A program made the position numbers and the translations under genes. The notes under the pieces were generated by a model. That model ran no database searches. It was given only the letters and a program-made list of their open reading frames with translations, and was not told the origin of the DNA. Shown here in pieces: positions 1 through 64,000 of a DNA stretch of 64,000 bases (within the stretch, counting starts at the first letter, position 1; each line of letters opens with the position of its first letter). Source of the stretch: Komagataeibacter medellinensis NBRC 3288 (GTDB lineage Bacteria; Pseudomonadota; Alphaproteobacteria; Acetobacterales; Acetobacteraceae). The stretch covers positions 2,703,001-2,767,000 of the forward strand of contig NC_016027.1 of NCBI RefSeq assembly GCF_000182745.2. The letters run 5' to 3'.

Positions 1-53
1 TTGGCCCAAGGGGGCAATTCTGCCCAACAGGCTGTCTACTGGTTTGGGGGTAC

Positions 54-521
54 GTGATGAACGCACTTGCTCAACTGGGGATGGTCTCGGAACACCCGAG
101 CGATAACCAGATCTCTTCAGCGCCGTTTTCGTCCGAGGACGACCGGAAAGATTACTTCGTCGAAAAAGACGGGATGAAGTTTGCGGGAACGCATCTTCTT
201 GTCGATCTTTGGGACGCCCGGAATCTTGATGATCCCGAGCAGATTGACCGTACCCTGTGTGAGGCCGCCGTAACGGCCGGGGCTACGATTCTGCACAGCC
301 ACTTCCATCACTTCACGCCCAATGGCGGCGTGTCGGGTGTGGTCGTGCTGGCGGAAAGCCACATTTCCATCCACACATGGCCCGAGCGCAACTTTGCCGC
401 CGTGGACATTTTCATGTGTGGGGCATGCGATCCGCATCTTGCGATTCCGGTCATGCAGCGCCTGTTCCAGGCCGGCCGGATCGAGGTGGATGAGCAGCGC
501 CGTGGGCGCGTGCCGCTCTGA
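54..521 (+). CDS. speD: S-adenosylmethionine decarboxylase proenzyme (class 1B)
   Basis: Decarboxylates S-adenosylmethionine to supply aminopropyl groups for spermidine synthesis in the cytoplasm. Counting from the GTG at 54, the processing site lies in AESHISIHTWPE: Ser102 becomes the pyruvoyl group. His107 and Cys122 match the His68 and Cys83 catalytic residues of the Thermotoga-type enzyme in spacing. The 155 aa length includes about 40 N-terminal residues beyond the compact family core. Start is uncertain between GTG 54 and the immediately following ATG 57; no clear ribosome binding site is seen. It is followed by speE, the next enzyme of the pathway, with a hairpin between them. Confidence 0.95.
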   Translation: MMNALAQLGMVSEHPSDNQISSAPFSSEDDRKDYFVEKDGMKFAGTHLLVDLWDARNLDDPEQIDRTLCEAAVTAGATILHSHFHHFTPNGGVSGVVVLAESHISIHTWPERNFAAVDIFMCGACDPHLAIPVMQRLFQAGRIEVDEQRRGRVPL

Positions 522-589
522 GCGGCGGTAACCGGGGTATGGCTACCGATTGGCCCCGGTGTATCTTTCACTAAAAATAGTCGAAGTGC

Positions 590-622
590 CGGGCCGGATT
601 GATTTCCGGCCCGTGCTTTTTC
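590..622 (+). terminator. Hairpin with short T tract between speD and speE
   Basis: An 8-bp perfect stem, GGGCCGGA (591-598) with TCCGGCCC (605-612) around a 6-nt loop, is followed by GTGCTTTTT. It looks like a weak intrinsic terminator or attenuator that would lower speE expression relative to speD, or an RNA-stabilising structure. Role is inferred. Confidence 0.5.
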
Positions 623-655
623 ATGTGTATTGATTAGGACGGAAAGGGGATCGCA

Positions 656-1516
656 ATGTCCCGTGAGTGGATCAGCGAAGGCCTGTACGAAGGCTGGCGG
701 CAGGAACTGCGTGTGGACCGGATGCTGGCGCGCAGGAAAAGCGCGTTCCAGGATATCGCCGTGTTCGAGAACGTCGATCTTGGCCGTGTGCTGATGCTTG
801 ATGGCGTGGTCCAGATCACGGAACGCGATGAATTCGTCTATCAGGAAATGCTGACCCATGTGCCGCTGCTCGAACATGGCGATGCGAAGCGCGTGCTGGT
901 CATTGGCGCGGGCGATGGCGGCGTGCTGCGCCGCGTGCTGGAACACGGCACCGTTGAAAAGGCGGTGATGGTCGAGATCGACGGCGATGTCATCGAACTG
1001 TCCAAGAAGTTCCTGCCCGCCATTGCAGGTGATGCCTGGACCAACCCGCGCGCCGAAGTGATTGTGGGTGACGGGATCGAGTATGTCACCAACGCGGCTG
1101 ATGGGTCGTTTGACGTGATTATCGTGGACAGCACCGACCCGATCGGGGTTGGCGAAGTGCTGTTTACCGATTCGTTCTACAAGCACTGCGCGCGCATTCT
1201 CACCGCCAACGGCATTATCGTGAACCAGTGCGGCGTGCCATTCATGCAGGCGGATGAACTGCGTGACACCAGCGCGCGGCGTGGGCAGTTCTTTGACCAC
1301 GTATCGGCCTATGTCGCAGCCGTGCCCACCTATGTTGGTGGATTCATGACGCTGGGCGTTGCGGCCAAGGGCAGCGTGCCGGGCCGGCAGACAGTGGATA
1401 TGATCCGTGCACGCGCGGAAAAGGCGGGTATCAAAGGCACGCGGTACTGGACGCCGGAAATGCACGTTGCCTCCTTCACCCTGCCGCCCTACATCGCGCA
1501 GAACCTGCCGCGCTGA
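656..1516 (+). CDS. speE: Spermidine synthase (polyamine aminopropyltransferase)
   Basis: Transfers the aminopropyl group of decarboxylated S-adenosylmethionine to putrescine, forming spermidine. The 286 aa protein has the family length. An N-terminal beta domain (WISEGLYEGWRQELRV) is followed by a Rossmann methyltransferase-like core with GAGDGG at 84-89, the acidic ligand segment VEID at 106-109 and the catalytic DSTDP at 158-162. The start is well placed behind GGAAAGGGG. It is paired with upstream speD, which makes its co-substrate, and is followed by a strong bidirectional terminator. Confidence 0.97.
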   Translation: MSREWISEGLYEGWRQELRVDRMLARRKSAFQDIAVFENVDLGRVLMLDGVVQITERDEFVYQEMLTHVPLLEHGDAKRVLVIGAGDGGVLRRVLEHGTVEKAVMVEIDGDVIELSKKFLPAIAGDAWTNPRAEVIVGDGIEYVTNAADGSFDVIIVDSTDPIGVGEVLFTDSFYKHCARILTANGIIVNQCGVPFMQADELRDTSARRGQFFDHVSAYVAAVPTYVGGFMTLGVAAKGSVPGRQTVDMIRARAEKAGIKGTRYWTPEMHVASFTLPPYIAQNLPR

Positions 1517-1540
1517 TTACGCGCCCATGGCAGGTGTATC

Positions 1541-1585
1541 GCATGCAAAAAGGCCGGGGAGCGCATGCCCCCGGCCTTTTTGCAT
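1541..1585. terminator. Bidirectional intrinsic terminator between speE and a convergent gene
   Basis: GC stem GGCCGGGG (1552-1559) with CCCCGGCC (1569-1576) is flanked by AAAAA on the left and TTTTT on the right, extending pairing through ATGC/GCAT. A T-tract follows the stem on both strands, so it can end both speE (+) and the convergent monooxygenase gene (-). Confidence 0.9.
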
Positions 1586-1599
1586 GATAGGGCTGTGCT

Positions 1600-1911
1600 T
1601 CAGGCAACAGGAGCCATGCGAGCCGCCTTGCGCAGGCTGACCAGTTCCGCGCCCAGTTCCTTCACCCCGGTTTCGAAAACCTTGAAGTGAGGAGTGGCCA
1701 GGTGGGCCTCGAACGCGGCTTCATCATCATAGACTTCCAGCAAGATGATGGTCTGCGGGTCATCTGACGGGCTGACCGCTTCAAAGCGCTGGCAACCGGC
1801 TTCATCCGCCACGGAATGCGCGCTGTCATAAGCGCACAGTTCAAGAAAATGCGCGCGGTGTTCGGCTGCAATGCGGAATTCGGCCACAATGGTCAGCGGG
1901 CTTGTGGTCAT
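1600..1911 (-). CDS. Antibiotic biosynthesis monooxygenase (ABM) domain protein
   Basis: Small 103 aa ferredoxin-like alpha/beta barrel protein of the ABM/YgiN type. Members include quinol monooxygenases and many of unknown substrate. The visible pattern is an N-terminal beta strand (LTIVAEFRIA), a helix with HFLELC, a central SPSDDPQTIILLEVYDDEAAF strand-turn-helix segment and the late H-F motif LATPHFKVFE, all typical of the family. Start is taken at the ATG at 1911, which begins MTTSPLTIV and has AAGGA about ten bases upstream; an open frame continues to 1968 but adds residues without family character. It stands alone, convergent to speE. Substrate unknown. Confidence 0.8.
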   Translation of the reverse strand: MTTSPLTIVAEFRIAAEHRAHFLELCAYDSAHSVADEAGCQRFEAVSPSDDPQTIILLEVYDDEAAFEAHLATPHFKVFETGVKELGAELVSLRKAARMAPVA

Positions 1912-2042
1912 GGCGGGACTATCCTTGGGTTTATGTTGCGTAGCAGGAACGTATTGCCCGCAGGGCACAGGCCATGCCGTTGTGCCGCGGGGCGCTTTTC
2001 ATGGATTGACTTGGCCCGGTGGGTCATGTCAAGTCGGCAGTG

Positions 2043-2202
2043 TCGATACGGGAGAGACCAGCCCAGCGCTGGCGCCGAAGGAGCAACCGCCCCGGAAACT
2101 CTCAGGCCAAAGGACCGGTCGAACAAGACTTCTGGAAAGAGGTCTCCTGCAAAGGAGACCCGCCGACGGGATAGCGATCTCAGGCACATGCGACAGAAGG
2201 GG
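2043..2202 (+). ncRNA. Tandem glycine riboswitch upstream of gcvT-gcvH-gcvP
   Basis: Two glycine aptamers in tandem. Aptamer 1 (2043-2122) shows GGGAGAGACC, GCGCCGAAGGAGCAA, AACTCTCAGGCCAAAGGAC and a closing P1 (TCGA 2043-2046 with TCGA 2119-2122). Aptamer 2 (2128-2202) begins CTTCTGGAAAGAG, contains GCCGACGGGATAG and ATCTCAGGCAC and closes with CAGAAG at 2194-2199 pairing CTTCTG at 2129-2134. Only five bases separate the aptamers, as in cooperative glycine switches. By analogy, glycine binding would turn on the downstream glycine cleavage genes. A TTGACT hexamer at 2006-2011 is a candidate -35; no convincing -10 was found. Confidence 0.95.
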
Positions 2203-2239
2203 CACTTCAGGGTCCTTATGGATTCGCCAGGAGTCCCGC

Positions 2240-2383
2240 ATGTCCAGCCTGCTGCCTATCCCCGTTCCACCTCCGTTTTCCCATTCCTGTTCCGCTGGCG
2301 CGTATCGTGCCACGTCGCCCGCATGCCGCGCATGTGGGGCTGCCTGCGCGCATGCGGACCTGCATAAGGCCCTGCCCGCATGA
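2240..2383 (+). CDS. Putative 47-codon leader ORF between glycine riboswitch and gcvT
   Basis: An ATG at 2240 lies five bases after CCAGGAG, a better ribosome binding site than that of gcvT. The frame runs 47 codons and ends in TGA at 2381-2383, which overlaps the gcvT ATG as ATGA. The predicted peptide begins MSSLLPIPVPPP and is rich in Pro, Ser, Ala and Cys, with no recognised domain. The placement suggests a translated leader that couples the riboswitch to gcvT initiation, or a chance frame. Supported only by the start signal and the stop/start overlap. Confidence 0.4.
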   Translation: MSSLLPIPVPPPFSHSCSAGAYRATSPACRACGAACAHADLHKALPA

Positions 2384-3513
2384 ACCAGCCATTGCTGCGT
2401 ACTCCGTTATACGATCTGCACCTTGAGCTTGGTGCCCGCATGGTGCCGTTCGCCGGGTACGAGATGCCGGTGCAGTACCCTGCCGGTGTCATGACTGAAC
2501 ATCTGCATACGCGTGCACAGGCAGGGCTGTTTGATGTCTCGCATATGGGGCAGGTCCGTATCCGCACACAGTCCAGCCAGGTGGCCGATGCCGCCCGCGC
2601 ACTGGAAGCGCTGGTGCCAGCCGATATCGTGGCCCTCAAACCCGGTCGCCAGCGCTATGCCGTATTCACCACGCCCGATGGTGGCATAAGCGATGATCTG
2701 ATGGTCGCCAACATGGGGGAGTGGCTGCTGCTGGTGGTCAATGCCGCATGCAAGCAGGCCGATTTTGCCCATGTGCACAAAGCCCTGAGCCAGACCTGCA
2801 TGGTGGAGATGCTCGAAGGCCGCGCGCTGATCGCGCTGCAGGGGCCGGCGGCGGAAGCAGCCCTTGCCAGCCTCAACCCCGGAGCCGCCACCATGCGCTT
2901 CATGGATGTGGCGGAACTGGAACTTGCCGGTGTTTCCTGCATCGTCTCGCGTTCAGGCTACACGGGTGAGGACGGCTACGAGATCGGTATGGCGGATAAT
3001 GATGCCGTAACGGTGGCCCGCGCCCTGCTGACCTGCCCCGGTGTGGCGCCTGCGGGCCTTGGCGCGCGTGACAGCCTACGGCTGGAAGCCGGGCTGTGCC
3101 TGTATGGTGCCGATATCGACCTGGCCACCAGCCCGGTCGAGGCAGCCCTTGAATGGTCCATCCAGAAAAGCCGCAGGCCCGGTGGCGCGCGTGCGGGTGG
3201 CTATCCCGGTGCTGCCATCGTGGCCGACCAGTTGACGGATGGCACCACGCGCCGCCGTGTTGGCCTGCGCGCCGAAGGCCGTGCCCCGGTGCGCGGCGGC
3301 ACCGAACTGTTTGCCGATGAGGTCGGGACTACGCCCGTGGGCCGCGTTACCTCTGGCGCATTCGGCCCCAGCGTGGGCGGCCCCGTGGCCATGGGGTATG
3401 TCGCCGCCGACCATGCCGGTACCGGCACGCGGCTTTTTGCTTCCGTGCGCGGGCGCCTGCTGCCCGTGCAGGTCAGCGCCCTGCCGTTTGTGGCCCCCAC
3501 GTTCAAACGCTAG
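2380..3513 (+). CDS. gcvT: Glycine cleavage system T protein (aminomethyltransferase)
   Basis: Transfers the methylene group from the H-protein-bound aminomethyl intermediate to tetrahydrofolate, releasing ammonia. At 377 aa it is full length: an N-terminal folate-binding half with FAGYEMPVQY (25-34), FDVSHMGQ (51-58) and the catalytic region GGISDDLMV (101-109), then RSGYTGEDGYEI and a C-terminal barrel domain ending GRVTSGAFGPSVGGPVAMGYV. First gene of gcvTHP behind a glycine riboswitch. Its own ribosome binding site is weak, and its ATG overlaps the stop of a possible leader ORF. Confidence 0.97.
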   Translation: MNQPLLRTPLYDLHLELGARMVPFAGYEMPVQYPAGVMTEHLHTRAQAGLFDVSHMGQVRIRTQSSQVADAARALEALVPADIVALKPGRQRYAVFTTPDGGISDDLMVANMGEWLLLVVNAACKQADFAHVHKALSQTCMVEMLEGRALIALQGPAAEAALASLNPGAATMRFMDVAELELAGVSCIVSRSGYTGEDGYEIGMADNDAVTVARALLTCPGVAPAGLGARDSLRLEAGLCLYGADIDLATSPVEAALEWSIQKSRRPGGARAGGYPGAAIVADQLTDGTTRRRVGLRAEGRAPVRGGTELFADEVGTTPVGRVTSGAFGPSVGGPVAMGYVAADHAGTGTRLFASVRGRLLPVQVSALPFVAPTFKR

Positions 3514-3561
3514 GACGGCCTGTTTTTCAGCCTGTAATTCAAGAGCAATGGAGTGATCGAG

Positions 3562-3927
3562 ATGACTGTCTATTACACGAAGGAACATGAGTGGCTGCGC
3601 GTTGAGGGCAATGTCGCGGTGGTTGGCATTACCGCGCATGCGGCAGGTGAACTGGGTGAACTGGTCTTTGCTGAAGCCCGCGACCCCGGCACCACGGTGG
3701 AGCAGGGCGACAGTGTGGCGGTAGTCGAATCCGTCAAGGCCGCATCGGACATTTATGCACCGGTTACAGGTGATGTGCTGGCTTTCAACGATGCGCTGAC
3801 CGATGACGCCGCCCTCGTCAACCGCGACCCCGAGGGCGAAGGCTGGATCGTGCGCATGACCGTGGCCGATGCATCCCAGCTTGAAGGTCTGCTGGACCAC
3901 GCCACCTACACCGCGCTGGTTGGCTGA
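3562..3927 (+). CDS. gcvH: Glycine cleavage system H protein (lipoyl carrier)
   Basis: Shuttles the aminomethyl group between the P and T proteins on a lipoyl arm. The 121 aa protein has the hybrid lipoyl fold; the lipoylated lysine is Lys59 in VVESVKAASDIYAPV. YYTKEHEWLRVEG at the N terminus and the C-terminal GEGWIVRM are diagnostic. The start at ATG 3562 has GGAG eight bases upstream; the GTG at 3553 lies too close to that site. It sits between gcvT and gcvP, in the same direction, with short gaps. Confidence 0.97.
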   Translation: MTVYYTKEHEWLRVEGNVAVVGITAHAAGELGELVFAEARDPGTTVEQGDSVAVVESVKAASDIYAPVTGDVLAFNDALTDDAALVNRDPEGEGWIVRMTVADASQLEGLLDHATYTALVG

Positions 3928-3961
3928 CCCTTAACCCCCTTCTGTTCAGCCTTTACGGAGT

Positions 3962-6856
3962 ATGCTGGCCGTGACGTCTTCCTCCCGTAGTTCTTCTTCC
4001 CTGTGGCATGATGTGGGTGATGATGGGGGTGCGTTCTGCACCCGCCATGTCGGTCCCGGTGCGCATGACGTGGCCGGGATGCTGCGTGTGGTGGGCGCTG
4101 ACACGCTTGACAGCCTGATGGCGCAGACCGTGCCGGGCAGCATCCGCCTGGATGGGGCGATGGGCCTTGGCGCGGGTGTGCCCGAGCACGTGGCGCTGGC
4201 CCGCCTGCGCGCCATTGCGGATGAGAACCGCGTGCTGACCTCGCTCATCGGGCAGGGCTATTACGGCACCATCCTGCCCGGCGTGATCCAGCGCAACGTA
4301 CTGGAAAACCCGGCCTGGTACACGGCCTATACCCCCTATCAGCCCGAGATTAGCCAGGGGCGGCTCGAAGCGCTGCTGAACTTCCAGACACTGGTTATGG
4401 AACTGACCGGGCTGGACGTGGCCAATGCATCGCTGCTGGATGAGGGCACGGCGGCGGCCGAAGCCATGGCCATGGCGCGACGCGTGGCGAAAAGCAGGGC
4501 AAACGCCTTTTTTGTTGATGCCGACTGCCACCCGCAGACCATTGCGGTCATCCGCACCCGCGCCGAGCCGATGGGCTGGCAGGTTGTGGTGGGCAATCCC
4601 GCAACCGATCTGGATGCGGGCGCGGTATTTGGCGCGGTGTTCCAGTATCCCGGCTCATCAGGTGAAATCCGCGATCCGCGCCCGTGGATCACGGCGCTGC
4701 ATGCCGCCGGTGCGGTTGCCGCCCTGTGTGCCGATCCGCTGGCGCTGATGCTGCTGCAAAGCCCCGGCGTACTGGGGGCGGATATTGCTGTTGGCTCCAT
4801 GCAGCGTTACGGCATGCCCATGGGGGCAGGGGGGCCGCATGCGGCCTACATGGCGGTGCGCGATGCTTTCCGCCGCAATATTCCCGGGCGTATCGTGGGT
4901 GTTTCCATCGATACGCGCGGCAAGCCCGCCTACCGCCTGGCACTGCAGACGCGTGAGCAGCATATCCGGCGCGAGAAGGCGACCTCGAACATCTGCACGG
5001 CGCAGGCGCTGCCCGCCATCGTCTCATCCATGTATGCGCTGTACCATGGGCCGGTAGGGCTGAAGGCCATTGCCGCCCGTGTGCACCGGCTGGCCTGTCT
5101 TCTGGCTGCTGGCCTGCGTGCGCTGGGTGCCGATGTGGTGACGCATGCGTTCTTTGACACCATTACACTCAACACTGGTGCGCAGACCGGTGCGGTTATG
5201 GCGCGCGCGCTGGCGGCAGGCATGAACCTGCGCCGCGTAGATGATGCGCATGTGGGTATAAGCCTTGATGAAACCACCACGCCTGAGATCGTACGGGCCA
5301 TCTGGAGCAGCGTAAGCGGGGATGGCGCGCGTGTGGCGGCCATGGAATCCGGCCTTGCCGATGCGCCCGATGCCATTCCTGCCAGCCTTGCCCGCACGGG
5401 CGGCCTGCTGGCCCAGCCCATTTTCTCGGCCTGCCGGTCGGAAACCGACATGCTGCGCTACCTGCGCCGCCTGGCTGACCGTGATCTGGCGCTGGACCGC
5501 TCCATGATCCCGCTGGGTTCGTGTACCATGAAGCTCAACGCTACGGCGGAAATGCTGCCAATCACATGGCCCGAATTCTGCGACATCCACCCCTTCGCAC
5601 CTGCTGACCAGATGCGCGGCTACGCCCGCCTGTTTGCCGATCTGGAGCGCATGTTGTGCCAGATCAGTGGGTATGATGCGGTCTCGCTCCAGCCCAATTC
5701 GGGTGCGCAGGGCGAATTCGCGGGGCTTATGGCCATTCGCGGCTACCACCGCGCGCGCGGTGAAGCGGGGCGCGATGTGTGCCTGATTCCGGCATCCGCC
5801 CATGGCACCAACCCGGCTTCCGCCCAGATGGCGGGCATGAAGGTGGTGGTTGTGGCATGCGATGCGCAGGGCAACGTGGATATGGCGGACCTGAAGGCCA
5901 AGGTCGCAAAACACGCCGACCAGCTTGCCGCGATCATGATCACCTATCCTTCCACCCACGGCGTGTTTGAAGAGAACGTACGCGAGATCTGTGAACAGGT
6001 TCACGCGGCAGGCGGGCAGGTTTACGTAGATGGCGCGAACCTGAACGCACAGGTCGGCCTTGCGCAGCCGGGCGTGTATGGCGGCGATGTCAGCCATTTC
6101 AACCTGCACAAGACCTTCTGCATTCCCCATGGCGGCGGCGGCCCCGGCATGGGGCCGATCGGGGTGGGGGCGCATTTGGCGCCCTACCTGCCGGGCGCGC
6201 CGCAACTGGGTGGGGCCAATGCTATTTCGGCCGCCCCTTTTGGCTCCGCCGATGTGCTGCCGATTTCGTGGATGTACATGGTCATGATGGGCGATGCGGG
6301 GCTGAAGCGCGCGACCGAAATCGCGATCCTGAACTCCAACTATATCGCCGCCCGCCTGTCGGATCATTACCCGGTGCTATACCGGGGGGCGAATGGGCGT
6401 GTGGCGCATGAATGCATCCTCGACCTGCGTCCGCTCAAGGATGCGACGGGCGTTACGGTGGATGATATTGCCAAGCGCCTGATCGACCATGGCTTCCATG
6501 CGCCCACCGTCAGCTTTCCGGTGGCAGGCACGTTCATGATCGAGCCCACGGAATCTGAAAGCCGGGCCGAACTGGACCGTTTCTGTGATGCCATGATCGC
6601 CATCCGCGTTGAAATCGCGGCAGTTGAAAATGGCGCGCTGGGCGTTGAGGACAGCCCCTTGCGCCACGCCCCCCACACTGTGCGTGACCTGACTGATGCG
6701 GACTGGGTGCGGGCTTATGACCGCGCGGTGGCCTGCCTGCCAGGCGGCATGAACCCGGCCAGCAAATACTGGTCGCCCGTCAACCGGCTTGATAACGCCT
6801 ATGGGGACCGCAACCTTGTCTGTTCCTGCCCCGATATCAGCACCTATGCTGACTAG
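3962..6856 (+). CDS. gcvP: Glycine dehydrogenase (decarboxylating), single-chain P protein
   Basis: PLP enzyme that decarboxylates glycine and loads the aminomethyl group onto GcvH. At about 964 aa it is the fused homodimeric form, containing both the N-terminal half ([37 protein letters not shown]) and the C-terminal catalytic half. The PLP lysine is about residue 717 in [23 protein letters not shown] ends one base before ATG 3962, which is too close, but ten bases before an in-frame GTG at 3971, so translation may begin at 3971. Last gene of the glycine-riboswitch operon. Confidence 0.97.
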
Positions 6857-6885
6857 GGGCTGATTGCGCGCCCGTGGTTCATGTA

Positions 6886-6914
6886 TATATCTGACACGAT
6901 ATAATATGGACCAC
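6886..6914. promoter_or_regulatory. AT-rich inverted repeat upstream of the ABC importer
   Basis: TATATC and GATATA arms separated by six bases (TGACAC), in an AT-rich patch within the 68-bp gap between gcvP and the binding-protein gene. Position just ahead of the operon suggests an operator or promoter. It shares GA(C/T)ATAATAT with the palindrome in front of the porin gene at 12212-12226. No known regulator box was matched with confidence. Confidence 0.35.
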
Positions 6915-6924
6915 AGGGGGCAGC

Positions 6925-7992
6925 ATGGTGAACAGGGGTATGGGGCATGCAGGGATCAGGGCGCTGGCCTGCCTCATGGTGGCTGGCATGGTCGCCCACC
7001 GTCCCGCCATGGCACGCGACGTGACCGACATGGCGGGCACCATCCAGTCCGTGCCGGACCAACCGGCGCGGATTGCCGATCTGTGGTTTGCCCATAACGA
7101 ACTGGTGCTCATGCTGGGTGGTGCGGGGCAGATTGCCATGACCGTGGACCGCCCGCAGGCGCGGCCATGGATGTACACCGTCTTTCCCGTGCTGTTCCAG
7201 GCGCGCGTCGTCAACGGGCCGCAGGTCACTGCCGAGGCCCTGCTGCGCGACCGGGTTGACCTTGTTTTCGTGCCTGACGCAACGGCCACCATCACGGCCT
7301 TTCGGGGGGTGGGCGTGCCGACGCTCATGGCCTCTTTCCACGATGTGGCAGGACTGCTGCGGGTGGTGGACATGACCGCAACCGCACTTGGCACCTCCCA
7401 GGCGCATGATACTGCTACCCGCTATCGCCAGATGATGACGCAGAGCGTCAATGACGTGCGTGACCGCCTGACGCATGTCCCGGCCGGGGCAAGGCCGCGC
7501 GTGCTGCATGTGCAGTCGCTCCACCCGCTGCGCGTGGATGGGGCGGACAGTATTGTTGATGAATGGATCAGCCTTGCCGGTGGCCGGAACGCCGCAACGG
7601 GGGTGAGCGGGAACATGAAGCCCGTCTCCATCGAGCAGGTGGCGGCGTGGGACCCCGATGTCATCATTCTTGGTCCCGACTCCGGCACGCCTGATGCGGG
7701 GGTGCAGGCGGCATGGCAGAACCTGCGCGCGGTGCGTGAGGGGCATGTGCACCAGAATCCGTCGGGTGCCTTTACATGGGACCGCTATGGCAGCGAATTG
7801 CCTTTGCAGATCCGTTGGGCGGCAAAGACCCTTCATCCCGAACTGTTTGCCGATCTCGACCCTGTAGCCATGACACGGGATTTCTACCACACGTGGTTCC
7901 ATTATGAACTGAGTGCGGAGCAGGCACAGCTTATTCTGGCCGCCCGCCCACCACAGCCCCTGCCGCACCCCCCGGCAGGCCTGCACCCGTGA
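6925..7992 (+). CDS. Periplasmic substrate-binding protein of a FecCD-type ABC importer
   Basis: 355 aa protein with a cleavable signal peptide (hydrophobic ALACLMVAGMVA, then RPAMARD) followed by a class III binding-protein fold of the iron-siderophore/cobalamin type. Family features are the paired lobes, VDLVFVPDA, the inter-lobe helix region with PRVLHVQSLHPLRVDGADSIVDEWISLAGGRN, WDPDVIILGPDS, and the C-terminal KTLHPELFADLDPVAMTRDFYHTWFHYELS. The ligand is not certain: related proteins bind ferric siderophores, vitamin B12, haem or molybdate/tungstate. Its stop overlaps the permease GTG as GTGA. Confidence 0.88.
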   Translation: MVNRGMGHAGIRALACLMVAGMVAHRPAMARDVTDMAGTIQSVPDQPARIADLWFAHNELVLMLGGAGQIAMTVDRPQARPWMYTVFPVLFQARVVNGPQVTAEALLRDRVDLVFVPDATATITAFRGVGVPTLMASFHDVAGLLRVVDMTATALGTSQAHDTATRYRQMMTQSVNDVRDRLTHVPAGARPRVLHVQSLHPLRVDGADSIVDEWISLAGGRNAATGVSGNMKPVSIEQVAAWDPDVIILGPDSGTPDAGVQAAWQNLRAVREGHVHQNPSGAFTWDRYGSELPLQIRWAAKTLHPELFADLDPVAMTRDFYHTWFHYELSAEQAQLILAARPPQPLPHPPAGLHP

Positions 7993-8996
7993 ACCTGCGC
8001 GCAGGTCTGGTAGGGGGGCTGTGTGGTCTTGGGCTGCTGGCACTGATCGTGGTGTCAGCCTGCGTGGGGCGGTTTCCGCTTGCCGTGGGGCAGGTGTTTC
8101 ATGTGCTGCTGGCACCGCATACCACGGGTAATGGCGCGGACATGGTGCGGAGCATCCTGCTTGGCGCGCGTCTGCCGCGTATTGGCGGAGCGGTGTGCAT
8201 GGGGGCCGCGCTGTCGGTGGCGGGGGCAGCGTATCAGGCCGTGTTCCGCAACCCGTTGGTCTCGCCCGGCCTACTCGGCGTGCTGGCGGGGGCGGGCACT
8301 GGTGCGGCGCTGGGCATTGTGTGGAATCTGGGGCATGGCGGCGTGGCCGGGCTGTCCTTCCTTGGCGGACTGGTGGCCGTAGGTGTGGGGGTCGGGATTG
8401 CACAGGTGTTTGATGCGGCTTCTATGATGATGCTGGTCTTTGGCGGGCTGATCAGTTCGGCGCTGTTCACGGCATTGCTGTCACTGCTCAAATACGTGGC
8501 AGACCCGCAGAACCAGTTGCCTGACATCGTATTCTGGCTGCTGGGCAGCCTTACGCAGGTTACACCGGGGGCGCTGGGCGTGCTGGCCGGGCCGGTTGCG
8601 GTCGGGATCGTGCTGCTATCCGCCTGCGGCCGGATGCTGGATGGGCTGGCCATGGGCGATGAGGAAGCCCGCACGCTTGGCATACCCGTTGTGGCGCTGC
8701 GTTATGGGGTGATTGGTGCCGCCACCGTGCTGGCGGCGCTGACCGTATCGGTTGCGGGCATGATTGGCTGGGTTGGCCTGGTGGTGCCGCATGTGGCGCG
8801 GCTGCTGGTGGGGCCGTGCAACATGCGGGTGCTGCCGGTCAGCGCGTGTATTGGCGCGATGTTCCTGCTGGTCTGCGATGATCTGGCGCGCACCCTCTCG
8901 GCCGAGGAAATCCCCGTGGGCCTGATTGCCGACCTGCTGGGGGTGGTGGTGTTCATTGCCGTACTGCCGCTGCTGCGCCGGGGGTGGCGGGCATGA
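7989..8996 (+). CDS. FecCD-family ABC transporter permease
   Basis: 335 aa inner-membrane permease with about ten hydrophobic segments. Family motifs include [50 protein letters not shown] and the late GWVGLVVPHVARLLVGP segment, the coupling region that contacts the ATPase. It forms the channel of the importer with the upstream binding protein and downstream ATPase. It starts at a GTG overlapping the previous stop and its own stop overlaps the ATPase ATG, so all three genes are translationally coupled. Confidence 0.93.
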   Translation: MNLRAGLVGGLCGLGLLALIVVSACVGRFPLAVGQVFHVLLAPHTTGNGADMVRSILLGARLPRIGGAVCMGAALSVAGAAYQAVFRNPLVSPGLLGVLAGAGTGAALGIVWNLGHGGVAGLSFLGGLVAVGVGVGIAQVFDAASMMMLVFGGLISSALFTALLSLLKYVADPQNQLPDIVFWLLGSLTQVTPGALGVLAGPVAVGIVLLSACGRMLDGLAMGDEEARTLGIPVVALRYGVIGAATVLAALTVSVAGMIGWVGLVVPHVARLLVGPCNMRVLPVSACIGAMFLLVCDDLARTLSAEEIPVGLIADLLGVVVFIAVLPLLRRGWRA

Positions 8997-9727
8997 GTTG
9001 TGCCGATATCCTGCTGTGCATGGACCATGTGGGCTTTCAGCGTGGCAGGCGCGGCGTGCTGCATGACCTTTCGTTTTCCGTAAACCGCGGTGAGCTTGTG
9101 GCCCTGCTGGGGCCTAATGGCGCGGGCAAGACCACGCTTTTGCGCCTGCTGCTGGGGCTTGCGCGGCCCGATGGCGGGGAGGTCTGGCTGGAGGGGCAGC
9201 CGATGGCGACCTGGTCGCGGCGTGAGATCGCACGCCGCATTGCCTATGTGCCGCAGGGGCATGTGCCGCTGTTTCCCTATAGTGTGCGCGACATCGTAGG
9301 CATGGGGCGACTGGCGGAGGCACCCTTCGCCCCCCACCTGCGGGAAGCCGACCGGGATGCGGTGGCCCATGCGCTGGGGGAACTGGCCATTACCCATCTG
9401 GCTGATCGTGCCTACACTGACCTTTCGGGTGGCGAACGGCAGGCCGTGCTGCTGGCACGTGCGTTGGCGCAGGGGGCGGGCATGCTGGTGCTCGATGAGC
9501 CGGAAACCGGGCTGGATTACGGACAGAAGCAGCGGTTGTATGCTCTGCTGCGCCGTCTTGCGGGGCAGGGGCATGCCATCATCGCCACCACGCATGACCC
9601 GATTCAGGCCGCCTGCGTGTTTGACCGTGCGCTGTTGCTGCGCCATGGCCGCCTGATGGCCGATGGAGCTGCCGCCGACCTGCTGCTGGATGAAGCCATG
9701 CTGGCACGGCTCTATGCTTCAGGCTGA
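8993..9727 (+). CDS. ABC transporter ATP-binding protein (FecE/BtuD type)
   Basis: 244 aa ATPase that powers the FecCD-type importer. Walker A GPNGAGKTT at 40-48, Q-loop in IAYVPQGHVPLFPYSVRDIV, signature LSGGERQAVLLARAL, Walker B MLVLDEPETGLDYGQ and the H-loop in IIATTHDPIQA are all intact. The ATG at 8993 overlaps the permease stop as ATGA; the upstream GTG at 8984 is less likely. Followed by a copy of the dispersed palindromic element. Confidence 0.95.
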   Translation: MSCADILLCMDHVGFQRGRRGVLHDLSFSVNRGELVALLGPNGAGKTTLLRLLLGLARPDGGEVWLEGQPMATWSRREIARRIAYVPQGHVPLFPYSVRDIVGMGRLAEAPFAPHLREADRDAVAHALGELAITHLADRAYTDLSGGERQAVLLARALAQGAGMLVLDEPETGLDYGQKQRLYALLRRLAGQGHAIIATTHDPIQAACVFDRALLLRHGRLMADGAAADLLLDEAMLARLYASG

Positions 9728-9743
9728 ACCGCATTAAAAACAA

Positions 9744-9822
9744 GGAAGTTTTTGGTGAAGCTTTTTTCAAAAAGCTTCGGAGGAACACCGCTTTAAAAAA
9801 AGGAAGCGCCCAAAAGCTTTTG
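9744..9822 (-). repeat. Dispersed palindromic element, copy 1
   Basis: Reads GAAGTTTTTGGTGAAGC, then hairpin GAAGCTTTTTTCAAAAAGCTTC, a short linker, a second hairpin with CGCTT and AAGCG arms around an A/T loop, and ends near CCCAAAAGCTTTTG. It is in the reverse orientation relative to copy 6 and is the only feature between the convergent ABC ATPase and periplasmic-protein genes. Confidence 0.85.
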
Positions 9823-9826
9823 TCAG

Positions 9827-10204
9827 TTAACGGTTGTAGGGATTGGTATCGACCCGTATGGCCTTGCCGGTACGATCATAATACAGGATGGCCGTGCCGC
9901 GTTTTTCGGCATAGCCATCAGGTTCCCCCGTTGGCGTCCAGAACAGCAGGCGGTTCACGTCCGGCTGTTCCTTGACCTTGTCGCCTTGCGGAATGTAGCG
10001 GTACTGGCTGTAATCCATATGCAGCCGCGGCAGGGGCGGCCTTCTGGAAAGCTGGTGCATGGAAGCATGGCGCTGCGAGGCTTCGCCGGGGTCTTCATTG
10101 CCAGCGTCCGCATGGCCACCCTCAGCCAGTGCCACGCCCGGCAAAAGCCCCACGCCGCAGCACAACCATCCCCACAGCATCCACCGCCGCAACCCGATTG
10201 ACAT
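9827..10204 (-). CDS. Hypothetical periplasmic protein
   Basis: 125 aa with an N-terminal signal peptide (basic start, hydrophobic WGWLCCGVGLLPGVALA, likely cleavage before EGG). The mature part is His- and acid-containing near the N terminus, then PLPRLHMDYSQYRYIPQG and a C-terminal RGTAILYYDRTGKAIRVDTNPYNR that looks like a beta hairpin. No family is recognised. AAGGA lies about nine bases before the start. It follows the porin gene by 88 bases on the same strand, so it may be co-transcribed with it. Function unknown. Confidence 0.7.
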   Translation of the reverse strand: MSIGLRRWMLWGWLCCGVGLLPGVALAEGGHADAGNEDPGEASQRHASMHQLSRRPPLPRLHMDYSQYRYIPQGDKVKEQPDVNRLLFWTPTGEPDGYAEKRGTAILYYDRTGKAIRVDTNPYNR

Positions 10205-10292
10205 GAGCGCAGGTCCTTCCCTCGTTCCAGATAGCGGGCCACCATCCCCTTTTTCTATGCTGGACGCAATATCGCGCCCGGCATGGAAGCCC

Positions 10293-12179
10293 TTACTGGA
10301 AGGGCAGGTAGCGGAAGTCGAAGAAGATCTCGCTCAGGCTGGTCGTGGGCGCGCCACCCATGCCACCCCATGTATGCACGCGTGAATAGGCCAACTGCGT
10401 GCCCGCCTGCACCGTGCCGTACTGGCCGTGGATGAAGCGGTACCACGCACCGATGGTAAACTCTTCCACCGAGCGGATGTTGGCGGTGCAGCCCCCAAGG
10501 GCGGCGGAGTTGAGGTTGGAGCCTTCCGTCATGCAGCCGGTATTGTCTGCCAGCGGGTTGCCGTAACCATAAGCCTGCCCATCCGCATCAAAAGAACTGC
10601 GGCCCGAACGCTGCATGCCGAAATAGCCATATACGTCGAGTACCTTGTTGGGGTGCGCGATCACGCCCGCTGTGGTCTGGGCGGAGGACAGCAGCGCCGG
10701 CGCGCCATTGGCGCGCAGCGTGGCATCAGGCAGCAGCACGGAGCCGTAACGGCCAATGCCGCGCCCCGCCAGCCCCGCCAGCCGCACTTCCAGCCGGTGC
10801 GGGATGACCGGCAGGATCATCGACCCGCCCGCACCCCATGCAACGGCGGTATGGTTCTGGCCCACGCCGTTGATGACAGAGCGGTCATGCGGGAAGTGGA
10901 CCACGCCTTCCACTTCGTAATGGCCCCAGTGTGGGTCCCATGCCAGCTTGCCGATTACGTCGGGTGCGATCTCGTTGGAATAGTTGGTGGTCGCACTGCT
11001 CAGCCCCACGCCGTTGGAGCCGATCTTGGCATAACCGCCATTGGGCAGGGCATATTCGCCGTTATCGCCTGCGGTACCAAAGCCGGTGGTGTCATAGATC
11101 GTGGCCGGGTTTTCGATGGAAAGGCCCGTCCACAGCCGGTGCTGCAGGAAGTCCTTGACCACACGTACCTGCCACTGCCGAGACCATGTCTGACCCGCCA
11201 GAATGGAGGATTCGATGGTTTCTGGCAGACTCTCCTGTCGGGGCACGATGCCCACGCGGTCCGGGGTGAGCATGGTCCATGCCTGACCAATCAGGAAATG
11301 GGTGTTCGCGCGCGAATCATCGAGTGTCAGATACGCCTGACGCAGGCGGGGCACGTAGGAATTGCTCTCGTACGGATTGGTGGTCTCGGCACTGGCGCCA
11401 AAATCGGTTTCCACGAATCCTGCTACGGTCAGGTGCGGGTTGAGCTGTCCGCGTGCCATGAGCGAGAAGCGCGAATACCGCGCATCACCATTGAAGTTGG
11501 TGGTGTGGAAATTCGAGCTGTCACGGAAGGGGATGGCGTTCCAGTAATTGAATATGCCCGATGAGACCTGCCGGTTTTCCACCAGTGCCGCCGCATCGAA
11601 GAACCCGCCGAGGATAATGGAAACCGGACCAAGGTGAAACACCTTGTTGCCCAGTGCGCCGGCGGACTGCGCGCCCACCGTCTCGCGGTTGTGGGGGCCG
11701 ACATTGTTGTTGGCCATGTGGGAGATCAGGTCTTCCTCCCGATGAGCCACGACGGATTCCAGCGTTGGCGTGTCAGCCGGCTCGAAGGGGGAGGCAGCCG
11801 TGCCGCCGATATGCGGTGTGCGGCCGTGCGTTTCCATTTCCGTCCCGGCGGCCATGTGCGCGGTGGCTGTATGGCCTTCGGTCGGCACCCAGCCACCGCG
11901 TACATGGCCGCCCGAACCGGTTACCTGCAATGAATGGGCTACCGCCGCGTTGCCGCCCGTCTGGGCGCGGTGGCGGGCGATCTGCTGGCGCATGGCCATG
12001 AGATCGTTCTGGAGCGCCATCTGCTGTTGTTGCAGGTGTTCCATCTGGCGTTCCATGATGTCCAGCGATTCCGGGTCATCATCAGCCCATGCCGCGCAGG
12101 GGGGGGCCAGAAAGGAACACACCATCAGCATGCCGGCAACGCGGGCATGCCGATGGGTGGAAAAGGGTGGAATCCGCAT
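10293..12179 (-). CDS. Outer-membrane porin with N-terminal coiled coil (DcaP-like)
   Basis: 628 aa. A signal peptide (LMVCSFLAPPCAAWA) is followed by an acidic coiled-coil segment rich in Gln and Met (about residues 38-70), a low-complexity linker to about residue 170, then a beta barrel with alternating strands such as LGGFFDAAALVEN, RYSRFSLMARGQLNPHLTVAGFVETDFG, VPRLRQAYLTLDD and FLIGQAWTML. It ends FDFRYLPFQ. The coiled coil plus barrel layout resembles DcaP-type trimeric porins for small anionic solutes. The long linker is unusual. Substrate unknown. A perfect short palindrome lies 33 bases upstream of the start. Confidence 0.75.
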   Translation of the reverse strand: MRIPPFSTHRHARVAGMLMVCSFLAPPCAAWADDDPESLDIMERQMEHLQQQQMALQNDLMAMRQQIARHRAQTGGNAAVAHSLQVTGSGGHVRGGWVPTEGHTATAHMAAGTEMETHGRTPHIGGTAASPFEPADTPTLESVVAHREEDLISHMANNNVGPHNRETVGAQSAGALGNKVFHLGPVSIILGGFFDAAALVENRQVSSGIFNYWNAIPFRDSSNFHTTNFNGDARYSRFSLMARGQLNPHLTVAGFVETDFGASAETTNPYESNSYVPRLRQAYLTLDDSRANTHFLIGQAWTMLTPDRVGIVPRQESLPETIESSILAGQTWSRQWQVRVVKDFLQHRLWTGLSIENPATIYDTTGFGTAGDNGEYALPNGGYAKIGSNGVGLSSATTNYSNEIAPDVIGKLAWDPHWGHYEVEGVVHFPHDRSVINGVGQNHTAVAWGAGGSMILPVIPHRLEVRLAGLAGRGIGRYGSVLLPDATLRANGAPALLSSAQTTAGVIAHPNKVLDVYGYFGMQRSGRSSFDADGQAYGYGNPLADNTGCMTEGSNLNSAALGGCTANIRSVEEFTIGAWYRFIHGQYGTVQAGTQLAYSRVHTWGGMGGAPTTSLSEIFFDFRYLPFQ

Positions 12180-12211
12180 TTAAGGTCAGGAGGCCCCACG
12201 ATTAGGTTTCA

Positions 12212-12226
12212 GACATATATTATGTC
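12212..12226. promoter_or_regulatory. 15-bp palindrome upstream of the porin gene
   Basis: GACATA-TAT-TATGTC, with perfect 6-bp arms, lies 33 bases before the porin start codon in an AT-rich stretch. A repressor or activator site is the likely role. It is related to the AT-rich repeat upstream of the ABC importer at about 6886-6914. Confidence 0.45.
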
Positions 12227-12342
12227 AAAACATTTCCAGATAAACAGGTAAATGATATTTTCTTTTAAGAACGCACCATTTTATGGACTGTTGCGTCTAT
12301 ATTTTCCTGTTCTGGTCGTGGGGCTGTCTTGTGGCATGGGTC

Positions 12343-12987
12343 TTATATGCTGTCCGGGCGGCGGGCCGTTATCGCATGGACCGCATCGTGCCAGAACATG
12401 TCCTCGGGTGCTGGGGTGACGGTGCCATAGTCCACCGGGCCAAAACCCGCGCGTGCCAGCAGGGTTTCAAGCATGCGGCGGCGGTCCGTCCCGTCCAGTG
12501 CCTGCCATAGGGCCGTGGCCTTGTGCGCGATGAAGCGTGTACCAAACGTGATGACAATCAGGCCGCCGGGTTGCAGCACGCGCGCTACTTCGCGCAGAAG
12601 GGCCACGGGCTGGCGTAGGTAGGGCACCACATCGCACAATAGCACGGCATCCATGCTTTCATCGGCCAGGGGCAGTTCGGGGGTCTCGTTCAGGTCTTCC
12701 ACCACACGGTCGGTCAGGCGGGTATTGCTGTCGAGCGCCTGCGCGTTCACGCCAATGCCGATCACGTTGCCAAATTCCATATCGGCCGGCAGGTGGCTGT
12801 CAGGTCCTGCCATCAGGTCAAGGATGTTGCCATCCTCGGGCAGTAGCGTGCGGTACAGAGCGGTTATGGCCGTCTGTGCCCCCTGGTCCAGCATGGGGCC
12901 AGCAGGCATGCGGGAATAGAACAGGGTGTCAGATTCCGCTGAAGCGACAGTGAAGGATTGCGGGTGGAACCCGTGCAGGTCATTCAT
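12343..12987 (-). CDS. Class I SAM-dependent methyltransferase
   Basis: 214 aa protein with a methyltransferase core: motif I region NILDLMAGPDSHLP (in place of a Gly-rich DxGxG), acidic turn VIGIGVNAQAL, VVEDLNETPELPLADESMDAVLLCDVVPYLRQPVALLREVARVLQPGGLIVITFG and a C-terminal variable cap. The glycine loop is weak, so SAM use is inferred from the later motifs. Start is placed at ATG 12987 (MNDLHGFHP); the frame stays open to 13140 but would then overlap the divergent gloA-like gene. Substrate unknown. Confidence 0.75.
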   Translation of the reverse strand: MNDLHGFHPQSFTVASAESDTLFYSRMPAGPMLDQGAQTAITALYRTLLPEDGNILDLMAGPDSHLPADMEFGNVIGIGVNAQALDSNTRLTDRVVEDLNETPELPLADESMDAVLLCDVVPYLRQPVALLREVARVLQPGGLIVITFGTRFIAHKATALWQALDGTDRRRMLETLLARAGFGPVDYGTVTPAPEDMFWHDAVHAITARRPDSI

Positions 12988-13091
12988 GGATGTGCCAGAC
13001 AGTACAGATGGAACAGCGCCCGATCTTAGCGGGGGCAGGGCGATGGGCGTATTATCATGCGTCCGCGCACGTATGACAGGAGAAAAAACAG

Positions 13092-13493
13092 ATGGCCCGT
13101 ATGATCCATTCCATGATCCGCGTGCGTGATGCGGCGGCAAGCCTTGCCTTCTATGAAACCGCTTTTGGCCTGAAAGTGGCTGACCAGCTTGTTTTTGATA
13201 CCTTTACCCTTATCTACCTCTCGAACGCTGAACAGACGTTTGAACTGGAACTGACCGTAAACCATGACCGGACCACGCCCTATGATCTGGGTGATGGTTA
13301 TGGCCACTTGGCGGTATCGGTTGCCGATGTGGATGCGGAACATGTCCGGCTTGTCGCTGCCGGTCTATCACCGCTGGCAATAAAGGACATGTCGTGCGGG
13401 GATCGGTTTGTAGGGCGGTTCTTCTTCATAACCGACCCTGATGGTTACAAGATTGAGGTTCTGCAGCGCGGCAGGCCGGGGCGTTTTGTCTGA
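13092..13493 (+). CDS. gloA: Glyoxalase I / VOC-fold protein (lactoylglutathione lyase-like)
   Basis: 133 aa vicinal-oxygen-chelate protein. Two beta-alpha-beta-beta-beta modules carry the four expected metal ligands: His6 (MIHSMIRV), Glu in FELELTVN, His in YGHLAVSV and Glu in KIEVLQR. This pattern fits glyoxalase I, which converts the methylglyoxal-glutathione hemithioacetal to S-lactoylglutathione. CAGGAG lies upstream of the ATG. It is divergent from the methyltransferase gene and followed, in the same direction, by dapF. Confidence 0.88.
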   Translation: MARMIHSMIRVRDAAASLAFYETAFGLKVADQLVFDTFTLIYLSNAEQTFELELTVNHDRTTPYDLGDGYGHLAVSVADVDAEHVRLVAAGLSPLAIKDMSCGDRFVGRFFFITDPDGYKIEVLQRGRPGRFV

Positions 13494-13566
13494 TCGGGCT
13501 TGCAAGCGCGCGCCTGCGGTGCCATCCCGCTCGCAAACAGGGGCGTGATGGCCTTATACAGGACGG

Positions 13567-14391
13567 ATGATGACCGGTTTTCTCAAGATGCACGGGCTGG
13601 GTAATGATTTTGTGGTGGTGGATGAACGCACCCACCGCCATGACCTGACACCTGCCCGCATTGCAGCCCTTAGTGACCGGCATACGGGTATTGGCTGCGA
13701 CCAGTTCGTGACCCTGCGCCCGGCCTGTGCGGAAGGTGCTGATGTGTTCGTACGCTTCTTCAATGCTGATGGTTCGGAATCCGGTGCATGCGGCAATGCC
13801 TCGCGCTGCGTGGCCGATCTTGTGGCGCGTGAGACCGGACGCGCGCAGGTCGGGTTGCAGACCCGTGCGGGCGTGCTGGCTGCGACCCTTGTGCGGCCGG
13901 GCGTGGTGCGGGTGGATATGGGTGTGCCCGCGCAGGGCTGGGCCGATGTGCCGCTGGCCAAAGCCATGGACACGCTGCACCTGCCCATACCTGGGGACCC
14001 CGCAGCGGTGTCCATGGGCAACCCGCATGCTACGTTCTTCCTGTCCGCGCCCGATGCGGTGGACCCGTGCGTGGCGGGGCCGGAACTTGAACATCACCCG
14101 CTGTTTCCTGAACGCGCCAATATCGGTTTTGCCCATGTCATGGGACGTGACGCCATGCGGCTGCGGGTATGGGAACGCGGCAGCGGCCTGACGCGGGCGT
14201 GCGGATCGGGCGCATGTGCCGCCGTGGTCAATGCCATACGCCGTGGACTGGTGGAGCGGACCTGTACCGTGCAGATGGATGGCGGCGAACTGACCATCAC
14301 ATGGCGTGAAAGCGACGGACATGTGTTGATGACCGGTCCCGCCACCACCAGTTTTACCGGCACGTTCAACCCCGAAGACTATCCCCGATGA
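13567..14391 (+). CDS. dapF: Diaminopimelate epimerase
   Basis: Interconverts LL- and meso-diaminopimelate for lysine and peptidoglycan synthesis. 274 aa, family length. The two active-site cysteines are Cys75 in [11 protein letters not shown] and Cys217 in GSGACA; the N-terminal [16 protein letters not shown] is diagnostic. ATG 13567 and ATG 13570 are adjacent; AGGA is better spaced from 13570. The stop overlaps the mtaB ATG (ATGA), so the two are translationally coupled. Confidence 0.97.
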
Positions 14392-15635
14392 AGAAGCCTG
14401 AAATTCTGACCTTCGGCTGCCGCCTCAACACATATGAGAGCGAGGTAATGCGCAACCACGCAGCCGCGTTGGACAATGTGGTGATCGTGAACACATGCGC
14501 GGTGACGGGCGAGGCCGAGCGCCAGGCCCGCCAGGCCGTGCGCCGCGCCCACCGCGAGCGGCCTGATGCGCGTATTGTAGTGACCGGTTGCGCCGCCCAG
14601 ATCGATCCCGATCGCTGGGCGGCCCTGCCGGGCGTGACCCGCGTACTGGGCAACCGTGAGAAGCTGGAAGCCGCAAGCTGGAGCGAGATGGCGCTGGGTG
14701 AAGGCAATGCCGTATCCGACATCATGGCGGCACGCGAGACGGCCCCCCATCTGGTAACCGAGTTTGCCGGCCGCACCCGTGCCTTCGTGGAGGTGCAGCA
14801 GGGCTGCGATCACCGCTGCACCTTCTGCATCATTCCCTTCGGGCGCGGACCGTCGCGTTCCGTGCCGGTGGGGGTTGTGGTGGAGCAGGTGCGCGCCCTT
14901 GTGCGTTCGGGCTACCGCGAAGTGGTGCTGACCGGTGTGGACATTACATCATGGGGGCATGACCTGCCCGGCAAGCCCCTGCTGGGGCAGTTGTGCCGCA
15001 GGCTGCTGGCGCTGGTGCCGGAACTGGAGCGGCTGCGCCTGTCCTCGGTCGATCCGGTGGAGATTGATGAGGACATATGGAAGCTGCTGGAAAGCGAGCC
15101 GCGCTTCATGCCTTACCTGCATCTGTCACTACAGGCAGGCAGCGACATCATCCTCAAGCGCATGAAGCGCCGCCACCTTACCGCGGATGCGGCGGGTGTT
15201 GTGGCGCGGGCGCGGTCCTTGCGGCCCGATATCGGCATCGGGGCGGATATCATCGCCGGTTTCCCGACCGAGGATGAGGGCCTGTTTGAACAGACACTCG
15301 ATTTTGTGCGTACCAATGCGCTGCCCTACCTGCATGTCTTTCCCTATAGTGAGCGTCCGGGCACGCCGGCCGCCCGCATGCCCGCCATTGCTGTGCCCGC
15401 GCGCAAGGAACGCGCAGCGCGGCTGCGGGCCGCAGGCGCACAGGCGGCGCATGATTTCCATGCACGACTCATGGGGCGCACGCTACGGGTTCTGATGGAA
15501 ACGGACACGGCGGGCCATAGCGAGGAATTCGCTCCTGTAAGGCTGGCGGATGGCGTGGTGTCCGTGGCCGGGCGCATCGAGACGGTGCGCGCGGCGGCGG
15601 TTGACGATAACGGACTGGTTGCGGAAATTCTCTGA
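14388..15635 (+). CDS. mtaB: tRNA t6A37 methylthiotransferase
   Basis: Radical-SAM enzyme that adds a methylthio group to t6A at position 37 of tRNAs reading ANN codons. 415 aa. The N-terminal UPF0004 domain ([38 protein letters not shown]) carries the auxiliary cluster cysteines. The radical-SAM core has CxxxCxxC at Cys140, Cys144 and Cys147 ([20 protein letters not shown]). A TRAM-like C-terminal part follows. The [12 protein letters not shown] pattern and length favour MtaB over MiaB or RimO. Coupled to dapF by ATGA and one base away from ftsY. Confidence 0.95.
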
Positions 15636-15636
15636 T

Positions 15637-16641
15637 ATGGCACTTGGTTTCTTCTCACGCCTCAAGGCGGGACTGTCGCGTTCCACCCAGAAACTCAGCG
15701 GTGGTATTACCGCCGTCTTCACCCGGCGCAAGCTGGATGATGAGGCGCTGGAGGAACTTGAGGATCTGCTGATCTCTGCCGACCTTGGCCCGAATGTAGC
15801 GGAAAAGGTGATTGATTCCTTCCGTCGCGCCAAATTCGGCAAGGAAGTCACGGACGAGGAAGTGCGTCAGGCATTGGCGGAAGAAATTGCCAATATCCTG
15901 CAACCCGTTGCCATTCCGTTTGAACCCGACCCCAAGCTCAAGCCACATGTGGTGCTGGTTGTTGGCGTGAACGGTACGGGCAAGACCACCACCATCGGCA
16001 AGATGGCCCGTTTTTATGGTGAGCAGGGCAAGAAGGTGATGATGGTTGCGGGCGATACCTTTCGTGCCGCCGCCGTTGAACAGTTGCAGGTCTGGGGCGA
16101 GCGCACGGGTGCGCCCGTGATCGCGGGTAAGCCCAATGCCGATGCGGCGGGTCTGGCGTTCGAGGCCCTCAAGCGCGCCACGGCGGAAGGTGCCGATCTG
16201 CTGCTGGTCGATACGGCGGGCCGCCTGCACAACAAGAGCGCCCTGATGGAGGAACTGGCCAAGATCATCCGCGTCATGCGCAAGTTTGATGAAACGGCAC
16301 CCCATTCCGTGCTGCTGGTGCTGGACGCCACCACCGGGCAGAACGCGGTGGAGCAGGTGCGCGTGTTCAAGGAACTGGTCAACGTGACCGGACTGGTCGT
16401 GACCAAACTCGATGGCTCGGCGCGCGGCGGGATCGTGGTGGCGCTGGCCGATGCATTTGGCCTGCCGGTGCATCTTGTTGGCGTAGGTGAGCAGGCGGAT
16501 GACCTGCGGCCGTTCTCCGCCGAGGCTTTTGCCAGGGGGCTGGTTGGCGACTCGATCAAGGTCATTGAGCGTGAGGACATTCCTGCCGAAGGGCAGGAGA
16601 AAGGTACCGAACTGCCCCAGTCCGAGGCAGAACACCCGTAA
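15637..16641 (+). CDS. ftsY: Signal recognition particle receptor FtsY
   Basis: SRP-type GTPase that docks SRP-ribosome complexes at the membrane for co-translational insertion. 334 aa with an N domain (FFSRLKAGLSRSTQKL, LEELEDLLISADLGP), G1 GVNGTGKTT at 110-118, G2 DTFRAAAVEQL, G3 DTAGRLHNK, G4 TKLDGSARGG and the closing GVGEQADDLRPF. The acidic A domain of E. coli FtsY is absent, as is common outside the enterics. ATG 15637 lies one base after the mtaB stop; no strong ribosome binding site is visible, so coupling is likely. Confidence 0.97.
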   Translation: MALGFFSRLKAGLSRSTQKLSGGITAVFTRRKLDDEALEELEDLLISADLGPNVAEKVIDSFRRAKFGKEVTDEEVRQALAEEIANILQPVAIPFEPDPKLKPHVVLVVGVNGTGKTTTIGKMARFYGEQGKKVMMVAGDTFRAAAVEQLQVWGERTGAPVIAGKPNADAAGLAFEALKRATAEGADLLLVDTAGRLHNKSALMEELAKIIRVMRKFDETAPHSVLLVLDATTGQNAVEQVRVFKELVNVTGLVVTKLDGSARGGIVVALADAFGLPVHLVGVGEQADDLRPFSAEAFARGLVGDSIKVIEREDIPAEGQEKGTELPQSEAEHP

Positions 16642-16674
16642 TAGCCGGACTGATCCCGCACGACCGGTCAGGCA

Positions 16675-16711
16675 TAAAAAAGGGACCATCCGATAGGATG
16701 GTCCCTTTTTC
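16675..16711. terminator. Intrinsic terminator after ftsY
   Basis: Perfect 11-bp stem AGGGACCATCC (16681-16691) with GGATGGTCCCT (16696-16706), loop GATA, A tract before and T tract after. It can function in both directions and lies between convergent ftsY and pgk. Confidence 0.92.
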
Positions 16712-16740
16712 ATTTCAGTCCGGGACTGTTTGGAAAACCT

Positions 16741-16825
16741 GGAAAAGTTTTTGGTGAAGCTGTTTTCAAAAGCGTTGAAGGGCGCTGCCTTTTTGGAAAA
16801 AAGCAGCGCCCGGAAGTGTTTATGA
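16741..16825 (-). repeat. Dispersed palindromic element, copy 2
   Basis: Begins AAAAGTTTTTGGTGAAGC, has a shortened first hairpin (AAGCTGTTTTCAAAAGCGTT), then a strong second hairpin GGGCGCTGC / GCAGCGCCC around an A/T loop. The terminal repeat is degraded on the right (GGAAGTGTTT). Same orientation as copies 1 and 7. Located between convergent ftsY and pgk, after the ftsY terminator. Confidence 0.8.
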
Positions 16826-16832
16826 TTTGCCT

Positions 16833-18056
16833 TCAGATTGGCATGGCGCGTTCAAAGATGCTTTCCAGCGCCATGATGCCTGGTAGCGTCTTGCCTTCCA
16901 TCCATTCAAGGAAGGCGCCGCCAGCACTCGAGATGTAGGAGATATGCTTCTCCACCCCCGCATGACGCAGGGCGGAGACCGTATCGCCGCCACCGGCAAT
17001 GCTTTTGAGCGCGCCCGCATCGGTCAGGCGGGCGACTTCCTGCGCCACCGCGTTGGTTGCGGCATCGAAGGGCGTGATCTCGAACGCACCCAGCGGGCCG
17101 TTCCAGACCAGCGTTTTCAGGGTGGCGATCTTCTGATTGATCAGCATGACCGTCTCCGGCCCAACATCCAGCATCATCGCATCGGCCGGGATGGCGCTGA
17201 CCGGCACGGTTTTGGTTGGCACGTTGGCCTGGAAGTCGGTCGCGGTCACGGCATCGACCGGCAGCACGATCTCGCAGCCCTTGTCTTTCGCCTTGGTCAT
17301 GATGGTGCGAGCGGTGTCATGCATGTCCGCTTCCTGTAGCGACCGGCCGACATTTACGCCCTGTGCCGCAAGGAAAGTGTTGGCCATGGCCCCGCCTATG
17401 ATCAGCATGTCCACTTTTTCAAGCAGGTTGCCGATCAGGTCGAGCTTGGTGGAGATCTTGGCACCGCCCACAATGGCCCCCACCGGACGGGCAGGGTTTT
17501 CTAGCGCGATGTTGAGCGCGTTGAGTTCCGTCTCCATCAGGCGACCGGCGAATGAAGGCAGCAGGCGCGCCACCCCTTCGGTCGAAGCATGGGCGCGGTG
17601 CGCTGCTGAAAACGCATCGTTCACGTAGTAATCGGCCAGGGCTGCGAACGCCTTGGCCAGTTCGGGGTCGTTCTGCTCCTCACCGGGGTAGAAGCGGGTG
17701 TTTTCCAGCACCACAACGTCGCCATCCTGCATGGCGGCTACCGCCTGTTGTGCCTTGGGGCCGATACAGTCATCGACAAAGGTGACCGGACGGCCCAGCG
17801 CATCCCCCAGCGCATCGGCAATGGGACCGAGCGACATTTCGGGAACCGGCCTGCCCTTTGGGCGGTCGAAGTGACTGACCACGATCACCTTCGCACCCTT
17901 CTGCGCCAGTTCCTGTATGGTGGGCAGCAGGCGCATGATACGGGTTGCATCGGTAATCTGGCGGTTCCGCACGGGAACATTCAGGTCAGCGCGCAGGAGA
18001 ACCTTCTTGCCAGCGGCATCAAGGCTGTCCAGCGTCTTGAAGGAAGTGGCGGCCAT
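16833..18056 (-). CDS. pgk: Phosphoglycerate kinase
   Basis: Converts 1,3-bisphosphoglycerate and ADP to 3-phosphoglycerate and ATP. 407 aa with the two-lobe fold: [13 protein letters not shown] at the N terminus, [12 protein letters not shown], the hinge region [36 protein letters not shown] and the C-terminal nucleotide loop [11 protein letters not shown]. Start chosen at ATG 18056 (MAATSFKTL), which overlaps the gap stop as TAATG; the open frame upstream lies within gap. Third gene of a tkt-like-gap-pgk unit. Confidence 0.97.
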
Positions 18057-19078
18057 TACAGCGCCCCGAATACGGCGGCCGTGTCGGCCATGCGGTTGGA
18101 GAAGCCCCATTCATTGTCGTACCAGCTGCAGATGCGTACCAGCCTGCCGCCATCGATCACCGCCGTCTGGGTGGCATCGAACGTGGAGGACGCGATCGAG
18201 TGGTTGAAGTCGGTGCTGACCAGTGGTGCTGTATTGTAGGCAAGAATGCCCTTGAGCGGCCCGGATTCGGATGCCTTGCGTACGGCCTCGTTCACGGCCT
18301 CGACGGAGGACGGGGCAGTCTTGGGTACGAAATCAAGCGAAACCAGCGAGACATTGGGCGTGGGTACGCGGATGGCGGTGCCGTCGAGCTTGCCCTTGAG
18401 GTGCGGTAGCACCAGGCCCACGGCGCGGGCGGCCCCGGTGGAGGTCGGGATCATGTTCAGCGCCGCACCGCGTGCGCGGCGCAGGTCCTTGTGCAGGGTG
18501 TCCACCGTGCGCTGGTCACCGGTATAGGAATGGATGGTGACCATGTAGCCGCATTCGATGCCGAACGCATCATCCAGCACCTTGGCCACGGGGGCTAGGC
18601 AGTTTGTGGTGCACGAGGCGTTGGAGATGACGGTCATGTCCGGCGTGAGCACATCCTGATTCACGCCGAATACGATGGTGGCGTCCACGCCCGATGCCGG
18701 GGCAGACACGATCACCTTGCGCGCACCTGCCTTGATAAGCTGGGCGGCCTTTTCCTTGTCGGTAAAGCGGCCGGTGCATTCCAGTGCCACGTCAACACCT
18801 TGGAAGGGCACCTTCGTCGGGTCGGCTTCGGCCGAAACGGTGATGGGGGCGTAGGTGCGGCCATTGGCGGTGATGATGATCTGGTTGCCGTTCACCTTCA
18901 CATCGGCGGGAAAGCGGCCGTGCACGCTGTCATAGGACAGCAGGTGTGCGTTATCTTCCACACTGCCGAGGTCATTGATGGCAACGGGCACGACATCCGT
19001 GCGACCGCTTTCGATAATGCCACGCAGCACGAGGCGACCAATGCGACCAAAACCGTTTATTGCGACTTTAACAGCCAT
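18056..19078 (-). CDS. gap: Glyceraldehyde-3-phosphate dehydrogenase, type I
   Basis: NAD-dependent oxidation and phosphorylation of glyceraldehyde 3-phosphate. 340 aa. [11 protein letters not shown] at 9-19 binds the dinucleotide; the catalytic pair is Cys156 in ASCTTNC and His183 in TIHSYTGDQ. The start is ATG 19078 ([11 protein letters not shown]) with GGAG eleven bases upstream; a longer frame to 19114 has no better signal. It follows the transketolase-like gene by 32 bases and overlaps pgk by one base. Confidence 0.97.
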
Positions 19079-19110
19079 TTTCTTATTTTCTCCGTAAGGG
19101 TCAGACATGT

Positions 19111-21045
19111 TCACACACTGGCATCGACCGATGCCATTCCGGGTGGAGGCGCGCCGTTTCCTCCCGTGGTTCCAGGCTGGGTATCGGACAGGGGATTGAC
19201 CAGCCGCATGGCATCGCGACAGATCCGTTCCGGTGTGATGTCAGCCGGGCTGCCGGGCTGGTCCAGGGATGCCCCGAACCCGTCAATGCCAACAAACAGT
19301 CCGTCCGCGCCAAGCCAGCGTTCCCATCCAAATCCCGATGCGGCCTCTATCCCGATCCGGGGTGCTGTTCCTAGCACGGTGGCACGATACGTCATTTTTT
19401 GGGCGGCGAACAGTTCCCAGCATGGAAGGGATATGACCGCCGCTGCAATACCTGCCTCCTTCAACAGTTTGCGTGCTGCAAGCGCCACGATCGCCTCATG
19501 CCCGGTGGCGACAAGCGTAACCTGCCGTGCGCCCTGTGCTTCTGCCAGTACATAGCCACCGCGCGCGCACAGGTTGGTTAGTCCGTGCAGTTCGCGCTCG
19601 GGAGCGGGCGCGCTCAGGATGGGAGTGGATTCCAGTGTAAGCAGGCTGGGACCGGTAGTGCGGCGCAGGGCCAGTTCCAGGCATTCCATGGTCTCGCGGT
19701 GGTCGGCGGGGCGGAAAACCGCCATGTTGGGCATAGCGCGCAGGCTGGCAAGCTGTTCCACCGGCCGGCCACCGCCAGCGCTGTCGCTGCTGGGCAGGTT
19801 GTCATCGGTCAGCAGGTAGATCACCTGCTGGTCGGTCATGGCGGCGTAGCGTAGGGCGGGGCGCATGCGGTCCACCGCGATGATGGTGGAAGCCCCGAAC
19901 GGTAGCAGTCCGCCATGTTGCGCTATGCCGTTGAGCAGGGCGGCCATGCCATGCACCTGCGTGTTGCAGTTCAGTTCCACATCTCCCCCGCCGCGCCGGC
20001 TGGCGGACAGGTCGGCCGCCATGCCCTGGCGTGAGCGCAGGCAGATCAGTTCAGGTAGCAGTTCGTGCAGGGTCTCGAGTCCCCGCCGTGCTGCGAAAGC
20101 GGAGGAGACACGGGCAATCGCGGCCCCTTCCTCCCGCCATGAGCGCTGCCAGTCGGGTTGCCAGAAGGCAGGGCGCTGGTTGCGGGTCACACGTTCGAAT
20201 TCCGCCTTCTGCCGGTCCTTGAGCAGTCGGCGCAGCCATGAGCGCCGGGCACTTGCCCCGCGTCGCGCGGCCCCTGCCCACAGACCGGGATCATCGATGA
20301 ATGGCGGAAGCGGCCCGGTCTCTGGCGTGGCGATGCAGGCGATCAGACAGGGCTTGTGCGTACGCTGCGACGAGGCGATGACAGCGGCGATCTGCTCGGG
20401 ATTGCCCGCATCAACCTTGCGCACGGACCAGCCTGATGCGCTGTAGCGCGGCAAGATGGCATCCACCTGCTCACGCTCGCTCTGCCACAGGCCCACCACC
20501 AGAGTGACACGGTCCAGCGCAAGTTCGCCCGCCAGGGCCGCTGTTTCCAGCGCGACCCCGGTAGAGAGTTCCGTCCAGCACCCCAGCGCCCAGATGCGGT
20601 GGTTGACCAGGGAGCGGCCAAAACGGGCTGCAAGCCTGTATTCGGCCAGGGCCATGCCGATGGCTGCTCCCAGCCCCTGCCCGTTGGGGCCACAGGCCTG
20701 GCGTTCATGCGCGGGCGGCGCGGGGTGGGCGCCATGCGGGGGTTGGGGGGCCTGCCCGGACAGTTCGGCCATGATGGCAGGCAGCACGCGGTAGCGGGGG
20801 GAGGAGACGACAAAGCGGTCACGGTCCGGCCATTCGGGGCTGGCGGGATCGAAACGGAGGAAGCGACTCCACAACACCGCACAGAAACCGGCCATGACCC
20901 GCGCATGCGGGGCGTAACGCCGGTCGGGTTCATGGATACCTATGGCGTGGCGGATTGCCGCAATCAGGCGCCCGGGCATGGTGGGGGGCTCGGGCGTTTT
21001 ATCATCGGGCAGGGAGGCGCAGGCTTGGTCTTCTGGCATCGGCAT
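19111..21045 (-). CDS. Transketolase-like protein lacking catalytic motifs
   Basis: 644 aa, clearly homologous to transketolase over its whole length: [19 protein letters not shown] (61-79), [17 protein letters not shown] (119-135), [15 protein letters not shown] (365-379), [21 protein letters not shown] (428-448). However, the catalytic and cofactor elements are gone. The SGHPG histidine is lost near 40-48, SAGHGS reads SSPRYR (81-86), the ThDP-binding GDG reads ALG (153-155), the catalytic REH/REF segment reads TQVHGM (Glu replaced by Val364), and HDS..GEDGPTHQP reads [16 protein letters not shown]. Thus ThDP catalysis is unlikely. The frame is intact and in the usual tkt place ahead of gap-pgk. 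It may be a regulatory or structural paralogue, or a slowly decaying gene. Confidence 0.85.
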
Positions 21046-21172
21046 CGTCCATGTGTCGCGGCAGGATCGGTTGGAGCCACACAGCTTGTACTAATGCGCC
21101 GCGCGCATGGCGGCAACATTGCAATGTTGCCTACTATGCCCGGTGGGGGGGATACTGTATCGGTAACGGGCC

Positions 21173-21637
21173 ATGCACCACCGCCATGCCCGTCCTGTCT
21201 GCCATGCCGTTCTTGCCGTCGCCCTGTGCCTGCCGGTGCTGGGCGGGTGTGCGCTGATTAGCCAGAAAACCTTCAACCGCCATGCCGGTGATCCGCCCCG
21301 GCTGCCTCTGGCGCCACCGCCGCCCGTGCCGGGCATGGACCGCCCTGCGCTCGTCACCATTGTGGCCGGCACGCCCGACAGCCAGTGGCGGCCTGCGGTC
21401 AGGGCGGCCGTGGTCGATGCGCTGGCGCGCAAGCCCAACGCCCTGTTCACCATTGTCGTGAATGTGCCCGACAGGGCGGACGGCACGCCGGGTGACATGT
21501 CCGGGGTCGTGACTGCAAGTGGTCGGCCTGTCCTGCAGGCGGTCATGGATGCGGGTGCGGGTAGCGATCAGGCCGAGATGGATGCCCGTACCATCTCATC
21601 TGGCAGTGCAACGCAGGTCTGCATCTACGTCGAGTAG
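21173..21637 (+). CDS. Hypothetical lipoprotein
   Basis: 154 aa. The signal peptide ends in a lipobox LPVLGGC, so Cys26 would be lipidated and the protein membrane-anchored in the periplasm. After a Pro-rich linker (PRLPLAPPPPVPG) comes a compact domain: RPALVTIVAG, WRPAVRAAVVDALARKPNALFTIVVNVPD and a C-terminal segment ending SATQVCIYVE. The alternation suggests an alpha/beta fold. No named family is recognised. Divergent from the transketolase-like gene and upstream of hemA. Confidence 0.7.
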   Translation: MHHRHARPVCHAVLAVALCLPVLGGCALISQKTFNRHAGDPPRLPLAPPPPVPGMDRPALVTIVAGTPDSQWRPAVRAAVVDALARKPNALFTIVVNVPDRADGTPGDMSGVVTASGRPVLQAVMDAGAGSDQAEMDARTISSGSATQVCIYVE

Positions 21638-21649
21638 CGGAATGCGGTT

Positions 21650-21680
21650 TTGCAATTATCACCTCCGTCATGCAATAAAT
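21650..21680 (+). promoter_or_regulatory. Candidate sigma-70 promoter upstream of hemA
   Basis: TTGCAA at 21650-21655 is followed after 17-18 bases by CAATAAAT at 21673-21680, a plausible -35/-10 pair, about 150 bases ahead of the hemA start in an AT-rich gap. Matched by eye only. Confidence 0.3.
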
Positions 21681-21827
21681 ACGTGCCTGTTGGTGATGAA
21701 CAGCCAGCAATAGCGCTATGTGGCAGGAAAATACGCACCTTGCCTGAAAGGTCATGCCGGTGCATGGCCGTAATGAATGAAACCCCCGCAGCCAGCCAGC
21801 GGGTGGTGTGCATGGAGAAAAGCAGTA

Positions 21828-23111
21828 GTGTCCAGTAATCATGTGGATGGGCATCCGTTCTTCCGGTTCTGCCGCACGGCACTGGAAAATATCCGCGCAC
21901 AGGGCCGATACCGGCAGTTCACCCCGCTGTCACGCCAGGCCGAGCGGTATCCGCTGTATGACCAGCCCGAAACGGTGGCGACCGCAGCCACTCCCGCCTG
22001 CCCGCAGGACAGGGAAGTGGTGGTCTGGTCTTCCAACGACTATCTGGGCATGGGCGTTGATCCCGTTGTGGTGGAAGCGGCCATTCAGGCCATCCATGAA
22101 CATGGCGCCGGTGCTGGTGGCACGCGTAACATTGCGGGAACCAGCCCGGTCCATACTGCGCTGGAAGCCGAACTGGCCGAGTTGCACGGCAAGGAAGCGG
22201 GGCTGCTGTTCATATCGGGCTATGTGTCCAACCAGGCATCGCTGCAGACCCTCCTGACGAGCATGCCCGGCTGGATCTGCTTTTCGGACCGGCTGAACCA
22301 TGCCTCCATGATTGCGGGCATCAAGGGCGCGCGCGGGTCAACCACCGTCATCTACGAACATAACGACCTGGCCGACCTGGAAGCCAAGCTTGCCGCGGCC
22401 CCCGCCGATGCGCCCAAGCTGATCGCGTTCGAGAGCGTGTATTCCATGGATGGCGATATATCCGACATTGCCGCCACCTGTGCGCTGGCGCGCAAGTACA
22501 ATGCCATGACCTACCTGGATGAAGTCCATGCCGTGGGTCTGTATGGCGCGCAGGGCGGTGGCGTATCGCAGCGTGATGGCGTGGCGGATCAGGTGGACAT
22601 TATCGAAGGCACGCTGGCCAAGGGGTTTGGCGTGCATGGCGGCTACATCACCGCTTCAAGCGATATTGTGGAGTACCTGCGCCTGTCCGCCTCGGGCTTC
22701 ATCTTCACCACGTCGCTGCCGCCTGCGGTAGTGGCTGCGGGCCTGGCCAGCGTGAAACAGGTGCGCAAGGATGGTTGGCGGCGCGAGCGCATGTTCGAGC
22801 GTGTCAACACCTTCCGCGACAAGCTGCGCAAGGCGGGCGTGCCCTTTACCATGACGCCAAGCCACATCGTGCCGATCCCGGTTGGCAATGCCGAGCGCTG
22901 TCGTGAACTGAGCGATCGGCTGCTCAATGAGTACGGGATCTATGCCACCCCCATAAACTATCCCACCGTGCCGCATGGCACCGAACGCCTGCGCCTGACA
23001 CCGGGGCCATATCATACCGACCAGATGATGGATGACATGGTGGCGGCACTGGGTCATCTGCTGCGTCTCAATGACCTGACAGAGGGGGCACCCGTCGCTG
23101 CCATGGCCTGA
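21828..23111 (+). CDS. hemA: 5-aminolevulinate synthase
   Basis: PLP enzyme condensing glycine and succinyl-CoA to 5-aminolevulinate, the C4 route to haem typical of alphaproteobacteria. 427 aa. Family motifs: [59 protein letters not shown], and the PLP lysine Lys265 in [15 protein letters not shown]. The start is GTG 21828, with GGAG ten bases upstream, giving [14 protein letters not shown], where family similarity begins. Uses glycine, like the gcv operon in this window. A terminator-like hairpin and a repeat copy follow. Confidence 0.96.
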
Positions 23112-23137
23112 GCCTGCCTTGCAGGCCCGGCATGGAG

Positions 23138-23175
23138 CACAAAGGCTGGCCGCATCAGGCTTCCAGCCTTTGTCT
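23138..23175 (+). terminator. Hairpin after hemA
   Basis: ACAAAGGCTGG (23139-23149) pairs with CCAGCCTTTGT (23163-23173) around a 13-nt loop, 27 bases after the hemA stop. The T tract is poor immediately after the stem, so termination is likely but not certain. Confidence 0.6.
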
Positions 23176-23240
23176 TCTGCCGGGCTATTTTTCTGGGATG
23201 TTCTGGAAGGCTGTTTGACGCAACCTGCTGATAAAAAGAA

Positions 23241-23288
23241 TAAAAGTTTCCGAGTATCGCCTTTTTTTAAAAAGACACCGTTTTTACG
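23241..23288 (+). repeat. Dispersed palindromic element, copy 3 (degenerate)
   Basis: TAAAAGTTTCCGAGTATCGCC followed by TTTTTTTAAAAAGACACCG matches the left terminal repeat and a decayed first hairpin of copy 6; the second hairpin is missing. Located between convergent hemA and the DsbA-like gene. Confidence 0.6.
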
Positions 23289-23328
23289 ATTTTAGCATGG
23301 GGCTGGGTTGGGCTTTCAGGTGCCGCTG

Positions 23329-24117
23329 TTAGCGGCTTTGTGCGATGGCTTTTTTCAGATCGTCATAGCCAACGGCTCCGGGAATGATCTGACGGGCGTT
23401 GAACACGAAAGTCGGCGTGCCATCCAGTCCGATGGCGCGGGCCAGTTCCATGTTGGCCTGCAGGATGGCAGTGACCTTTGCGCCATTCATGTCCGTGGCC
23501 AAGGTGGTGGCGTTTAGGCCAGACTGGGTGGCAAGCGTGCGCATGCGCTCAACCGTGGGCGAGGCGGAATCGCCCATCACAGCCGCCTGCATGCGGAAAT
23601 AGGCGGCCTGCCCCCCCTGCACGAAAGCCGCCACCAGCGCCTGTGATGTGATCAGGCTGCCCTGACCCAGTACGGGAATGACCTTCTCCACGATACGCAG
23701 GTCCTTGTCCTCACGCGTAAGGCGGTCCAGGTCGGGCAGCACCTTGCGGCAATAGGGGCAGCGCGGGTCATAGAATTCAACCACCGTGGTATGTCCCTGC
23801 GGGTTGCCCAGTATGGCATCGCTGGCGGCGGGGGTGAGCAGGTCGGCGCGGTGGCTTTCCAGCGCGCCGCGAGCCGCATTCTGCTGGGCTGCGTTGGCGT
23901 TGCTGCGCAGGGCGGCAATGGCATCGGACAGGATGGTGGGATCGGTCCTGAGCGCGTTGCGCATGATTGCCACGATTTCCTGCCGCTGGGCGGGGGTAAA
24001 GCTCTCGGCGGGATCGGCGGCGTGGCCAGTGTCGGGCATGGCGACCATGACTGCCCCCATGGCCAGCAGGGCGTGCAGCAGGCGCGGACGGTACCGGCGG
24101 GGAGAAATGAATGTCAC
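23329..24117 (-). CDS. DsbA-family periplasmic thiol:disulfide oxidoreductase
   Basis: 262 aa. Signal peptide (LLHALLAMGAVMVAMPDTGHAA), an N-terminal helical segment (about 40-95) as in DsbG/ScsC/Com1-like proteins, then a thioredoxin fold with the redox motif CPYC at 120-123 (EFYDPRCPYCRKV) and the cis-proline loop GTPTFVFN near the C terminus. The helical N-terminal extension favours an oligomeric isomerase or ScsC-like role over plain DsbA, but this is inference. Divergent from the GGT-like gene. Confidence 0.88.
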   Translation of the reverse strand: MTFISPRRYRPRLLHALLAMGAVMVAMPDTGHAADPAESFTPAQRQEIVAIMRNALRTDPTILSDAIAALRSNANAAQQNAARGALESHRADLLTPAASDAILGNPQGHTTVVEFYDPRCPYCRKVLPDLDRLTREDKDLRIVEKVIPVLGQGSLITSQALVAAFVQGGQAAYFRMQAAVMGDSASPTVERMRTLATQSGLNATTLATDMNGAKVTAILQANMELARAIGLDGTPTFVFNARQIIPGAVGYDDLKKAIAQSR

Positions 24118-24313
24118 GGGTTTGCTCCGTTGTCATGTCGCGATAGGGTGTTTGTGTAAAGGAACGGACACGAGAAAGGAATGGGGCATGGTAGGCTGCC
24201 TACTGGCATGCCTGTTGCCCATGGACTTCAAGGCCGCTAAGCCGTAACGGGTCTGCGGCGATCGCATAAGCCGTTTGATGAATTTGAGCCGACCTGCCAT
24301 TGGAGAAGCGTGC

Positions 24314-25789
24314 GTGCCTGAGCATTCGATAACACCTGTCGCCCGCCGGTACGTGCGTACTGCGTTCTCGGTGGTCATGGCCATTTCGGTTACGGGGTGT
24401 TCCCTCAACAACTATTCCCCTGTGAAGATCGTGTCGCACATGTTCGGGCCGTCCCCCGGTGCGCTGATCGGTACCGTCTCGGCTGATGAGCCGGAAGCGA
24501 CACTGGTGGGCCGCGACATCCTGCAGCGCGGTGGCAATGCGGCAGATGCGGCGGCGGCAATGGGCATGGCGCTTTCGGTCACGCTGCCCTCACGCGCTTC
24601 GCTGGGTGCGGGCGGGGCCTGCCTTGCCTACAGGCCGGGTGACCAGAATGGCGGTCGGGCGTTCATGTTCCTGCCGGTCGCAGGTACGGTTGCAGCCACC
24701 GGCATGCCGCGCGTCGACCGCCCCGCCGCAGTGCCCATGATGGCGCGGGGGCTGTACCTCATGCACCTGCAATACGGCTCGGTCGCCTTTTCCGAACTGC
24801 TGCCCGATGCGATCTCGCTTGCATCGCACGGTATCAATGTAAGCCGCCAGCTTGCGGGCGACCTTGCGGCCGTGCAGGGGCCGCTGCTGGCCGATGCGGG
24901 CATACGCGCCGTCTTCAGCCGTTCGGATGGCAAGGCGCTGGCCGAAGGCGATGCGCTGGTGCAGACGCACTTGTCCGGCGCGCTGGACCAGATCCGCAGC
25001 ATGGGGGTGGGCGACCTGTATAACGGGGCGCTGGGGCAGTCCTTCATCGCGGGTAGCCAGGGGGCGGGGGGTGGTCTGCTGATGGCGGATATGCGCGGGG
25101 CCATACCATCGGAGCAGATGCCGCTTGTCCTGAACAATGGCGAGACACAGGTGGCCTTCCTGCCCCCACCCGCTGATGGCGGGCTGGGCAGCGCGGTCGC
25201 TTTCCGTAGCGCTGCATCATCCGATGCCGCGACCCGCGCGCAGGGTGCCATCGCGGCATGGCGCGCCCAGAACGGCACGGCCAGCAGTGCCACGACCGGT
25301 TCCGCCACGGCACAAGGCTTGGTGGCGCGCGCACAGGCCTTTGTCAATGCAGGTGGCGGCACGGGGGGCGGCCTGCCTTCGCTGCCGGCTTCCACATCGT
25401 TTACGGTGGTGGACCATGCCGGTATGGCCGTGGCGTGCAGCCTGAGTATGGACAACCTGTTCGGTACGGGCCGGATGGCGGGCAATACGGGTATCGTGCT
25501 GGGTGCCTCCCCCGCGCGGCTGCCGCAACCGCTCTATACGGCTGCCATTGCCAGCCAGGGCCATGCCTTCCGTGCAGTGGCCGCCGGGTCAGGGCAGAAT
25601 GATGCCGCTGCTGCCGTTGGTATTACCATGCGCAATGTGTTGGCGGGTCAGGTGCCAGACGCACATCCCGTAACGGCACAGGGGCGCGTGAACGCCATAT
25701 CCTGCCCGCATGGCCTGCCGGGTGATGCGGCGAGCTGCGTTGCCGCAACCGATCCGCGTGGCGCGGGGCTGGCCATGGGGCCGCGTTAG
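24314..25789 (+). CDS. Divergent gamma-glutamyltransferase-like lipoprotein
   Basis: 491 aa from a GTG with GGAG eight bases upstream. A lipobox ISVTGC makes Cys29 the lipidated residue. The GGT Ntn-hydrolase fold is evident in GRDILQRGGNAADAAAAMGMALSVTLP, the following LGAGG, and LPASTSFTVVDHAGMAVACSLSMDNLFGTG. Yet the glutamate-binding RETAP motif reads LPVAG, the nucleophile TTHYS reads STSFT (Ser360-Thr361-Ser362), and the GSPGG oxyanion loop reads GSGQN. Normal transpeptidase activity is doubtful; Ser360 or Thr361 could still self-process. Upstream of recA; about 70 aa shorter than typical GGT. Confidence 0.8.
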   Translation: MPEHSITPVARRYVRTAFSVVMAISVTGCSLNNYSPVKIVSHMFGPSPGALIGTVSADEPEATLVGRDILQRGGNAADAAAAMGMALSVTLPSRASLGAGGACLAYRPGDQNGGRAFMFLPVAGTVAATGMPRVDRPAAVPMMARGLYLMHLQYGSVAFSELLPDAISLASHGINVSRQLAGDLAAVQGPLLADAGIRAVFSRSDGKALAEGDALVQTHLSGALDQIRSMGVGDLYNGALGQSFIAGSQGAGGGLLMADMRGAIPSEQMPLVLNNGETQVAFLPPPADGGLGSAVAFRSAASSDAATRAQGAIAAWRAQNGTASSATTGSATAQGLVARAQAFVNAGGGTGGGLPSLPASTSFTVVDHAGMAVACSLSMDNLFGTGRMAGNTGIVLGASPARLPQPLYTAAIASQGHAFRAVAAGSGQNDAAAAVGITMRNVLAGQVPDAHPVTAQGRVNAISCPHGLPGDAASCVAATDPRGAGLAMGPR

Positions 25790-25969
25790 GCTGGCGTTTT
25801 TATGCCCGGGCGGCATTATTGACGACGTGGGGCAGGGCGGCGCCATTGTAAATGGTCCCGTTTTGTTCCATATTGTAGTGCATGATGCATCGCCTGTCCC
25901 GCGCAGGTGGTGGCGGGCAGGTGGCCCGTTTTCGATTTCATCTTCCTCAAGCAGCAGGATAGGCACGTA

Positions 25970-27016
<1,047 letters not shown>

Positions 27017-27117
27017 TACCCCGGACAGGCCCGGTTAAGGCAAGCTGAGAACTGTCCCCGCACCCGGCCACAAGCCGCAGGGGCGGGGCAAGGGATAAAG
27101 CAGGGGGATGGGCCGGG

Positions 27118-27504
27118 ATGAGACCGCGTCTTGCAATGGTTGGATTGCTGGCCTGCCTTGCGGCCTGTAGTGCCGGGCAGGACGACAATAATGATCCGGC
27201 CGATGTGGATGAGGCGCCTCGCCCACTTGGCCACCGTACTGGTGGCCATCATGTCTCTCATGCCAGCGCTGCGCTGCGCCCGCTTTCCCATCACCTGCCA
27301 AAGCCGCCCGACCCGGGTGATGAGGCCGGGACAGAGCCGTATCACACACCGCCGGATGCAGCGGCAATGCAGATGATCTCGTCAGGCTACGATCCCAATC
27401 AGGCGGGTGATGATGACGGCCCGTCTGATAGTGATGACGGCAAGCACTTTGTGGTGCCGGACACGCAGGTCAGCTACGGGCGCAAGCCCGGACAGTCCAA
27501 TTAA
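27118..27504 (+). CDS. Hypothetical small lipoprotein
   Basis: 128 aa. Lipobox LAAC follows a short hydrophobic stretch (MVGLLACLAAC), so Cys17 is probably lipidated. The mature chain is hydrophilic and low in complexity: acidic (DDNNDPADVDE, DDDGPSDSDDG), His-rich in the middle and Pro-rich, suggesting a disordered protein. No family recognised. Its TAA overlaps the stop of convergent ttuD in a shared TTAA. Confidence 0.65.
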   Translation: MRPRLAMVGLLACLAACSAGQDDNNDPADVDEAPRPLGHRTGGHHVSHASAALRPLSHHLPKPPDPGDEAGTEPYHTPPDAAAMQMISSGYDPNQAGDDDGPSDSDDGKHFVVPDTQVSYGRKPGQSN

Positions 27505-28823
27505 AGTACCAGCACCGCCCGGATATCATTCACGTTGGTCAGCGTGGGACCGGTCATGATCAGGTCCCCCGTGGCACGGAACAGGCTGTAGCTGTCATGC
27601 CCGCGCAGGTAGTGGCGCGGGTCACAGCCCTGTGCGCGGGCGCGTTGCAGGGTATCGGGGGTAATGAGCGCACCTGCCGCATCCTCCGTGCCGTCAATGC
27701 CGTCACTATCGGCGGCAATGGCCCATATTCCCACGTTACTCTGTAATGTCAGCGCCATGGACAGCAGGAACTCGGTATTGCGTCCGCCGCGCCCCGGTGG
27801 CGGCCCGGCGGGGTTGATCGTGACCGTTGTTTCCCCGCCCGACAGGAGTACGGCCGGTGCGCCTACAGGCAGCCCATGCAGGCGGGCGGACAGGGCAATG
27901 CCCGCCATGAGCGTACCTGCATCACGGCTTTCGCCTTCCAGCGCATCTCCCAGCATCAGTGGTGTAAGCCCGCATTCGCGTGCGGTTTCGGCTGCGGCCT
28001 GTAGCGCCATGAACGGGGTGGAAATCAGGGTGTAGCGGTTGCGCGGGGACAGCGTACGGTCGGTTGGGGGCTGTCTCAACACCTTTTCCACCGCATCGGG
28101 CACCTTCAGCCCATGGTGGTGCAGGATGGACAGGGCATCGGCTGCCGTGGTGGGGTCGGCCACCGTCGGCCCGCTGGCGATGGTGAGCGGATCGTCGCCC
28201 GGCACATCGCTGATCGCCAGCGTGATCACACGGGCCGGGGCCGCTGCCGCAGCAAGGCCGCCGCCCTTTATGGCGGACAGGTGGCGGCGCACCACGTTCA
28301 TGTCGCGTATGCTGGCCCCACTATGGAGCAGGGCGCGGTTGATGGTGCGGATATCCTCCAGCGTCACGCCATCGCGCGGGCATTCCATCAGGGCCGACCC
28401 GCCGCCTGAAATCAGGGCGATGACCAGATCATCTCCCCCCAGCCCCGCAACAGCGGCCAGCATGGCGCGGCCTGCCGTCTCGCTGCGGCTGTCGGGCATG
28501 GGATGGCCGGCTTCCAGCACACGGATGCGTCGTGTCGCGGTGCCATGCCCATCGCGCGTGACCACGCAGCCGGACAGGGCGACATCCGGCCATGCCTGTT
28601 CCAGTGCCGCCGCCATGGAGGCGGCAGCCTTGCCCGCGCCCACCACTACGCATTTCCCCTTTGGCGGTGGCGGCAGGTAGCGGGCCAGAACCCTGGCGGG
28701 CATGGCGCTGTCTATGGCGGTATCCAGAATGCGGCGTAATGCCGCGCGCGCGCGTTCATCTGTCCAGCCGATTGTGGTCAGGTCGCGTTGCGGGGCAGGG
28801 AAGGGTGGGGTCTGCTCGTTCAT
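27501..28823 (-). CDS. ttuD: Glycerate 2-kinase (GckA/TtuD, DUF4147-MOFRL family)
   Basis: 440 aa. N-terminal DUF4147 domain with VVGAGKAAASMAAALE, GHPMPDSRSE and the SGGGSALMECP loop; DMNVVRRHLSAIKGGGLA; SDVPGDDPLTIASGPT; and a C-terminal MOFRL domain with LLSGGETTVTI, GGRNTEFLLSMAL and DSDGIDGTEDAAGA. Homologues, once called hydroxypyruvate reductase, phosphorylate D-glycerate to 2-phosphoglycerate. This would link glycerate or tartronate-semialdehyde catabolism to lower glycolysis. It overlaps the convergent lipoprotein gene at the stop codons. Confidence 0.88.
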   Translation of the reverse strand: MNEQTPPFPAPQRDLTTIGWTDERARAALRRILDTAIDSAMPARVLARYLPPPPKGKCVVVGAGKAAASMAAALEQAWPDVALSGCVVTRDGHGTATRRIRVLEAGHPMPDSRSETAGRAMLAAVAGLGGDDLVIALISGGGSALMECPRDGVTLEDIRTINRALLHSGASIRDMNVVRRHLSAIKGGGLAAAAAPARVITLAISDVPGDDPLTIASGPTVADPTTAADALSILHHHGLKVPDAVEKVLRQPPTDRTLSPRNRYTLISTPFMALQAAAETARECGLTPLMLGDALEGESRDAGTLMAGIALSARLHGLPVGAPAVLLSGGETTVTINPAGPPPGRGGRNTEFLLSMALTLQSNVGIWAIAADSDGIDGTEDAAGALITPDTLQRARAQGCDPRHYLRGHDSYSLFRATGDLIMTGPTLTNVNDIRAVLVL

Positions 28824-29119
28824 CTGGGTCTGTGGCTCCTGTGGCAGGGGTCTGACCGGGCACGATTACGGTGTGTAACGCGCGATGGCACCACAGCATG
28901 CGCGCGCGTGCCTGCGTTCCGTTTCATACTACTCAGAGCAGGATGGAGCGGTGTGTTACAATTGTCACGTCTGTATCAGGATACAGGAAAGCGTGCGACC
29001 TGACGCCGTTGCACACGCTAATTTGGGGTGCGCCGGTCTGGATTGGCACGGGTGATGGTGATACGCGCCAGAAGGTCTGTGCTTCCTGCGCGGGCACCAC
29101 AGCAGAAAGGAACAAGGGC
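28824..29119. other. Divergent intergenic region ttuD / coaA
   Basis: About 300 bases with no supported gene. It holds a 16-bp inverted repeat at 28971-28986 (described separately) and a near-palindrome TTACAATTGTCA at about 28957. It must contain promoters for ttuD (-) and coaA (+), but no clear hexamer pair was identified. Confidence 0.5.
28971..28986. promoter_or_regulatory. 16-bp inverted repeat upstream of coaA
   Basis: CTGTATC-AG-GATACAG has perfect 7-bp arms. It lies in the divergent ttuD/coaA gap, about 135 bases before the coaA start and 150 before ttuD, a position suited to an operator. No regulator assigned. Confidence 0.4.
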
Positions 29120-30100
29120 ATGGAGAACTGTGTGCTGGACGCGGCGCGTCCTGTCCTCTCCACGCATCCTTCCCCCGGCATGGTGCAGCCTTACATGATC
29201 TTTCCCCGCCCCGAATGGGCGGCGTTGCGTGCCAATGTGCCGCAATCGCTGGGGGAGGCGGATATCGCATCGCTGCGCGGACGGAACGAGCCGGTCTCGC
29301 TGGAGGATATAAGCGAGATTTATCTGCCGCTGTCGCGCCTGCTCAACTTGCATGTCATGGCAAGCCGTGGGCTGAACAACATGGTCAAGAGCGCCTTCAT
29401 GGGCGCGCCCGCCGTGACCACGCCGTTCGTGATCGGTATTGCAGGCAGCGTGGGGGTGGGCAAGAGCACGTTCGCCCGCCTGCTGCAGGCCGTGCTGGCG
29501 CGCTGGCCGGACCATCCCAATGTGGCGCTGGTCACCACGGATGGCTTCCTGCATTCCACGCGGGAGCTGGAGGCGCGCAATCTCATGCACCGCAAGGGCT
29601 TTCCCGAAAGTTATGACCTGCGGCAGATGATCGCCTTCCTTGGCGCGCTCAAGGCGGGGGAGCACAACCTGCGCGTGCCCGTTTATTCGCATGAAGCGTA
29701 TGATATCGTGCCCGGTCGTTATCAGATAATCGACCAACCCGATATCCTGATCTTCGAGGGGCTGAACGTCCTGCAGACCGTGTCTGAACAGCCGTTCATG
29801 GCCTCTGACTTCTTTGACTTCTCGATCTATCTCGATGCCGATACCCAGGTGATCGAGGACTGGTATGTCAAACGCTTCATGCTTTTGCAGCAGACAGCCT
29901 TCCACAAGCCCAACTCCTATTTCCAGCACTATGCCGACCTCTCGCCACAGGAGGCCGAGCGCAAGGCGCGGGATATCTGGCGGCGGATCAACCTGCCCAA
30001 CCTACGGCAGAATATCCTGCCCACGCGCGAACGCGCGCGTGTAATCATGCATAAAAGCCCGAGCCATGCGATTGATACCGTGTGGATGCGCCAGATCTGA
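29120..30100 (+). CDS. coaA: Pantothenate kinase, type I
   Basis: Phosphorylates pantothenate in the first committed step of coenzyme A synthesis. 326 aa, similar to E. coli CoaA. P-loop GSVGVGKST at 109-117, TTDGFLHSTRELEARNLMHRKGFPESYD, PVYSHEAYDIVPG and IFEGLNVLQ are diagnostic. Start chosen at ATG 29120 (MENCVLDAARP), behind an AAAGGAACAAGGG stretch; the frame is open far upstream but without family character. Followed by a repeat copy. Confidence 0.96.
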   Translation: MENCVLDAARPVLSTHPSPGMVQPYMIFPRPEWAALRANVPQSLGEADIASLRGRNEPVSLEDISEIYLPLSRLLNLHVMASRGLNNMVKSAFMGAPAVTTPFVIGIAGSVGVGKSTFARLLQAVLARWPDHPNVALVTTDGFLHSTRELEARNLMHRKGFPESYDLRQMIAFLGALKAGEHNLRVPVYSHEAYDIVPGRYQIIDQPDILIFEGLNVLQTVSEQPFMASDFFDFSIYLDADTQVIEDWYVKRFMLLQQTAFHKPNSYFQHYADLSPQEAERKARDIWRRINLPNLRQNILPTRERARVIMHKSPSHAIDTVWMRQI

Positions 30101-30115
30101 GATTGGTACGGACAT

Positions 30116-30199
30116 CAAAGGTTTTTCGGGTGTCGCCTTTTTTCAAATAAAGTGACGTTCCCTGAAGCTTTTCGGGAAAAGCTCCACCAAAAACTTCTT
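30116..30199 (+). repeat. Dispersed palindromic element, copy 4
   Basis: Starts CAAAGGTTTTTCGGGTGTCGCC; first hairpin GTCGCC..AAAGTGAC, second hairpin AAGCTTTTC / GAAAAGCTC; ends with the intact right terminal repeat CACCAAAAACTTC. Same orientation as copy 6. Lies between convergent coaA and aldA. A further A/T-loop fragment at about 30220-30240 (GGCGGGCTTTTTGAAAAA) may be a remnant of a second copy. Confidence 0.8.
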
Positions 30200-30328
30200 T
30201 ATGACCGGTCCGGTTCCCAAAGGCGGGCTTTTTGAAAAATGTCCGTGCCGGCCAGATCCATCGGGAATGGGATTGCCATCGGCGCTCTCGCGCGGTGCGT
30301 AGGCGCGGCGCATTGGGCGCAACTAACC

Positions 30329-30366
30329 AGAAAACAAAGGCGGCCCGGATCGCTCCGGGCCGCCAT
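30329..30366 (-). terminator. Intrinsic terminator for the aldehyde dehydrogenase gene
   Basis: Perfect 11-bp GC stem GGCGGCCCGGA (30339-30349) with TCCGGGCCGCC (30354-30364), loop TCGC. On the minus strand the stem is followed by TTTGTTTTC, giving a terminator 24 bases after the stop. Confidence 0.85.
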
Positions 30367-30390
30367 GGTGTGTAACCATGCGTATGTGGT

Positions 30391-31839
30391 TCAGGCGTTC
30401 AGGTAGACAGTCTTGGTATCGACATAGGCCTCAAGGCCGTACTGCCCATCCTCCCCACCCAGGCCGCTATCGCCATAACCGTGGTGGAAGCCCTGTGCTG
30501 CTTCACCACCTTCGCGGTTGACGTAAATCTCGCCAAAGTTGAGTTCAGCGGTCATCCGCATGATGTATTTCAGGTTCTGCGTGAACATGTAGGCGGACAG
30601 ACCATAGCGGGAATTGTTGGCCTGCGCGATGGCATCATCAAAGTCCCGGACGCGGATGAGCGACAGCACAGGGCCGAACACCTCATTGCGTACGATGTCC
30701 ATATCCTCCTTCACGTTGGTCAGTAGCGTGGGGGCATAGAAATTGCCCTTGTCGTACTCGCCGCCTGTCAGGCGTCTGCCGCCCAGTTCCACCTTCGCAC
30801 CCTGCTCGACAGCACGGCGGACCATATCGTCCACCTTCTTCAGTTCGTCGGCACTGATCTTGGGGCCCATGTCGGTGCTGTCATCCAGCGGGTTACCGGT
30901 TTTCAGCGCCGCTACCTTCGTATGCAGGCGCTTGAGGAATTCGTCATATACGGCAGTGTGCACATAAGTGCGCTCATTGGCGGTGCAGACCTGCCCGCAG
31001 TTCATGAAGCGCGCGGCCACGGCGGCATTCACGGCGGCATCGATATCCGCATCTTCCATGACAATGAAAGGCGCCTTGCCACCCAGTTCCAGCCTCACTT
31101 CCTTCAGCCCTTCCGATGCGGCGGCCATGATCTTGCGCCCGGCCGGGGTGCTGCCGGTCATGGTGATGAGCTTCGTGATCGGATTGACCACCAGCGCGTT
31201 GCCCACGATGGCGCCACCGCCGGTCACTACATTGAATACGCCTTTGGGGAATCCGGCCTCTACCGTCAGTTCCGCAAGCGCAAGGGTGGCGAGTGGTGTC
31301 AGTTCATGCGGTTTTATGACAAAGGTGTTGCCTGCCGCTATGACCGGTCCAAGTTTGCGCGCGGTTAGCGCCAGCGGAAAATTCCATGCCGAGATCCCGG
31401 CCACCACGCCATGGGGAATTTTCTCGATCAGGATCTTCTCGCCCGGCCGACTGCCGGGAATGATGTTGCCCTCAAGCCTGCGGACGTTCTCGGCGGCGAA
31501 GCGGATGAGCTGGATGGCGAAATTGACCTCGATGCGGGCTTCCTTCAGCGGCTTACCATTTTCGGATGTGATGATGCGGGCCAGTTTTTCCGCATCGCGC
31601 CGGATCAGTTCGATCAGACGGTACAGGTAATCCGCCCGCTCGGTCGCCACCAGCCGACTCCAGGCGGGAAAGGCGTCGCGGGCCGTATGCAGGGCACGTT
31701 CCACATCGGCTTCGCCCGCTATGGCCACTTGGGCCAGTACTGCGCCGGTAGCGGGGTTTTTGATGGTGTCATGGTCTGGATTATCGGCTCTGGTCCATTC
31801 ACCACCGATGAACAGATCGTAGGTTTTCAGCTCAGCCAT
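30391..31839 (-). CDS. aldA: NAD-dependent aldehyde dehydrogenase (AldA-like)
   Basis: 482 aa soluble aldehyde dehydrogenase, collinear with E. coli lactaldehyde/glycolaldehyde dehydrogenase AldA. SAWNFPLALTARKLGPVIAAGNTFVIKP (150-177) binds NAD; catalytic Glu251 is in LELGGKAPF and Cys285 in CGQVCTANER; the C-terminal INREGGEAAQGFHHG-like segment matches AldA. Likely oxidises short hydroxy- or oxo-aldehydes such as lactaldehyde or glycolaldehyde to acids; substrate not proven. Downstream of the ferritin-like gene on the same strand. Confidence 0.9.
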   Translation of the reverse strand: MAELKTYDLFIGGEWTRADNPDHDTIKNPATGAVLAQVAIAGEADVERALHTARDAFPAWSRLVATERADYLYRLIELIRRDAEKLARIITSENGKPLKEARIEVNFAIQLIRFAAENVRRLEGNIIPGSRPGEKILIEKIPHGVVAGISAWNFPLALTARKLGPVIAAGNTFVIKPHELTPLATLALAELTVEAGFPKGVFNVVTGGGAIVGNALVVNPITKLITMTGSTPAGRKIMAAASEGLKEVRLELGGKAPFIVMEDADIDAAVNAAVAARFMNCGQVCTANERTYVHTAVYDEFLKRLHTKVAALKTGNPLDDSTDMGPKISADELKKVDDMVRRAVEQGAKVELGGRRLTGGEYDKGNFYAPTLLTNVKEDMDIVRNEVFGPVLSLIRVRDFDDAIAQANNSRYGLSAYMFTQNLKYIMRMTAELNFGEIYVNREGGEAAQGFHHGYGDSGLGGEDGQYGLEAYVDTKTVYLNA

Positions 31840-31908
31840 TGGTAACGGGTCTCCGTTGGTTGGTGTGGGGAAAGGCCCTGCATCCCGCCGTCCTGAACAC
31901 GTAAGGAT

Positions 31909-31940
31909 ATCCTCTGCCCCCTTGGCTGGGGGCAGAGGAT
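31909..31940. terminator. Strong hairpin between ferritin-like and aldA genes
   Basis: Perfect 13-bp stem ATCCTCTGCCCCC (31909-31921) with GGGGGCAGAGGAT (31928-31940), loop TTGGCT. No T tract follows on either strand. Both flanking genes run on the minus strand, so it could be a factor-dependent terminator, an mRNA stabiliser or a partial attenuator for aldA. Confidence 0.5.
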
Positions 31941-31986
31941 GGGCCGACGCGGAAAGGGACAGACAGGAAGGGCGTGCGTGGAGGGA

Positions 31987-32550
31987 TCAGGTCAGGAAGG
32001 GACGGCCCTCATGCGCAACAAGAAGGTCGTGCATATCGGTTGCGTGCTCTTCCTCCTCGGCCAGGATTTTTTCGAGCATGATGCGCGTGGTGGGATCATG
32101 GTCGGCAAAGTAGCGGATCAGTTCGCGGTAATGTTCGATCACCAGCCGTTCGGCCACCAGGTTCTGGCGTACCATCTCGATCAGGTTGCCACCCTTGCCA
32201 TATTCGCTGGCCGAGCGTGTGGCCAGCCCTTCGGGGGAGAGGTTGGGTACACCGCCCAGTTGGTCGATACGCTCTGCCGCCCACATCATGTGGGCGCGCT
32301 CTTCCTTGGCATGGGTGGCAAATTCGGCACCCACGCTTTCGCTGGTAATTCCCTCGACGGAAATGGAATGCATCGTGTAGCGTAGAACACACACAAGTTC
32401 GGTTGCCACCACGGTCTGCAGCAGGTCGATCGCCGTTTTGACATCTCCCTGGTAGGCAGGGGTCAGTGCCCCTTTTTCGATTGCCTTTTTTGCGCGCTCA
32501 CGCAGTGTCTGCACATCGGTCAGGAAAGTGTTTTCACCAGCATTGGTCAT
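31987..32550 (-). CDS. Ferritin-like (bacterioferritin/Dps-type) protein
   Basis: 187 aa four-helix ferritin-like protein. Putative di-iron ligands are visible as Glu in TVVATELVCVLRYT, EERAH in HAKEERAHMMWAAERI, Glu in LVAERLVIEHYREL and EEEEHATDMHDLL. It resembles DPS-like bacterioferritins that store iron or protect against peroxide. ATG 32550 has AAGGGG seven bases upstream; the frame upstream of it is not conserved-looking. Followed on the same strand by aldA and divergent from the GntR regulator. Confidence 0.85.
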   Translation of the reverse strand: MTNAGENTFLTDVQTLRERAKKAIEKGALTPAYQGDVKTAIDLLQTVVATELVCVLRYTMHSISVEGITSESVGAEFATHAKEERAHMMWAAERIDQLGGVPNLSPEGLATRSASEYGKGGNLIEMVRQNLVAERLVIEHYRELIRYFADHDPTTRIMLEKILAEEEEHATDMHDLLVAHEGRPFLT

Positions 32551-32743
32551 GGTGTGCCCCTTGTCAGTTCCACGTGCGCGACAGGGCAAGTGCCTGTTGC
32601 AGATCATTGCTGGAGTAACGGAACCATGGGGAACGGGTTCCCCAAAACGATGGTGACCATGGCAAATCCGGCGTGAAACGGGGGAAATACGTTAAAAATG
32701 GCTTTTTCTCCCTGTTCAGGCGTTGCCATTCACGACCAGACCA

Positions 32744-32763
32744 TTATTGATCCGTATTAATAA
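32744..32763. promoter_or_regulatory. Inverted repeat in the gntR / ferritin divergent region
   Basis: TTATT-N10-AATAA arms with further partial symmetry inside (GAT and GTAT). It lies 31 bases before the GntR gene. GntR-family proteins commonly bind AT-rich inverted repeats near their own promoter, so an autoregulatory operator is inferred. Confidence 0.35.
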
Positions 32764-32794
32764 GACCTATTTGTATTAAGGATGATTGAACGGC

Positions 32795-33472
32795 ATGGTC
32801 GCATTCACCTCGGCCCAGTTTGACAAGCTCCCACGTCGCGCCCTGAGTGAGGAAGCCTATGAACATGTGCGCCGTGGGCTGATCCGTAGCCGGTACCGTT
32901 CGGGTGAACGCCTGGTCCTGCGGCCGCTTGCGGCTGAACTGGGGCTAAGTCCGACCCCGGTGCGCGAGGCGCTGCTACGCCTGGTGTCCGAGCATGCGCT
33001 GGAACTCAATGATCGCAACACCGCCGTGGTGCCCGCCATGACCCAGCGCAGCTTTGCCGAAATCCATGACCTGCGCGTGGATCTGGAAATGCGCCTTGCC
33101 GCCGCCGCCGCCCAGCGTGCGACCGAACATGGCATCGAGGCGCTGGTCATTCTCCAGCATCAGTTCATGGATGCCTCACGCGCGCGTGATGATGGCGGCA
33201 TGGCCGCCTTCAATGCCGATTTCCATACAACGGTGGCGACCATTGCCGAACTGCCGCTTACGGCCACGATCCTGCGCAACCTGTGGATGCGGATTGGCCC
33301 ACTCTACGCGCTGTCACGCCCCATGGTCCAGAGCGAGCATGAAGGCCGCACTCACCCGCATGATGATCTGATCGCAGCCTTGCGCCAGCGCGACGTGACC
33401 GCGGCCCAGCTTGCAGTCACGCGGGATTTCGAGCATGCCCGCCGCTGGATCGAACCCCGCCTGTCGTCCTGA
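32795..33472 (+). CDS. GntR-family transcriptional regulator (FCD subfamily)
   Basis: 225 aa. N-terminal winged helix: ALSEEAYEHVRRGLIRSRYRSGERLVLRPLAAELGLSPTPVREALLRL, followed by an FCD effector domain with LRVDLEMRLAAAAAQRA, FHTTVATIAELP and HDDLIAALRQRD; the Asp/His metal-binding pattern of FCD domains is partly visible (Asp in NADFH, His in HPHDD). Usually senses a carboxylate. Start at ATG 32795 with AAGGA twelve bases upstream; a TTG nine bases earlier is too close to that site. Divergent from the ferritin-like/aldA pair, which is the obvious regulatory target. Confidence 0.88.
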   Translation: MVAFTSAQFDKLPRRALSEEAYEHVRRGLIRSRYRSGERLVLRPLAAELGLSPTPVREALLRLVSEHALELNDRNTAVVPAMTQRSFAEIHDLRVDLEMRLAAAAAQRATEHGIEALVILQHQFMDASRARDDGGMAAFNADFHTTVATIAELPLTATILRNLWMRIGPLYALSRPMVQSEHEGRTHPHDDLIAALRQRDVTAAQLAVTRDFEHARRWIEPRLSS

Positions 33473-33499
33473 CGGTGAGGGGCGGGGGCCCCTGCGCGC

Positions 33500-33778
33500 C
33501 TAGCGGTGGCCGGGGGACTTGATCTGCGGCACCTCGATGTCGATCTCAAGCATCGAGACGGAATTGCCCCGGTCCAGCTTGACCTGCACCTTGTCCTGAT
33601 CAACGGGAATGTGCCGCTTGATCACTTCGAGGATTTCGGCATGTAACTTGTTAAGCAGGTCGGATTCATCTCCGTCGTTGCCCGTGCGCTCGTGCGCCAG
33701 CAAAATCTGCAGGCGATCGCGGGCCACAGGTGCGGATGTTTTCGTGCTGCGCCCGAAAAAAGAGTCGAACAGGCCCAT
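33500..33778 (-). CDS. minE: Cell division topological specificity factor MinE
   Basis: 92 aa. N-terminal membrane/MinD-binding segment ([23 protein letters not shown]) and C-terminal dimer domain ([33 protein letters not shown]). Stimulates MinD ATPase and drives pole-to-pole oscillation of MinCD. Its ATG overlaps the minD stop as TGATG. Last gene of minC-minD-minE and convergent with the GntR gene 28 bases away. Confidence 0.97.
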
Positions 33779-34590
33779 CAGCTTTTCCCCTTGAACAAGC
33801 GCGCGAGCAGGCCCTTGCGTTCTGTCGGCACGGTAACTTCAAGCTTTTCGCCTTCCAGCCTGCGCGCGGCTTCCATATAGGCGCGGGCGGGCGGGCTGTC
33901 GGGGCTGCTTAGGGTAACCGGGGCGCCAAGATTGGAGGCGCGCAGCACTTCCTCGCTTTCGGGAATGATGCCCAGAAGCGGGATTGACAGGATTTCCAGC
34001 ACATCTTCGATCCGCAGCATCTCGCCACGGGCGGCGCGTGCCGGGTCGTAGCGGGTCAGCAGCAGGTGCTTCTCGATCTTGCCACCACCCTTCGCCTTCG
34101 CGGTCGTGCTGTCGAGCATGCCGATGATGCGGTCACTGTCGCGCACGGACGAAACTTCGGGGTTGGTCACCACAATCGCATGGTCGGCATGGTACATGGC
34201 CAGTTGCGCGCCGCGCTCGATCCCGGCCGGGCTGTCACAGATCACCCAGTCGAACTTCTCGCGCAGTTCCTGCATCACCTTGGCCACGCCTTCGGCGGTC
34301 AGGGCATCCTTGTCGCGTGTCTGCGATGCGGGAAGGATGGACAGGGTCTCGACCCGCTTGTCACGGATCAGGGCCTGCGCGAGCTTGGCCTCGCCTTGGA
34401 TTACGTTGATCAGGTCGAACACGACCCGTCTTTCAGCGCCCATGACCAGGTCAAGGTTGCGCAGGCCTACGTCAAAATCGACCACAACCACGTTCTGCCC
34501 GGTCTGTGCCAGTGCCGCGCCCAGGGCCGCAGTGGAGGTTGTCTTGCCAACACCACCCTTGCCTGATGTGACAACCAGCACTTTTGCCAT
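33778..34590 (-). CDS. minD: Septum site-determining ATPase MinD
   Basis: 270 aa ParA/MinD ATPase that binds the inner membrane in its ATP form and recruits MinC. Deviant Walker A KGGVGKTT at 11-18, [27 protein letters not shown], and a C-terminal amphipathic membrane-targeting helix ([11 protein letters not shown]). Start is ATG 34590 ([10 protein letters not shown]) with AAGGA upstream; the longer frame to 34635 is not family-like. Sits between minC and minE. Confidence 0.98.
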
Positions 34591-34701
34591 GGGGGTGGTT
34601 CCTTGTCCGCTTTTGGGGGGTGTTTTCTTGTTCATGAGCTGATGGATACGCTTTGATGGAGGTGGGCACGCGGATGGCGCGACGGGGATGGGGGTGGGCT
34701 G

Positions 34702-35436
34702 TCAGGCTTTTCGCCCGGGAAAGGCAGGCGCTACAAGCGGCTGCACGACAAGTGTGTCATTTGTAAGAATGATCTGTGCTGGTTTTTCAACATAGCGGGG
34801 ATCGATTTCTTCGGCCGTAATGTAATATCCGTCGATGGCAAGAAGTTCGGCCTGCATGGAATGGGCAAAGATACGTGCATCGGGCTGGCCGTTCATGCCC
34901 GCGATCGCACGCCCCCGCAACGGGCCATAGACATGGATTGACCCACCGGCGGTGATCTCCGCCCCCGACCCCACGGAACCGAGGATGATGATATCCCCAT
35001 CCGGGTTCATGATCACCTGCCCCGAACGGATTGGCTGCTCAATGATCATGGAAGAGGCGCGCGGCACCTCCGCCCCTGGTGGGGCGGCATCATCGGGTAT
35101 GTCCACCGCGCCGGAGGCGCGCCCGCCCATGAAACCCGCCGGCCAGTCCCACTGCGCACAGGCGGCCCAGCCGGGATCGCCGCCTTCTATGCCGATGATG
35201 CGGATGCCGCGCGCACACAGCGCGGGGTAGAGTTCCGCCAGGCCTTCGGTATCGGCCGCCAGCAGGGAAAGGTCCAGAATGACCGGCTTGCCGGCAAAGA
35301 ACGTGCTGGAGCGGGCAATCTGTGCATCCAGCCCGGCCAGCCAGTCCGCCAGCATGGGTTCGGGGGTGAGCACCAGTGCCAGAAACGACCGGCCGCGTGC
35401 ACGGATTTTTGGTGTGGGGCGCAGTTCGTCTGGCAA
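34702..35436 (-). CDS. minC: Septum formation inhibitor MinC
   Basis: 244 aa. N-terminal FtsZ-antagonist domain (RARGRSFLALVLTPEPMLADWLAGLDAQIARSSTFFAGKPVILDLSLL), variable linker, and C-terminal MinD-binding beta helix with Gly turns (IRSGQVIMNPDGDIIILGSVGSGAEITAGGSIHVYGPLRGRAIAG). Start is a TTG at 35436 with AGGA ahead of it; no ATG gives the full domain. First gene of the min operon; 111 bases separate it from minD. Confidence 0.95.
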   Translation of the reverse strand: MPDELRPTPKIRARGRSFLALVLTPEPMLADWLAGLDAQIARSSTFFAGKPVILDLSLLAADTEGLAELYPALCARGIRIIGIEGGDPGWAACAQWDWPAGFMGGRASGAVDIPDDAAPPGAEVPRASSMIIEQPIRSGQVIMNPDGDIIILGSVGSGAEITAGGSIHVYGPLRGRAIAGMNGQPDARIFAHSMQAELLAIDGYYITAEEIDPRYVEKPAQIILTNDTLVVQPLVAPAFPGRKA

Positions 35437-35651
35437 CGTGATCCTGTCCTGATATGGTGGGTGGGCATGCTTTTCGGCTATCGTGCCATGCCCGGACCGT
35501 GGTGGGAAGGTTAGCTTATTATATTAAGGCAAGCCTTGGGGGCCGCACACTCCATTCCTGCACTTTACAGGTATGTTTTTGCATGGGGATCAGGCCCCTG
35601 GCACGCAGTATGGGCTTGGCGAATGGTGGGACAATGGAATAAAGCGGAAAT

Positions 35652-36320
35652 ATGCGTATTCTGTACCATCTCCCCCTTTCGCCCTATTCCCGCAAGGTTC
35701 GTCTGGTGCTGGGTGAAAAACGCCTGCCGTTCGAGCTCAAGACCGAGCGGGTATGGGAGCGCCGCCCGGAATATCTTGACCGCAACCCCGCCGGCACGGT
35801 GCCCATGCTGCAGGAGGAGAATGGCCTGTGCATACCCGATTCGTGGGTGATCTGCGAATATCTGGAGGAAGCCTATCCCGACACTCCCCTGTTGGGCCGC
35901 ACGCTGGCTGAACGGGTGGAAGTGCGCAGGCTTGTGGTGTGGTTTGACGAGAAATTCGGCCGCGAGGTCTCGTGCAGGCTGCTCAATGAAAAGGTGATGA
36001 AGCGCATTTCCGGTCGGGGTAACCCCGATGGCGCGACCCTGCGTATGGCCTATGGCAATATCCGCACCCACCTTTCCTATATCGACTGGCTGGCGGAAAC
36101 GCGGCAGTGGCTGGCGGGTAACATGCTGTCCATGGCGGATTTTGCCGCCGCTGCCCACCTGTCGTGCCTCGACTTCCTTGATGATGTGGACTGGGCGCGC
36201 GCGCCTGCGGCCAAGGACTGGTACGCGCGCGTGAAAAGCCGCCCGTGTTTCCGCTCCCTGCTACAGGACCGCATGACCGGCTTCAACCCGCCCGCCCATT
36301 ATGCGGACCTGGATTTCTAG
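35652..36320 (+). CDS. Glutathione S-transferase family protein
   Basis: 222 aa. N-terminal thioredoxin-like domain with YHLPLSPYSRKVRLVLGEKRLPFEL (Ser at the active-site position), the cis-Pro NPAGTVPMLQ and the glutathione-binding pair DSW (in place of ES). C-terminal helical domain with MADFAAAAHLSCLDFLDDVDW. Conjugating or peroxidase role and substrate unknown. Divergent from minC across an AT-rich gap; the YhiN-like gene follows closely. Confidence 0.9.
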   Translation: MRILYHLPLSPYSRKVRLVLGEKRLPFELKTERVWERRPEYLDRNPAGTVPMLQEENGLCIPDSWVICEYLEEAYPDTPLLGRTLAERVEVRRLVVWFDEKFGREVSCRLLNEKVMKRISGRGNPDGATLRMAYGNIRTHLSYIDWLAETRQWLAGNMLSMADFAAAAHLSCLDFLDDVDWARAPAAKDWYARVKSRPCFRSLLQDRMTGFNPPAHYADLDF

Positions 36321-36324
36321 CGCC

Positions 36325-37560
36325 ATGACATTTCAGGCTGCGGCTGGTTTCGACGCCATCGTGCTGGGGGCCGGGGCAGCGGGTCTTATGGCCGCCGCAA
36401 CAGCGGGGCAAGGGGGCGCGCGCGTCGTGGTGGTGGACCATGCGCAGCATGCCGGGCGCAAGATCCTCATCTCTGGTGGGGGGCGGTGCAATTTCACCAA
36501 CATGGATGCGGGGGCGGGACAGTTCATCTCCGCCAATCCGCATTTTGCCAAGTCGGCACTGGCCCGTTTTACCCCGGCCGATTTCGTAGCCATGGTCCAG
36601 CGTCACCGCATTCCGTGGCACGAGAAGGCGGCGGGTCAACTGTTCTGCGACCGTTCGGCGCGCGATATTGTGGACATGCTGCTGCGCGAATGCCTGAACG
36701 GACAGGTGACCATGCGCCTGTCGCACCGCATCATCGACGTATCGCGTGATGCGGCGGGCCATTACCGGGTTGAGACGGACCATGGCGTGTTCCATGCCCC
36801 CAGCCTGATTGTGGCGACCGGCGGGCTGTCGATTCCCAAACTGGGGGCAACGGGGCTTGCGCATGACCTGGCCCGCCGCTTCGGGCTGCGTGTGGTGGCA
36901 CCCGCACCCGCGCTGGTGCCGCTGACCTTCGGCGCGCAGGACCGCGAATGGATGGAGCCGCTGGCCGGCCTGTCCGCCACGGTTGGCATTACCTGCCATG
37001 CGGGTGAAGGCCGGCAGGCACGGCAGGTTACGTTTCGCGATGGCATGGTCTTTACCCATCGCGGCCTGTCTGGTCCGGTTATCTTGCAGGCGTCATCGTA
37101 CTGGCAGCCGGGGCAGGCGGTTGATATCGACCTGCTGCCCGGCATGGACGCGGCGGCCCGGCTGCTTGAGATCAAGCGCGACCGCCCGCGCGCGGGCAGT
37201 GTGGCCATGCTGTCCATGCTGCTGCCCCAGCGTCTGGCCCAGTTGTTTGCAGGCCAGCACCTGCCGGAAGGGCAGCTTGCGGGCATGCCGGATGCGGTTC
37301 TGCTCAATATGGCGCGGGTGCTGTCCGTCTGGCGGCTCAACCCCCATGGCACCGAAGGTTACGTCAAGGCCGAGGTCACGCGCGGCGGGGTGGATACGGA
37401 CTGTCTTTCCTCGCGTGATATGGAAGCCCGCGATGTGCCCGGCCTGTTCATGGTGGGCGAGGCGGTGGACGTGACCGGCTGGCTGGGTGGTTACAATTTT
37501 CAGTGGGCATGGGCCAGTGGCCGTGCGGCAGGGCAGGCGGTAGCGGAACGCCACGGCTGA
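36325..37560 (+). CDS. FAD-dependent oxidoreductase, HI0933/YhiN family
   Basis: 411 aa flavoprotein. N-terminal dinucleotide-binding VLGAGAAGLMAA, then GRKILISGGGRCNFTN, the mid-chain VATGGLSIPKLGATG, AFxxxGLSGP-type segment FTHRGLSGPVILQASSYW, and a C-terminal FAD contact GEAVDVTGWLGGYNFQWAWASGRAAG. The family is widespread but its reaction is not established. ATG 36325 lies five bases after the GST stop. Its stop overlaps the MBOAT ATG (TGATG). Confidence 0.9.
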   Translation: MTFQAAAGFDAIVLGAGAAGLMAAATAGQGGARVVVVDHAQHAGRKILISGGGRCNFTNMDAGAGQFISANPHFAKSALARFTPADFVAMVQRHRIPWHEKAAGQLFCDRSARDIVDMLLRECLNGQVTMRLSHRIIDVSRDAAGHYRVETDHGVFHAPSLIVATGGLSIPKLGATGLAHDLARRFGLRVVAPAPALVPLTFGAQDREWMEPLAGLSATVGITCHAGEGRQARQVTFRDGMVFTHRGLSGPVILQASSYWQPGQAVDIDLLPGMDAAARLLEIKRDRPRAGSVAMLSMLLPQRLAQLFAGQHLPEGQLAGMPDAVLLNMARVLSVWRLNPHGTEGYVKAEVTRGGVDTDCLSSRDMEARDVPGLFMVGEAVDVTGWLGGYNFQWAWASGRAAGQAVAERHG

Positions 37561-38936
37561 TGCTGTTTGCCTCCCAGCCTTTTCTTCTGGTGTTCCTGCC
37601 AGTGGTGCTGGGGCTTTATTATGCCGTGGCCGCAAGCCGGGCGGCGCGGCAGGGTGTGGTCATCGGTGCATCCCTTGTCTTTTACGGGCTGTGGGACTGG
37701 CGGTTTGTGCCCTTCCTGCTTGGTCTGACCGGCTTCAACCAGCTGGTGGCCATGGCATGGGGGCGCACGCGTTGGCGTGGCTGGCTGTGGAGCGGTGTCT
37801 GGTGCAACCTGGGGGTCCTGTTCGGTTTCAAATACATGGATTGGCTGGTGGGGGTGGTCTTTCAGGTGCTGGGGCGGGTGCATACGCCGTGGCCTGTCAT
37901 CCTGCCGCTCGGGCTGTCGTTTTTCGTGTTCCAGAAAATCTCTTACCTTGTCGACCTGGGGCGCGGGCAGGCACGGGTTTACCGTCTGGCGGACTTTGTG
38001 GAATTCGTGACGTTCTTTCCCCAACTTGTGGCCGGGCCTATCGTGCGACACAACGAACTGATCCCGCAATTCGATGCCAGCCCGCGCAATGGCCACATGT
38101 GGGCTAACCTTGGGCAGGGTGGCCTGCTGGTATTGGTGGGGCTGGGCAAGAAGGCAGGACTGGCGGATACGCTGGGCGATGTGTGCACGCCGGTGTTCGC
38201 CGCGGCAGCCAGCGGCCATGCGCCAGGACTGGGGGCGGCATGGCTGGCGGCAGTGGCCTACATGCTGCAGATCTATTTCGATTTTTCCGGTTATTCGGAC
38301 ATGGCCATCGGCATGGCGCTGATGATGGGCATCCGCCTGCCGTTCAATTTCAATGCGCCCTACAGGGCGGTTTCGGTGCGTGATTTCTGGCGGCGGTGGC
38401 ATATGACCCTGTCACGCTTCCTGCGCGATTACCTCTACATCCCGCTGGGTGGCAACCGCTGCAAGCCTGCTCGCCAGGTATGCAATGTGATGGTGACCAT
38501 GGCCCTTGCAGGCGTGTGGCATGGGGCAGGGTGGACGTTCGTGCTGTGGGGCCTGCTGCATGGCGCGGCACTGGCGGTGGCGCATGCGTGGGAGCGGGCG
38601 GGTATGTCCATGCATCGCCTTGCGGGACAGGCACTGACCCTGCTGTTCGTGCTGCTGACATGGGTTGTGTTCCGTGCCGGCAGCCTGCCTGTAGCAGGCA
38701 GGGTGCTGGCGGGCATGACTGGCGCGCACGGCATGGGCCTCGCTCCGGCCAGGCATCCGCTGGTGCTGGCGCTGGCCGCCGTGATGGCGTTGGTGGGGCC
38801 TGCGTCGCAGCAGGTGGTGCTGGAACATATACGGCCTACGCCATGGTTGGCGGTGGGGGCGGGCGTGGCCTTCGTGCTGCTGATATTCCTGATCGGAGGC
38901 CGCCCGCCAGAGCCGTTCATCTACTTTCAGTTCTGA
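37560..38936 (+). CDS. MBOAT O-acyltransferase (AlgI-like)
   Basis: 458 aa inner-membrane protein with about ten hydrophobic segments. AlgI-type motifs are ILPLGLSFFVFQKISYLVD, FPQLVAGPIVRHNEL, YFDFSGYSDMAIG, FNFNAPYRAVSVRDFWRRWHMTLSRFLRDYLYIPLGGNR and GVWHGAGWTFVLWG, with the catalytic His321. It would transfer an acyl, probably acetyl, group across the membrane to an exopolysaccharide, cell-wall or other periplasmic acceptor. The usual AlgJ/AlgX/PatB-type partner is not next to it. Coupled to the YhiN-like gene by TGATG and followed by a repeat copy. Confidence 0.9.
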   Translation: MLFASQPFLLVFLPVVLGLYYAVAASRAARQGVVIGASLVFYGLWDWRFVPFLLGLTGFNQLVAMAWGRTRWRGWLWSGVWCNLGVLFGFKYMDWLVGVVFQVLGRVHTPWPVILPLGLSFFVFQKISYLVDLGRGQARVYRLADFVEFVTFFPQLVAGPIVRHNELIPQFDASPRNGHMWANLGQGGLLVLVGLGKKAGLADTLGDVCTPVFAAAASGHAPGLGAAWLAAVAYMLQIYFDFSGYSDMAIGMALMMGIRLPFNFNAPYRAVSVRDFWRRWHMTLSRFLRDYLYIPLGGNRCKPARQVCNVMVTMALAGVWHGAGWTFVLWGLLHGAALAVAHAWERAGMSMHRLAGQALTLLFVLLTWVVFRAGSLPVAGRVLAGMTGAHGMGLAPARHPLVLALAAVMALVGPASQQVVLEHIRPTPWLAVGAGVAFVLLIFLIGGRPPEPFIYFQF

Positions 38937-38958
38937 CAAGTCACTGACAGGAAATAAT

Positions 38959-39022
38959 AAAAGTTTTTGGGTGCCGCCTTTTTTCAGAAAAGTAGTGGCT
39001 TCCGGGCTTTCCGTGACAGTTA
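38959..39022 (+). repeat. Dispersed palindromic element, copy 5 (right end decayed)
   Basis: AAAGTTTTTGGGTGCCGCC and the T/A loop match copy 6 exactly over the left end; the first stem is decayed (AGTAGTGGC) and the second hairpin is reduced to CCGGGCTTTCCG. The right terminal repeat is lost. This is the one copy between tandem rather than convergent genes (MBOAT and rarA). Confidence 0.7.
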
Positions 39023-39187
39023 TTCCTTCAAAACCCAGTCCTGACCCGCAGCATGTTCCCCGTGGTATTGCAGGCGTGTGGCGGTGTTACAGCGTGTATT
39101 GTACCCACAGGACTGGTATTGGGATGTGATATATCCCACCTAGAATGATTGGTCCCACATGGGGCTGCATGGCACAGGCAGGAGCAC

Positions 39188-40576
39188 ATGGCAGGCAGGC
39201 GCGACAGCATGGATAATGGCCCGGCAGACCTGTTTGGCGCGCCGCCCCTACAGCAGGCAGAACGGGGGCCGATGCCCTTTCCCGCCTCTTCCCACGCCGC
39301 ACCGGCGCGCACCCAGCCGCTGGCCGACCGCCTGCGCCCGGCCACGCTTGATGACGTGGTGGGGCAGGACCACCTGCTTGGGCCTAATGGCAGCCTGCGG
39401 CAGATGCTTGCACGCGGTTCGCTGGCCAGCCTGATTCTGTGGGGCGGTCCGGGTGTGGGCAAGACCACCATCGCCCGCCTGCTGGCCAATGCGGCAGGGC
39501 TGCGTTTTGTCCAGCTTTCGGCCGTGTTTTCCGGCGTGGCTGACCTCAAGCGCGCGTTCGAGGATGCACGGCGCACCAGTGCCAGTGGTGGCGGGACGCT
39601 CCTGTTCGTTGATGAAATCCACCGCTTCAACCGCGCGCAGCAGGATGGTTTCCTGCCGGTGGTGGAAGATGGCACTGTGGTGCTTGTGGGCGCCACGACG
39701 GAAAACCCGTCCTTTGCGCTGAACAGTGCGTTGCTGTCGCGCTGTCAGGTTCTGGTATTGCACCGGCTGGATGACGCGGCGATGGAAAAACTGCTGGAAC
39801 GCGCCGAAACCACGACCGGCACGCCCCTGCCGCTTACACCCGAAGCCCGCGCCACCCTGCGCGCCATGGCAGACGGCGATGGGCGTTACCTGCTCAACAT
39901 GGTCGAGCAGCTTCTGGCCCTGCCACCGCAGAAGGCTCCGCTGGACCCTGCCCGCCTGTCCACCCTGCTGGCCCGACGCGCGGCGTTGTATGACAAGGAC
40001 CGGGAGGAGCATTACAACCTGATCTCCGCGCTGCATAAATCCATGCGTGGCTCGGACCCGGACGCGGCGCTGTACTGGTTTGCCCGTATGCTCGAAGGTG
40101 GTGAGGACCCGCGTTACATCGCCCGCAGGTTAACCCGCTTCGCTGCCGAGGACGTGGGCATGGCTGACCCCCACGCCCTGCCGCTGGCGGTGGCGGCGTG
40201 GGAAACGTTCGAGCGCCTGGGCTCGCCCGAAGGCGAACTGGCCCTGGCGCAGCTTGTGGTGCATCTGGCCACCGCCCCCAAATCCAATGCGGTGTACAAG
40301 GGTTACAACATGGCCCGCAAGGCCGCCCGCGCCACCGGCAGCCTGATGCCACCGGCCCATATCCTCAATGCGCCCACCACGCTCATGAAGGATATTGGCT
40401 ACGGCAAGGGTTATGAATACGACCATGATGCGCAGGGCGGCATATCGGGTCAGAACTACTTCCCCGATGGCATGCGCCGTCCCAAATTGTACCAGCCCAC
40501 CGATCGCGGATATGAACGTGAAGTGGCGCGACGACTGGACAGTTGGAACAGAGTGCGCGAAAGCCGTGGGTCATGA
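39188..40576 (+). CDS. rarA: Replication-associated recombination protein A (MgsA/RarA)
   Basis: 462 aa AAA+ ATPase acting at stalled replication forks, related to clamp loaders and human WRNIP1. N-terminal DLFGAPP, then PLADRLRPATLDDVVGQDHLLG, Walker A GGPGVGKTT, Walker B LLFVDEIHRFNRAQQD, sensor 1 GATTENPSF and the C-terminal tetramerisation domain (YDKDREEHYNLISALHKSMRGSDPDAALYWFARMLEGGEDP). ATG 39188 has GGAG only three bases upstream; ATG 39209 is an alternative. The stop overlaps the pseudouridine synthase ATG. Confidence 0.95.
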   Translation: MAGRRDSMDNGPADLFGAPPLQQAERGPMPFPASSHAAPARTQPLADRLRPATLDDVVGQDHLLGPNGSLRQMLARGSLASLILWGGPGVGKTTIARLLANAAGLRFVQLSAVFSGVADLKRAFEDARRTSASGGGTLLFVDEIHRFNRAQQDGFLPVVEDGTVVLVGATTENPSFALNSALLSRCQVLVLHRLDDAAMEKLLERAETTTGTPLPLTPEARATLRAMADGDGRYLLNMVEQLLALPPQKAPLDPARLSTLLARRAALYDKDREEHYNLISALHKSMRGSDPDAALYWFARMLEGGEDPRYIARRLTRFAAEDVGMADPHALPLAVAAWETFERLGSPEGELALAQLVVHLATAPKSNAVYKGYNMARKAARATGSLMPPAHILNAPTTLMKDIGYGKGYEYDHDAQGGISGQNYFPDGMRRPKLYQPTDRGYEREVARRLDSWNRVRESRGS

Positions 40577-41550
40577 GTGTCGTTACCCTTACCGTCAGCG
40601 ATGACGAAGCCGATATCCGCCTCGACCGCTGGTTCCGCAGGCATTATCCCCACCTTACGCAGGGCGCGCTGCAAAAGCTGTGCCGCACGGGGCAGGTGCG
40701 CGTGGATGGCAGGCGCGCCACCGCCGCCACCCGCCTTGAGCCGGGGCAGGCGGTGCGCGTGCCGCCCATACCCAATGCGAACCGCCCCCCGCCACTGGCA
40801 GTCAGGCCGCTGGATGAGCGGCAGGTGCGCGAGATCAATAAAATGGTCATCTATCGCGATGACCATGTGATCGTGCTCAACAAGCCTGCGGGCATCGCGG
40901 TGCAGGGTGGGCCGGGCATCACGCACCATATCGACGCGTTGCTTGATGGCCTGCGCGAAAACCCCGATGACCCGCGGCCGCGTCTGGTCCACCGCATTGA
41001 CCGCGATACGTCCGGCCTGTTGCTGGTGGCCCGCACGCCCGGCGTCGCGGCGAAGCTTGCGGCAGCCTTCCGTGGGCGTGACGTGCACAAGGTGTACTGG
41101 GCGGTTGTTGTGGGCCGACCCAGCCCGGCCACGGGCATCATCGACCAGCCACTGACCAAGCTGGGTGCCGGGGCCGGCGCCATCAGCGTAGTTGCCGAAC
41201 GGGGCGACCCCGATGCGGTGCATGCCCTGTCGGAATACGAGGTGCTGGACGCGGCGGCACGCAAGATGTCATGGCTGGCGCTTTCGCCCCTGACCGGGCG
41301 CACCCATCAGTTGCGCGTGCATTGCGAGGCACTGGGCAACCCCATTCTGGGGGACCCCAAATACGGTGGCGACGCCGCCCACGTGGCAGGCTTTGCCGAC
41401 CGGCTGCACTTGCATGCCCGCAGGCTGGAACTGCCGCACCCCGCAGGTGGCACGTTGGTGGTGGAAGCCGATCTTTCGCCCCACATGCGTGAGACCTTCC
41501 GCCAGATCGGCTTTGACACACCCGCAGCCCAAGCCCCCCGCCGCAGCTAG
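40573..41550 (+). CDS. rluC: RluC-type 23S rRNA pseudouridine synthase
   Basis: 325 aa. N-terminal S4 RNA-binding domain (IRLDRWFRRHYPHLTQGALQKLCRTGQVRVDGRRA), then the RluA-family catalytic core with NKPAGIAVQGG, catalytic Asp145 in HRIDRDTSG, and GRTHQLRVHCEALGNPILGDPKYGG. Presumed to modify 23S rRNA uridines; assignment to RluC rather than another RluA-family member rests on the S4 domain and overall pattern. ATG overlaps the rarA stop. Confidence 0.88.
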   Translation: MSVVTLTVSDDEADIRLDRWFRRHYPHLTQGALQKLCRTGQVRVDGRRATAATRLEPGQAVRVPPIPNANRPPPLAVRPLDERQVREINKMVIYRDDHVIVLNKPAGIAVQGGPGITHHIDALLDGLRENPDDPRPRLVHRIDRDTSGLLLVARTPGVAAKLAAAFRGRDVHKVYWAVVVGRPSPATGIIDQPLTKLGAGAGAISVVAERGDPDAVHALSEYEVLDAAARKMSWLALSPLTGRTHQLRVHCEALGNPILGDPKYGGDAAHVAGFADRLHLHARRLELPHPAGGTLVVEADLSPHMRETFRQIGFDTPAAQAPRRS

Positions 41551-41585
41551 GGAACGGCAGCCAATGCTACAGGACAGGAACTGAT

Positions 41586-44075
41586 ATGGCACAGAACGGA
41601 AATGCACGGCGGATACTGCTCGGGTCCGTTGCCGCACTTGTGGTGGTGGCAGGTGCAGGCGGGCTTGCGGTCCGCTCCATGCTTGACCCTGACAGCCTGC
41701 GCACCAGGGTCATTGCCGCAATAGAAAAGCAGACCGGTCGCCAGGCGCGGCTAGGTGCGCTGGAGGTCCATATCCTGCCCAGCCCGTCGCTATCCGTGCG
41801 CGATGTGGGGCTGTCGGACATGGCCGGTGGCGCCTATGCCGACATGCTGACGGCGGACCAGTTGCAGGCCAGCATTGGCGTGATGGGGCTGCTGCACCAC
41901 GAACTGCGGCTTGATGGTGTGCGCCTGACCCATCCCGTGCTGCACCTTGAGCGCACGGAGGCGGGCGAGGCCAACTGGCGCCTTGCCCCCGCCGGCGCGC
42001 AGGCCACGGCAAAGCCGGATGCGACGACCAGGCAGGCGGCATCCGACTGGAAGGTGCAGGTGGGCAGCGTGCGCGTAAGCAATGCCGACCTGGACTGGGA
42101 TGATCGCCTCTCGGGCAGCAGGGGCAAGGTGGTGCTGGACCATGTCAACCTCGCGGGGGTGGATGGAGCACAGCCGCAGCTTGACGTGGCGGGCCATAAT
42201 GATGGCGGCAGCTTTACACTTACGGGCCATACCGGGGCGATCAATCTCGCATCCACCGCGCGCAGCGGCTGGCCGGTGGCGCTCAAGGCCGCGTTCGTGT
42301 CTGGCGGGCAGCCGGTCGGACAGCTTGCGGTGGATGGCACCGTGGCCGACCTGGACCACATGAAAGGCTACAATATCAAGCTGGATGGCAACGTGGCCAG
42401 CCTGAAAGCCGTGGAGTCGCTGCTGCCGGGCCGCAGCCTGCCCGATGTGCGTCGCCTGTCGTTCAGGGCAAACGTGGTGGATGGCAGCGCCGCAGGCAGT
42501 GCGGGCAGCACCCCGCTGCTGAACAGCGTACACCTTGATACCGGTGCGGTGGATGCGGGGGCATACCTGTCAGGCCTGACATTGCAGGGACTTTCGATCG
42601 ACGCGCCGGGGCCGAAGGATGCGGTGAGCATCCGCAGTCAGGGCCAGTGGCAGGGGCAGGCGCTTAAACTGTCTGGCACACTGGGTTCGCTCCAGCAGAT
42701 GGATGCGGCCGTGATGTCCCATCTGGCTGACCCGCTGCCGCTCTCGCTTGACCTGTCGGGTGATCCGGGTTCGCTGCGGGTGGCGGGCACGCTGGGTGGT
42801 GGTCACGCGGTAGTGAATATCGATGCCGCCGCCAGCACGCTGGCGCTTCCCGGTGGCGGGGTCATCGACCATCTTGCCGCCTCGACCCATCTGGTCAGCG
42901 AGGATAATGGCGCGCATTTCCAACTGTCGGACATTATGGTCAAGAGCACGCAGGTCTCGCTTACGGGGTCGCTGGATCTGTCCATGCATGGCGGCACTGG
43001 CGGCGTACCGCTGGCCAGTGGCGCGCTTGCGGCAAGCTGGCTGAATGTTGATGCCCTGATGGGCAGCGCGACCGGAACCAAGGCCGATGCGAAAAGCGTG
43101 AGCGCCCCCCCACAGCCTGCTACCAGTGATGACAGCCTGCCCTTCGACCGCTTGCGCAAGATGGATGCCGACCTGCGTCTGAGCGCCGATCAGATGGAAT
43201 TCGAGGGTGATGAATACCACAACGCCCTGACCCATGTCAGCCTGCGTGGCGGTCGGCTTGTGGTGGACCCGCTGCAGGCGCAGGGCACGGGGCGTAGCGT
43301 GTCTGGCCAGTTCGTGGTGGATGCATCGGGCAGCGTGCCCACCGTTTCGGGCACGATCGGCACGCTGGTGCTGCCGGCCGCGTGGGTGGAAAGCCGCGCC
43401 GGGCTGTCCAGTCTGGTGCAGGGTGCCCTGCAGGTTGTTGGTACGGTCCATACGCAGGGCAGTACCCGCACCGAACTGCGTAACGGCATGACCGGGCATA
43501 TGGGTGTGTCTATGGTCAATGGCACCATCAGTGGTGGTGCGCTGGGTGAAATGCTGGGTGATGCGGCGCGTGGCACGCTGGGTTCCGGCCCCATCCCGCT
43601 GCGTTGCTTTGGCATTCACATGAGCATGGCGAACGGGCAGGCCAATGTGGATACCATCGGCATGCAGACCAGTGCGCTGACGGTAACCGGCCACGGCACC
43701 GTGGGTATGGTCTCGCAGGCGCTGGATCTGCGCCTTGTGCCGCAGGTCATGATCAGCGGTACCGGGGCCAGCGTACCGCTGCGCGTAGGCGGCACGCTGA
43801 CGGCACCCCGGCCCAAGATGGATGCGGGGTCTGACGGGCGCTATGCCATCGGGCTGCTGCTGGGGGGGGCATCCAGCAACACCGTGGCCGATCCATGCCC
43901 GGCGGCGTTGAAGGCAGCGCGTGAGGGGCAGGCTGGCCCGCCGCCCGCTGCCGCCGCCCCGCCGGCGGAGGGTGGCAGGAATGCGGATGTCAACAAGCTG
44001 GTGGAAAAGGCCAGGGCCTCCCCTGACGTGAAGAAGGTTGGCAACCTGCTCAAGGGGCTGGGGATCCTGAAATGA
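41586..44075 (+). CDS. AsmA-family protein
   Basis: 829 aa. One N-terminal membrane anchor (ILLGSVAALVVVAGAGGLAV), then a very long periplasmic beta-rich body. The chorein-like N-terminal AsmA motif is seen in IEKQTGRQARLGALEVHILPSPSLSVRDVGLSDM, and the conserved C-terminal AsmA segment in GMTGHMGVSMVNGTISG and MANGQANVDTIGMQTSALTVTGHGTVGMVSQALDLRLVP. AsmA-like proteins are linked to phospholipid transport and outer-membrane assembly. A Pro/Ala-rich stretch precedes the C-terminal helix. Its stop overlaps the ATP12 start. Confidence 0.88.
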   Translation: MAQNGNARRILLGSVAALVVVAGAGGLAVRSMLDPDSLRTRVIAAIEKQTGRQARLGALEVHILPSPSLSVRDVGLSDMAGGAYADMLTADQLQASIGVMGLLHHELRLDGVRLTHPVLHLERTEAGEANWRLAPAGAQATAKPDATTRQAASDWKVQVGSVRVSNADLDWDDRLSGSRGKVVLDHVNLAGVDGAQPQLDVAGHNDGGSFTLTGHTGAINLASTARSGWPVALKAAFVSGGQPVGQLAVDGTVADLDHMKGYNIKLDGNVASLKAVESLLPGRSLPDVRRLSFRANVVDGSAAGSAGSTPLLNSVHLDTGAVDAGAYLSGLTLQGLSIDAPGPKDAVSIRSQGQWQGQALKLSGTLGSLQQMDAAVMSHLADPLPLSLDLSGDPGSLRVAGTLGGGHAVVNIDAAASTLALPGGGVIDHLAASTHLVSEDNGAHFQLSDIMVKSTQVSLTGSLDLSMHGGTGGVPLASGALAASWLNVDALMGSATGTKADAKSVSAPPQPATSDDSLPFDRLRKMDADLRLSADQMEFEGDEYHNALTHVSLRGGRLVVDPLQAQGTGRSVSGQFVVDASGSVPTVSGTIGTLVLPAAWVESRAGLSSLVQGALQVVGTVHTQGSTRTELRNGMTGHMGVSMVNGTISGGALGEMLGDAARGTLGSGPIPLRCFGIHMSMANGQANVDTIGMQTSALTVTGHGTVGMVSQALDLRLVPQVMISGTGASVPLRVGGTLTAPRPKMDAGSDGRYAIGLLLGGASSNTVADPCPAALKAAREGQAGPPPAAAAPPAEGGRNADVNKLVEKARASPDVKKVGNLLKGLGILK

Positions 44076-44836
44076 TGAAGGACGGCGTACGCCCCCCCAG
44101 CCCCCAGGTGCCCGCGCGGCGCAGACGCTTCTGGGCGCAGGCATGTATCGCCGCCGTGGCGGAAGGCGGTTTTACCGTGGAGCTCGATGGCCGTGGCATT
44201 CGTCTGCCTGGCGGTGCGGCACTTGTGGTGCAATCTGAAGCGCTGGCCAGTGCGATTGCAGGGGAATGGGCAGCGGCGGGTGGAGAAAAGGGCGGGCATT
44301 TCACCCCCGATGACCTGCCCATGACCCGTATTGCCGGTACCATGATCGAGCGCGTGGCCCCGGACCCGATGGCACAGGTGGCGGCCCTTTTGCAGTATGT
44401 GGATGGGGAACTGCTGTGCTACCGCGCCGACTATCCCGCTCAACTCTGTGCGCGCCAGCATGAACTGTGGGACCCGCAATTAGCATGGCTGCGCGCGCGC
44501 CATGGTATCGACATGACGGTCACGACGGGCATCATGCCGCTTGTGCAAGCGGAAGGGGTGCATGCGGCATGGCGTACCCTTGTCGCCGCGCAGGATAACG
44601 CAACCCTCGCGGCACTGGGTGTTATGGTGCCCGCGATGAAAAGCATCGTGTTGGGGCTTGCGGTGGTGACCGGCGCGCTATCGGCTGCAAAGGCTGCCGA
44701 TATTGCCACGGTGGATGAACGCACCCAGATGGATATATGGGGCCATGATGCCAAGCAGGTTGAACTGCTGGCGGCGCTAGCGGCGGAAGTGGCGGATGCC
44801 GATCGTTTCGTGCAGCTGTGCCATGAGGCAAAATGA
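44072..44836 (+). CDS. ATP12-family F1-ATPase assembly chaperone
   Basis: 254 aa. The mitochondrial and alphaproteobacterial ATP12 family helps fold or assemble the F1 alpha subunit. Typical segments are RRRRFWAQACIAAVAEGGFTVELDGR, AIAGEWAAAG, MTRIAGTMIERV, LLQYVDGELLCYRADYPAQLCARQHELWDPQLAWLRARHG and KSIVLGLAVVTGALSAAKAA. ATG 44072 overlaps the asmA-like stop (ATGA). End of the rarA-rluC-asmA-ATP12 unit; a full repeat copy follows. Confidence 0.92.
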   Translation: MMKDGVRPPSPQVPARRRRFWAQACIAAVAEGGFTVELDGRGIRLPGGAALVVQSEALASAIAGEWAAAGGEKGGHFTPDDLPMTRIAGTMIERVAPDPMAQVAALLQYVDGELLCYRADYPAQLCARQHELWDPQLAWLRARHGIDMTVTTGIMPLVQAEGVHAAWRTLVAAQDNATLAALGVMVPAMKSIVLGLAVVTGALSAAKAADIATVDERTQMDIWGHDAKQVELLAALAAEVADADRFVQLCHEAK

Positions 44837-44847
44837 TGAACTGAACA

Positions 44848-44926
44848 GAAGTTTTTGGGTGCCGCCTTTTTTCAAAAAGGCGGCGTTCCTTAAAGCTTTT
44901 TGGGAAAAAGCTTCACCAAAAACTTC
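44848..44926 (+). repeat. Dispersed palindromic element, copy 6 (best-preserved reference copy)
   Basis: 79 bp. Terminal inverted repeats GAAGTTTTTGGGTG and CACCAAAAACTTC. First hairpin GCCGCCTTTTT / AAAAAGGCGGC, linker GTTCCTT, second hairpin AAAGCTTTTT / AAAAAGCTTC. No coding capacity. Between convergent ATP12 and ispDF, directly before a separate intrinsic terminator. The other seven copies are defined by comparison with it. Confidence 0.92.
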
Positions 44927-44942
44927 TTTCAGTCTTCTGAAT

Positions 44943-44980
44943 ACAAAAACGGCCCGGTATCACACCGGGCCGTTTTTTGT
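44943..44980. terminator. Bidirectional intrinsic terminator between ATP12 and ispDF
   Basis: ACAAAAACGGCCCGGT pairs with ACCGGGCCGTTTTTTGT; T tracts follow the GC stem on both strands. It can end the ATP12 operon (+) and ispDF (-). Confidence 0.92.
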
Positions 44981-44993
44981 GGCGATGCGCCAA

Positions 44994-46184
44994 TCAGGGC
45001 ACCAGAACCGTAGCACTTGCCAGACAGGCTATGCCTTCCTCGCGCCCGGTAAAGCCAAGGCGTTCTGACGTGGTGGCCTTGACCGAGATGCGGTCCACAT
45101 CAACCTTCAGCAGTTCGGCTAGGCGCACGCGCATGGCTTCCGAATGCGGGCCGATCTTGGGGCGTTCACAGATCAGCGTCACATCGGCATTGACCAGCAT
45201 GCCGCCGCGCTGACGAATGCGCTCGCCCGCATGGACCAGGAAGCGCGCGCTGTCAGCATCCTTCCACTCGTTCTGGCTGGGTGGGAAGTGACGGCCAATG
45301 TCGCCTTCCGCCAGTGCACCGTAAATGGCGTCGCATAGCGCATGGATGCCCACATCCGCATCCGAGTGGCCGGCAAGGCCGCGCGTGTGGGGCACATTGA
45401 TGCCGCACATGATCAGGGGCCGGTTCTCGGCAAAGGCATGCACGTCATAGCCCGTGCCGGTGCGCGGCAGCAGGGTCGGGCCGATCAGGCGTTCGAGGCG
45501 CACCAGATCCTCCTTGTAGGTCAGTTTGATGTTGTCTTCCGAACCGGGAACGATGGCAACGTGGTGGCCGGCCTGCTCCAGCAGGGCGGCGTCATCGGTG
45601 GCGTCGGCGGCGGTGGCCCCGCGGTGCAGGTCGCGCAGCAGAGCAAAGCGGAAGCCTTGCGGCGTCTGGGCGCGGAACAGGTCGGTGCGGGGCACGGTAT
45701 TGGTAATGATGCCATCTTTGGCACGCTTGATGGTATCGGCCACCGGCACGGCGGGGATCACGCCCGCGTGCTGTTCCAGTGCCGCGATCACGCCCTGTGT
45801 CACGCTGCCGGGCACGTAGGGGCGCGCGCCGTCATGGATCAGTACCAGTTCGGGCCGCGCGCTTTCGGGCAGGCGGTCAAGGGCGTCCAGCCCGGCGCGC
45901 ACGCTGGCCTGGCGCGTATCGCCACCGGGCACGACCGGCAGGACCGTGCAGCCAGATGGCGTGAAGCCTTCCAGCGCACTGCCCAGCAGGACGGGGTCGC
46001 CCACCGGCTGGATGATGCCCACATGGGGGGCAAGGGCATCCGCCGCATGGCGGATGACGGGCCGTCCGCCCAGCGTGACATACTGCTTGGCGACGGAGGT
46101 CGCGGTCTGGGCGCTGTACCGGCTGCCCTGGCCCGCGGCGAGAAGAATGGCTGCAACACGCATGATGCGGAGCAATGCGGCCAT
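44994..46184 (-). CDS. ispDF: Bifunctional IspD/IspF (MEP isoprenoid pathway)
   Basis: 396 aa fusion of two steps of the MEP pathway. The N-terminal IspD half has [14 protein letters not shown], the KQY motif and [12 protein letters not shown], and makes CDP-methylerythritol. The C-terminal IspF half has [42 protein letters not shown] and [17 protein letters not shown], and makes the cyclodiphosphate. The fusion is common in alphaproteobacteria. ATG 46163 ([11 protein letters not shown]) begins at the usual family start and may be the true one; 46184 adds seven residues. Divergent from dusB. Confidence 0.96.
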
Positions 46185-46391
46185 GTGGCCCCCACGTCAA
46201 GCATTCTGCGTGTGGCAGATGGCATACACCTGTGTGGTAAAATGTTGCTCCAATGCACTGAACCTGATTGCACGGGGCGGCAGGAGCGGGTATTCTGCCT
46301 AAATCATAAGCATTATTGTCTTATATTACAGGAGCCGGCATGGTCCCGTGCGCCGCGCGCGCGGCTGGCAGGCCGGCGGGAAACGGGGTTC

Positions 46392-47483
46392 ATGTCGTCT
46401 CAACTGCTGTCACCGATCGACCTGGGGAGCGGTGTCGTCCTTCAGGCACCCGTGATCCTGGCCCCCATGGCCGGGGTGACGGACCTGCCATTCCGCAAGC
46501 TGGCGCGCAGGTTGGGGGCGGGGCTGGTGGTTTCGGAAATGATCGCATCCTGGGCGATGGTGCGGGAGAACGAGAACACGCTGCGCATGGCCGAAGTGGC
46601 CGATGACGGTCCCAATTCCGTCCAGCTTGCAGGCTGCGACCCCGATGCGATGGGGCAGGCCGCGCGCATTGCGGTTGATCGCGGGGCAGACATCATCGAC
46701 ATCAATTTCGGTTGCCCGGTCAAGAAGGTGGCGGTGGGACAGCTTGCCGGCTCGGCCCTGATGCGTGACGAGGTGCAGGCCGCCCGCCTACTCGAAGGCG
46801 TTGTGCGCGCCGTTGATGTGCCGGTCACGCTGAAGATGCGCATGGGCTGGGACCACGACCATCTCAACGCCCCCCGCCTGGCCCGTATTGCACAGGAATC
46901 GGGCATACGCATGGTAACGGTGCATGGCCGCACCCGCCAGCAGTTCTACAACGGCACGGCGGACTGGTATTTTGTGCGCAAGGTGGTCGATGCGGTGGAC
47001 CTGCCGGTCATCGTCAATGGCGATATCCTGACGGTGGAGGATGCCCGTGTGGCTCTGGAGCGTTCAGGCGCGCGTGGTGTGATGATCGGGCGCGGCTGCT
47101 ATGGCCGGCCATGGTTTCTGGCGCAGGTGGCGCGCGCGCTGGTGGATGGCGTGCATGTGGCCGAACCCGACCTGGCTGCGGAAAAGGCCATCGTGCTGGA
47201 GCATTACGGCATGATGATCGACCATTTTGGTGCCCATCCCGGTCTGCGGCTGGCGCGTAAGCATGTCTCGTGGTACTCGGCCGGCTTGCCGGATTCGGCG
47301 GGTTTCCGCGCTGCCGTGAACCGGGTCGATACGGTCGATGCCGCCATTGGCATGATCCATGAATTCTATGATCGCCAGATCGCGGCGGGTAACGTGCGCG
47401 GGCCACGCCCTTCCACAGTGGAGGCGGAACGGGCTGCCGCACAGACAGTCACGACACAGATAGCCACAGCACAGGCCGCATGA
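46392..47483 (+). CDS. dusB: tRNA-dihydrouridine synthase B (NifR3-like)
   Basis: 363 aa FMN enzyme reducing uridines in the tRNA D-loop. LAPMAGVTDLPFRKLARRLGAGLVVSEMI, INFGCPVKKV with the catalytic Cys, VTLKMRMGWD, VTVHGRTRQQFYNGTADW and GVMIGRGCYGRPWFL are diagnostic. Start at ATG 46392 (MSSQLLSPIDLG); the frame is open for another kilobase upstream, but that part is antisense to ispDF. A TATATT at 46322-46327 is a possible -10. First gene of the dusB-ntrBC-ntrYX-hfq-hflX series; ATGA overlap with ntrB. Confidence 0.96.
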   Translation: MSSQLLSPIDLGSGVVLQAPVILAPMAGVTDLPFRKLARRLGAGLVVSEMIASWAMVRENENTLRMAEVADDGPNSVQLAGCDPDAMGQAARIAVDRGADIIDINFGCPVKKVAVGQLAGSALMRDEVQAARLLEGVVRAVDVPVTLKMRMGWDHDHLNAPRLARIAQESGIRMVTVHGRTRQQFYNGTADWYFVRKVVDAVDLPVIVNGDILTVEDARVALERSGARGVMIGRGCYGRPWFLAQVARALVDGVHVAEPDLAAEKAIVLEHYGMMIDHFGAHPGLRLARKHVSWYSAGLPDSAGFRAAVNRVDTVDAAIGMIHEFYDRQIAAGNVRGPRPSTVEAERAAAQTVTTQIATAQAA

Positions 47484-48625
47484 GCGAAGGCCGGTTCCCG
47501 CCGTCCGGCCACAAGCCCTGTGCGCCGGACAACATAACGGGCAATGGCCGGGTCGTACTCGATTCGATGGCGCTGCCGGTCATGGTGGTGCGCGCGGATA
47601 ACGCTATCGGTTACGTCAACAGTGCCGCGGAACCGTTTTTCGGCATGTCGCGCGGGCATCTGGTAATGATGCGCCTGACCGATATCCTGCCCGCCGACAG
47701 CCCGCTCTTCCTGCTCATGGAGCAGGTGCGCGCGCAGGACCATACGGTGGTCGAGCATGAAGTGATGCTGGAAAGCCCGCGCCTGCGCCACGAAGGGGTT
47801 ACGGTGCAGGGCGCCCCGGTCATGGAGGAGCCCGGTGCGGTCGTACTGACCTTCCATGATTTTTCGGCCGTGCGCGTGTTGGACCGCCAACTGACCTTCC
47901 GCTCCGCCGCCCGCAGTGTTGCGGGGATGGCCGCCATTCTGGCGCATGAGGTCAAGAATCCGCTTTCCGGCATACGGGGGGCGGCACAATTGCTGGAAAC
48001 ATCGGTTGGCGAATCTGATCGTGAGCTTGCGGTTCTGATCCAGGATGAGGTGAACCGCATCCGCGATCTGGTGGATCGCATGGACATGTTCAGCGACCGC
48101 CCGATCGAGCGCAGGCCGGTGAACATCCACCGTGTGCTTGAGCATGTGCGCAGGCTGGCCCAGCAGGGTTTTGCAGCCGACATCCGCTTCGAGGAAGTCT
48201 ACGACCCTTCCCTGCCGCCAGTATGGGGCAACCGTGACCAGTTGGTGCAGGTGCTGCTCAACCTGGTCAAGAACGCCGCCGAGGCGCTGGACAGCCACCC
48301 CGAAGGGGGCGAACCCGCGCAGATAACGCTCACCACCAGCTACCGCCCCGGCATATGGGTTTCCACCGGCGGGGCGGGCCAGCGCGTGCAACTGCCGCTG
48401 CTGGTCTCGGTGCGTGACAACGGGCCGGGAATTCCCGAGAACATCCGCCCGCATCTGTTCGAGCCGTTCCTGACCACCAAGGCTACCGGCAGCGGGCTGG
48501 GGCTGGCGCTGGCGGGCAAGATCGTGGGAGACCACGGCGGCGTGATCGAGGTGGAAAGCCAGCCCGGCCGGACCGATGTCCTGCTGCACCTGCCTGTTGT
48601 TACTGAAGAGCGGGGCGTGCCGTAA
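47480..48625 (+). CDS. ntrB: Nitrogen regulation sensor kinase NtrB
   Basis: 381 aa cytoplasmic histidine kinase of the nitrogen two-component system, controlled in relatives by PII. N-terminal PAS domain (about 30-130), H-box His156 in AAILAHEVKNPLSGIRGAAQLLE, N box QVLLNLVKNAAEAL, G boxes VRDNGPGIPE and TGSGLGLALAGKIVGDHGGVIEVE. No membrane segment. Coupled to dusB by ATGA and followed by ntrC after 33 bases. Confidence 0.96.
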   Translation: MSEGRFPPSGHKPCAPDNITGNGRVVLDSMALPVMVVRADNAIGYVNSAAEPFFGMSRGHLVMMRLTDILPADSPLFLLMEQVRAQDHTVVEHEVMLESPRLRHEGVTVQGAPVMEEPGAVVLTFHDFSAVRVLDRQLTFRSAARSVAGMAAILAHEVKNPLSGIRGAAQLLETSVGESDRELAVLIQDEVNRIRDLVDRMDMFSDRPIERRPVNIHRVLEHVRRLAQQGFAADIRFEEVYDPSLPPVWGNRDQLVQVLLNLVKNAAEALDSHPEGGEPAQITLTTSYRPGIWVSTGGAGQRVQLPLLVSVRDNGPGIPENIRPHLFEPFLTTKATGSGLGLALAGKIVGDHGGVIEVESQPGRTDVLLHLPVVTEERGVP

Positions 48626-48658
48626 GGCCCCCGACCGGATCTGAGAGACCTATAGCGA

Positions 48659-50110
48659 ATGTCGCTACCCACCATTCTAGTTGCCGATGATGACCGTTCG
48701 ATCCGCACCGTGCTCAGCCAGGCGTTGGGGCGCGGGGGCTATCAGGTCCGCGCCACGGGGCAGGCTTCTACCCTGTGGCAGTGGGTGGAGGAGGGTGAGG
48801 GCGACCTCGTCATTACCGATGTGATCATGCCCGACGAGAACGGGCTGGACCTGATCCCGCGCATCCGGCGCCTGCGCCCCGATCTGCGCGTTGTGGTGAT
48901 GAGCGCCCAGTCCACGCTTATGACGGCAGTCAAGGCAACCCAGCGCGGCGCGTTTGAATACCTGCCCAAGCCCTTTGACCTCAAGGAAGTGCTGGCCGTG
49001 GTGGCGCGCGCGCTGGCAACACCAGCAGTACCGGTGCAGTCCGCCCTTGCCCCCCAGACCGAGGAGCAGATGTCGCTCATCGGCCGCTCTGTGGTAATGC
49101 AGGATATCTATCGCATTATCGCCAGGCTTACGACATCCGACCTGACCGTCATGATCAATGGTGAGAGTGGAACCGGCAAGGAACTGGTGGCACGCGCGCT
49201 GCATGATTACGGGCGCAGGCGCGCGGGGCCGTTCGTGGCCGTCAACATGGCCGCCATCCCGCGCAACCTGATCGAGAGCGAACTGTTCGGTCATGAGCGC
49301 GGGGCTTTTACGGGAGCCACTTCGCGGGTGGCGGGGCGTTTCGAACAGGCAGCGGGTGGCACGCTCTTTCTTGACGAGATCGGGGACATGCCACCCGAAG
49401 CCCAGACCCGGCTCCTGCGTGTGCTGCAAGATGGTGCGTTCACGACCGTGGGCGGCACGATACCCATCCGCGCCAATGTCCGCATCATTGCCGCCACTCA
49501 CCGTGACCTGCGCCAGGCGATCCGGGCCGGTACGTTCCGCGAGGACTTGTACTACCGCCTGAACGTGGTACCCATGCGCCTGCCCCCCCTGCGTGAGCGG
49601 GTGGAGGACATTCCCCTGCTGGCGCGGCATTTCCTGAATGCCACGGCCGATGGCGCGGGCCCCGTGCGCGTACTGGATGACGAGGCGATGGCCCGGTTGC
49701 AGACCTATCGCTGGCCGGGCAATGTGCGCGAACTGGAAAACCTGATGTGCCGCATTACCGCGCTGCACCCGCAGGAAAGTATCGGGGCGGATATCGTGGC
49801 CAGCGAACTGGCGGAGGCCACCAGCCTTGCCCCGCAGGGGGAGGGCATGGGCGGCGGGCAGAGCGAAACACTGGCCGAGGCGGTGGAGCGGCACCTGCGC
49901 CGCTTCCTGGCATCGGGGCAGGAGGGTATGCCGATGAGCGATATCTATGACAAGGTGATTGCCGAGGTCGAGCGCCCGCTCATTTCCATGACGCTGGCCG
50001 CAACACGCGGCAACCAGATCCGCGCGGCTGCCATGCTGGGCCTGAACCGCAATACCCTGCGCAAGAAGATCCGTGACCTTGACATCCCCGTCGTGCGCGG
50101 CGGAGCATGA
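48659..50110 (+). CDS. ntrC: Nitrogen regulation response regulator NtrC (sigma-54 activator)
   Basis: 483 aa. Receiver domain with phospho-acceptor Asp54 in [12 protein letters not shown] and Lys in LPKPFD; AAA+ domain with Walker [10 protein letters not shown], the sigma-54 contact loop GAFTGA intact in [12 protein letters not shown], and [15 protein letters not shown]-terminal Fis-type helix-turn-helix [26 protein letters not shown]. Activates nitrogen-assimilation promoters with sigma-54. The stop overlaps the ntrY ATG. Confidence 0.97.
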
Positions 50111-52374
50111 GTTCGCCCCCTACGCCACGGTCGGGAACCGCCTACCGGCTGGCACGGCACATGCTGGACATGCTGGTGCGGCGCAATGTGGCGCTGGTGC
50201 TGGTGCTGCTTGCACTGGTGCTGGGGGTTGCGACCTTCGTGGTGCTGTCGGGCGGCAAGTCGCTGGCACACCACCCGCAGATCCAGGCGCTGGTCTTCAT
50301 CCTCAACTTTCTCGTGTTGCTCCTGCTGGCCACGTCGCTGACCGAAAAAGTGGGCCGCGTACTGGCCGAGCGCCGTAGCGGGCTGGCAGGGGCGCGGCTG
50401 CATGTGCGGCTGGTCACGCTGTTTGGCATCGTGGCCGTGGCACCGACCATCGTGGTGGGGACGTTTGCTGCCGTATTCTTTCACTACGGTATCCAGATCT
50501 GGTTCAGTGATCGGGTGAACACGGCGATGAACGAGGCGCTGGAGACATCACGCGGCTACCTGCAGGAACATAACGCCAATATCCGCACGGAAGCCTTCTC
50601 GCTTGCCAACTATCTGGTCAGCGCCCAGAGCGCGCTGGCCGGTTCGGGCAACGACCTGCTGCATGACCCCGATGCGCTGGCACAGGTGCTGGATTCACAG
50701 GCAACGCTGCGTGGGCTGGATGTGGCGGTGGTGTATGATCCGTTCACCAATACTGTCGTGGCATCGGGCGGGTTGATGGGGCGGGCAGCCAACCTCAAGG
50801 ACCTGCCGCCGCCCGCCGCCACCCTGATGGCGCGCACGAACGAGATCGCAATCCTTGATTCGCCCGATGAAAAGACGGTCCGCGCGGTGGTGACGCTGGG
50901 CGATACGCCGCCGCTCATGCTCATGATCGCACGCCCCGTGGACCCCGATATCCTTGAGCACATGCACCGCACCGAACAGGTGGTGGCCGACTACCAGCGC
51001 CTGAACGGCAACCGTGGCAAGATCCAGTTCACCTTCGTGCTGATCTTTGCGCTGGTGGCGGTGCTGGTGCTGGGGGCGGCTATCCTGATCGGGCTCATGC
51101 TGGCCAACCAGATCGTGCGTCCGCTGGGGCTGCTTATCCTGGCATCTGAACGGGTAAGCAAGGGTAACCTGGACAGCAACGTGCCCGAGGGCGACCGCGA
51201 TGACGAGGTCTCCAGCCTGTCGCGCGCCTTCAACCGCATGACCTCCCAACTGGCCAGCCAGCGCGCGGAACTGGTCAACGCCACCAACCAGATCAATGAG
51301 CGCCGCAGGTTTACCGAAGCCGTGCTGTCGGGTGTGTCGGCTGGTGTGATCGGGCTGGACGCGCAGCGCGTGATCGAACTGCCCAACCGTGCCGCCAGCG
51401 TGCTGCTGCACCGTGACATGGAAAGCTGCATTGGCCAGCCCCTGTTCCAGGTGGTGCCGGAACTGGCCGACATGCTGACGCGCGTGGCCCATGATGGCGC
51501 GCGTGAACTGACGGGTGAGGTGCAGGTACTGGCCGGCGGCCGCGCCTGCACCCTACTGGTCCGAATCGGGGCGGAGATACAGGCCAGTCTTAATGGTGAC
51601 GTTGCGGGCGGCTATGTGGTTACATTTGATGACATAACAGCCCTGCAGGTCGCGCAGCGCAAGGCGGCGTGGGCAGACGTGGCGCGCCGTATCGCGCATG
51701 AGATCAAGAACCCGCTCACCCCCATCCAGCTGGGTGCGGAACGCCTCAAGCGCCGCTTCCTGCGGGAGATCACGTCCGATCCCGATACCTTTGTGCAGTG
51801 CGTGGACACCATCATCCGCCATGTGGGAGATATCGGGCGCATGGTGGATGAATTCTCGGCCTTCGCGCGCATGCCCCAGCCTGTCATGCGGATGGAGGAC
51901 CTGTCGCGCATCGTGCGCGAGGCGCTGATCCTGCAACGCAATGCCCACCCTGAAATCCTGTATGAAGTCACCCTGCCCGACCGGGGGCCACAGGTGCGCT
52001 GTGACCGCAGGCTGATCGGTCAGGCGCTGACCAACCTTTTGCAGAATGCGGCGGACGCCATCGCCATGCATCGCGTGTCCCAGCCTGTGGACGGGGATGG
52101 CGTGATTGGCACGATCCGTATTACATTGCAGCAGGCCGATCCGAACGTGCTCCTGATTGTGGAGGATGACGGAGTCGGGCTGCCAGTTGAGGATCGTGCC
52201 CGGCTGACCGAACCGTATGTGACCCACAAGCCCAAGGGAACCGGCCTTGGCCTTGCGATCGTCAAGAAGATTCTTGAAGATCATGGCGGCACTATCGGAC
52301 TGGAGGATCGTGCCGGGGCCAGGGGAGCTGTATCGACGTTGATCTTGCCGATAAAGGATGACCATGGGGCATGA
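50107..52374 (+). CDS. ntrY: Membrane sensor histidine kinase NtrY
   Basis: 755 aa. Hydrophobic segments near residues 30-50, 60-80 and 100-125, a periplasmic or membrane-proximal sensor region, another membrane span at about 300-325, HAMP linker, PAS domain, then H-box His531 in [26 protein letters not shown] and ATPase boxes [22 protein letters not shown] and [18 protein letters not shown]. NtrYX systems sense redox or nitrogen-oxide status and influence nitrogen metabolism and the envelope in other alphaproteobacteria. ATGA overlap with ntrC; overlaps ntrX by 11 bases. Confidence 0.96.
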
Positions 52375-53755
52375 AATCCTGATCGTCGATGACGAGCCGG
52401 ATATACGGCTCCTTATCGAGGGTATTCTCGCCGATGAAGGATACGAGACGCGGCTGGCCGCGGATTCGGATTCCGCCATCGCCGCGTTCAGGGAGCGCAG
52501 GCCGTCGCTTGTGGTGCTGGATGTATGGCTGCAGGGCTCGCGGCTGGACGGGCTTGGCATTCTCAACATTCTGCACAGGGAAGAGCCGTCCGTTCCGGTC
52601 ATCATGATATCGGGCCACGGCACGATCGAGACCGCCGTCGCTGCCCTGCAGCACGGTGCCTACGATTTTATTGAAAAACCCTTTCAGGCGGACCGCCTGT
52701 TGGTGGTGGTCCGTCGGGCGCTGGAAGCCTCCCGCCTTGCGCGAGAGAACGCGGAACTGCGCCTGCTGGCGGGTTCGGGCACGGTGCTGGAGGGGAAAAG
52801 TGCGGCTATCGTTGCCGTGCGCAACCAGATCGACCGCGTGGCGCCCACGGGCTCGCGCGTGCTGATCTCGGGGGCGGCGGGCACCGGCAAGGAAGTGGCG
52901 GCACGGATGATCCATGCCAGTTCCCGCCGGGCGGAAGGTCCGTTCATAGCCCTGAACTGCGCCACTTTGGCACCCGGCCGGTTCGAGGAGGAACTGTTCG
53001 GCATGGAAGGTGGCGATGACGGCACGGGCCGGCGCACCGGCGTGCTGGAACGTGCCCATGGCGGCACGCTGGTGCTTGATGAAGTGTCCGACATGCCGCT
53101 TGAAACACAGGGCAAAATCGTGCGCGCGCTGCAGGACCAGACATTCGAGCGGCTGGGGGGCGCGCGGCGGGTCAAGGTGGATGTGCGTGTGCTGGCCACC
53201 ACCAACCGCGACCTGCAATCCGAGATCGCGATGGGCCGCTTCCGCGAGGATCTGTATTATCGCCTTGCGGTGGTGCCGCTGCGCATTCCCAGCCTGCGCG
53301 AGCGGCGCGAGGACATACCCGAACTAGCCCGCATGTTCCTGGACCGGGCGGCCGAGACGGCGGGCCTGCCCCTGCGTGAACTGTCAGGCGACGCGATTGC
53401 CGCCCTGCAGAGCTATGAATGGCCGGGTAACGTGCGCGAACTGCGCAACCTGATGGAACGCCTGCTGATCATGATGCCGGGTAACAGTGCAGACCCCATC
53501 CGGGCCGACATGCTGCCCTCCACCGTGGGGGAAGGGGCACCGGCACTTCTCAAGTTTGATTCTGACGAGGATGTGATGGGCCTGCCCCTGCGTGAGGCCC
53601 GCGACCTGTTCGAGACCCAGTACCTGCAGGCGCAACTGTTGCGCTTTGGCGGGAACATCAGCCGTACGGCAGGGTTTGTGGGCATGGAGCGCAGCGCGCT
53701 GCATCGCAAGCTCAAGCAACTGGGCGTTACCTCCGAGGACCGCAACGCGGGATGA
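52364..53755 (+). CDS. ntrX: Response regulator NtrX
   Basis: 463 aa. Receiver with Asp53 in VVLDVWLQGSRLDG and Lys in IEKPFQ, AAA+ domain with Walker A SGAAGTGKE and LVLDEVSDMPLETQ, and a Fis-type C terminus (GGNISRTAGFVGMERSALHRKLKQLGV). The GAFTGA sigma-54 contact motif is replaced by GDDGTG, as expected for alphaproteobacterial NtrX, so it probably works without sigma-54. Start at ATG 52364 behind AAAGGA; ATG 52358 is an alternative. Confidence 0.95.
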   Translation: MGHEILIVDDEPDIRLLIEGILADEGYETRLAADSDSAIAAFRERRPSLVVLDVWLQGSRLDGLGILNILHREEPSVPVIMISGHGTIETAVAALQHGAYDFIEKPFQADRLLVVVRRALEASRLARENAELRLLAGSGTVLEGKSAAIVAVRNQIDRVAPTGSRVLISGAAGTGKEVAARMIHASSRRAEGPFIALNCATLAPGRFEEELFGMEGGDDGTGRRTGVLERAHGGTLVLDEVSDMPLETQGKIVRALQDQTFERLGGARRVKVDVRVLATTNRDLQSEIAMGRFREDLYYRLAVVPLRIPSLRERREDIPELARMFLDRAAETAGLPLRELSGDAIAALQSYEWPGNVRELRNLMERLLIMMPGNSADPIRADMLPSTVGEGAPALLKFDSDEDVMGLPLREARDLFETQYLQAQLLRFGGNISRTAGFVGMERSALHRKLKQLGVTSEDRNAG

Positions 53756-53879
53756 GCTTTTGCCCGTCAGGCGCATGCCTGCTAGACAACGAACTGTGAT
53801 ACGGACGGTGGCAACGCCGTAGCATGACACGCGAGTGTGCCGTGTACCCCGCCCAACAAGTAACAAGTAAGGCCCTGCC

Positions 53880-54164
53880 GTGGCAAAAGAACCTTCACAG
53901 AATGTACAGGACGTGTTCCTCAACCACGTCCGCCGGTCCAAGACGCCGGTTACCATTTTTCTCGTCAATGGGGTCAAGCTCCAGGGTATCATCACCTGGT
54001 TTGACAATTTCTCCGTCCTGCTGCGGCGCGACGGACATACGCAACTGGTCTACAAGCATGCGATCAGCACGGTCATGCCAGCCTCCCCGGTCAGCCTGTT
54101 CGAGCCACCCGCCGAGGGTGGTGCGGTGGAGGAGCGTGCACCCACGGATGGCACCCTGTCGTGA
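53880..54164 (+). CDS. hfq: RNA chaperone Hfq
   Basis: 94 aa Sm-like hexameric RNA chaperone that supports small-RNA regulation. Sm1 motif in [41 protein letters not shown] and Sm2 [10 protein letters not shown] are intact; a short acidic, Pro-containing tail follows. GTG start with AAGTAAGG upstream. GTGA overlap with hflX, the conserved hfq-hflX arrangement. Confidence 0.98.
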
Positions 54165-55471
54165 CGGCTGGGCAGCCTTCTTCTGCCACGCGGGCTGCGG
54201 TCATCCTGCCGTGGGAACGCCCTGACCGGCACGATGATGCCCGCGCTGCCGAAGCCCGGCTGGAGGAAGCGGTCGGACTTGCCGCCTCTATCGGGCTGGT
54301 GGTGGTGTGTCAGGCAGTGCTGCTGCTGCGTGCGCGCAGACCGGCCACCCTGCTGGGCGGTGGGCAGGTCGAGTCGCTCAAGGAAACGGTAAAGGCGGAC
54401 AACATAACCGTTGTCATCATCGACTCCCGCCTGACCCCGGTGCAGCAGCGTAACCTTGAACGCGCGCTGGGCTGCAAGGTGATCGACCGGACGGCCCTGA
54501 TCCTTGATATCTTTGGCGAGCGCGCGGCCACGCGTGAAGGCACGCTGCAGGTTGAACTTGCCCATCTGGAATACCAGCGCAGCCGGCTTGTGCGCACATG
54601 GACCCATCTTGAACGCCAGCGTGGTGGCTTTGGCTTCCTTGGTGGCCCTGGCGAAACCCAGATCGAGGCCGACCGCCGCATGATCGGCGACCGGATCGTG
54701 CGTCTCAAGCGTGAACTCGAACAGGTGCGCCGCACCCGTGGCCTGCACCGGCAGGCCCGCAGGCGCGTACCGTTCCCCATCGTAGCGCTTGTGGGCTACA
54801 CCAATGCAGGCAAGTCCACCCTGTTCAATGCGCTGACCGGTGCCAGCGTGTACGCGCAGGACCAGTTGTTCGCCACGCTGGACCCCACCATGCGCGGCAT
54901 CCAGCTACCATCGGGGCGGCGGGTGATCCTATCCGATACGGTGGGTTTCATCAGTGACCTGCCGACCGAACTGATCGCAGCCTTCCGCGCAACACTGGAA
55001 GAAGTGGCAGAGGCCGACATCATCCTGCACGTGCGCGACGTCTCGCACCCCGACAGCGCATCACAGCGCAATGACGTGATCGAGGTGCTCGAAGGCATGG
55101 CCCGCAATGGCACGATCGAGGAAGACTGGCAGGGCCGTATCATCGAGGTGCTGAACAAGGCCGATCTGGTGGGCGGACGCGAGGCTGTGGGCGCGCGGCC
55201 GGGCAATGTGGTTATTTCCGCCATTACCGGCGACGGGCTGCCCGACTTGCTGGCCGCGATTGACGAGCGCATGACGCGCGCGATGGAAGTCGCGCTCTAT
55301 CATGTGCCCCTGACGGAAGGGGCGGTCATGGCATGGCTGTATGAGCATGGTGAAGTGACGGGGCGTGAAGATGGGGAGGATGGGGCGGACATGACCGTAC
55401 GCCTCTCTCCCGCCAACCGCGCGCGCTTCGAGATGCAGTTTGGCGCTATCGTGACCTGCCTGGAAATATGA
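54161..55471 (+). CDS. hflX: GTPase HflX
   Basis: 436 aa ribosome-associated GTPase that rescues or splits stalled or heat-damaged 70S ribosomes. N-terminal HflX domain with [43 protein letters not shown] and [13 protein letters not shown], then G1 [10 protein letters not shown]3 DTVGF and NKADL. Starts at a GTG overlapping the hfq stop. Last gene of the dusB-ntr-hfq-hflX run; the next gene is 108 bases on. Confidence 0.97.
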
Positions 55472-55579
55472 TGGCGCAGTCATGCAGTGTGACATGGGGT
55501 GTTGACCGTGGCGTGACCGGGGCAGGGGTGGAAAACCGATGCCCGCAGGCGCAGGATTGCATACGGATAAAGGACTGAC

Positions 55580-56437
55580 ATGCAAGGCGCGGAGGCTGCA
55601 ATGACGGAACGGATCACACTGGCGGACATGCACACGGTGGTGGGAATGATGCGCGGGGCGGCAAAGCGCCACGTCATGCCGTTCTTCCGCTGCCTTGCTC
55701 GTACCGACATCCGTGCCAAGAGTGGTCCACTGGATATTGTGACCGTGGCGGATGAAGCCTCCGAGCGTGACCTCACAGCCGCCCTGCAGGCGGCGTGGCC
55801 CGATGCCCTGGTGGTAGGAGAGGAAGCGGTGGCGGCCGACCCCGCCATTGTGGACGGGCTGGTTACGGCAGACCTTGCCTTCGTGATCGACCCCATTGAC
55901 GGTACCGCCAATTACGCGGCAGGCGTGCCGCTGTTTGGCGTTATGGTCTCGGCCGTGATGGGTGGTGAAGTTGTGGGCGGGGCGATCCTTGACCCGGTCT
56001 GTGATGTTGTGGCCCTTGCCGCACGTGGGCAGGGGGCATGGCTGGAAGATGGCACCGGCGCCACGCGCGCCCTGCATGTCGCCCCGCCTGTCCCGGCGTG
56101 CGAGATGGCGGGCAATGCCTCATGGCGCTACCTGCCGCCTGATCTGCGTGATGTAGTGACGCACAACCTGCCCAAGGTTGCGGGATCATGGGATTTCCGC
56201 TGTGCGGCGCACGAATACCTGATGCTGGTGGATGGGCGCTGCCACTTCCTGCTGTTCAATCGCACCCTGCCGTGGGACCATCTGGCAGGCTGGCTGATCC
56301 ATGCGGAGGCAGGTGGCTACAGCGCGCGTTTTGATGGCAGCCCTTACCGGGTAACGGACCGCAGCGGTGGCCTGCTGTATGCGCCCGACCGCGAAAGCTG
56401 GCAGGCGCTGCGTGACCTGCTGCTGACGCCGGGCTGA
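55580..56437 (+). CDS. Inositol monophosphatase-family phosphatase
   Basis: 285 aa Mg-dependent phosphatase. Metal site 1 from Glu in VGEEAVAAD, the DPIDGTANYAAGVPLFGVMV core, GGAILDPVCD, and the C-terminal WDHLAGWLIHAEAGG. The family includes inositol-1-phosphatase, histidinol-phosphatase (HisN) and 3',5'-bisphosphate nucleotidase; the sequence alone does not settle which. ATG 55580 has AAGGA suitably placed, and ATG 55601 has GGAG; either may be used. Followed by a repeat copy. Confidence 0.85.
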   Translation: MQGAEAAMTERITLADMHTVVGMMRGAAKRHVMPFFRCLARTDIRAKSGPLDIVTVADEASERDLTAALQAAWPDALVVGEEAVAADPAIVDGLVTADLAFVIDPIDGTANYAAGVPLFGVMVSAVMGGEVVGGAILDPVCDVVALAARGQGAWLEDGTGATRALHVAPPVPACEMAGNASWRYLPPDLRDVVTHNLPKVAGSWDFRCAAHEYLMLVDGRCHFLLFNRTLPWDHLAGWLIHAEAGGYSARFDGSPYRVTDRSGGLLYAPDRESWQALRDLLLTPG

Positions 56438-56444
56438 AAACAGA

Positions 56445-56525
56445 AAGCAGTTTTTGGCGAAGCTTTTTTTTAAAAGCTTCGAAGAATTCTGCCTTTTTGA
56501 AAAAAGGCAGCACCCAAAAACTTCT
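56445..56525 (-). repeat. Dispersed palindromic element, copy 7
   Basis: AAGCAGTTTTTGGCGAAGC, first hairpin GAAGCTTTT / AAAAGCTTC, linker GAAGAATT, second hairpin CTGCCTTTTT / AAAAAGGCAG, right end CACCCAAAAACTTC. The stem CTGCC/GGCAG replaces CGCC/GGCG of other copies with pairing preserved. Same orientation as copies 1 and 2; between convergent phosphatase and mazG genes. Confidence 0.88.
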
Positions 56526-56555
56526 ATTCAATAAATTACAAGGTTACTGCAGGAA

Positions 56556-57344
56556 TCAGTCCTGTGCCGCGCGCTCGCGGCGTTTGACCGCCTGCCAGCC
56601 TTCTTCCATCGTCTTGACGTCTACATCCACAAGCGCCAGCCCACGGTCGGCCAGGTCTTGCTCAACGGCGGTGAAGCGGCGCGTGAACTTGGCGTTGGCC
56701 TGGCGCAGGCAGGCTTCGGGGTCCATGTCCAGCTTGCGGGCCAGGGTAGCCAGCGTGAACAGTACGTCGCCCAGTTCGTCGAATATCTTCTCGCGGTCGC
56801 CGCTTTCCAGTTCGACCTTCAGTTCATCCAGTTCCTCGTCCACCTTGGCCGTAACGTCGGTTACGCTATCCCAGTCAAAGCCGGTACGAGCCGCGCGCGC
56901 GGAGAGCTTGCGCGCGCGCAGCAGGGCAGGCAGGCCAATGGGCACGTCATCGAGCGTGCCGGTGCGGTTGCGGGCCATGCGTTCCTGCGCCTTGCCGCTT
57001 TCCCACTGACCGGGTGTGGCCTCTGTCTCGCTAAACACATGCGGGTGGCGGCGGACCATCTTGTCACCGATCAGGGTGGCTACGGTTGCGAAATCGAACA
57101 TCCCTTTCTCATCAGCCATCTGGGCGTGATAGACCACCTGTAGCAGAAGGTCGCCCAGTTCATCGGGCAGGCTGTCCCAGTCGCTGCGCGCTATGGTGTC
57201 GGCCACCTCATAGGCTTCTTCAATGCTGTAGGGTGCGATGGAGGCGAAGTCCTGCTCCCGGTCCCATGGGCAGCCGGTCTGCGGGTCGCGTAGGCGGGCC
57301 ATGATGTCCAGCAGGCGTTGCACGGCGGGGGCGGCATCTTGCAT
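56556..57344 (-). CDS. mazG: Nucleoside triphosphate pyrophosphohydrolase MazG
   Basis: 262 aa house-cleaning enzyme that hydrolyses nucleoside triphosphates to monophosphates. Two MazG domains: the first has LRDPQTGCPWDREQDFASIAPYSIEEAYEVADTI and LPDELGDLLLQVVYHAQMADE (ExxE..ELGD metal ligands), the second FDWDSVTDVTAKVDEELDELK with EKIFDELGDVLFTLATLAR. Standard length for two-domain MazG. Divergent from argC across 98 bases. Confidence 0.96.
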   Translation of the reverse strand: MQDAAPAVQRLLDIMARLRDPQTGCPWDREQDFASIAPYSIEEAYEVADTIARSDWDSLPDELGDLLLQVVYHAQMADEKGMFDFATVATLIGDKMVRRHPHVFSETEATPGQWESGKAQERMARNRTGTLDDVPIGLPALLRARKLSARAARTGFDWDSVTDVTAKVDEELDELKVELESGDREKIFDELGDVLFTLATLARKLDMDPEACLRQANAKFTRRFTAVEQDLADRGLALVDVDVKTMEEGWQAVKRRERAAQD

Positions 57345-57442
57345 GGGGCGGTTTTCCTGCCATGTTCATGTTGCGGTCGGGCACAGCTTTTGTATAGATC
57401 GCGCACCCCAAGGCGGGAAGTTTTTATCGGGACGGGCAGGAC

Positions 57443-58378
57443 ATGAGCAGCGACGGACAGGCAACGGTCTTTATTGATGGTGAGGCTGGCACGACAGGAC
57501 TGGGCATTCGCGACCGCCTGCGTCATCTGCCGGTCACGCTGCGCTCCATTGATCCCGCCCTGCGCAAGGACTCGCAGGCGCGCCGGGAGATGATGATGGC
57601 GGTGGATGTGGTGATCCTGTGCCTGCCTGATGCCGCGGCGCGTGAAGCCGTGGATATGGCCGATGCCATGGGAACGGATGCACCCCGTATTCTTGATGCC
57701 AGCACCGCGTTCCGTACCGACCCCGCATGGGTTTACGGTTTTCCCGAAATGGATGCGTCCCAGCCTGATGCCATCCGCAAGGCGGCACGGGTATCGAATC
57801 CGGGCTGTTACCCCACCGGGCTGATCGCGCTGCTGCGTCCGCTTGTCAGTGCCGGGCTTGTGCCGGCGGACTATCCGGTCTGCATCAACGCGGTCAGTGG
57901 CTACAGCGGTGGCGGCCGCAGCATGATCGAGGCGCATGAGCGTGAAGGTGGCCCCGCCTTCGAGCTGTACGGGCTCGGGCTTGGCCACAAGCACATACCG
58001 GAAATGACGCTGTATGCGGGCTTGGCGCAGGCGCCCATATTTGTGCCCTCGGTCGGGCATTTTCCGCAGGGGATGATCGTATCGGTGCCCCTGCATCTGG
58101 ACAGGCTTCCAGGCCGTGTGGGCATTGCCGACCTGCATGCAGCCCTTGCCGCCCATTATGCGGGTTCGGACCGTATTGCCGTGGCCGATCCCTGTGCCAA
58201 GCTGGTGGCCGATGCGCTGGCGGGCACCGACCGGATGGAATTGCGCGTGCATGGCAGTGACGATGCACGCCAGGCCGTGCTGACCGCGCGGCTGGACAAT
58301 CTGGGCAAGGGCGCATCGGGGGCGGCATTGCAGAATCTGGCGCTTATGCTTGGGCTGGAACCGCCGCCGTCCGTGTGA
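57443..58378 (+). CDS. argC: N-acetyl-gamma-glutamyl-phosphate reductase (short type)
   Basis: 311 aa. Third step of arginine synthesis, NADPH-dependent reduction of N-acetylglutamyl phosphate. FIDGEAGTTGLGIRDRL is the type-2 nucleotide-binding start; catalytic Cys122 lies in SNPGCYPTG, followed by NAVSGYSGGGRSMIE and the histidine in GHKHIPEM. Length and the GEAGTTGL motif place it in the short argC class. AGGAC precedes the ATG. A tRNA gene follows. Confidence 0.96.
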   Translation: MSSDGQATVFIDGEAGTTGLGIRDRLRHLPVTLRSIDPALRKDSQARREMMMAVDVVILCLPDAAAREAVDMADAMGTDAPRILDASTAFRTDPAWVYGFPEMDASQPDAIRKAARVSNPGCYPTGLIALLRPLVSAGLVPADYPVCINAVSGYSGGGRSMIEAHEREGGPAFELYGLGLGHKHIPEMTLYAGLAQAPIFVPSVGHFPQGMIVSVPLHLDRLPGRVGIADLHAALAAHYAGSDRIAVADPCAKLVADALAGTDRMELRVHGSDDARQAVLTARLDNLGKGASGAALQNLALMLGLEPPPSV

Positions 58379-58453
58379 TATAGCGGGTCCGCAAGACGTC
58401 CTAGGACTGATTGCCGTAGTCGCCCCGCCCGTTCCGGGGTGGGATGAGCGTAT

Positions 58454-58537
58454 GCGAGAGTGACGGAACGGTAGACGTAGTCGACTCAAAATCGACCGCC
58501 GCAAGGCATGGGGGTTCGAATCCCCCCTCTCGTACCA
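58454..58537 (+). tRNA. tRNA-Leu (anticodon CAA)
   Basis: 84 nt including an encoded CCA. Acceptor GCGAGAG (58454-58460) pairs with CTCTCGT (58527-58533), with a G-U first pair. The D stem is ACG/CGT. Anticodon stem GTCGA/TCGAC encloses CTCAAAA, giving anticodon CAA. A type II long variable arm (CGCCGCAAGGCAT) and T arm GGGGG-TTCGAAT-CCCCC follow. The long variable arm and A73 fit leucine. Confidence 0.95.
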
Positions 58538-58598
58538 GTCTGGCGCACCGGCCATTTCCCGGTGTTGCTGTTTCCCTGCCCGTGTCGCGAACAGGACA

Positions 58599-59780
58599 AT
58601 GTCTCCCTTGCCTGATGCCCTTATGGAAAAGCCGTCCGCACGGCCTGCAAATCCGTGCTTTTCTTCCGGTCCGTGCGCAAAGCGGCCGGGCTGGTCGCTC
58701 AATGCCCTGTCGGGGGCGCTGGTGGGGCGTTCGCACCGCTCGACCGAGGGGCGTGCACGCCTGAACGAGGTCATTACCCGTTCAAAAGCCATCCTTGGCA
58801 TGCCCGAAGGCTGGGTGCTGGGCATCGTGCCCGCATCCGATACGGGTGCGGTGGAAATGGTGCTGTGGTCCATCCTGGGCACGCGGCCGGTGGATGTGCT
58901 GGCGTTCGAGAGCTTCTCCGCCACATGGGCCAATGACATCATTGCCCAGCTGAAACTGCCCGATGCCCGCGTGTTCAAGGCCGATTACGGCGAGATCCCG
59001 GATCTGGGGCAGGTGGACTGGGCACGTGACGTGGTGCTGACATGGAACGGCACGACATCGGGCGCGCGCCTGCCATATGATGCCGCCATCCCCGCGCAGC
59101 GTGACGGGCTGGTGATCTGTGATGCCACATCGGCCGCCTTCGCCATGGACCTGCCATGGGACAGGCTGGATGTGGTCACATGGTCGTGGCAGAAGGTACT
59201 GGGTGGTGAAGCCGCTCACGGCATGCTGGCCCTGTCGCCACGTGCGGTGGAGCGACTGGTTTCCACGCCAGCCCCCCGTCCGTTGCCCAAGATTTTCCGG
59301 CTGACCGGCAGCAAGGGCCTGATCGAGGGTATTTTCCGTGGCGACACCATCAACACGCCGTCCATGCTGTGCGTGGAAGATGCGCTGGATGGACTGAAAT
59401 GGGCGGAAGAGGCTGGCGGCCTGATGGGGCTGATCGCGCGGAGCGAAGCCAACCTGGCGGTCATCGCCACATGGGAAGCAAAGTCCGACTGGGCGCAGTT
59501 CCTTGCTGCCAATCCGCGACATCGCTCCAGTACGGCCATCTGCCTGCGCATTGTAGCACCGTGGTTTGTGGCACTTGATCATGAAGCCCAGACAAGGGCG
59601 GCAAAAAAGATCGTCTCCCTGCTGGGCACGGAAGGGGTGGCGCTGGATGCAGGTAGCTACCGCGATGCCCCGCCAGGCCTGCGGTTATGGGGTGGTGCCA
59701 CGGTCGAGGCTTCCGACCTGCAGGCCGTCCTGCCCTGGCTGGACTGGGCTTACGCGCAGGTGCGCGACCAGCACGCCTGA
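58599..59780 (+). CDS. serC: Phosphoserine aminotransferase
   Basis: 393 aa PLP enzyme converting 3-phosphohydroxypyruvate to phosphoserine. [13 protein letters not shown] at the N terminus, [15 protein letters not shown], the Trp/Thr region [25 protein letters not shown] and PLP lysine about Lys199 in [14 protein letters not shown] match the alphaproteobacterial/archaeal SerC class. ATG 58599 follows AGGAC closely; ATG 58623 is an alternative. SerA, which often follows serC in alphaproteobacteria, is absent; hisZ comes next. Confidence 0.92.
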
Positions 59781-59860
59781 ACCCTTCCCGCTCCCATGTC
59801 CGCCCCATCCCGCTCTGGCTCCGGCCGAGGGTGGGATGCAGCATGATAGGCTCCCCGCAT

Positions 59861-61012
59861 ATGACTGATGATCCGCCGTTCAACCCAGCCTTGCTGCCGG
59901 CTGGTTTCGTGGACAGGCTCCCGCCCGAGGCCGAGGCCGAGGCCGCTGGTGTCGAGACGCTCATGCGCGTGTTCGCAGCCCATGGTTATGACCGCGTAAC
60001 GCCGCCGCTGCTGGAATTCGAGGAAACGCTCCTGTCCGGTTCGGGCGCTGCGGTTGCGGACCAGACCTTTCGCCTGATGGACCCCGATACGCGGCGCATG
60101 ATGGCGCTGCGGCCCGACATGACGCCGCAGATCGCCCGCATTGCGGCAACCCGTCTGCCCGATGTACCGCGCCCGCTACGCCTGGCCTATGCCGGGCCAT
60201 GCGTGCTGATGGCCGCCAACCGGGGCGATGGGGACCGCCAGATCTCGCAGGCGGGTGTGGAACTGATCGGACCCGACCGGCCGGAAGCGGATGCGGAAAT
60301 CATTGCCATCGCGGCGGAATGTCTGGCTACGCTGCGGGTTCAGGGTGTGTCGTTTGACCTGACCATGCCCGCGCTGACCACGGCCCTGCTTGATGCCGGC
60401 GGGTTTGATGGACATGTGCGTGGCACGTTGATGCGCGCGCTGGACCGCAAGGATGCCGCCGCCGTTGCGCGGCATGGTGGTGCGTTGGCCGATGTGCTGA
60501 TCCGTCTGCTGCACGCGGCTGGTCCGGCGCACGGCGCGCTTGCGGAACTGGCGGCCGTTGACCTGCCACCCCAGGCGCGCGCGCTCAGTGTGCGGCTGGC
60601 GGCTACCGTGGCTGCGATCGAGGCTCGTGTGCCCGGTATCCGACTGACGGTGGACCCGGTGGAATTCCGTGGCTGGCAATACCATACCGGCGTATGCGTG
60701 AGCGTGTATGCCGCAGGCCAGCGCGAGGAGTTGGGCCGGGGCGGTCGCTACCTGTCCAATGATGATGAACCGGCCTGTGGCCTGACCCTGCGGCCTGATA
60801 TCATCCTGCGCGCGGCCCCGCCATTGCCCAGCCGCACCCGCGTGTTCGTGCCGTGGGGTACTGCGACCGAGGTGGGGGCAGCCCTGCGTGCCGCAGGCTA
60901 TGCCACGGTCAGCGCCCTGGGGCACGATGGGGATGCGCGGGCACAGGCAGCGCTGTTGTCCTGCCCGCTGGTGGTGGTTGGTGGCAAGCCCGTGCCGGTG
61001 GATGAAGCGTGA
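59861..61012 (+). CDS. hisZ: ATP phosphoribosyltransferase regulatory subunit
   Basis: About 383 aa, a catalytically inactive histidyl-tRNA synthetase homologue that activates short-form HisG in histidine synthesis. Class II fold segments: AHGYDRVTPPLLEFEETLL, DQTFRLMDPDTRRMMALRPDMTPQIARIAATR, QISQAGVELIGPD and GRGGRYLSNDDEPACGLTL. The anticodon-binding domain of HisRS is missing, as expected. Start uncertain between ATG 59861 and ATG 59843. A triple GAGGCC repeat encodes EAEAEA near the N terminus. Upstream of purA. Confidence 0.9.
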   Translation: MTDDPPFNPALLPAGFVDRLPPEAEAEAAGVETLMRVFAAHGYDRVTPPLLEFEETLLSGSGAAVADQTFRLMDPDTRRMMALRPDMTPQIARIAATRLPDVPRPLRLAYAGPCVLMAANRGDGDRQISQAGVELIGPDRPEADAEIIAIAAECLATLRVQGVSFDLTMPALTTALLDAGGFDGHVRGTLMRALDRKDAAAVARHGGALADVLIRLLHAAGPAHGALAELAAVDLPPQARALSVRLAATVAAIEARVPGIRLTVDPVEFRGWQYHTGVCVSVYAAGQREELGRGGRYLSNDDEPACGLTLRPDIILRAAPPLPSRTRVFVPWGTATEVGAALRAAGYATVSALGHDGDARAQAALLSCPLVVVGGKPVPVDEA

Positions 61013-61100
61013 GCCGTCTCGTCTGAATTTTTCTTAAAACCTGCAGTTTTTTCCGGCTGGCCATGCTGTGCGGGCCGGGCAGCATATCAAGGAGCATGAA

Positions 61101-62390
61101 ATGTCCAACGTCACCGTGATCGGCACCCAGTGGGGTGACGAGGGCAAGGGCAAGATCGTTGACTGGCTGGCCAGCCGGGCGGATGTAGTGGTCCGTTTCC
61201 AGGGTGGGCACAATGCAGGCCATACCCTGGTTGTGGGTGAGCAGACCTACAAGCTCTCCCTGCTGCCCTCGGGCCTGGTGCGCGGCAAGATGGGTGTGAT
61301 TGGCAATGGTGTGGTGGTTGATCCCGAAGCCCTGCTAAAGGAAATTGACCGCGTGACGGCGCAGGGCCTGAAGGTCACGCCCGATACGCTGAAGATTGCC
61401 GAGAACGCGCCCCTGATCCTGCCTGTGCATGGTGCGCTGGACCGTGCGCGTGAAGCGGCCCGCGGTGAGCGCAAGATCGGCACGACCGGCCGTGGCATCG
61501 GCCCCGCGTATGAGGACAAGGTGGCCCGTCGCGCCATCCGCCTGTGCGATCTGGCCGAGCCGGAAACGCTTGACTGGAAGCTGGACGAGCTGCTGCTGCA
61601 CCACAACACCCTGCTCAAGGGGCTGGGGGCCGATACGTTTACCAAGCAGGAACTGCTGGACTTCCTGAACGGCGTGGCGCCGCGCGTGCTGCCCTTCATG
61701 GCTCCGGTATGGGACCTGCTGGATGACAGCCGCCGTAGCGGTTCGCGCATCCTGTTCGAGGGCGCGCAGGCCGTGATGCTGGACGTGGATCATGGTACCT
61801 ACCCGTTCGTAACCAGTTCCAACACGGTTGCCGCCAATGCGGGCACGGGCGCAGGTGTTGGCCCCACCAGCATCGGTTTTGTCCTGGGTATTGCCAAGGC
61901 CTACACCACCCGCGTGGGTGAGGGGCCATTCCCCAGCGAACTGCATGACCAGATGGGCCGCACGCTGGGTGAGCGCGGGCATGAATTCGGCACCGTGACG
62001 GGGCGCCCCCGCCGCTGTGGCTGGTTTGATGCCGTGCTGGTGCGCCGTGCGGTGCGCGTGGGGGGCGTAAACGGCCTGGCGCTGACCAAGCTGGATGTGC
62101 TGGACGGGCTGGACGAAATCAGCATCTGCGTCGGTTATGAACTGGACGGCAAGAAGATTACGTCTTTCCCTTCCGCTCCCGGCGCGCAGCAGCGTATCCG
62201 CCCGGTGTTCGAGACGATGGAAGGTTGGAAGGACAGCACAAAAGGCGCACGCTCCTGGGCTGAACTGCCTGCGCAGGCCATCAAGTATGTCCGTCGAATC
62301 GAGGAACTGGTGGAAGCGCCAGTTACCCTGCTGTCCACCAGCCCCGAACGTGACGATACCATCCTGATGCGCGACCCGTTCGAGGACTGA
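61101..62390 (+). CDS. purA: Adenylosuccinate synthetase
   Basis: GTP-dependent ligation of IMP and aspartate, first step from IMP to AMP. 429 aa, standard. [16 protein letters not shown] with catalytic Asp13, [10 protein letters not shown] with catalytic His41-region, [37 protein letters not shown] and the C-terminal ITSFPSAP and [11 protein letters not shown]. Start at ATG 61101 has AAGGAG six bases upstream; a GTG upstream is not needed. Followed by a repeat copy and terminator. Confidence 0.98.
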
Positions 62391-62401
62391 TCAAAACGGG
62401 A

Positions 62402-62455
62402 CAGATGTTTCTGTGTGCCGCTTTTTTTGAAATGCGGCATTTCCTGAATGTCTTT
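62402..62455 (+). repeat. Dispersed palindromic element, copy 8 (degenerate)
   Basis: AGATGTTTCTGTGTGCCGC, then a T/A loop and ATGCGGCATT keep the first hairpin (TGCCGC/GCGGCA); the second hairpin and right terminal repeat have decayed into TCCTGAATGTC. Located between convergent purA and rpoH, next to an intrinsic terminator. Confidence 0.65.
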
Positions 62456-62497
62456 AAAAAAAGCCCCACAGGCCATTGGCCTGCGGGGCTTTTTTAA
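62455..62497. terminator. Bidirectional intrinsic terminator between purA and rpoH
   Basis: AAAAAAGCCCCACAGGCC pairs with GGCCTGCGGGGCTTTTTT apart from one internal mismatch; the loop is ATT. T tracts follow on both strands, so it serves purA (+) and rpoH (-). Confidence 0.92.
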
Positions 62498-62521
62498 TAA
62501 TAGGGCGGGGAAAGTGTGGGG

Positions 62522-63418
62522 TCAGGCCGGAACCTGTTCCCCGTGCTGCGCGCGGCGGGTGGCGACTTCCGCCTTCATGGCAGCCTGTAGCTTTTCAAAG
62601 GCGCGAACCTCGATCTGGCGCACGCGCTCACGCGAAATGCTGTAGACATGGGACAGGTCTTCCAGCGTGGCCGGTTCATCTTTGAGCCGCCGTTCAGTCA
62701 GGATATGGCGTTCACGGTCATTCAGCGTTTTCAGCGCATTGGCCAGAAGCGCCTGCCGACCGGAATATTCCTCGCTCTGGGCAAGGGTTTCTTCCTGGTT
62801 GTCGTTGTCATCAACCAGCCAGTCCTGCCATTCCCCTTCGCCGTCCATACGCAGCGGCGCGTTCAGGCTGTGGTCGGGGGCGGCAAGCCTGCGATTCATG
62901 TTGACCACGTCCTGCTCGGGCACACCAAGGGACTGGGCAATCTTGTTGACCTGCTCGGGCTTGAGGTCACCATCATCAATGGCCTGCATCTGCCCCTTCA
63001 GGCGGCGCAGGTTGAAGAACAGCTTTTTCTGGGCAGCGGTCGTACCGATTTTCACAAGCGACCAGCTATGCAAGATGTATTCCTGTATAGCGGCCCGGAT
63101 CCACCACATGGCGTATGTCGCCAGCCTGAAGCCACGATCAGGGTCGAAGCGGCGGACCGCCTGCATCATCCCGATATTGCCTTCGCTGATCAATTCACCA
63201 ACCGGCAGGCCATAACCACGGTAGCCCATGGCAATCTTGGCAACCAGCCGCAGGTGGGAGGTAACAAGTTTATGCGCGGCTTCGGTATCGCCCTTGTCTT
63301 TCCAGGAGCGAGACAGGCGGAGTTCCTCCTCGGGGGAGAGCATGGGGAATTTACGGATATCCCGAAGATATTTGGACAGGTTGTTTTCGGGACCGGAAAT
63401 GAGAGCAGAAGAGGCCAT
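62522..63418 (-). CDS. rpoH: RNA polymerase heat-shock sigma factor (sigma-32)
   Basis: 298 aa sigma-70 family factor. Region 2 has ELISEGNIGMMQAVRRFDPDRGFRLATYAMWWIRAAIQEYILHSWSLVKIGTT, the RpoH box QKKLFFNLRR identifies sigma-32, and region 4 ends with LSHVYSISRERVRQIEVRAFEKLQ. It directs heat-shock and general stress transcription. AGGAG is ten bases upstream of the start on the minus strand. Convergent with purA. Confidence 0.96.
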   Translation of the reverse strand: MASSALISGPENNLSKYLRDIRKFPMLSPEEELRLSRSWKDKGDTEAAHKLVTSHLRLVAKIAMGYRGYGLPVGELISEGNIGMMQAVRRFDPDRGFRLATYAMWWIRAAIQEYILHSWSLVKIGTTAAQKKLFFNLRRLKGQMQAIDDGDLKPEQVNKIAQSLGVPEQDVVNMNRRLAAPDHSLNAPLRMDGEGEWQDWLVDDNDNQEETLAQSEEYSGRQALLANALKTLNDRERHILTERRLKDEPATLEDLSHVYSISRERVRQIEVRAFEKLQAAMKAEVATRRAQHGEQVPA

Positions 63419-63661
63419 TGCAACGGACTCCTGTTCCAGAGGGATGGGGCATGTGTTAATCCGGTCTAACGTGACCGTAACCGGCGGGGTTGCATCATCA
63501 CTCTGCTAGACGCACGACTGGACTTCTCACGTCCCCGTATCCAGCCCCCGATTGAGCAGCCTGATACAGGACGTCCAGTTAGCCTGGGGGCGTCGGCCCC
63601 GGCGAACAATCACCGAACATACGGATATGACCCCGCTGAGTCAAGAAATGAAGGTTCCGCT

Positions 63662-64000
63662 TCAGGCAATACTGCCCAGCAGGCTGGTAAAATCATCTGG
63701 TGGCGCGGTTTCAAACAGCATCGGCTCACCGCTGCGCGGATGGACAAAGCCCAGCCTGCGCGCGTGCAGCGCTTGGCGGGGAAAGTCGAGTGCCGCATCT
63801 TTTGCAGCCGGTGACAGGGCGCGCGCCGCTGCCGGTATGCGGCGCAGGTAAACCGGGTCACCCACCAGTGCGTGCCCGGCATGGGCGAAATGCACCCGGA
63901 TCTGATGAGTGCGCCCGGTGGCCAGCTTGCATTCCACATGTGCCAGACCGCCATGGAAGGTTTCGAGGATACGGTAATGGGTCAGTGCATGCTTGCCGCC
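63662..64000 (-). CDS. rluD: RluD-type pseudouridine synthase, 3' part (5' end outside window)
   Basis: C-terminal 112 codons of a pseudouridine synthase; the frame stays open to the window edge, so the start and the catalytic HRLDxxTSG motif lie beyond it. Visible are the strand KHALTHYRILETF, ECKLATGRTHQIRVHFAHAGHALVGDPVY and QALHARRLGFVHPRSGEPMLFETAPPDDF, all typical of RluD-family enzymes. Substrate presumed 23S rRNA helix 69, by family. Upstream of rpoH on the same strand with 243 bases between. Confidence 0.85.
   Translation of the reverse strand, partial: GGKHALTHYRILETFHGGLAHVECKLATGRTHQIRVHFAHAGHALVGDPVYLRRIPAAARALSPAAKDAALDFPRQALHARRLGFVHPRSGEPMLFETAPPDDFTSLLGSIA

Follow-up and report, generated by a model that had tools for sequence, protein, structure and literature searches.

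The Locus and Its Repeats

The window analyzed here is a stretch of 64,000 nt (64 kb) from the chromosome of Komagataeibacter medellinensis NBRC 3288. Within it, an ATP12 chaperone gene (stop at 44836) and ispDF (stop side at 44994) converge on a gap that holds two structured features. One is an intrinsic terminator of usual form. The other, distinct from it, is copy 6 of a repeated element. The full form of the element is about 80 bp long and consists of an outer stem around two hairpins. The outer stem pairs GAAGTTTTTGG(G)TG with CACCAAAAACTTC. The lower stem is CCGCC/GGCGG in one hairpin and AAGC/GCTT in the other, and the upper stem of both is a T-run/A-run. We refer to this structure as the core.

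A first-pass annotation made from the letters alone had named eight such places, ranging from intact to half-decayed, with copies 1, 2 and 7 reversed. The element is present at all eight, five in full and three in part, with the orientations as described; that it is short, dispersed in many copies and without coding capacity is likewise borne out. Copies 3, 5 and 8 (at 23241, 38959 and 62402) retain about half of the element, chiefly hairpin 1 and the end on the GGGTG side. The covariance model, R1, was trained on the five full window copies only (1, 2, 4, 6 and 7), and so their scores in Table 1 are matches by construction. Of the half copies, which were not in the training set, the one at 38962 reaches 22 bits, that at 62403 21 bits and that at 23233-23331 11 bits, the last not significant by itself.

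Table 1. Positions of the repeat copies, their parts and other features. Positions are those of the window unless a locus (L number) is named.
Feature	Position	Strand	Remarks
Glycine riboswitch aptamer	2039..2126	+	RF00504, 62 bits
Copy 1, full	9743..9821	-	77.2 bits; fold z -1.9; convergent gap 9728-9826 (ABC ATPase gene / ORF without Pfam match)
Copy 2, full	16742..16821	-	70.3 bits; fold z -5.6; convergent gap 16642-16832 (ftsY-like / phosphoglycerate kinase)
Copy 3, decayed half	23233..23331	+	10-11 bits, both strands; repeat family D1; convergent gap 23112-23328
Copy 4, full, pairing weakened	30118..30199	+	80.5 bits; fold z -0.8; convergent gap 30101-30390
Copy 5, half	38962..39040	+	21.9 bits; 25 nt past MBOAT gene; tandem gap
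Copy 6, full	44847..44928	+	102.3 bits; fold z -5.6/-6.6 (two strands); convergent gap
Copy 6, outer stem left arm GAAGTTTTTGGGTG (B end)	44848..44861	+	sequence, fold
Copy 6, hairpin 1, CCGCC-TTTTTTCAAAAA-GGCGG	44862..44883	+	fold; lower stem covaries family-wide (helix 3)
Copy 6, hairpin 2, AAGCTTTTTGGGAAAAAGCTT	44893..44913	+	fold; covariation (helix 4)
Copy 6, outer stem right arm CACCAAAAACTTC (A end)	44914..44926	+	sequence, fold
Intrinsic terminator beside copy 6: A-tract, CGGCCCGGT-ATCAC-ACCGGGCCG, T-tract	44945..44978		distinct from element
Copy 7, full	56445..56525	-	100 bits; fold z -4.8; convergent gap 56438-56555 (inositol phosphatase family gene / mazG)
tRNA	58454..58534
Copy 8, half	62403..62466	+	20.7 bits; convergent gap 62391-62521 (purA / sigma factor)
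Three-hairpin elements of G202	L202 4526-4656; L204 18283-18411; L205 7686-7816		~130 bp
IS5-type ISs (~821 bp) within core hairpin 2	L207 ~1456-1512; L212 ~1456-1495		GG(G/C)CTGTTGGGAATT-type ends
Transposon with IS5-family transposase	L248 536-3239		2.7 kb; other ORFs also between GTGACTGTTTGAAAA ends
Transposon with IS5-family transposase	L249 503-4129		3.6 kb; other ORFs also between GTGACTGTTTGAAAA ends
IS256-like transposase gene (by eye) beside GAGACTGTTTCAAAA end	L083 1501-2592		end resembles MITE ends
5-kb unit, GAGACTGTTTCAAAA ends, TAA flanks	L250 423-5479		ends resemble MITE ends
Shortened MITE variant, 134 bp	L097 1501-1634		both ends, single hairpin

Copy Number and Distribution

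At E ≤ 1, R1 finds 144 matches in this genome, every one on the 3.14-Mb chromosome contig; they come from the best 150 of 753 candidates, with at least one element counted on both strands. The annotation's extrapolation to hundreds of copies is right as to many and slightly high for this genome. The element occurs in all 19 Komagataeibacter genomes searched, at 43 to at least 150 copies each, and 10 of the 19 have at least 150. The window is denser in copies than the genome average (7 at 20 bits or more in its 64 kb, versus 40 in 800 kb outside). In an 864-kb sample of the genome, a profile built from 49 of its copies picks up 56 loci (E ≤ 0.01), the training copies among them matching by construction. 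The same profile finds none in the reversed sequence and one when the intergenic gaps are shuffled, so the proposed comparison with shuffled sequence comes out in the family's favor.

The search proposed for other Acetobacteraceae also gave matches. Among 200 sampled genomes of the family, from 102 genera, R1 detects the element at E ≤ 1e-6 in 28 genomes of 15 genera, and model R2 in 30 genomes of 17 genera. When 385 Alphaproteobacteria genomes were searched, taking the best 12 candidates per genome, the one match was the window's own genome; that draw included at least four other Acetobacteraceae, all without a match. We reject a phage or plasmid origin, since the copy 6 query matches none of 50,697 phage records and 5 of 72,556 plasmid records. 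A known RNA family is also rejected. No known Rfam RNA family accounts for the element at the gathering score in the whole window, and in a low-threshold scan of 44700-45050 the best score was 39 bits where 97 are required. None of the titles and abstract openings listed in the literature search describes this repeat family. For Lichenicola cladoniae, RepRanger gives a count of 1,369 REPs, which section 11 of the article does not describe (PMC12306157). That species belongs to the Acetobacteraceae, and its REP count may or may not take in this family.

Structure of the Family

Base pairs covary across the family. An alignment fitted to the model, with each element entered on both strands, has pairing in 97% of its cells and contains 312 double-changed cells versus 91 in shuffles. 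The T/A runs of the outer stem and of the hairpin tops are nearly constant, and it is the lower stems that vary. Distant forms keep a AAAAGTTTTTTG-like outer stem and the T/A hairpin tops, with lower stems that change in pairs. In the genome of a distant genus (G202), some elements are about 130 bp long and have a third, G+C-rich hairpin in the middle, forming by eye a four-way junction. Another genome (G038) has two identical cores in different flanks.

Placement at Gene 3' Ends

Placement was scored in the window and in 40 systematically sampled 20-kb stretches, which together span 864 kb, with genes called by our own Viterbi caller rather than taken from curated annotation. With one stretch-edge copy and three matches below 20 bits left out, 46 gap copies (20 bits or more) remain, of which 34 are convergent, 11 tandem and 1 divergent. 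The 34 occupy 33 gaps, one gap (L071) having two. Convergent gaps make up 111 of the 688 gaps in the sample and 19% of the intergenic bases (binomial p 6e-16 for 34 of 46 copies), and 11 of the 15 convergent gaps of 100-150 nt hold a copy. Copies also lie close to stop codons. Ten of the 11 tandem copies are within 34 nt of the stop of the upstream gene, and in gaps of at least 160 nt, 20 of 26 copies are within 35 nt of a stop, where 9.2 would be expected if they were placed uniformly. Within the window, copy 5 alone is tandem, and the other seven are convergent. Calling the copies intergenic was therefore right, although it missed both the closeness to stop codons and the preference for convergent gaps.

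The pattern extends to the distant genus. Thirteen matches in eight 20-kb stretches of G202 divide into 7 convergent, 4 tandem and 2 unplaced. An element is present in 7 of the 13 convergent gaps of at least 60 nt, and 6 of these 7 elements come to between -3 and +6 nt from one or both stops; several of the gaps are almost filled, stop to stop. Matches in two other genomes are too few to judge (G038, both of 2 tandem; G073, 1 convergent, 1 divergent and 3 unplaced of 5).

The 12 nt outward from the two ends of the core have a T content of 5.7 and 5.3, versus 2.3 and 2.7 further out. However, our own scan calls few canonical terminators, at 1 of the 54 B ends and 13 of the 54 A ends; a G+C-rich hairpin directly before a T-run is absent at the other 53 and 41. 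Because of these low counts, most cores are not ordinary intrinsic terminators. A consensus terminator scan listed none at the cores, and it also missed the terminator beside copy 6. A separate canonical terminator is found in 9 of 35 element-bearing convergent gaps. For convergent gaps of 60-300 nt, the figures are 6 of 29 with a core versus 13 of 30 without (p 0.09), the gap of copy 3 being counted as without an element at its score below 15 bits.

A 160-bp MITE That Carries the Core

Several copies are nested in a unit of about 160 bp with ends GAG[A/G]CTGTTTGAAAA. Among the 13 distinct full units in the loci covered, 11 have identical TNA flanks, and 4 exactly abut a called stop codon, with reading frames running open into it. 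Read by eye, 16 of the 19 pairs counted among the matches listed have identical flanks. One unit (contig C3, 814964-815123) is inserted within another core. When the flanks of this unit are joined, the interrupted core is whole again and scores 57.8 bits, versus 31.7 and 13.0 for its two parts separately. Transposons in two relatives (L248 and L249) have ends GTGACTGTTTGAAAA that differ from the MITE's GAGACTGTTTGAAAA at 1 of 15 bases. They too have identical TNA flanks, and they encode a 268-aa IS5-family transposase (NF033580, 230 and 225 bits against a cut-off of 110). An IS5-type MITE is the best reading of the 160-bp unit, and the dispersal of this form is well supported. On this form the annotation's suggestion of a MITE, and its advice to look for target-site duplications and a parental transposase, proved sound, with the limit that no intact partner with ends exactly matching the MITE was found. 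The IS at L080 was first considered a parent owing to a GAGACTGTTTGAAAA end. It was rejected because relatives show GG(G/C)CTGTTGGGAATT-type ends for the IS itself, with the other end falling outside.

Since TAA and TGA are TNA triplets, stop codons are natural targets for such a MITE, and since the duplicated TNA is the stop codon itself, the gene stays whole. Traces of arms persist at some sites. At the 6857 and 55472 gaps, insertions confined to particular clades can be aligned with the MITE across decayed arms. Copy 2 has possible arm remnants in its flanks, GACTGTTTGGAAAA on the left and ATGATTTG on the right, with arm scores of 9 and 10 versus a best of 9 in 30 shuffles for each. Several other mobile units are entered in Table 1. 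In two cases (L207 and L212) an IS sits within hairpin 2 as if the core loop were an IS landing site.

Bare Cores

Most cores lack the arms. Around 29 near-consensus cores, near-exact patterns within 80 nt find both MITE ends in 3, one end in 1 and neither in 25 (21 of the 29 were scored by a placeholder, their true scores being at least 82.5 bits). A softer test on 68 cores puts both arms above all shuffles in 8, the left arm in 11 and the right arm in 19. Either arms have been lost while cores were kept, or bare cores have spread alone. The GAAGTTTTTGG repeat, which the annotation took for a terminal inverted repeat, forms the outer stem of the core and is not evidenced as a transposon end. 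Neither a duplication nor a clean empty site was found for the bare core at the sites compared, which are too diverged to show one plainly; the support for the MITE label lies with the longer form. The two forms also differ in placement. The full MITEs, 10 of the 13 being classifiable, are 3 convergent and 7 tandem, versus 34 of 46 convergent for the cores (p 0.02). On these few units, the lower convergence of the MITEs favors selective retention of cores.

The REP/RAYT system is rejected, as no Y1_Tnp/RAYT gene is found in 14 element-bearing genomes; the control search was positive in 5 of 14 known genomes, including E. coli and Caulobacter vibrioides. At five places where cores lie close together, no transposase is seen by eye among the genes between them. 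These genes are housekeeping-like: trmB-, accD-, folC-, htpG- and lipA-like.

Orthologous Sites in Relatives

In the ATP12-ispDF gap, the model detects the element in 13 of 17 named relatives, and remnants are visible by eye in K. oboediens and K. diospyri. In K. saccharivorans and K. melaceti, a terminator like that at 44945..44978 stands alone in the gap, without the element. In K. rhaeticus, the short flanks are unchanged (ACTGAACA on the left and TTTCAGTCT on the right) and enclose the element in inverted orientation. At the copy 7 site, seven relatives have the element in the same orientation (2), inverted (3) or absent (2); the two empty gaps at 56438, in G012 and G090, are 23 and 16 nt long. 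Four relatives hold better-kept copies in the gap of copy 8. Thus, presence or absence differs between species at orthologous gaps, and a comparison of the orthologous regions of seven relatives shows opposite orientations at three gaps, in 18 genome pairs.

In 27 of 34 genome pairs, similarity is higher in the core than elsewhere in the gap, with means of 0.69 versus 0.46; these pairs are not independent, and 3 pairs with less than 20 nt outside the core were dropped. Between subclades, orthologous cores are 0.785 alike (7 pairs) versus 0.781 for unrelated cores (219 pairs), and the average for flipped core pairs is 0.83. In the xylinus group, similarity is 0.88-0.93 at the 6857 and 56438 sites and 0.76-0.80 at the 55472 and 23112 sites. 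These site-level similarities fit repeated insertion, homogenization and constrained evolution alike.

What the Core May Do

We tentatively take the core to be the structured part of a dispersed family that has been spread, at least in Komagataeibacter, inside the ~160-bp IS5-family MITE and kept as a 3' boundary, and we hold this whole reading at a little below even confidence. For its functional part, we infer with moderate confidence that the core acts as a boundary. A structural 3' boundary is preferred over an ordinary terminator because there are T-rich tracts at both ends but few canonical calls. In outline, MITEs (or cores) would scatter into TNA sites, stop codons among them. Insertions elsewhere than at gene 3' ends would presumably be lost, and MITE arms would decay while the core persists. 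Structured cores would then persist at gene 3' ends, flipping between species. The quasi-symmetric core would be kept because, either way round, it could bound both convergent mRNAs at their 3' ends. Its stem-loop could block trimming enzymes or read-through polymerase, aided by the outward T-rich tracts on both sides. Against long retention, orthologs between subclades are no more alike than unrelated cores, which allows repeated re-insertion. Additionally, 25 armless cores among 29 near-consensus ones are not easily explained by arm decay alone. The relatives that do without the element at the ATP12 and 56438 gaps also count against the reading, as do the few matches in G038 and G073, which are not mainly convergent, and the separate terminator that core-bearing convergent gaps lack only somewhat more often than the others.

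A broader form of this reading is possible, if rather doubtful. The MITE may use the stop codon as a safe harbour, in that the TNA duplication re-creates the stop and the element adds a symmetric 3' boundary that works in either orientation. Within a single bacterial family, a large share of convergent pairs would repeatedly have been fitted in this way with one and the same two-way end module. If the core is a two-way 3' boundary, a mobile element would be wiring gene ends genome-wide, helped by its choice of stop codons as targets. About 140 natural test sites in one genome would then be at hand for the insulation of convergent genes, with flipped, empty and half-decayed versions in relatives. 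Acetic acid bacteria might also gain two-way terminator or stabilizer parts.

The main rival, which we rate as unlikely on balance while giving it real weight, is a purely selfish MITE, whose placement comes from the choice of TNA targets plus loss from genes, operons and promoters. Repair or rewriting of hairpins by template switching would make the core look conserved, and it would explain the flips and the paired changes. Stop codons of the forms TAA and TGA, and their complements, are TNA, and the identical flanks (11 of 13) and exact stop-codon insertions (4 of 13) follow the same rule. The differences in presence between species, the flips of orientation and the equal likeness of orthologs and paralogs between subclades are also as a selfish element would leave them. 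It accounts less well for near-consensus cores that mostly have neither end, for full MITEs that are less convergent than cores, and for convergent gaps filled nearly stop to stop in a distant genus by differently built elements.

An improbable alternative is that the bare core is itself mobile, through an enzyme that reads the outer stem or hairpins, with the 160-bp MITE as a side form that picked it up. Armless near-consensus cores do exist, relatives occur in 17 of 102 genera, most of the examples viewed appearing by eye to lack IS5-type ends in their flanks (L128 may have some), and G038 has its two identical cores in different flanks. However, Y1/RAYT transposases are absent from all 14 genomes, no bare-core duplication or clean empty site was found, and the five places between close cores show only housekeeping-like genes. 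We give very little credence to binding of the core as double-stranded DNA by a protein (gyrase or a nucleoid protein) that relieves supercoils between convergent genes, with RNA structure incidental: the convergent preference and the near-constant T/A runs over varying lower stems would suit it, but the cores lie close to stops rather than in mid-gap, their stems covary in a way that points to folding, and the hairpin number varies (2 or 3) in G202.

Comparison with Known Systems

ERIC, Correia (CREE/nemis) and RUP elements are palindromic intergenic repeats of about 100 bp, some of them mobile and transcribed. They are set apart by description, having other ends and hosts and TA duplications, and we know of no strong confinement of these families to convergent gaps. 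REP/BIME elements, which adjoin gene 3' ends in E. coli, are likewise palindromic and extragenic. The first-pass annotation had offered a REP-type family as the other possibility, and this did not stand. The elements here are three- and four-way structures of 80-130 bp, the Y1 transposase is missing from all 14 genomes, and by eye no GTAG/CGTC tag lies beside a 20-40 bp palindrome in the copies and consensus. CGTC REPs are given as absent from Acetobacteraceae in PMC3733652.

The core resembles bidirectional intrinsic terminators in its site between convergent genes, its symmetry and its outward T-rich tracts on both sides. It is unlike them in that the outer stem is A/T-rich and branched, and in the few canonical calls (1 and 13 of 54 ends). 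The 160-bp form resembles IS5-family MITEs in being non-coding, in its 15-bp ends like those of L248 and L249, and in its TNA duplications. What sets the family apart from such MITEs is the 80-bp double hairpin, mostly armless and concentrated at gene 3' ends.
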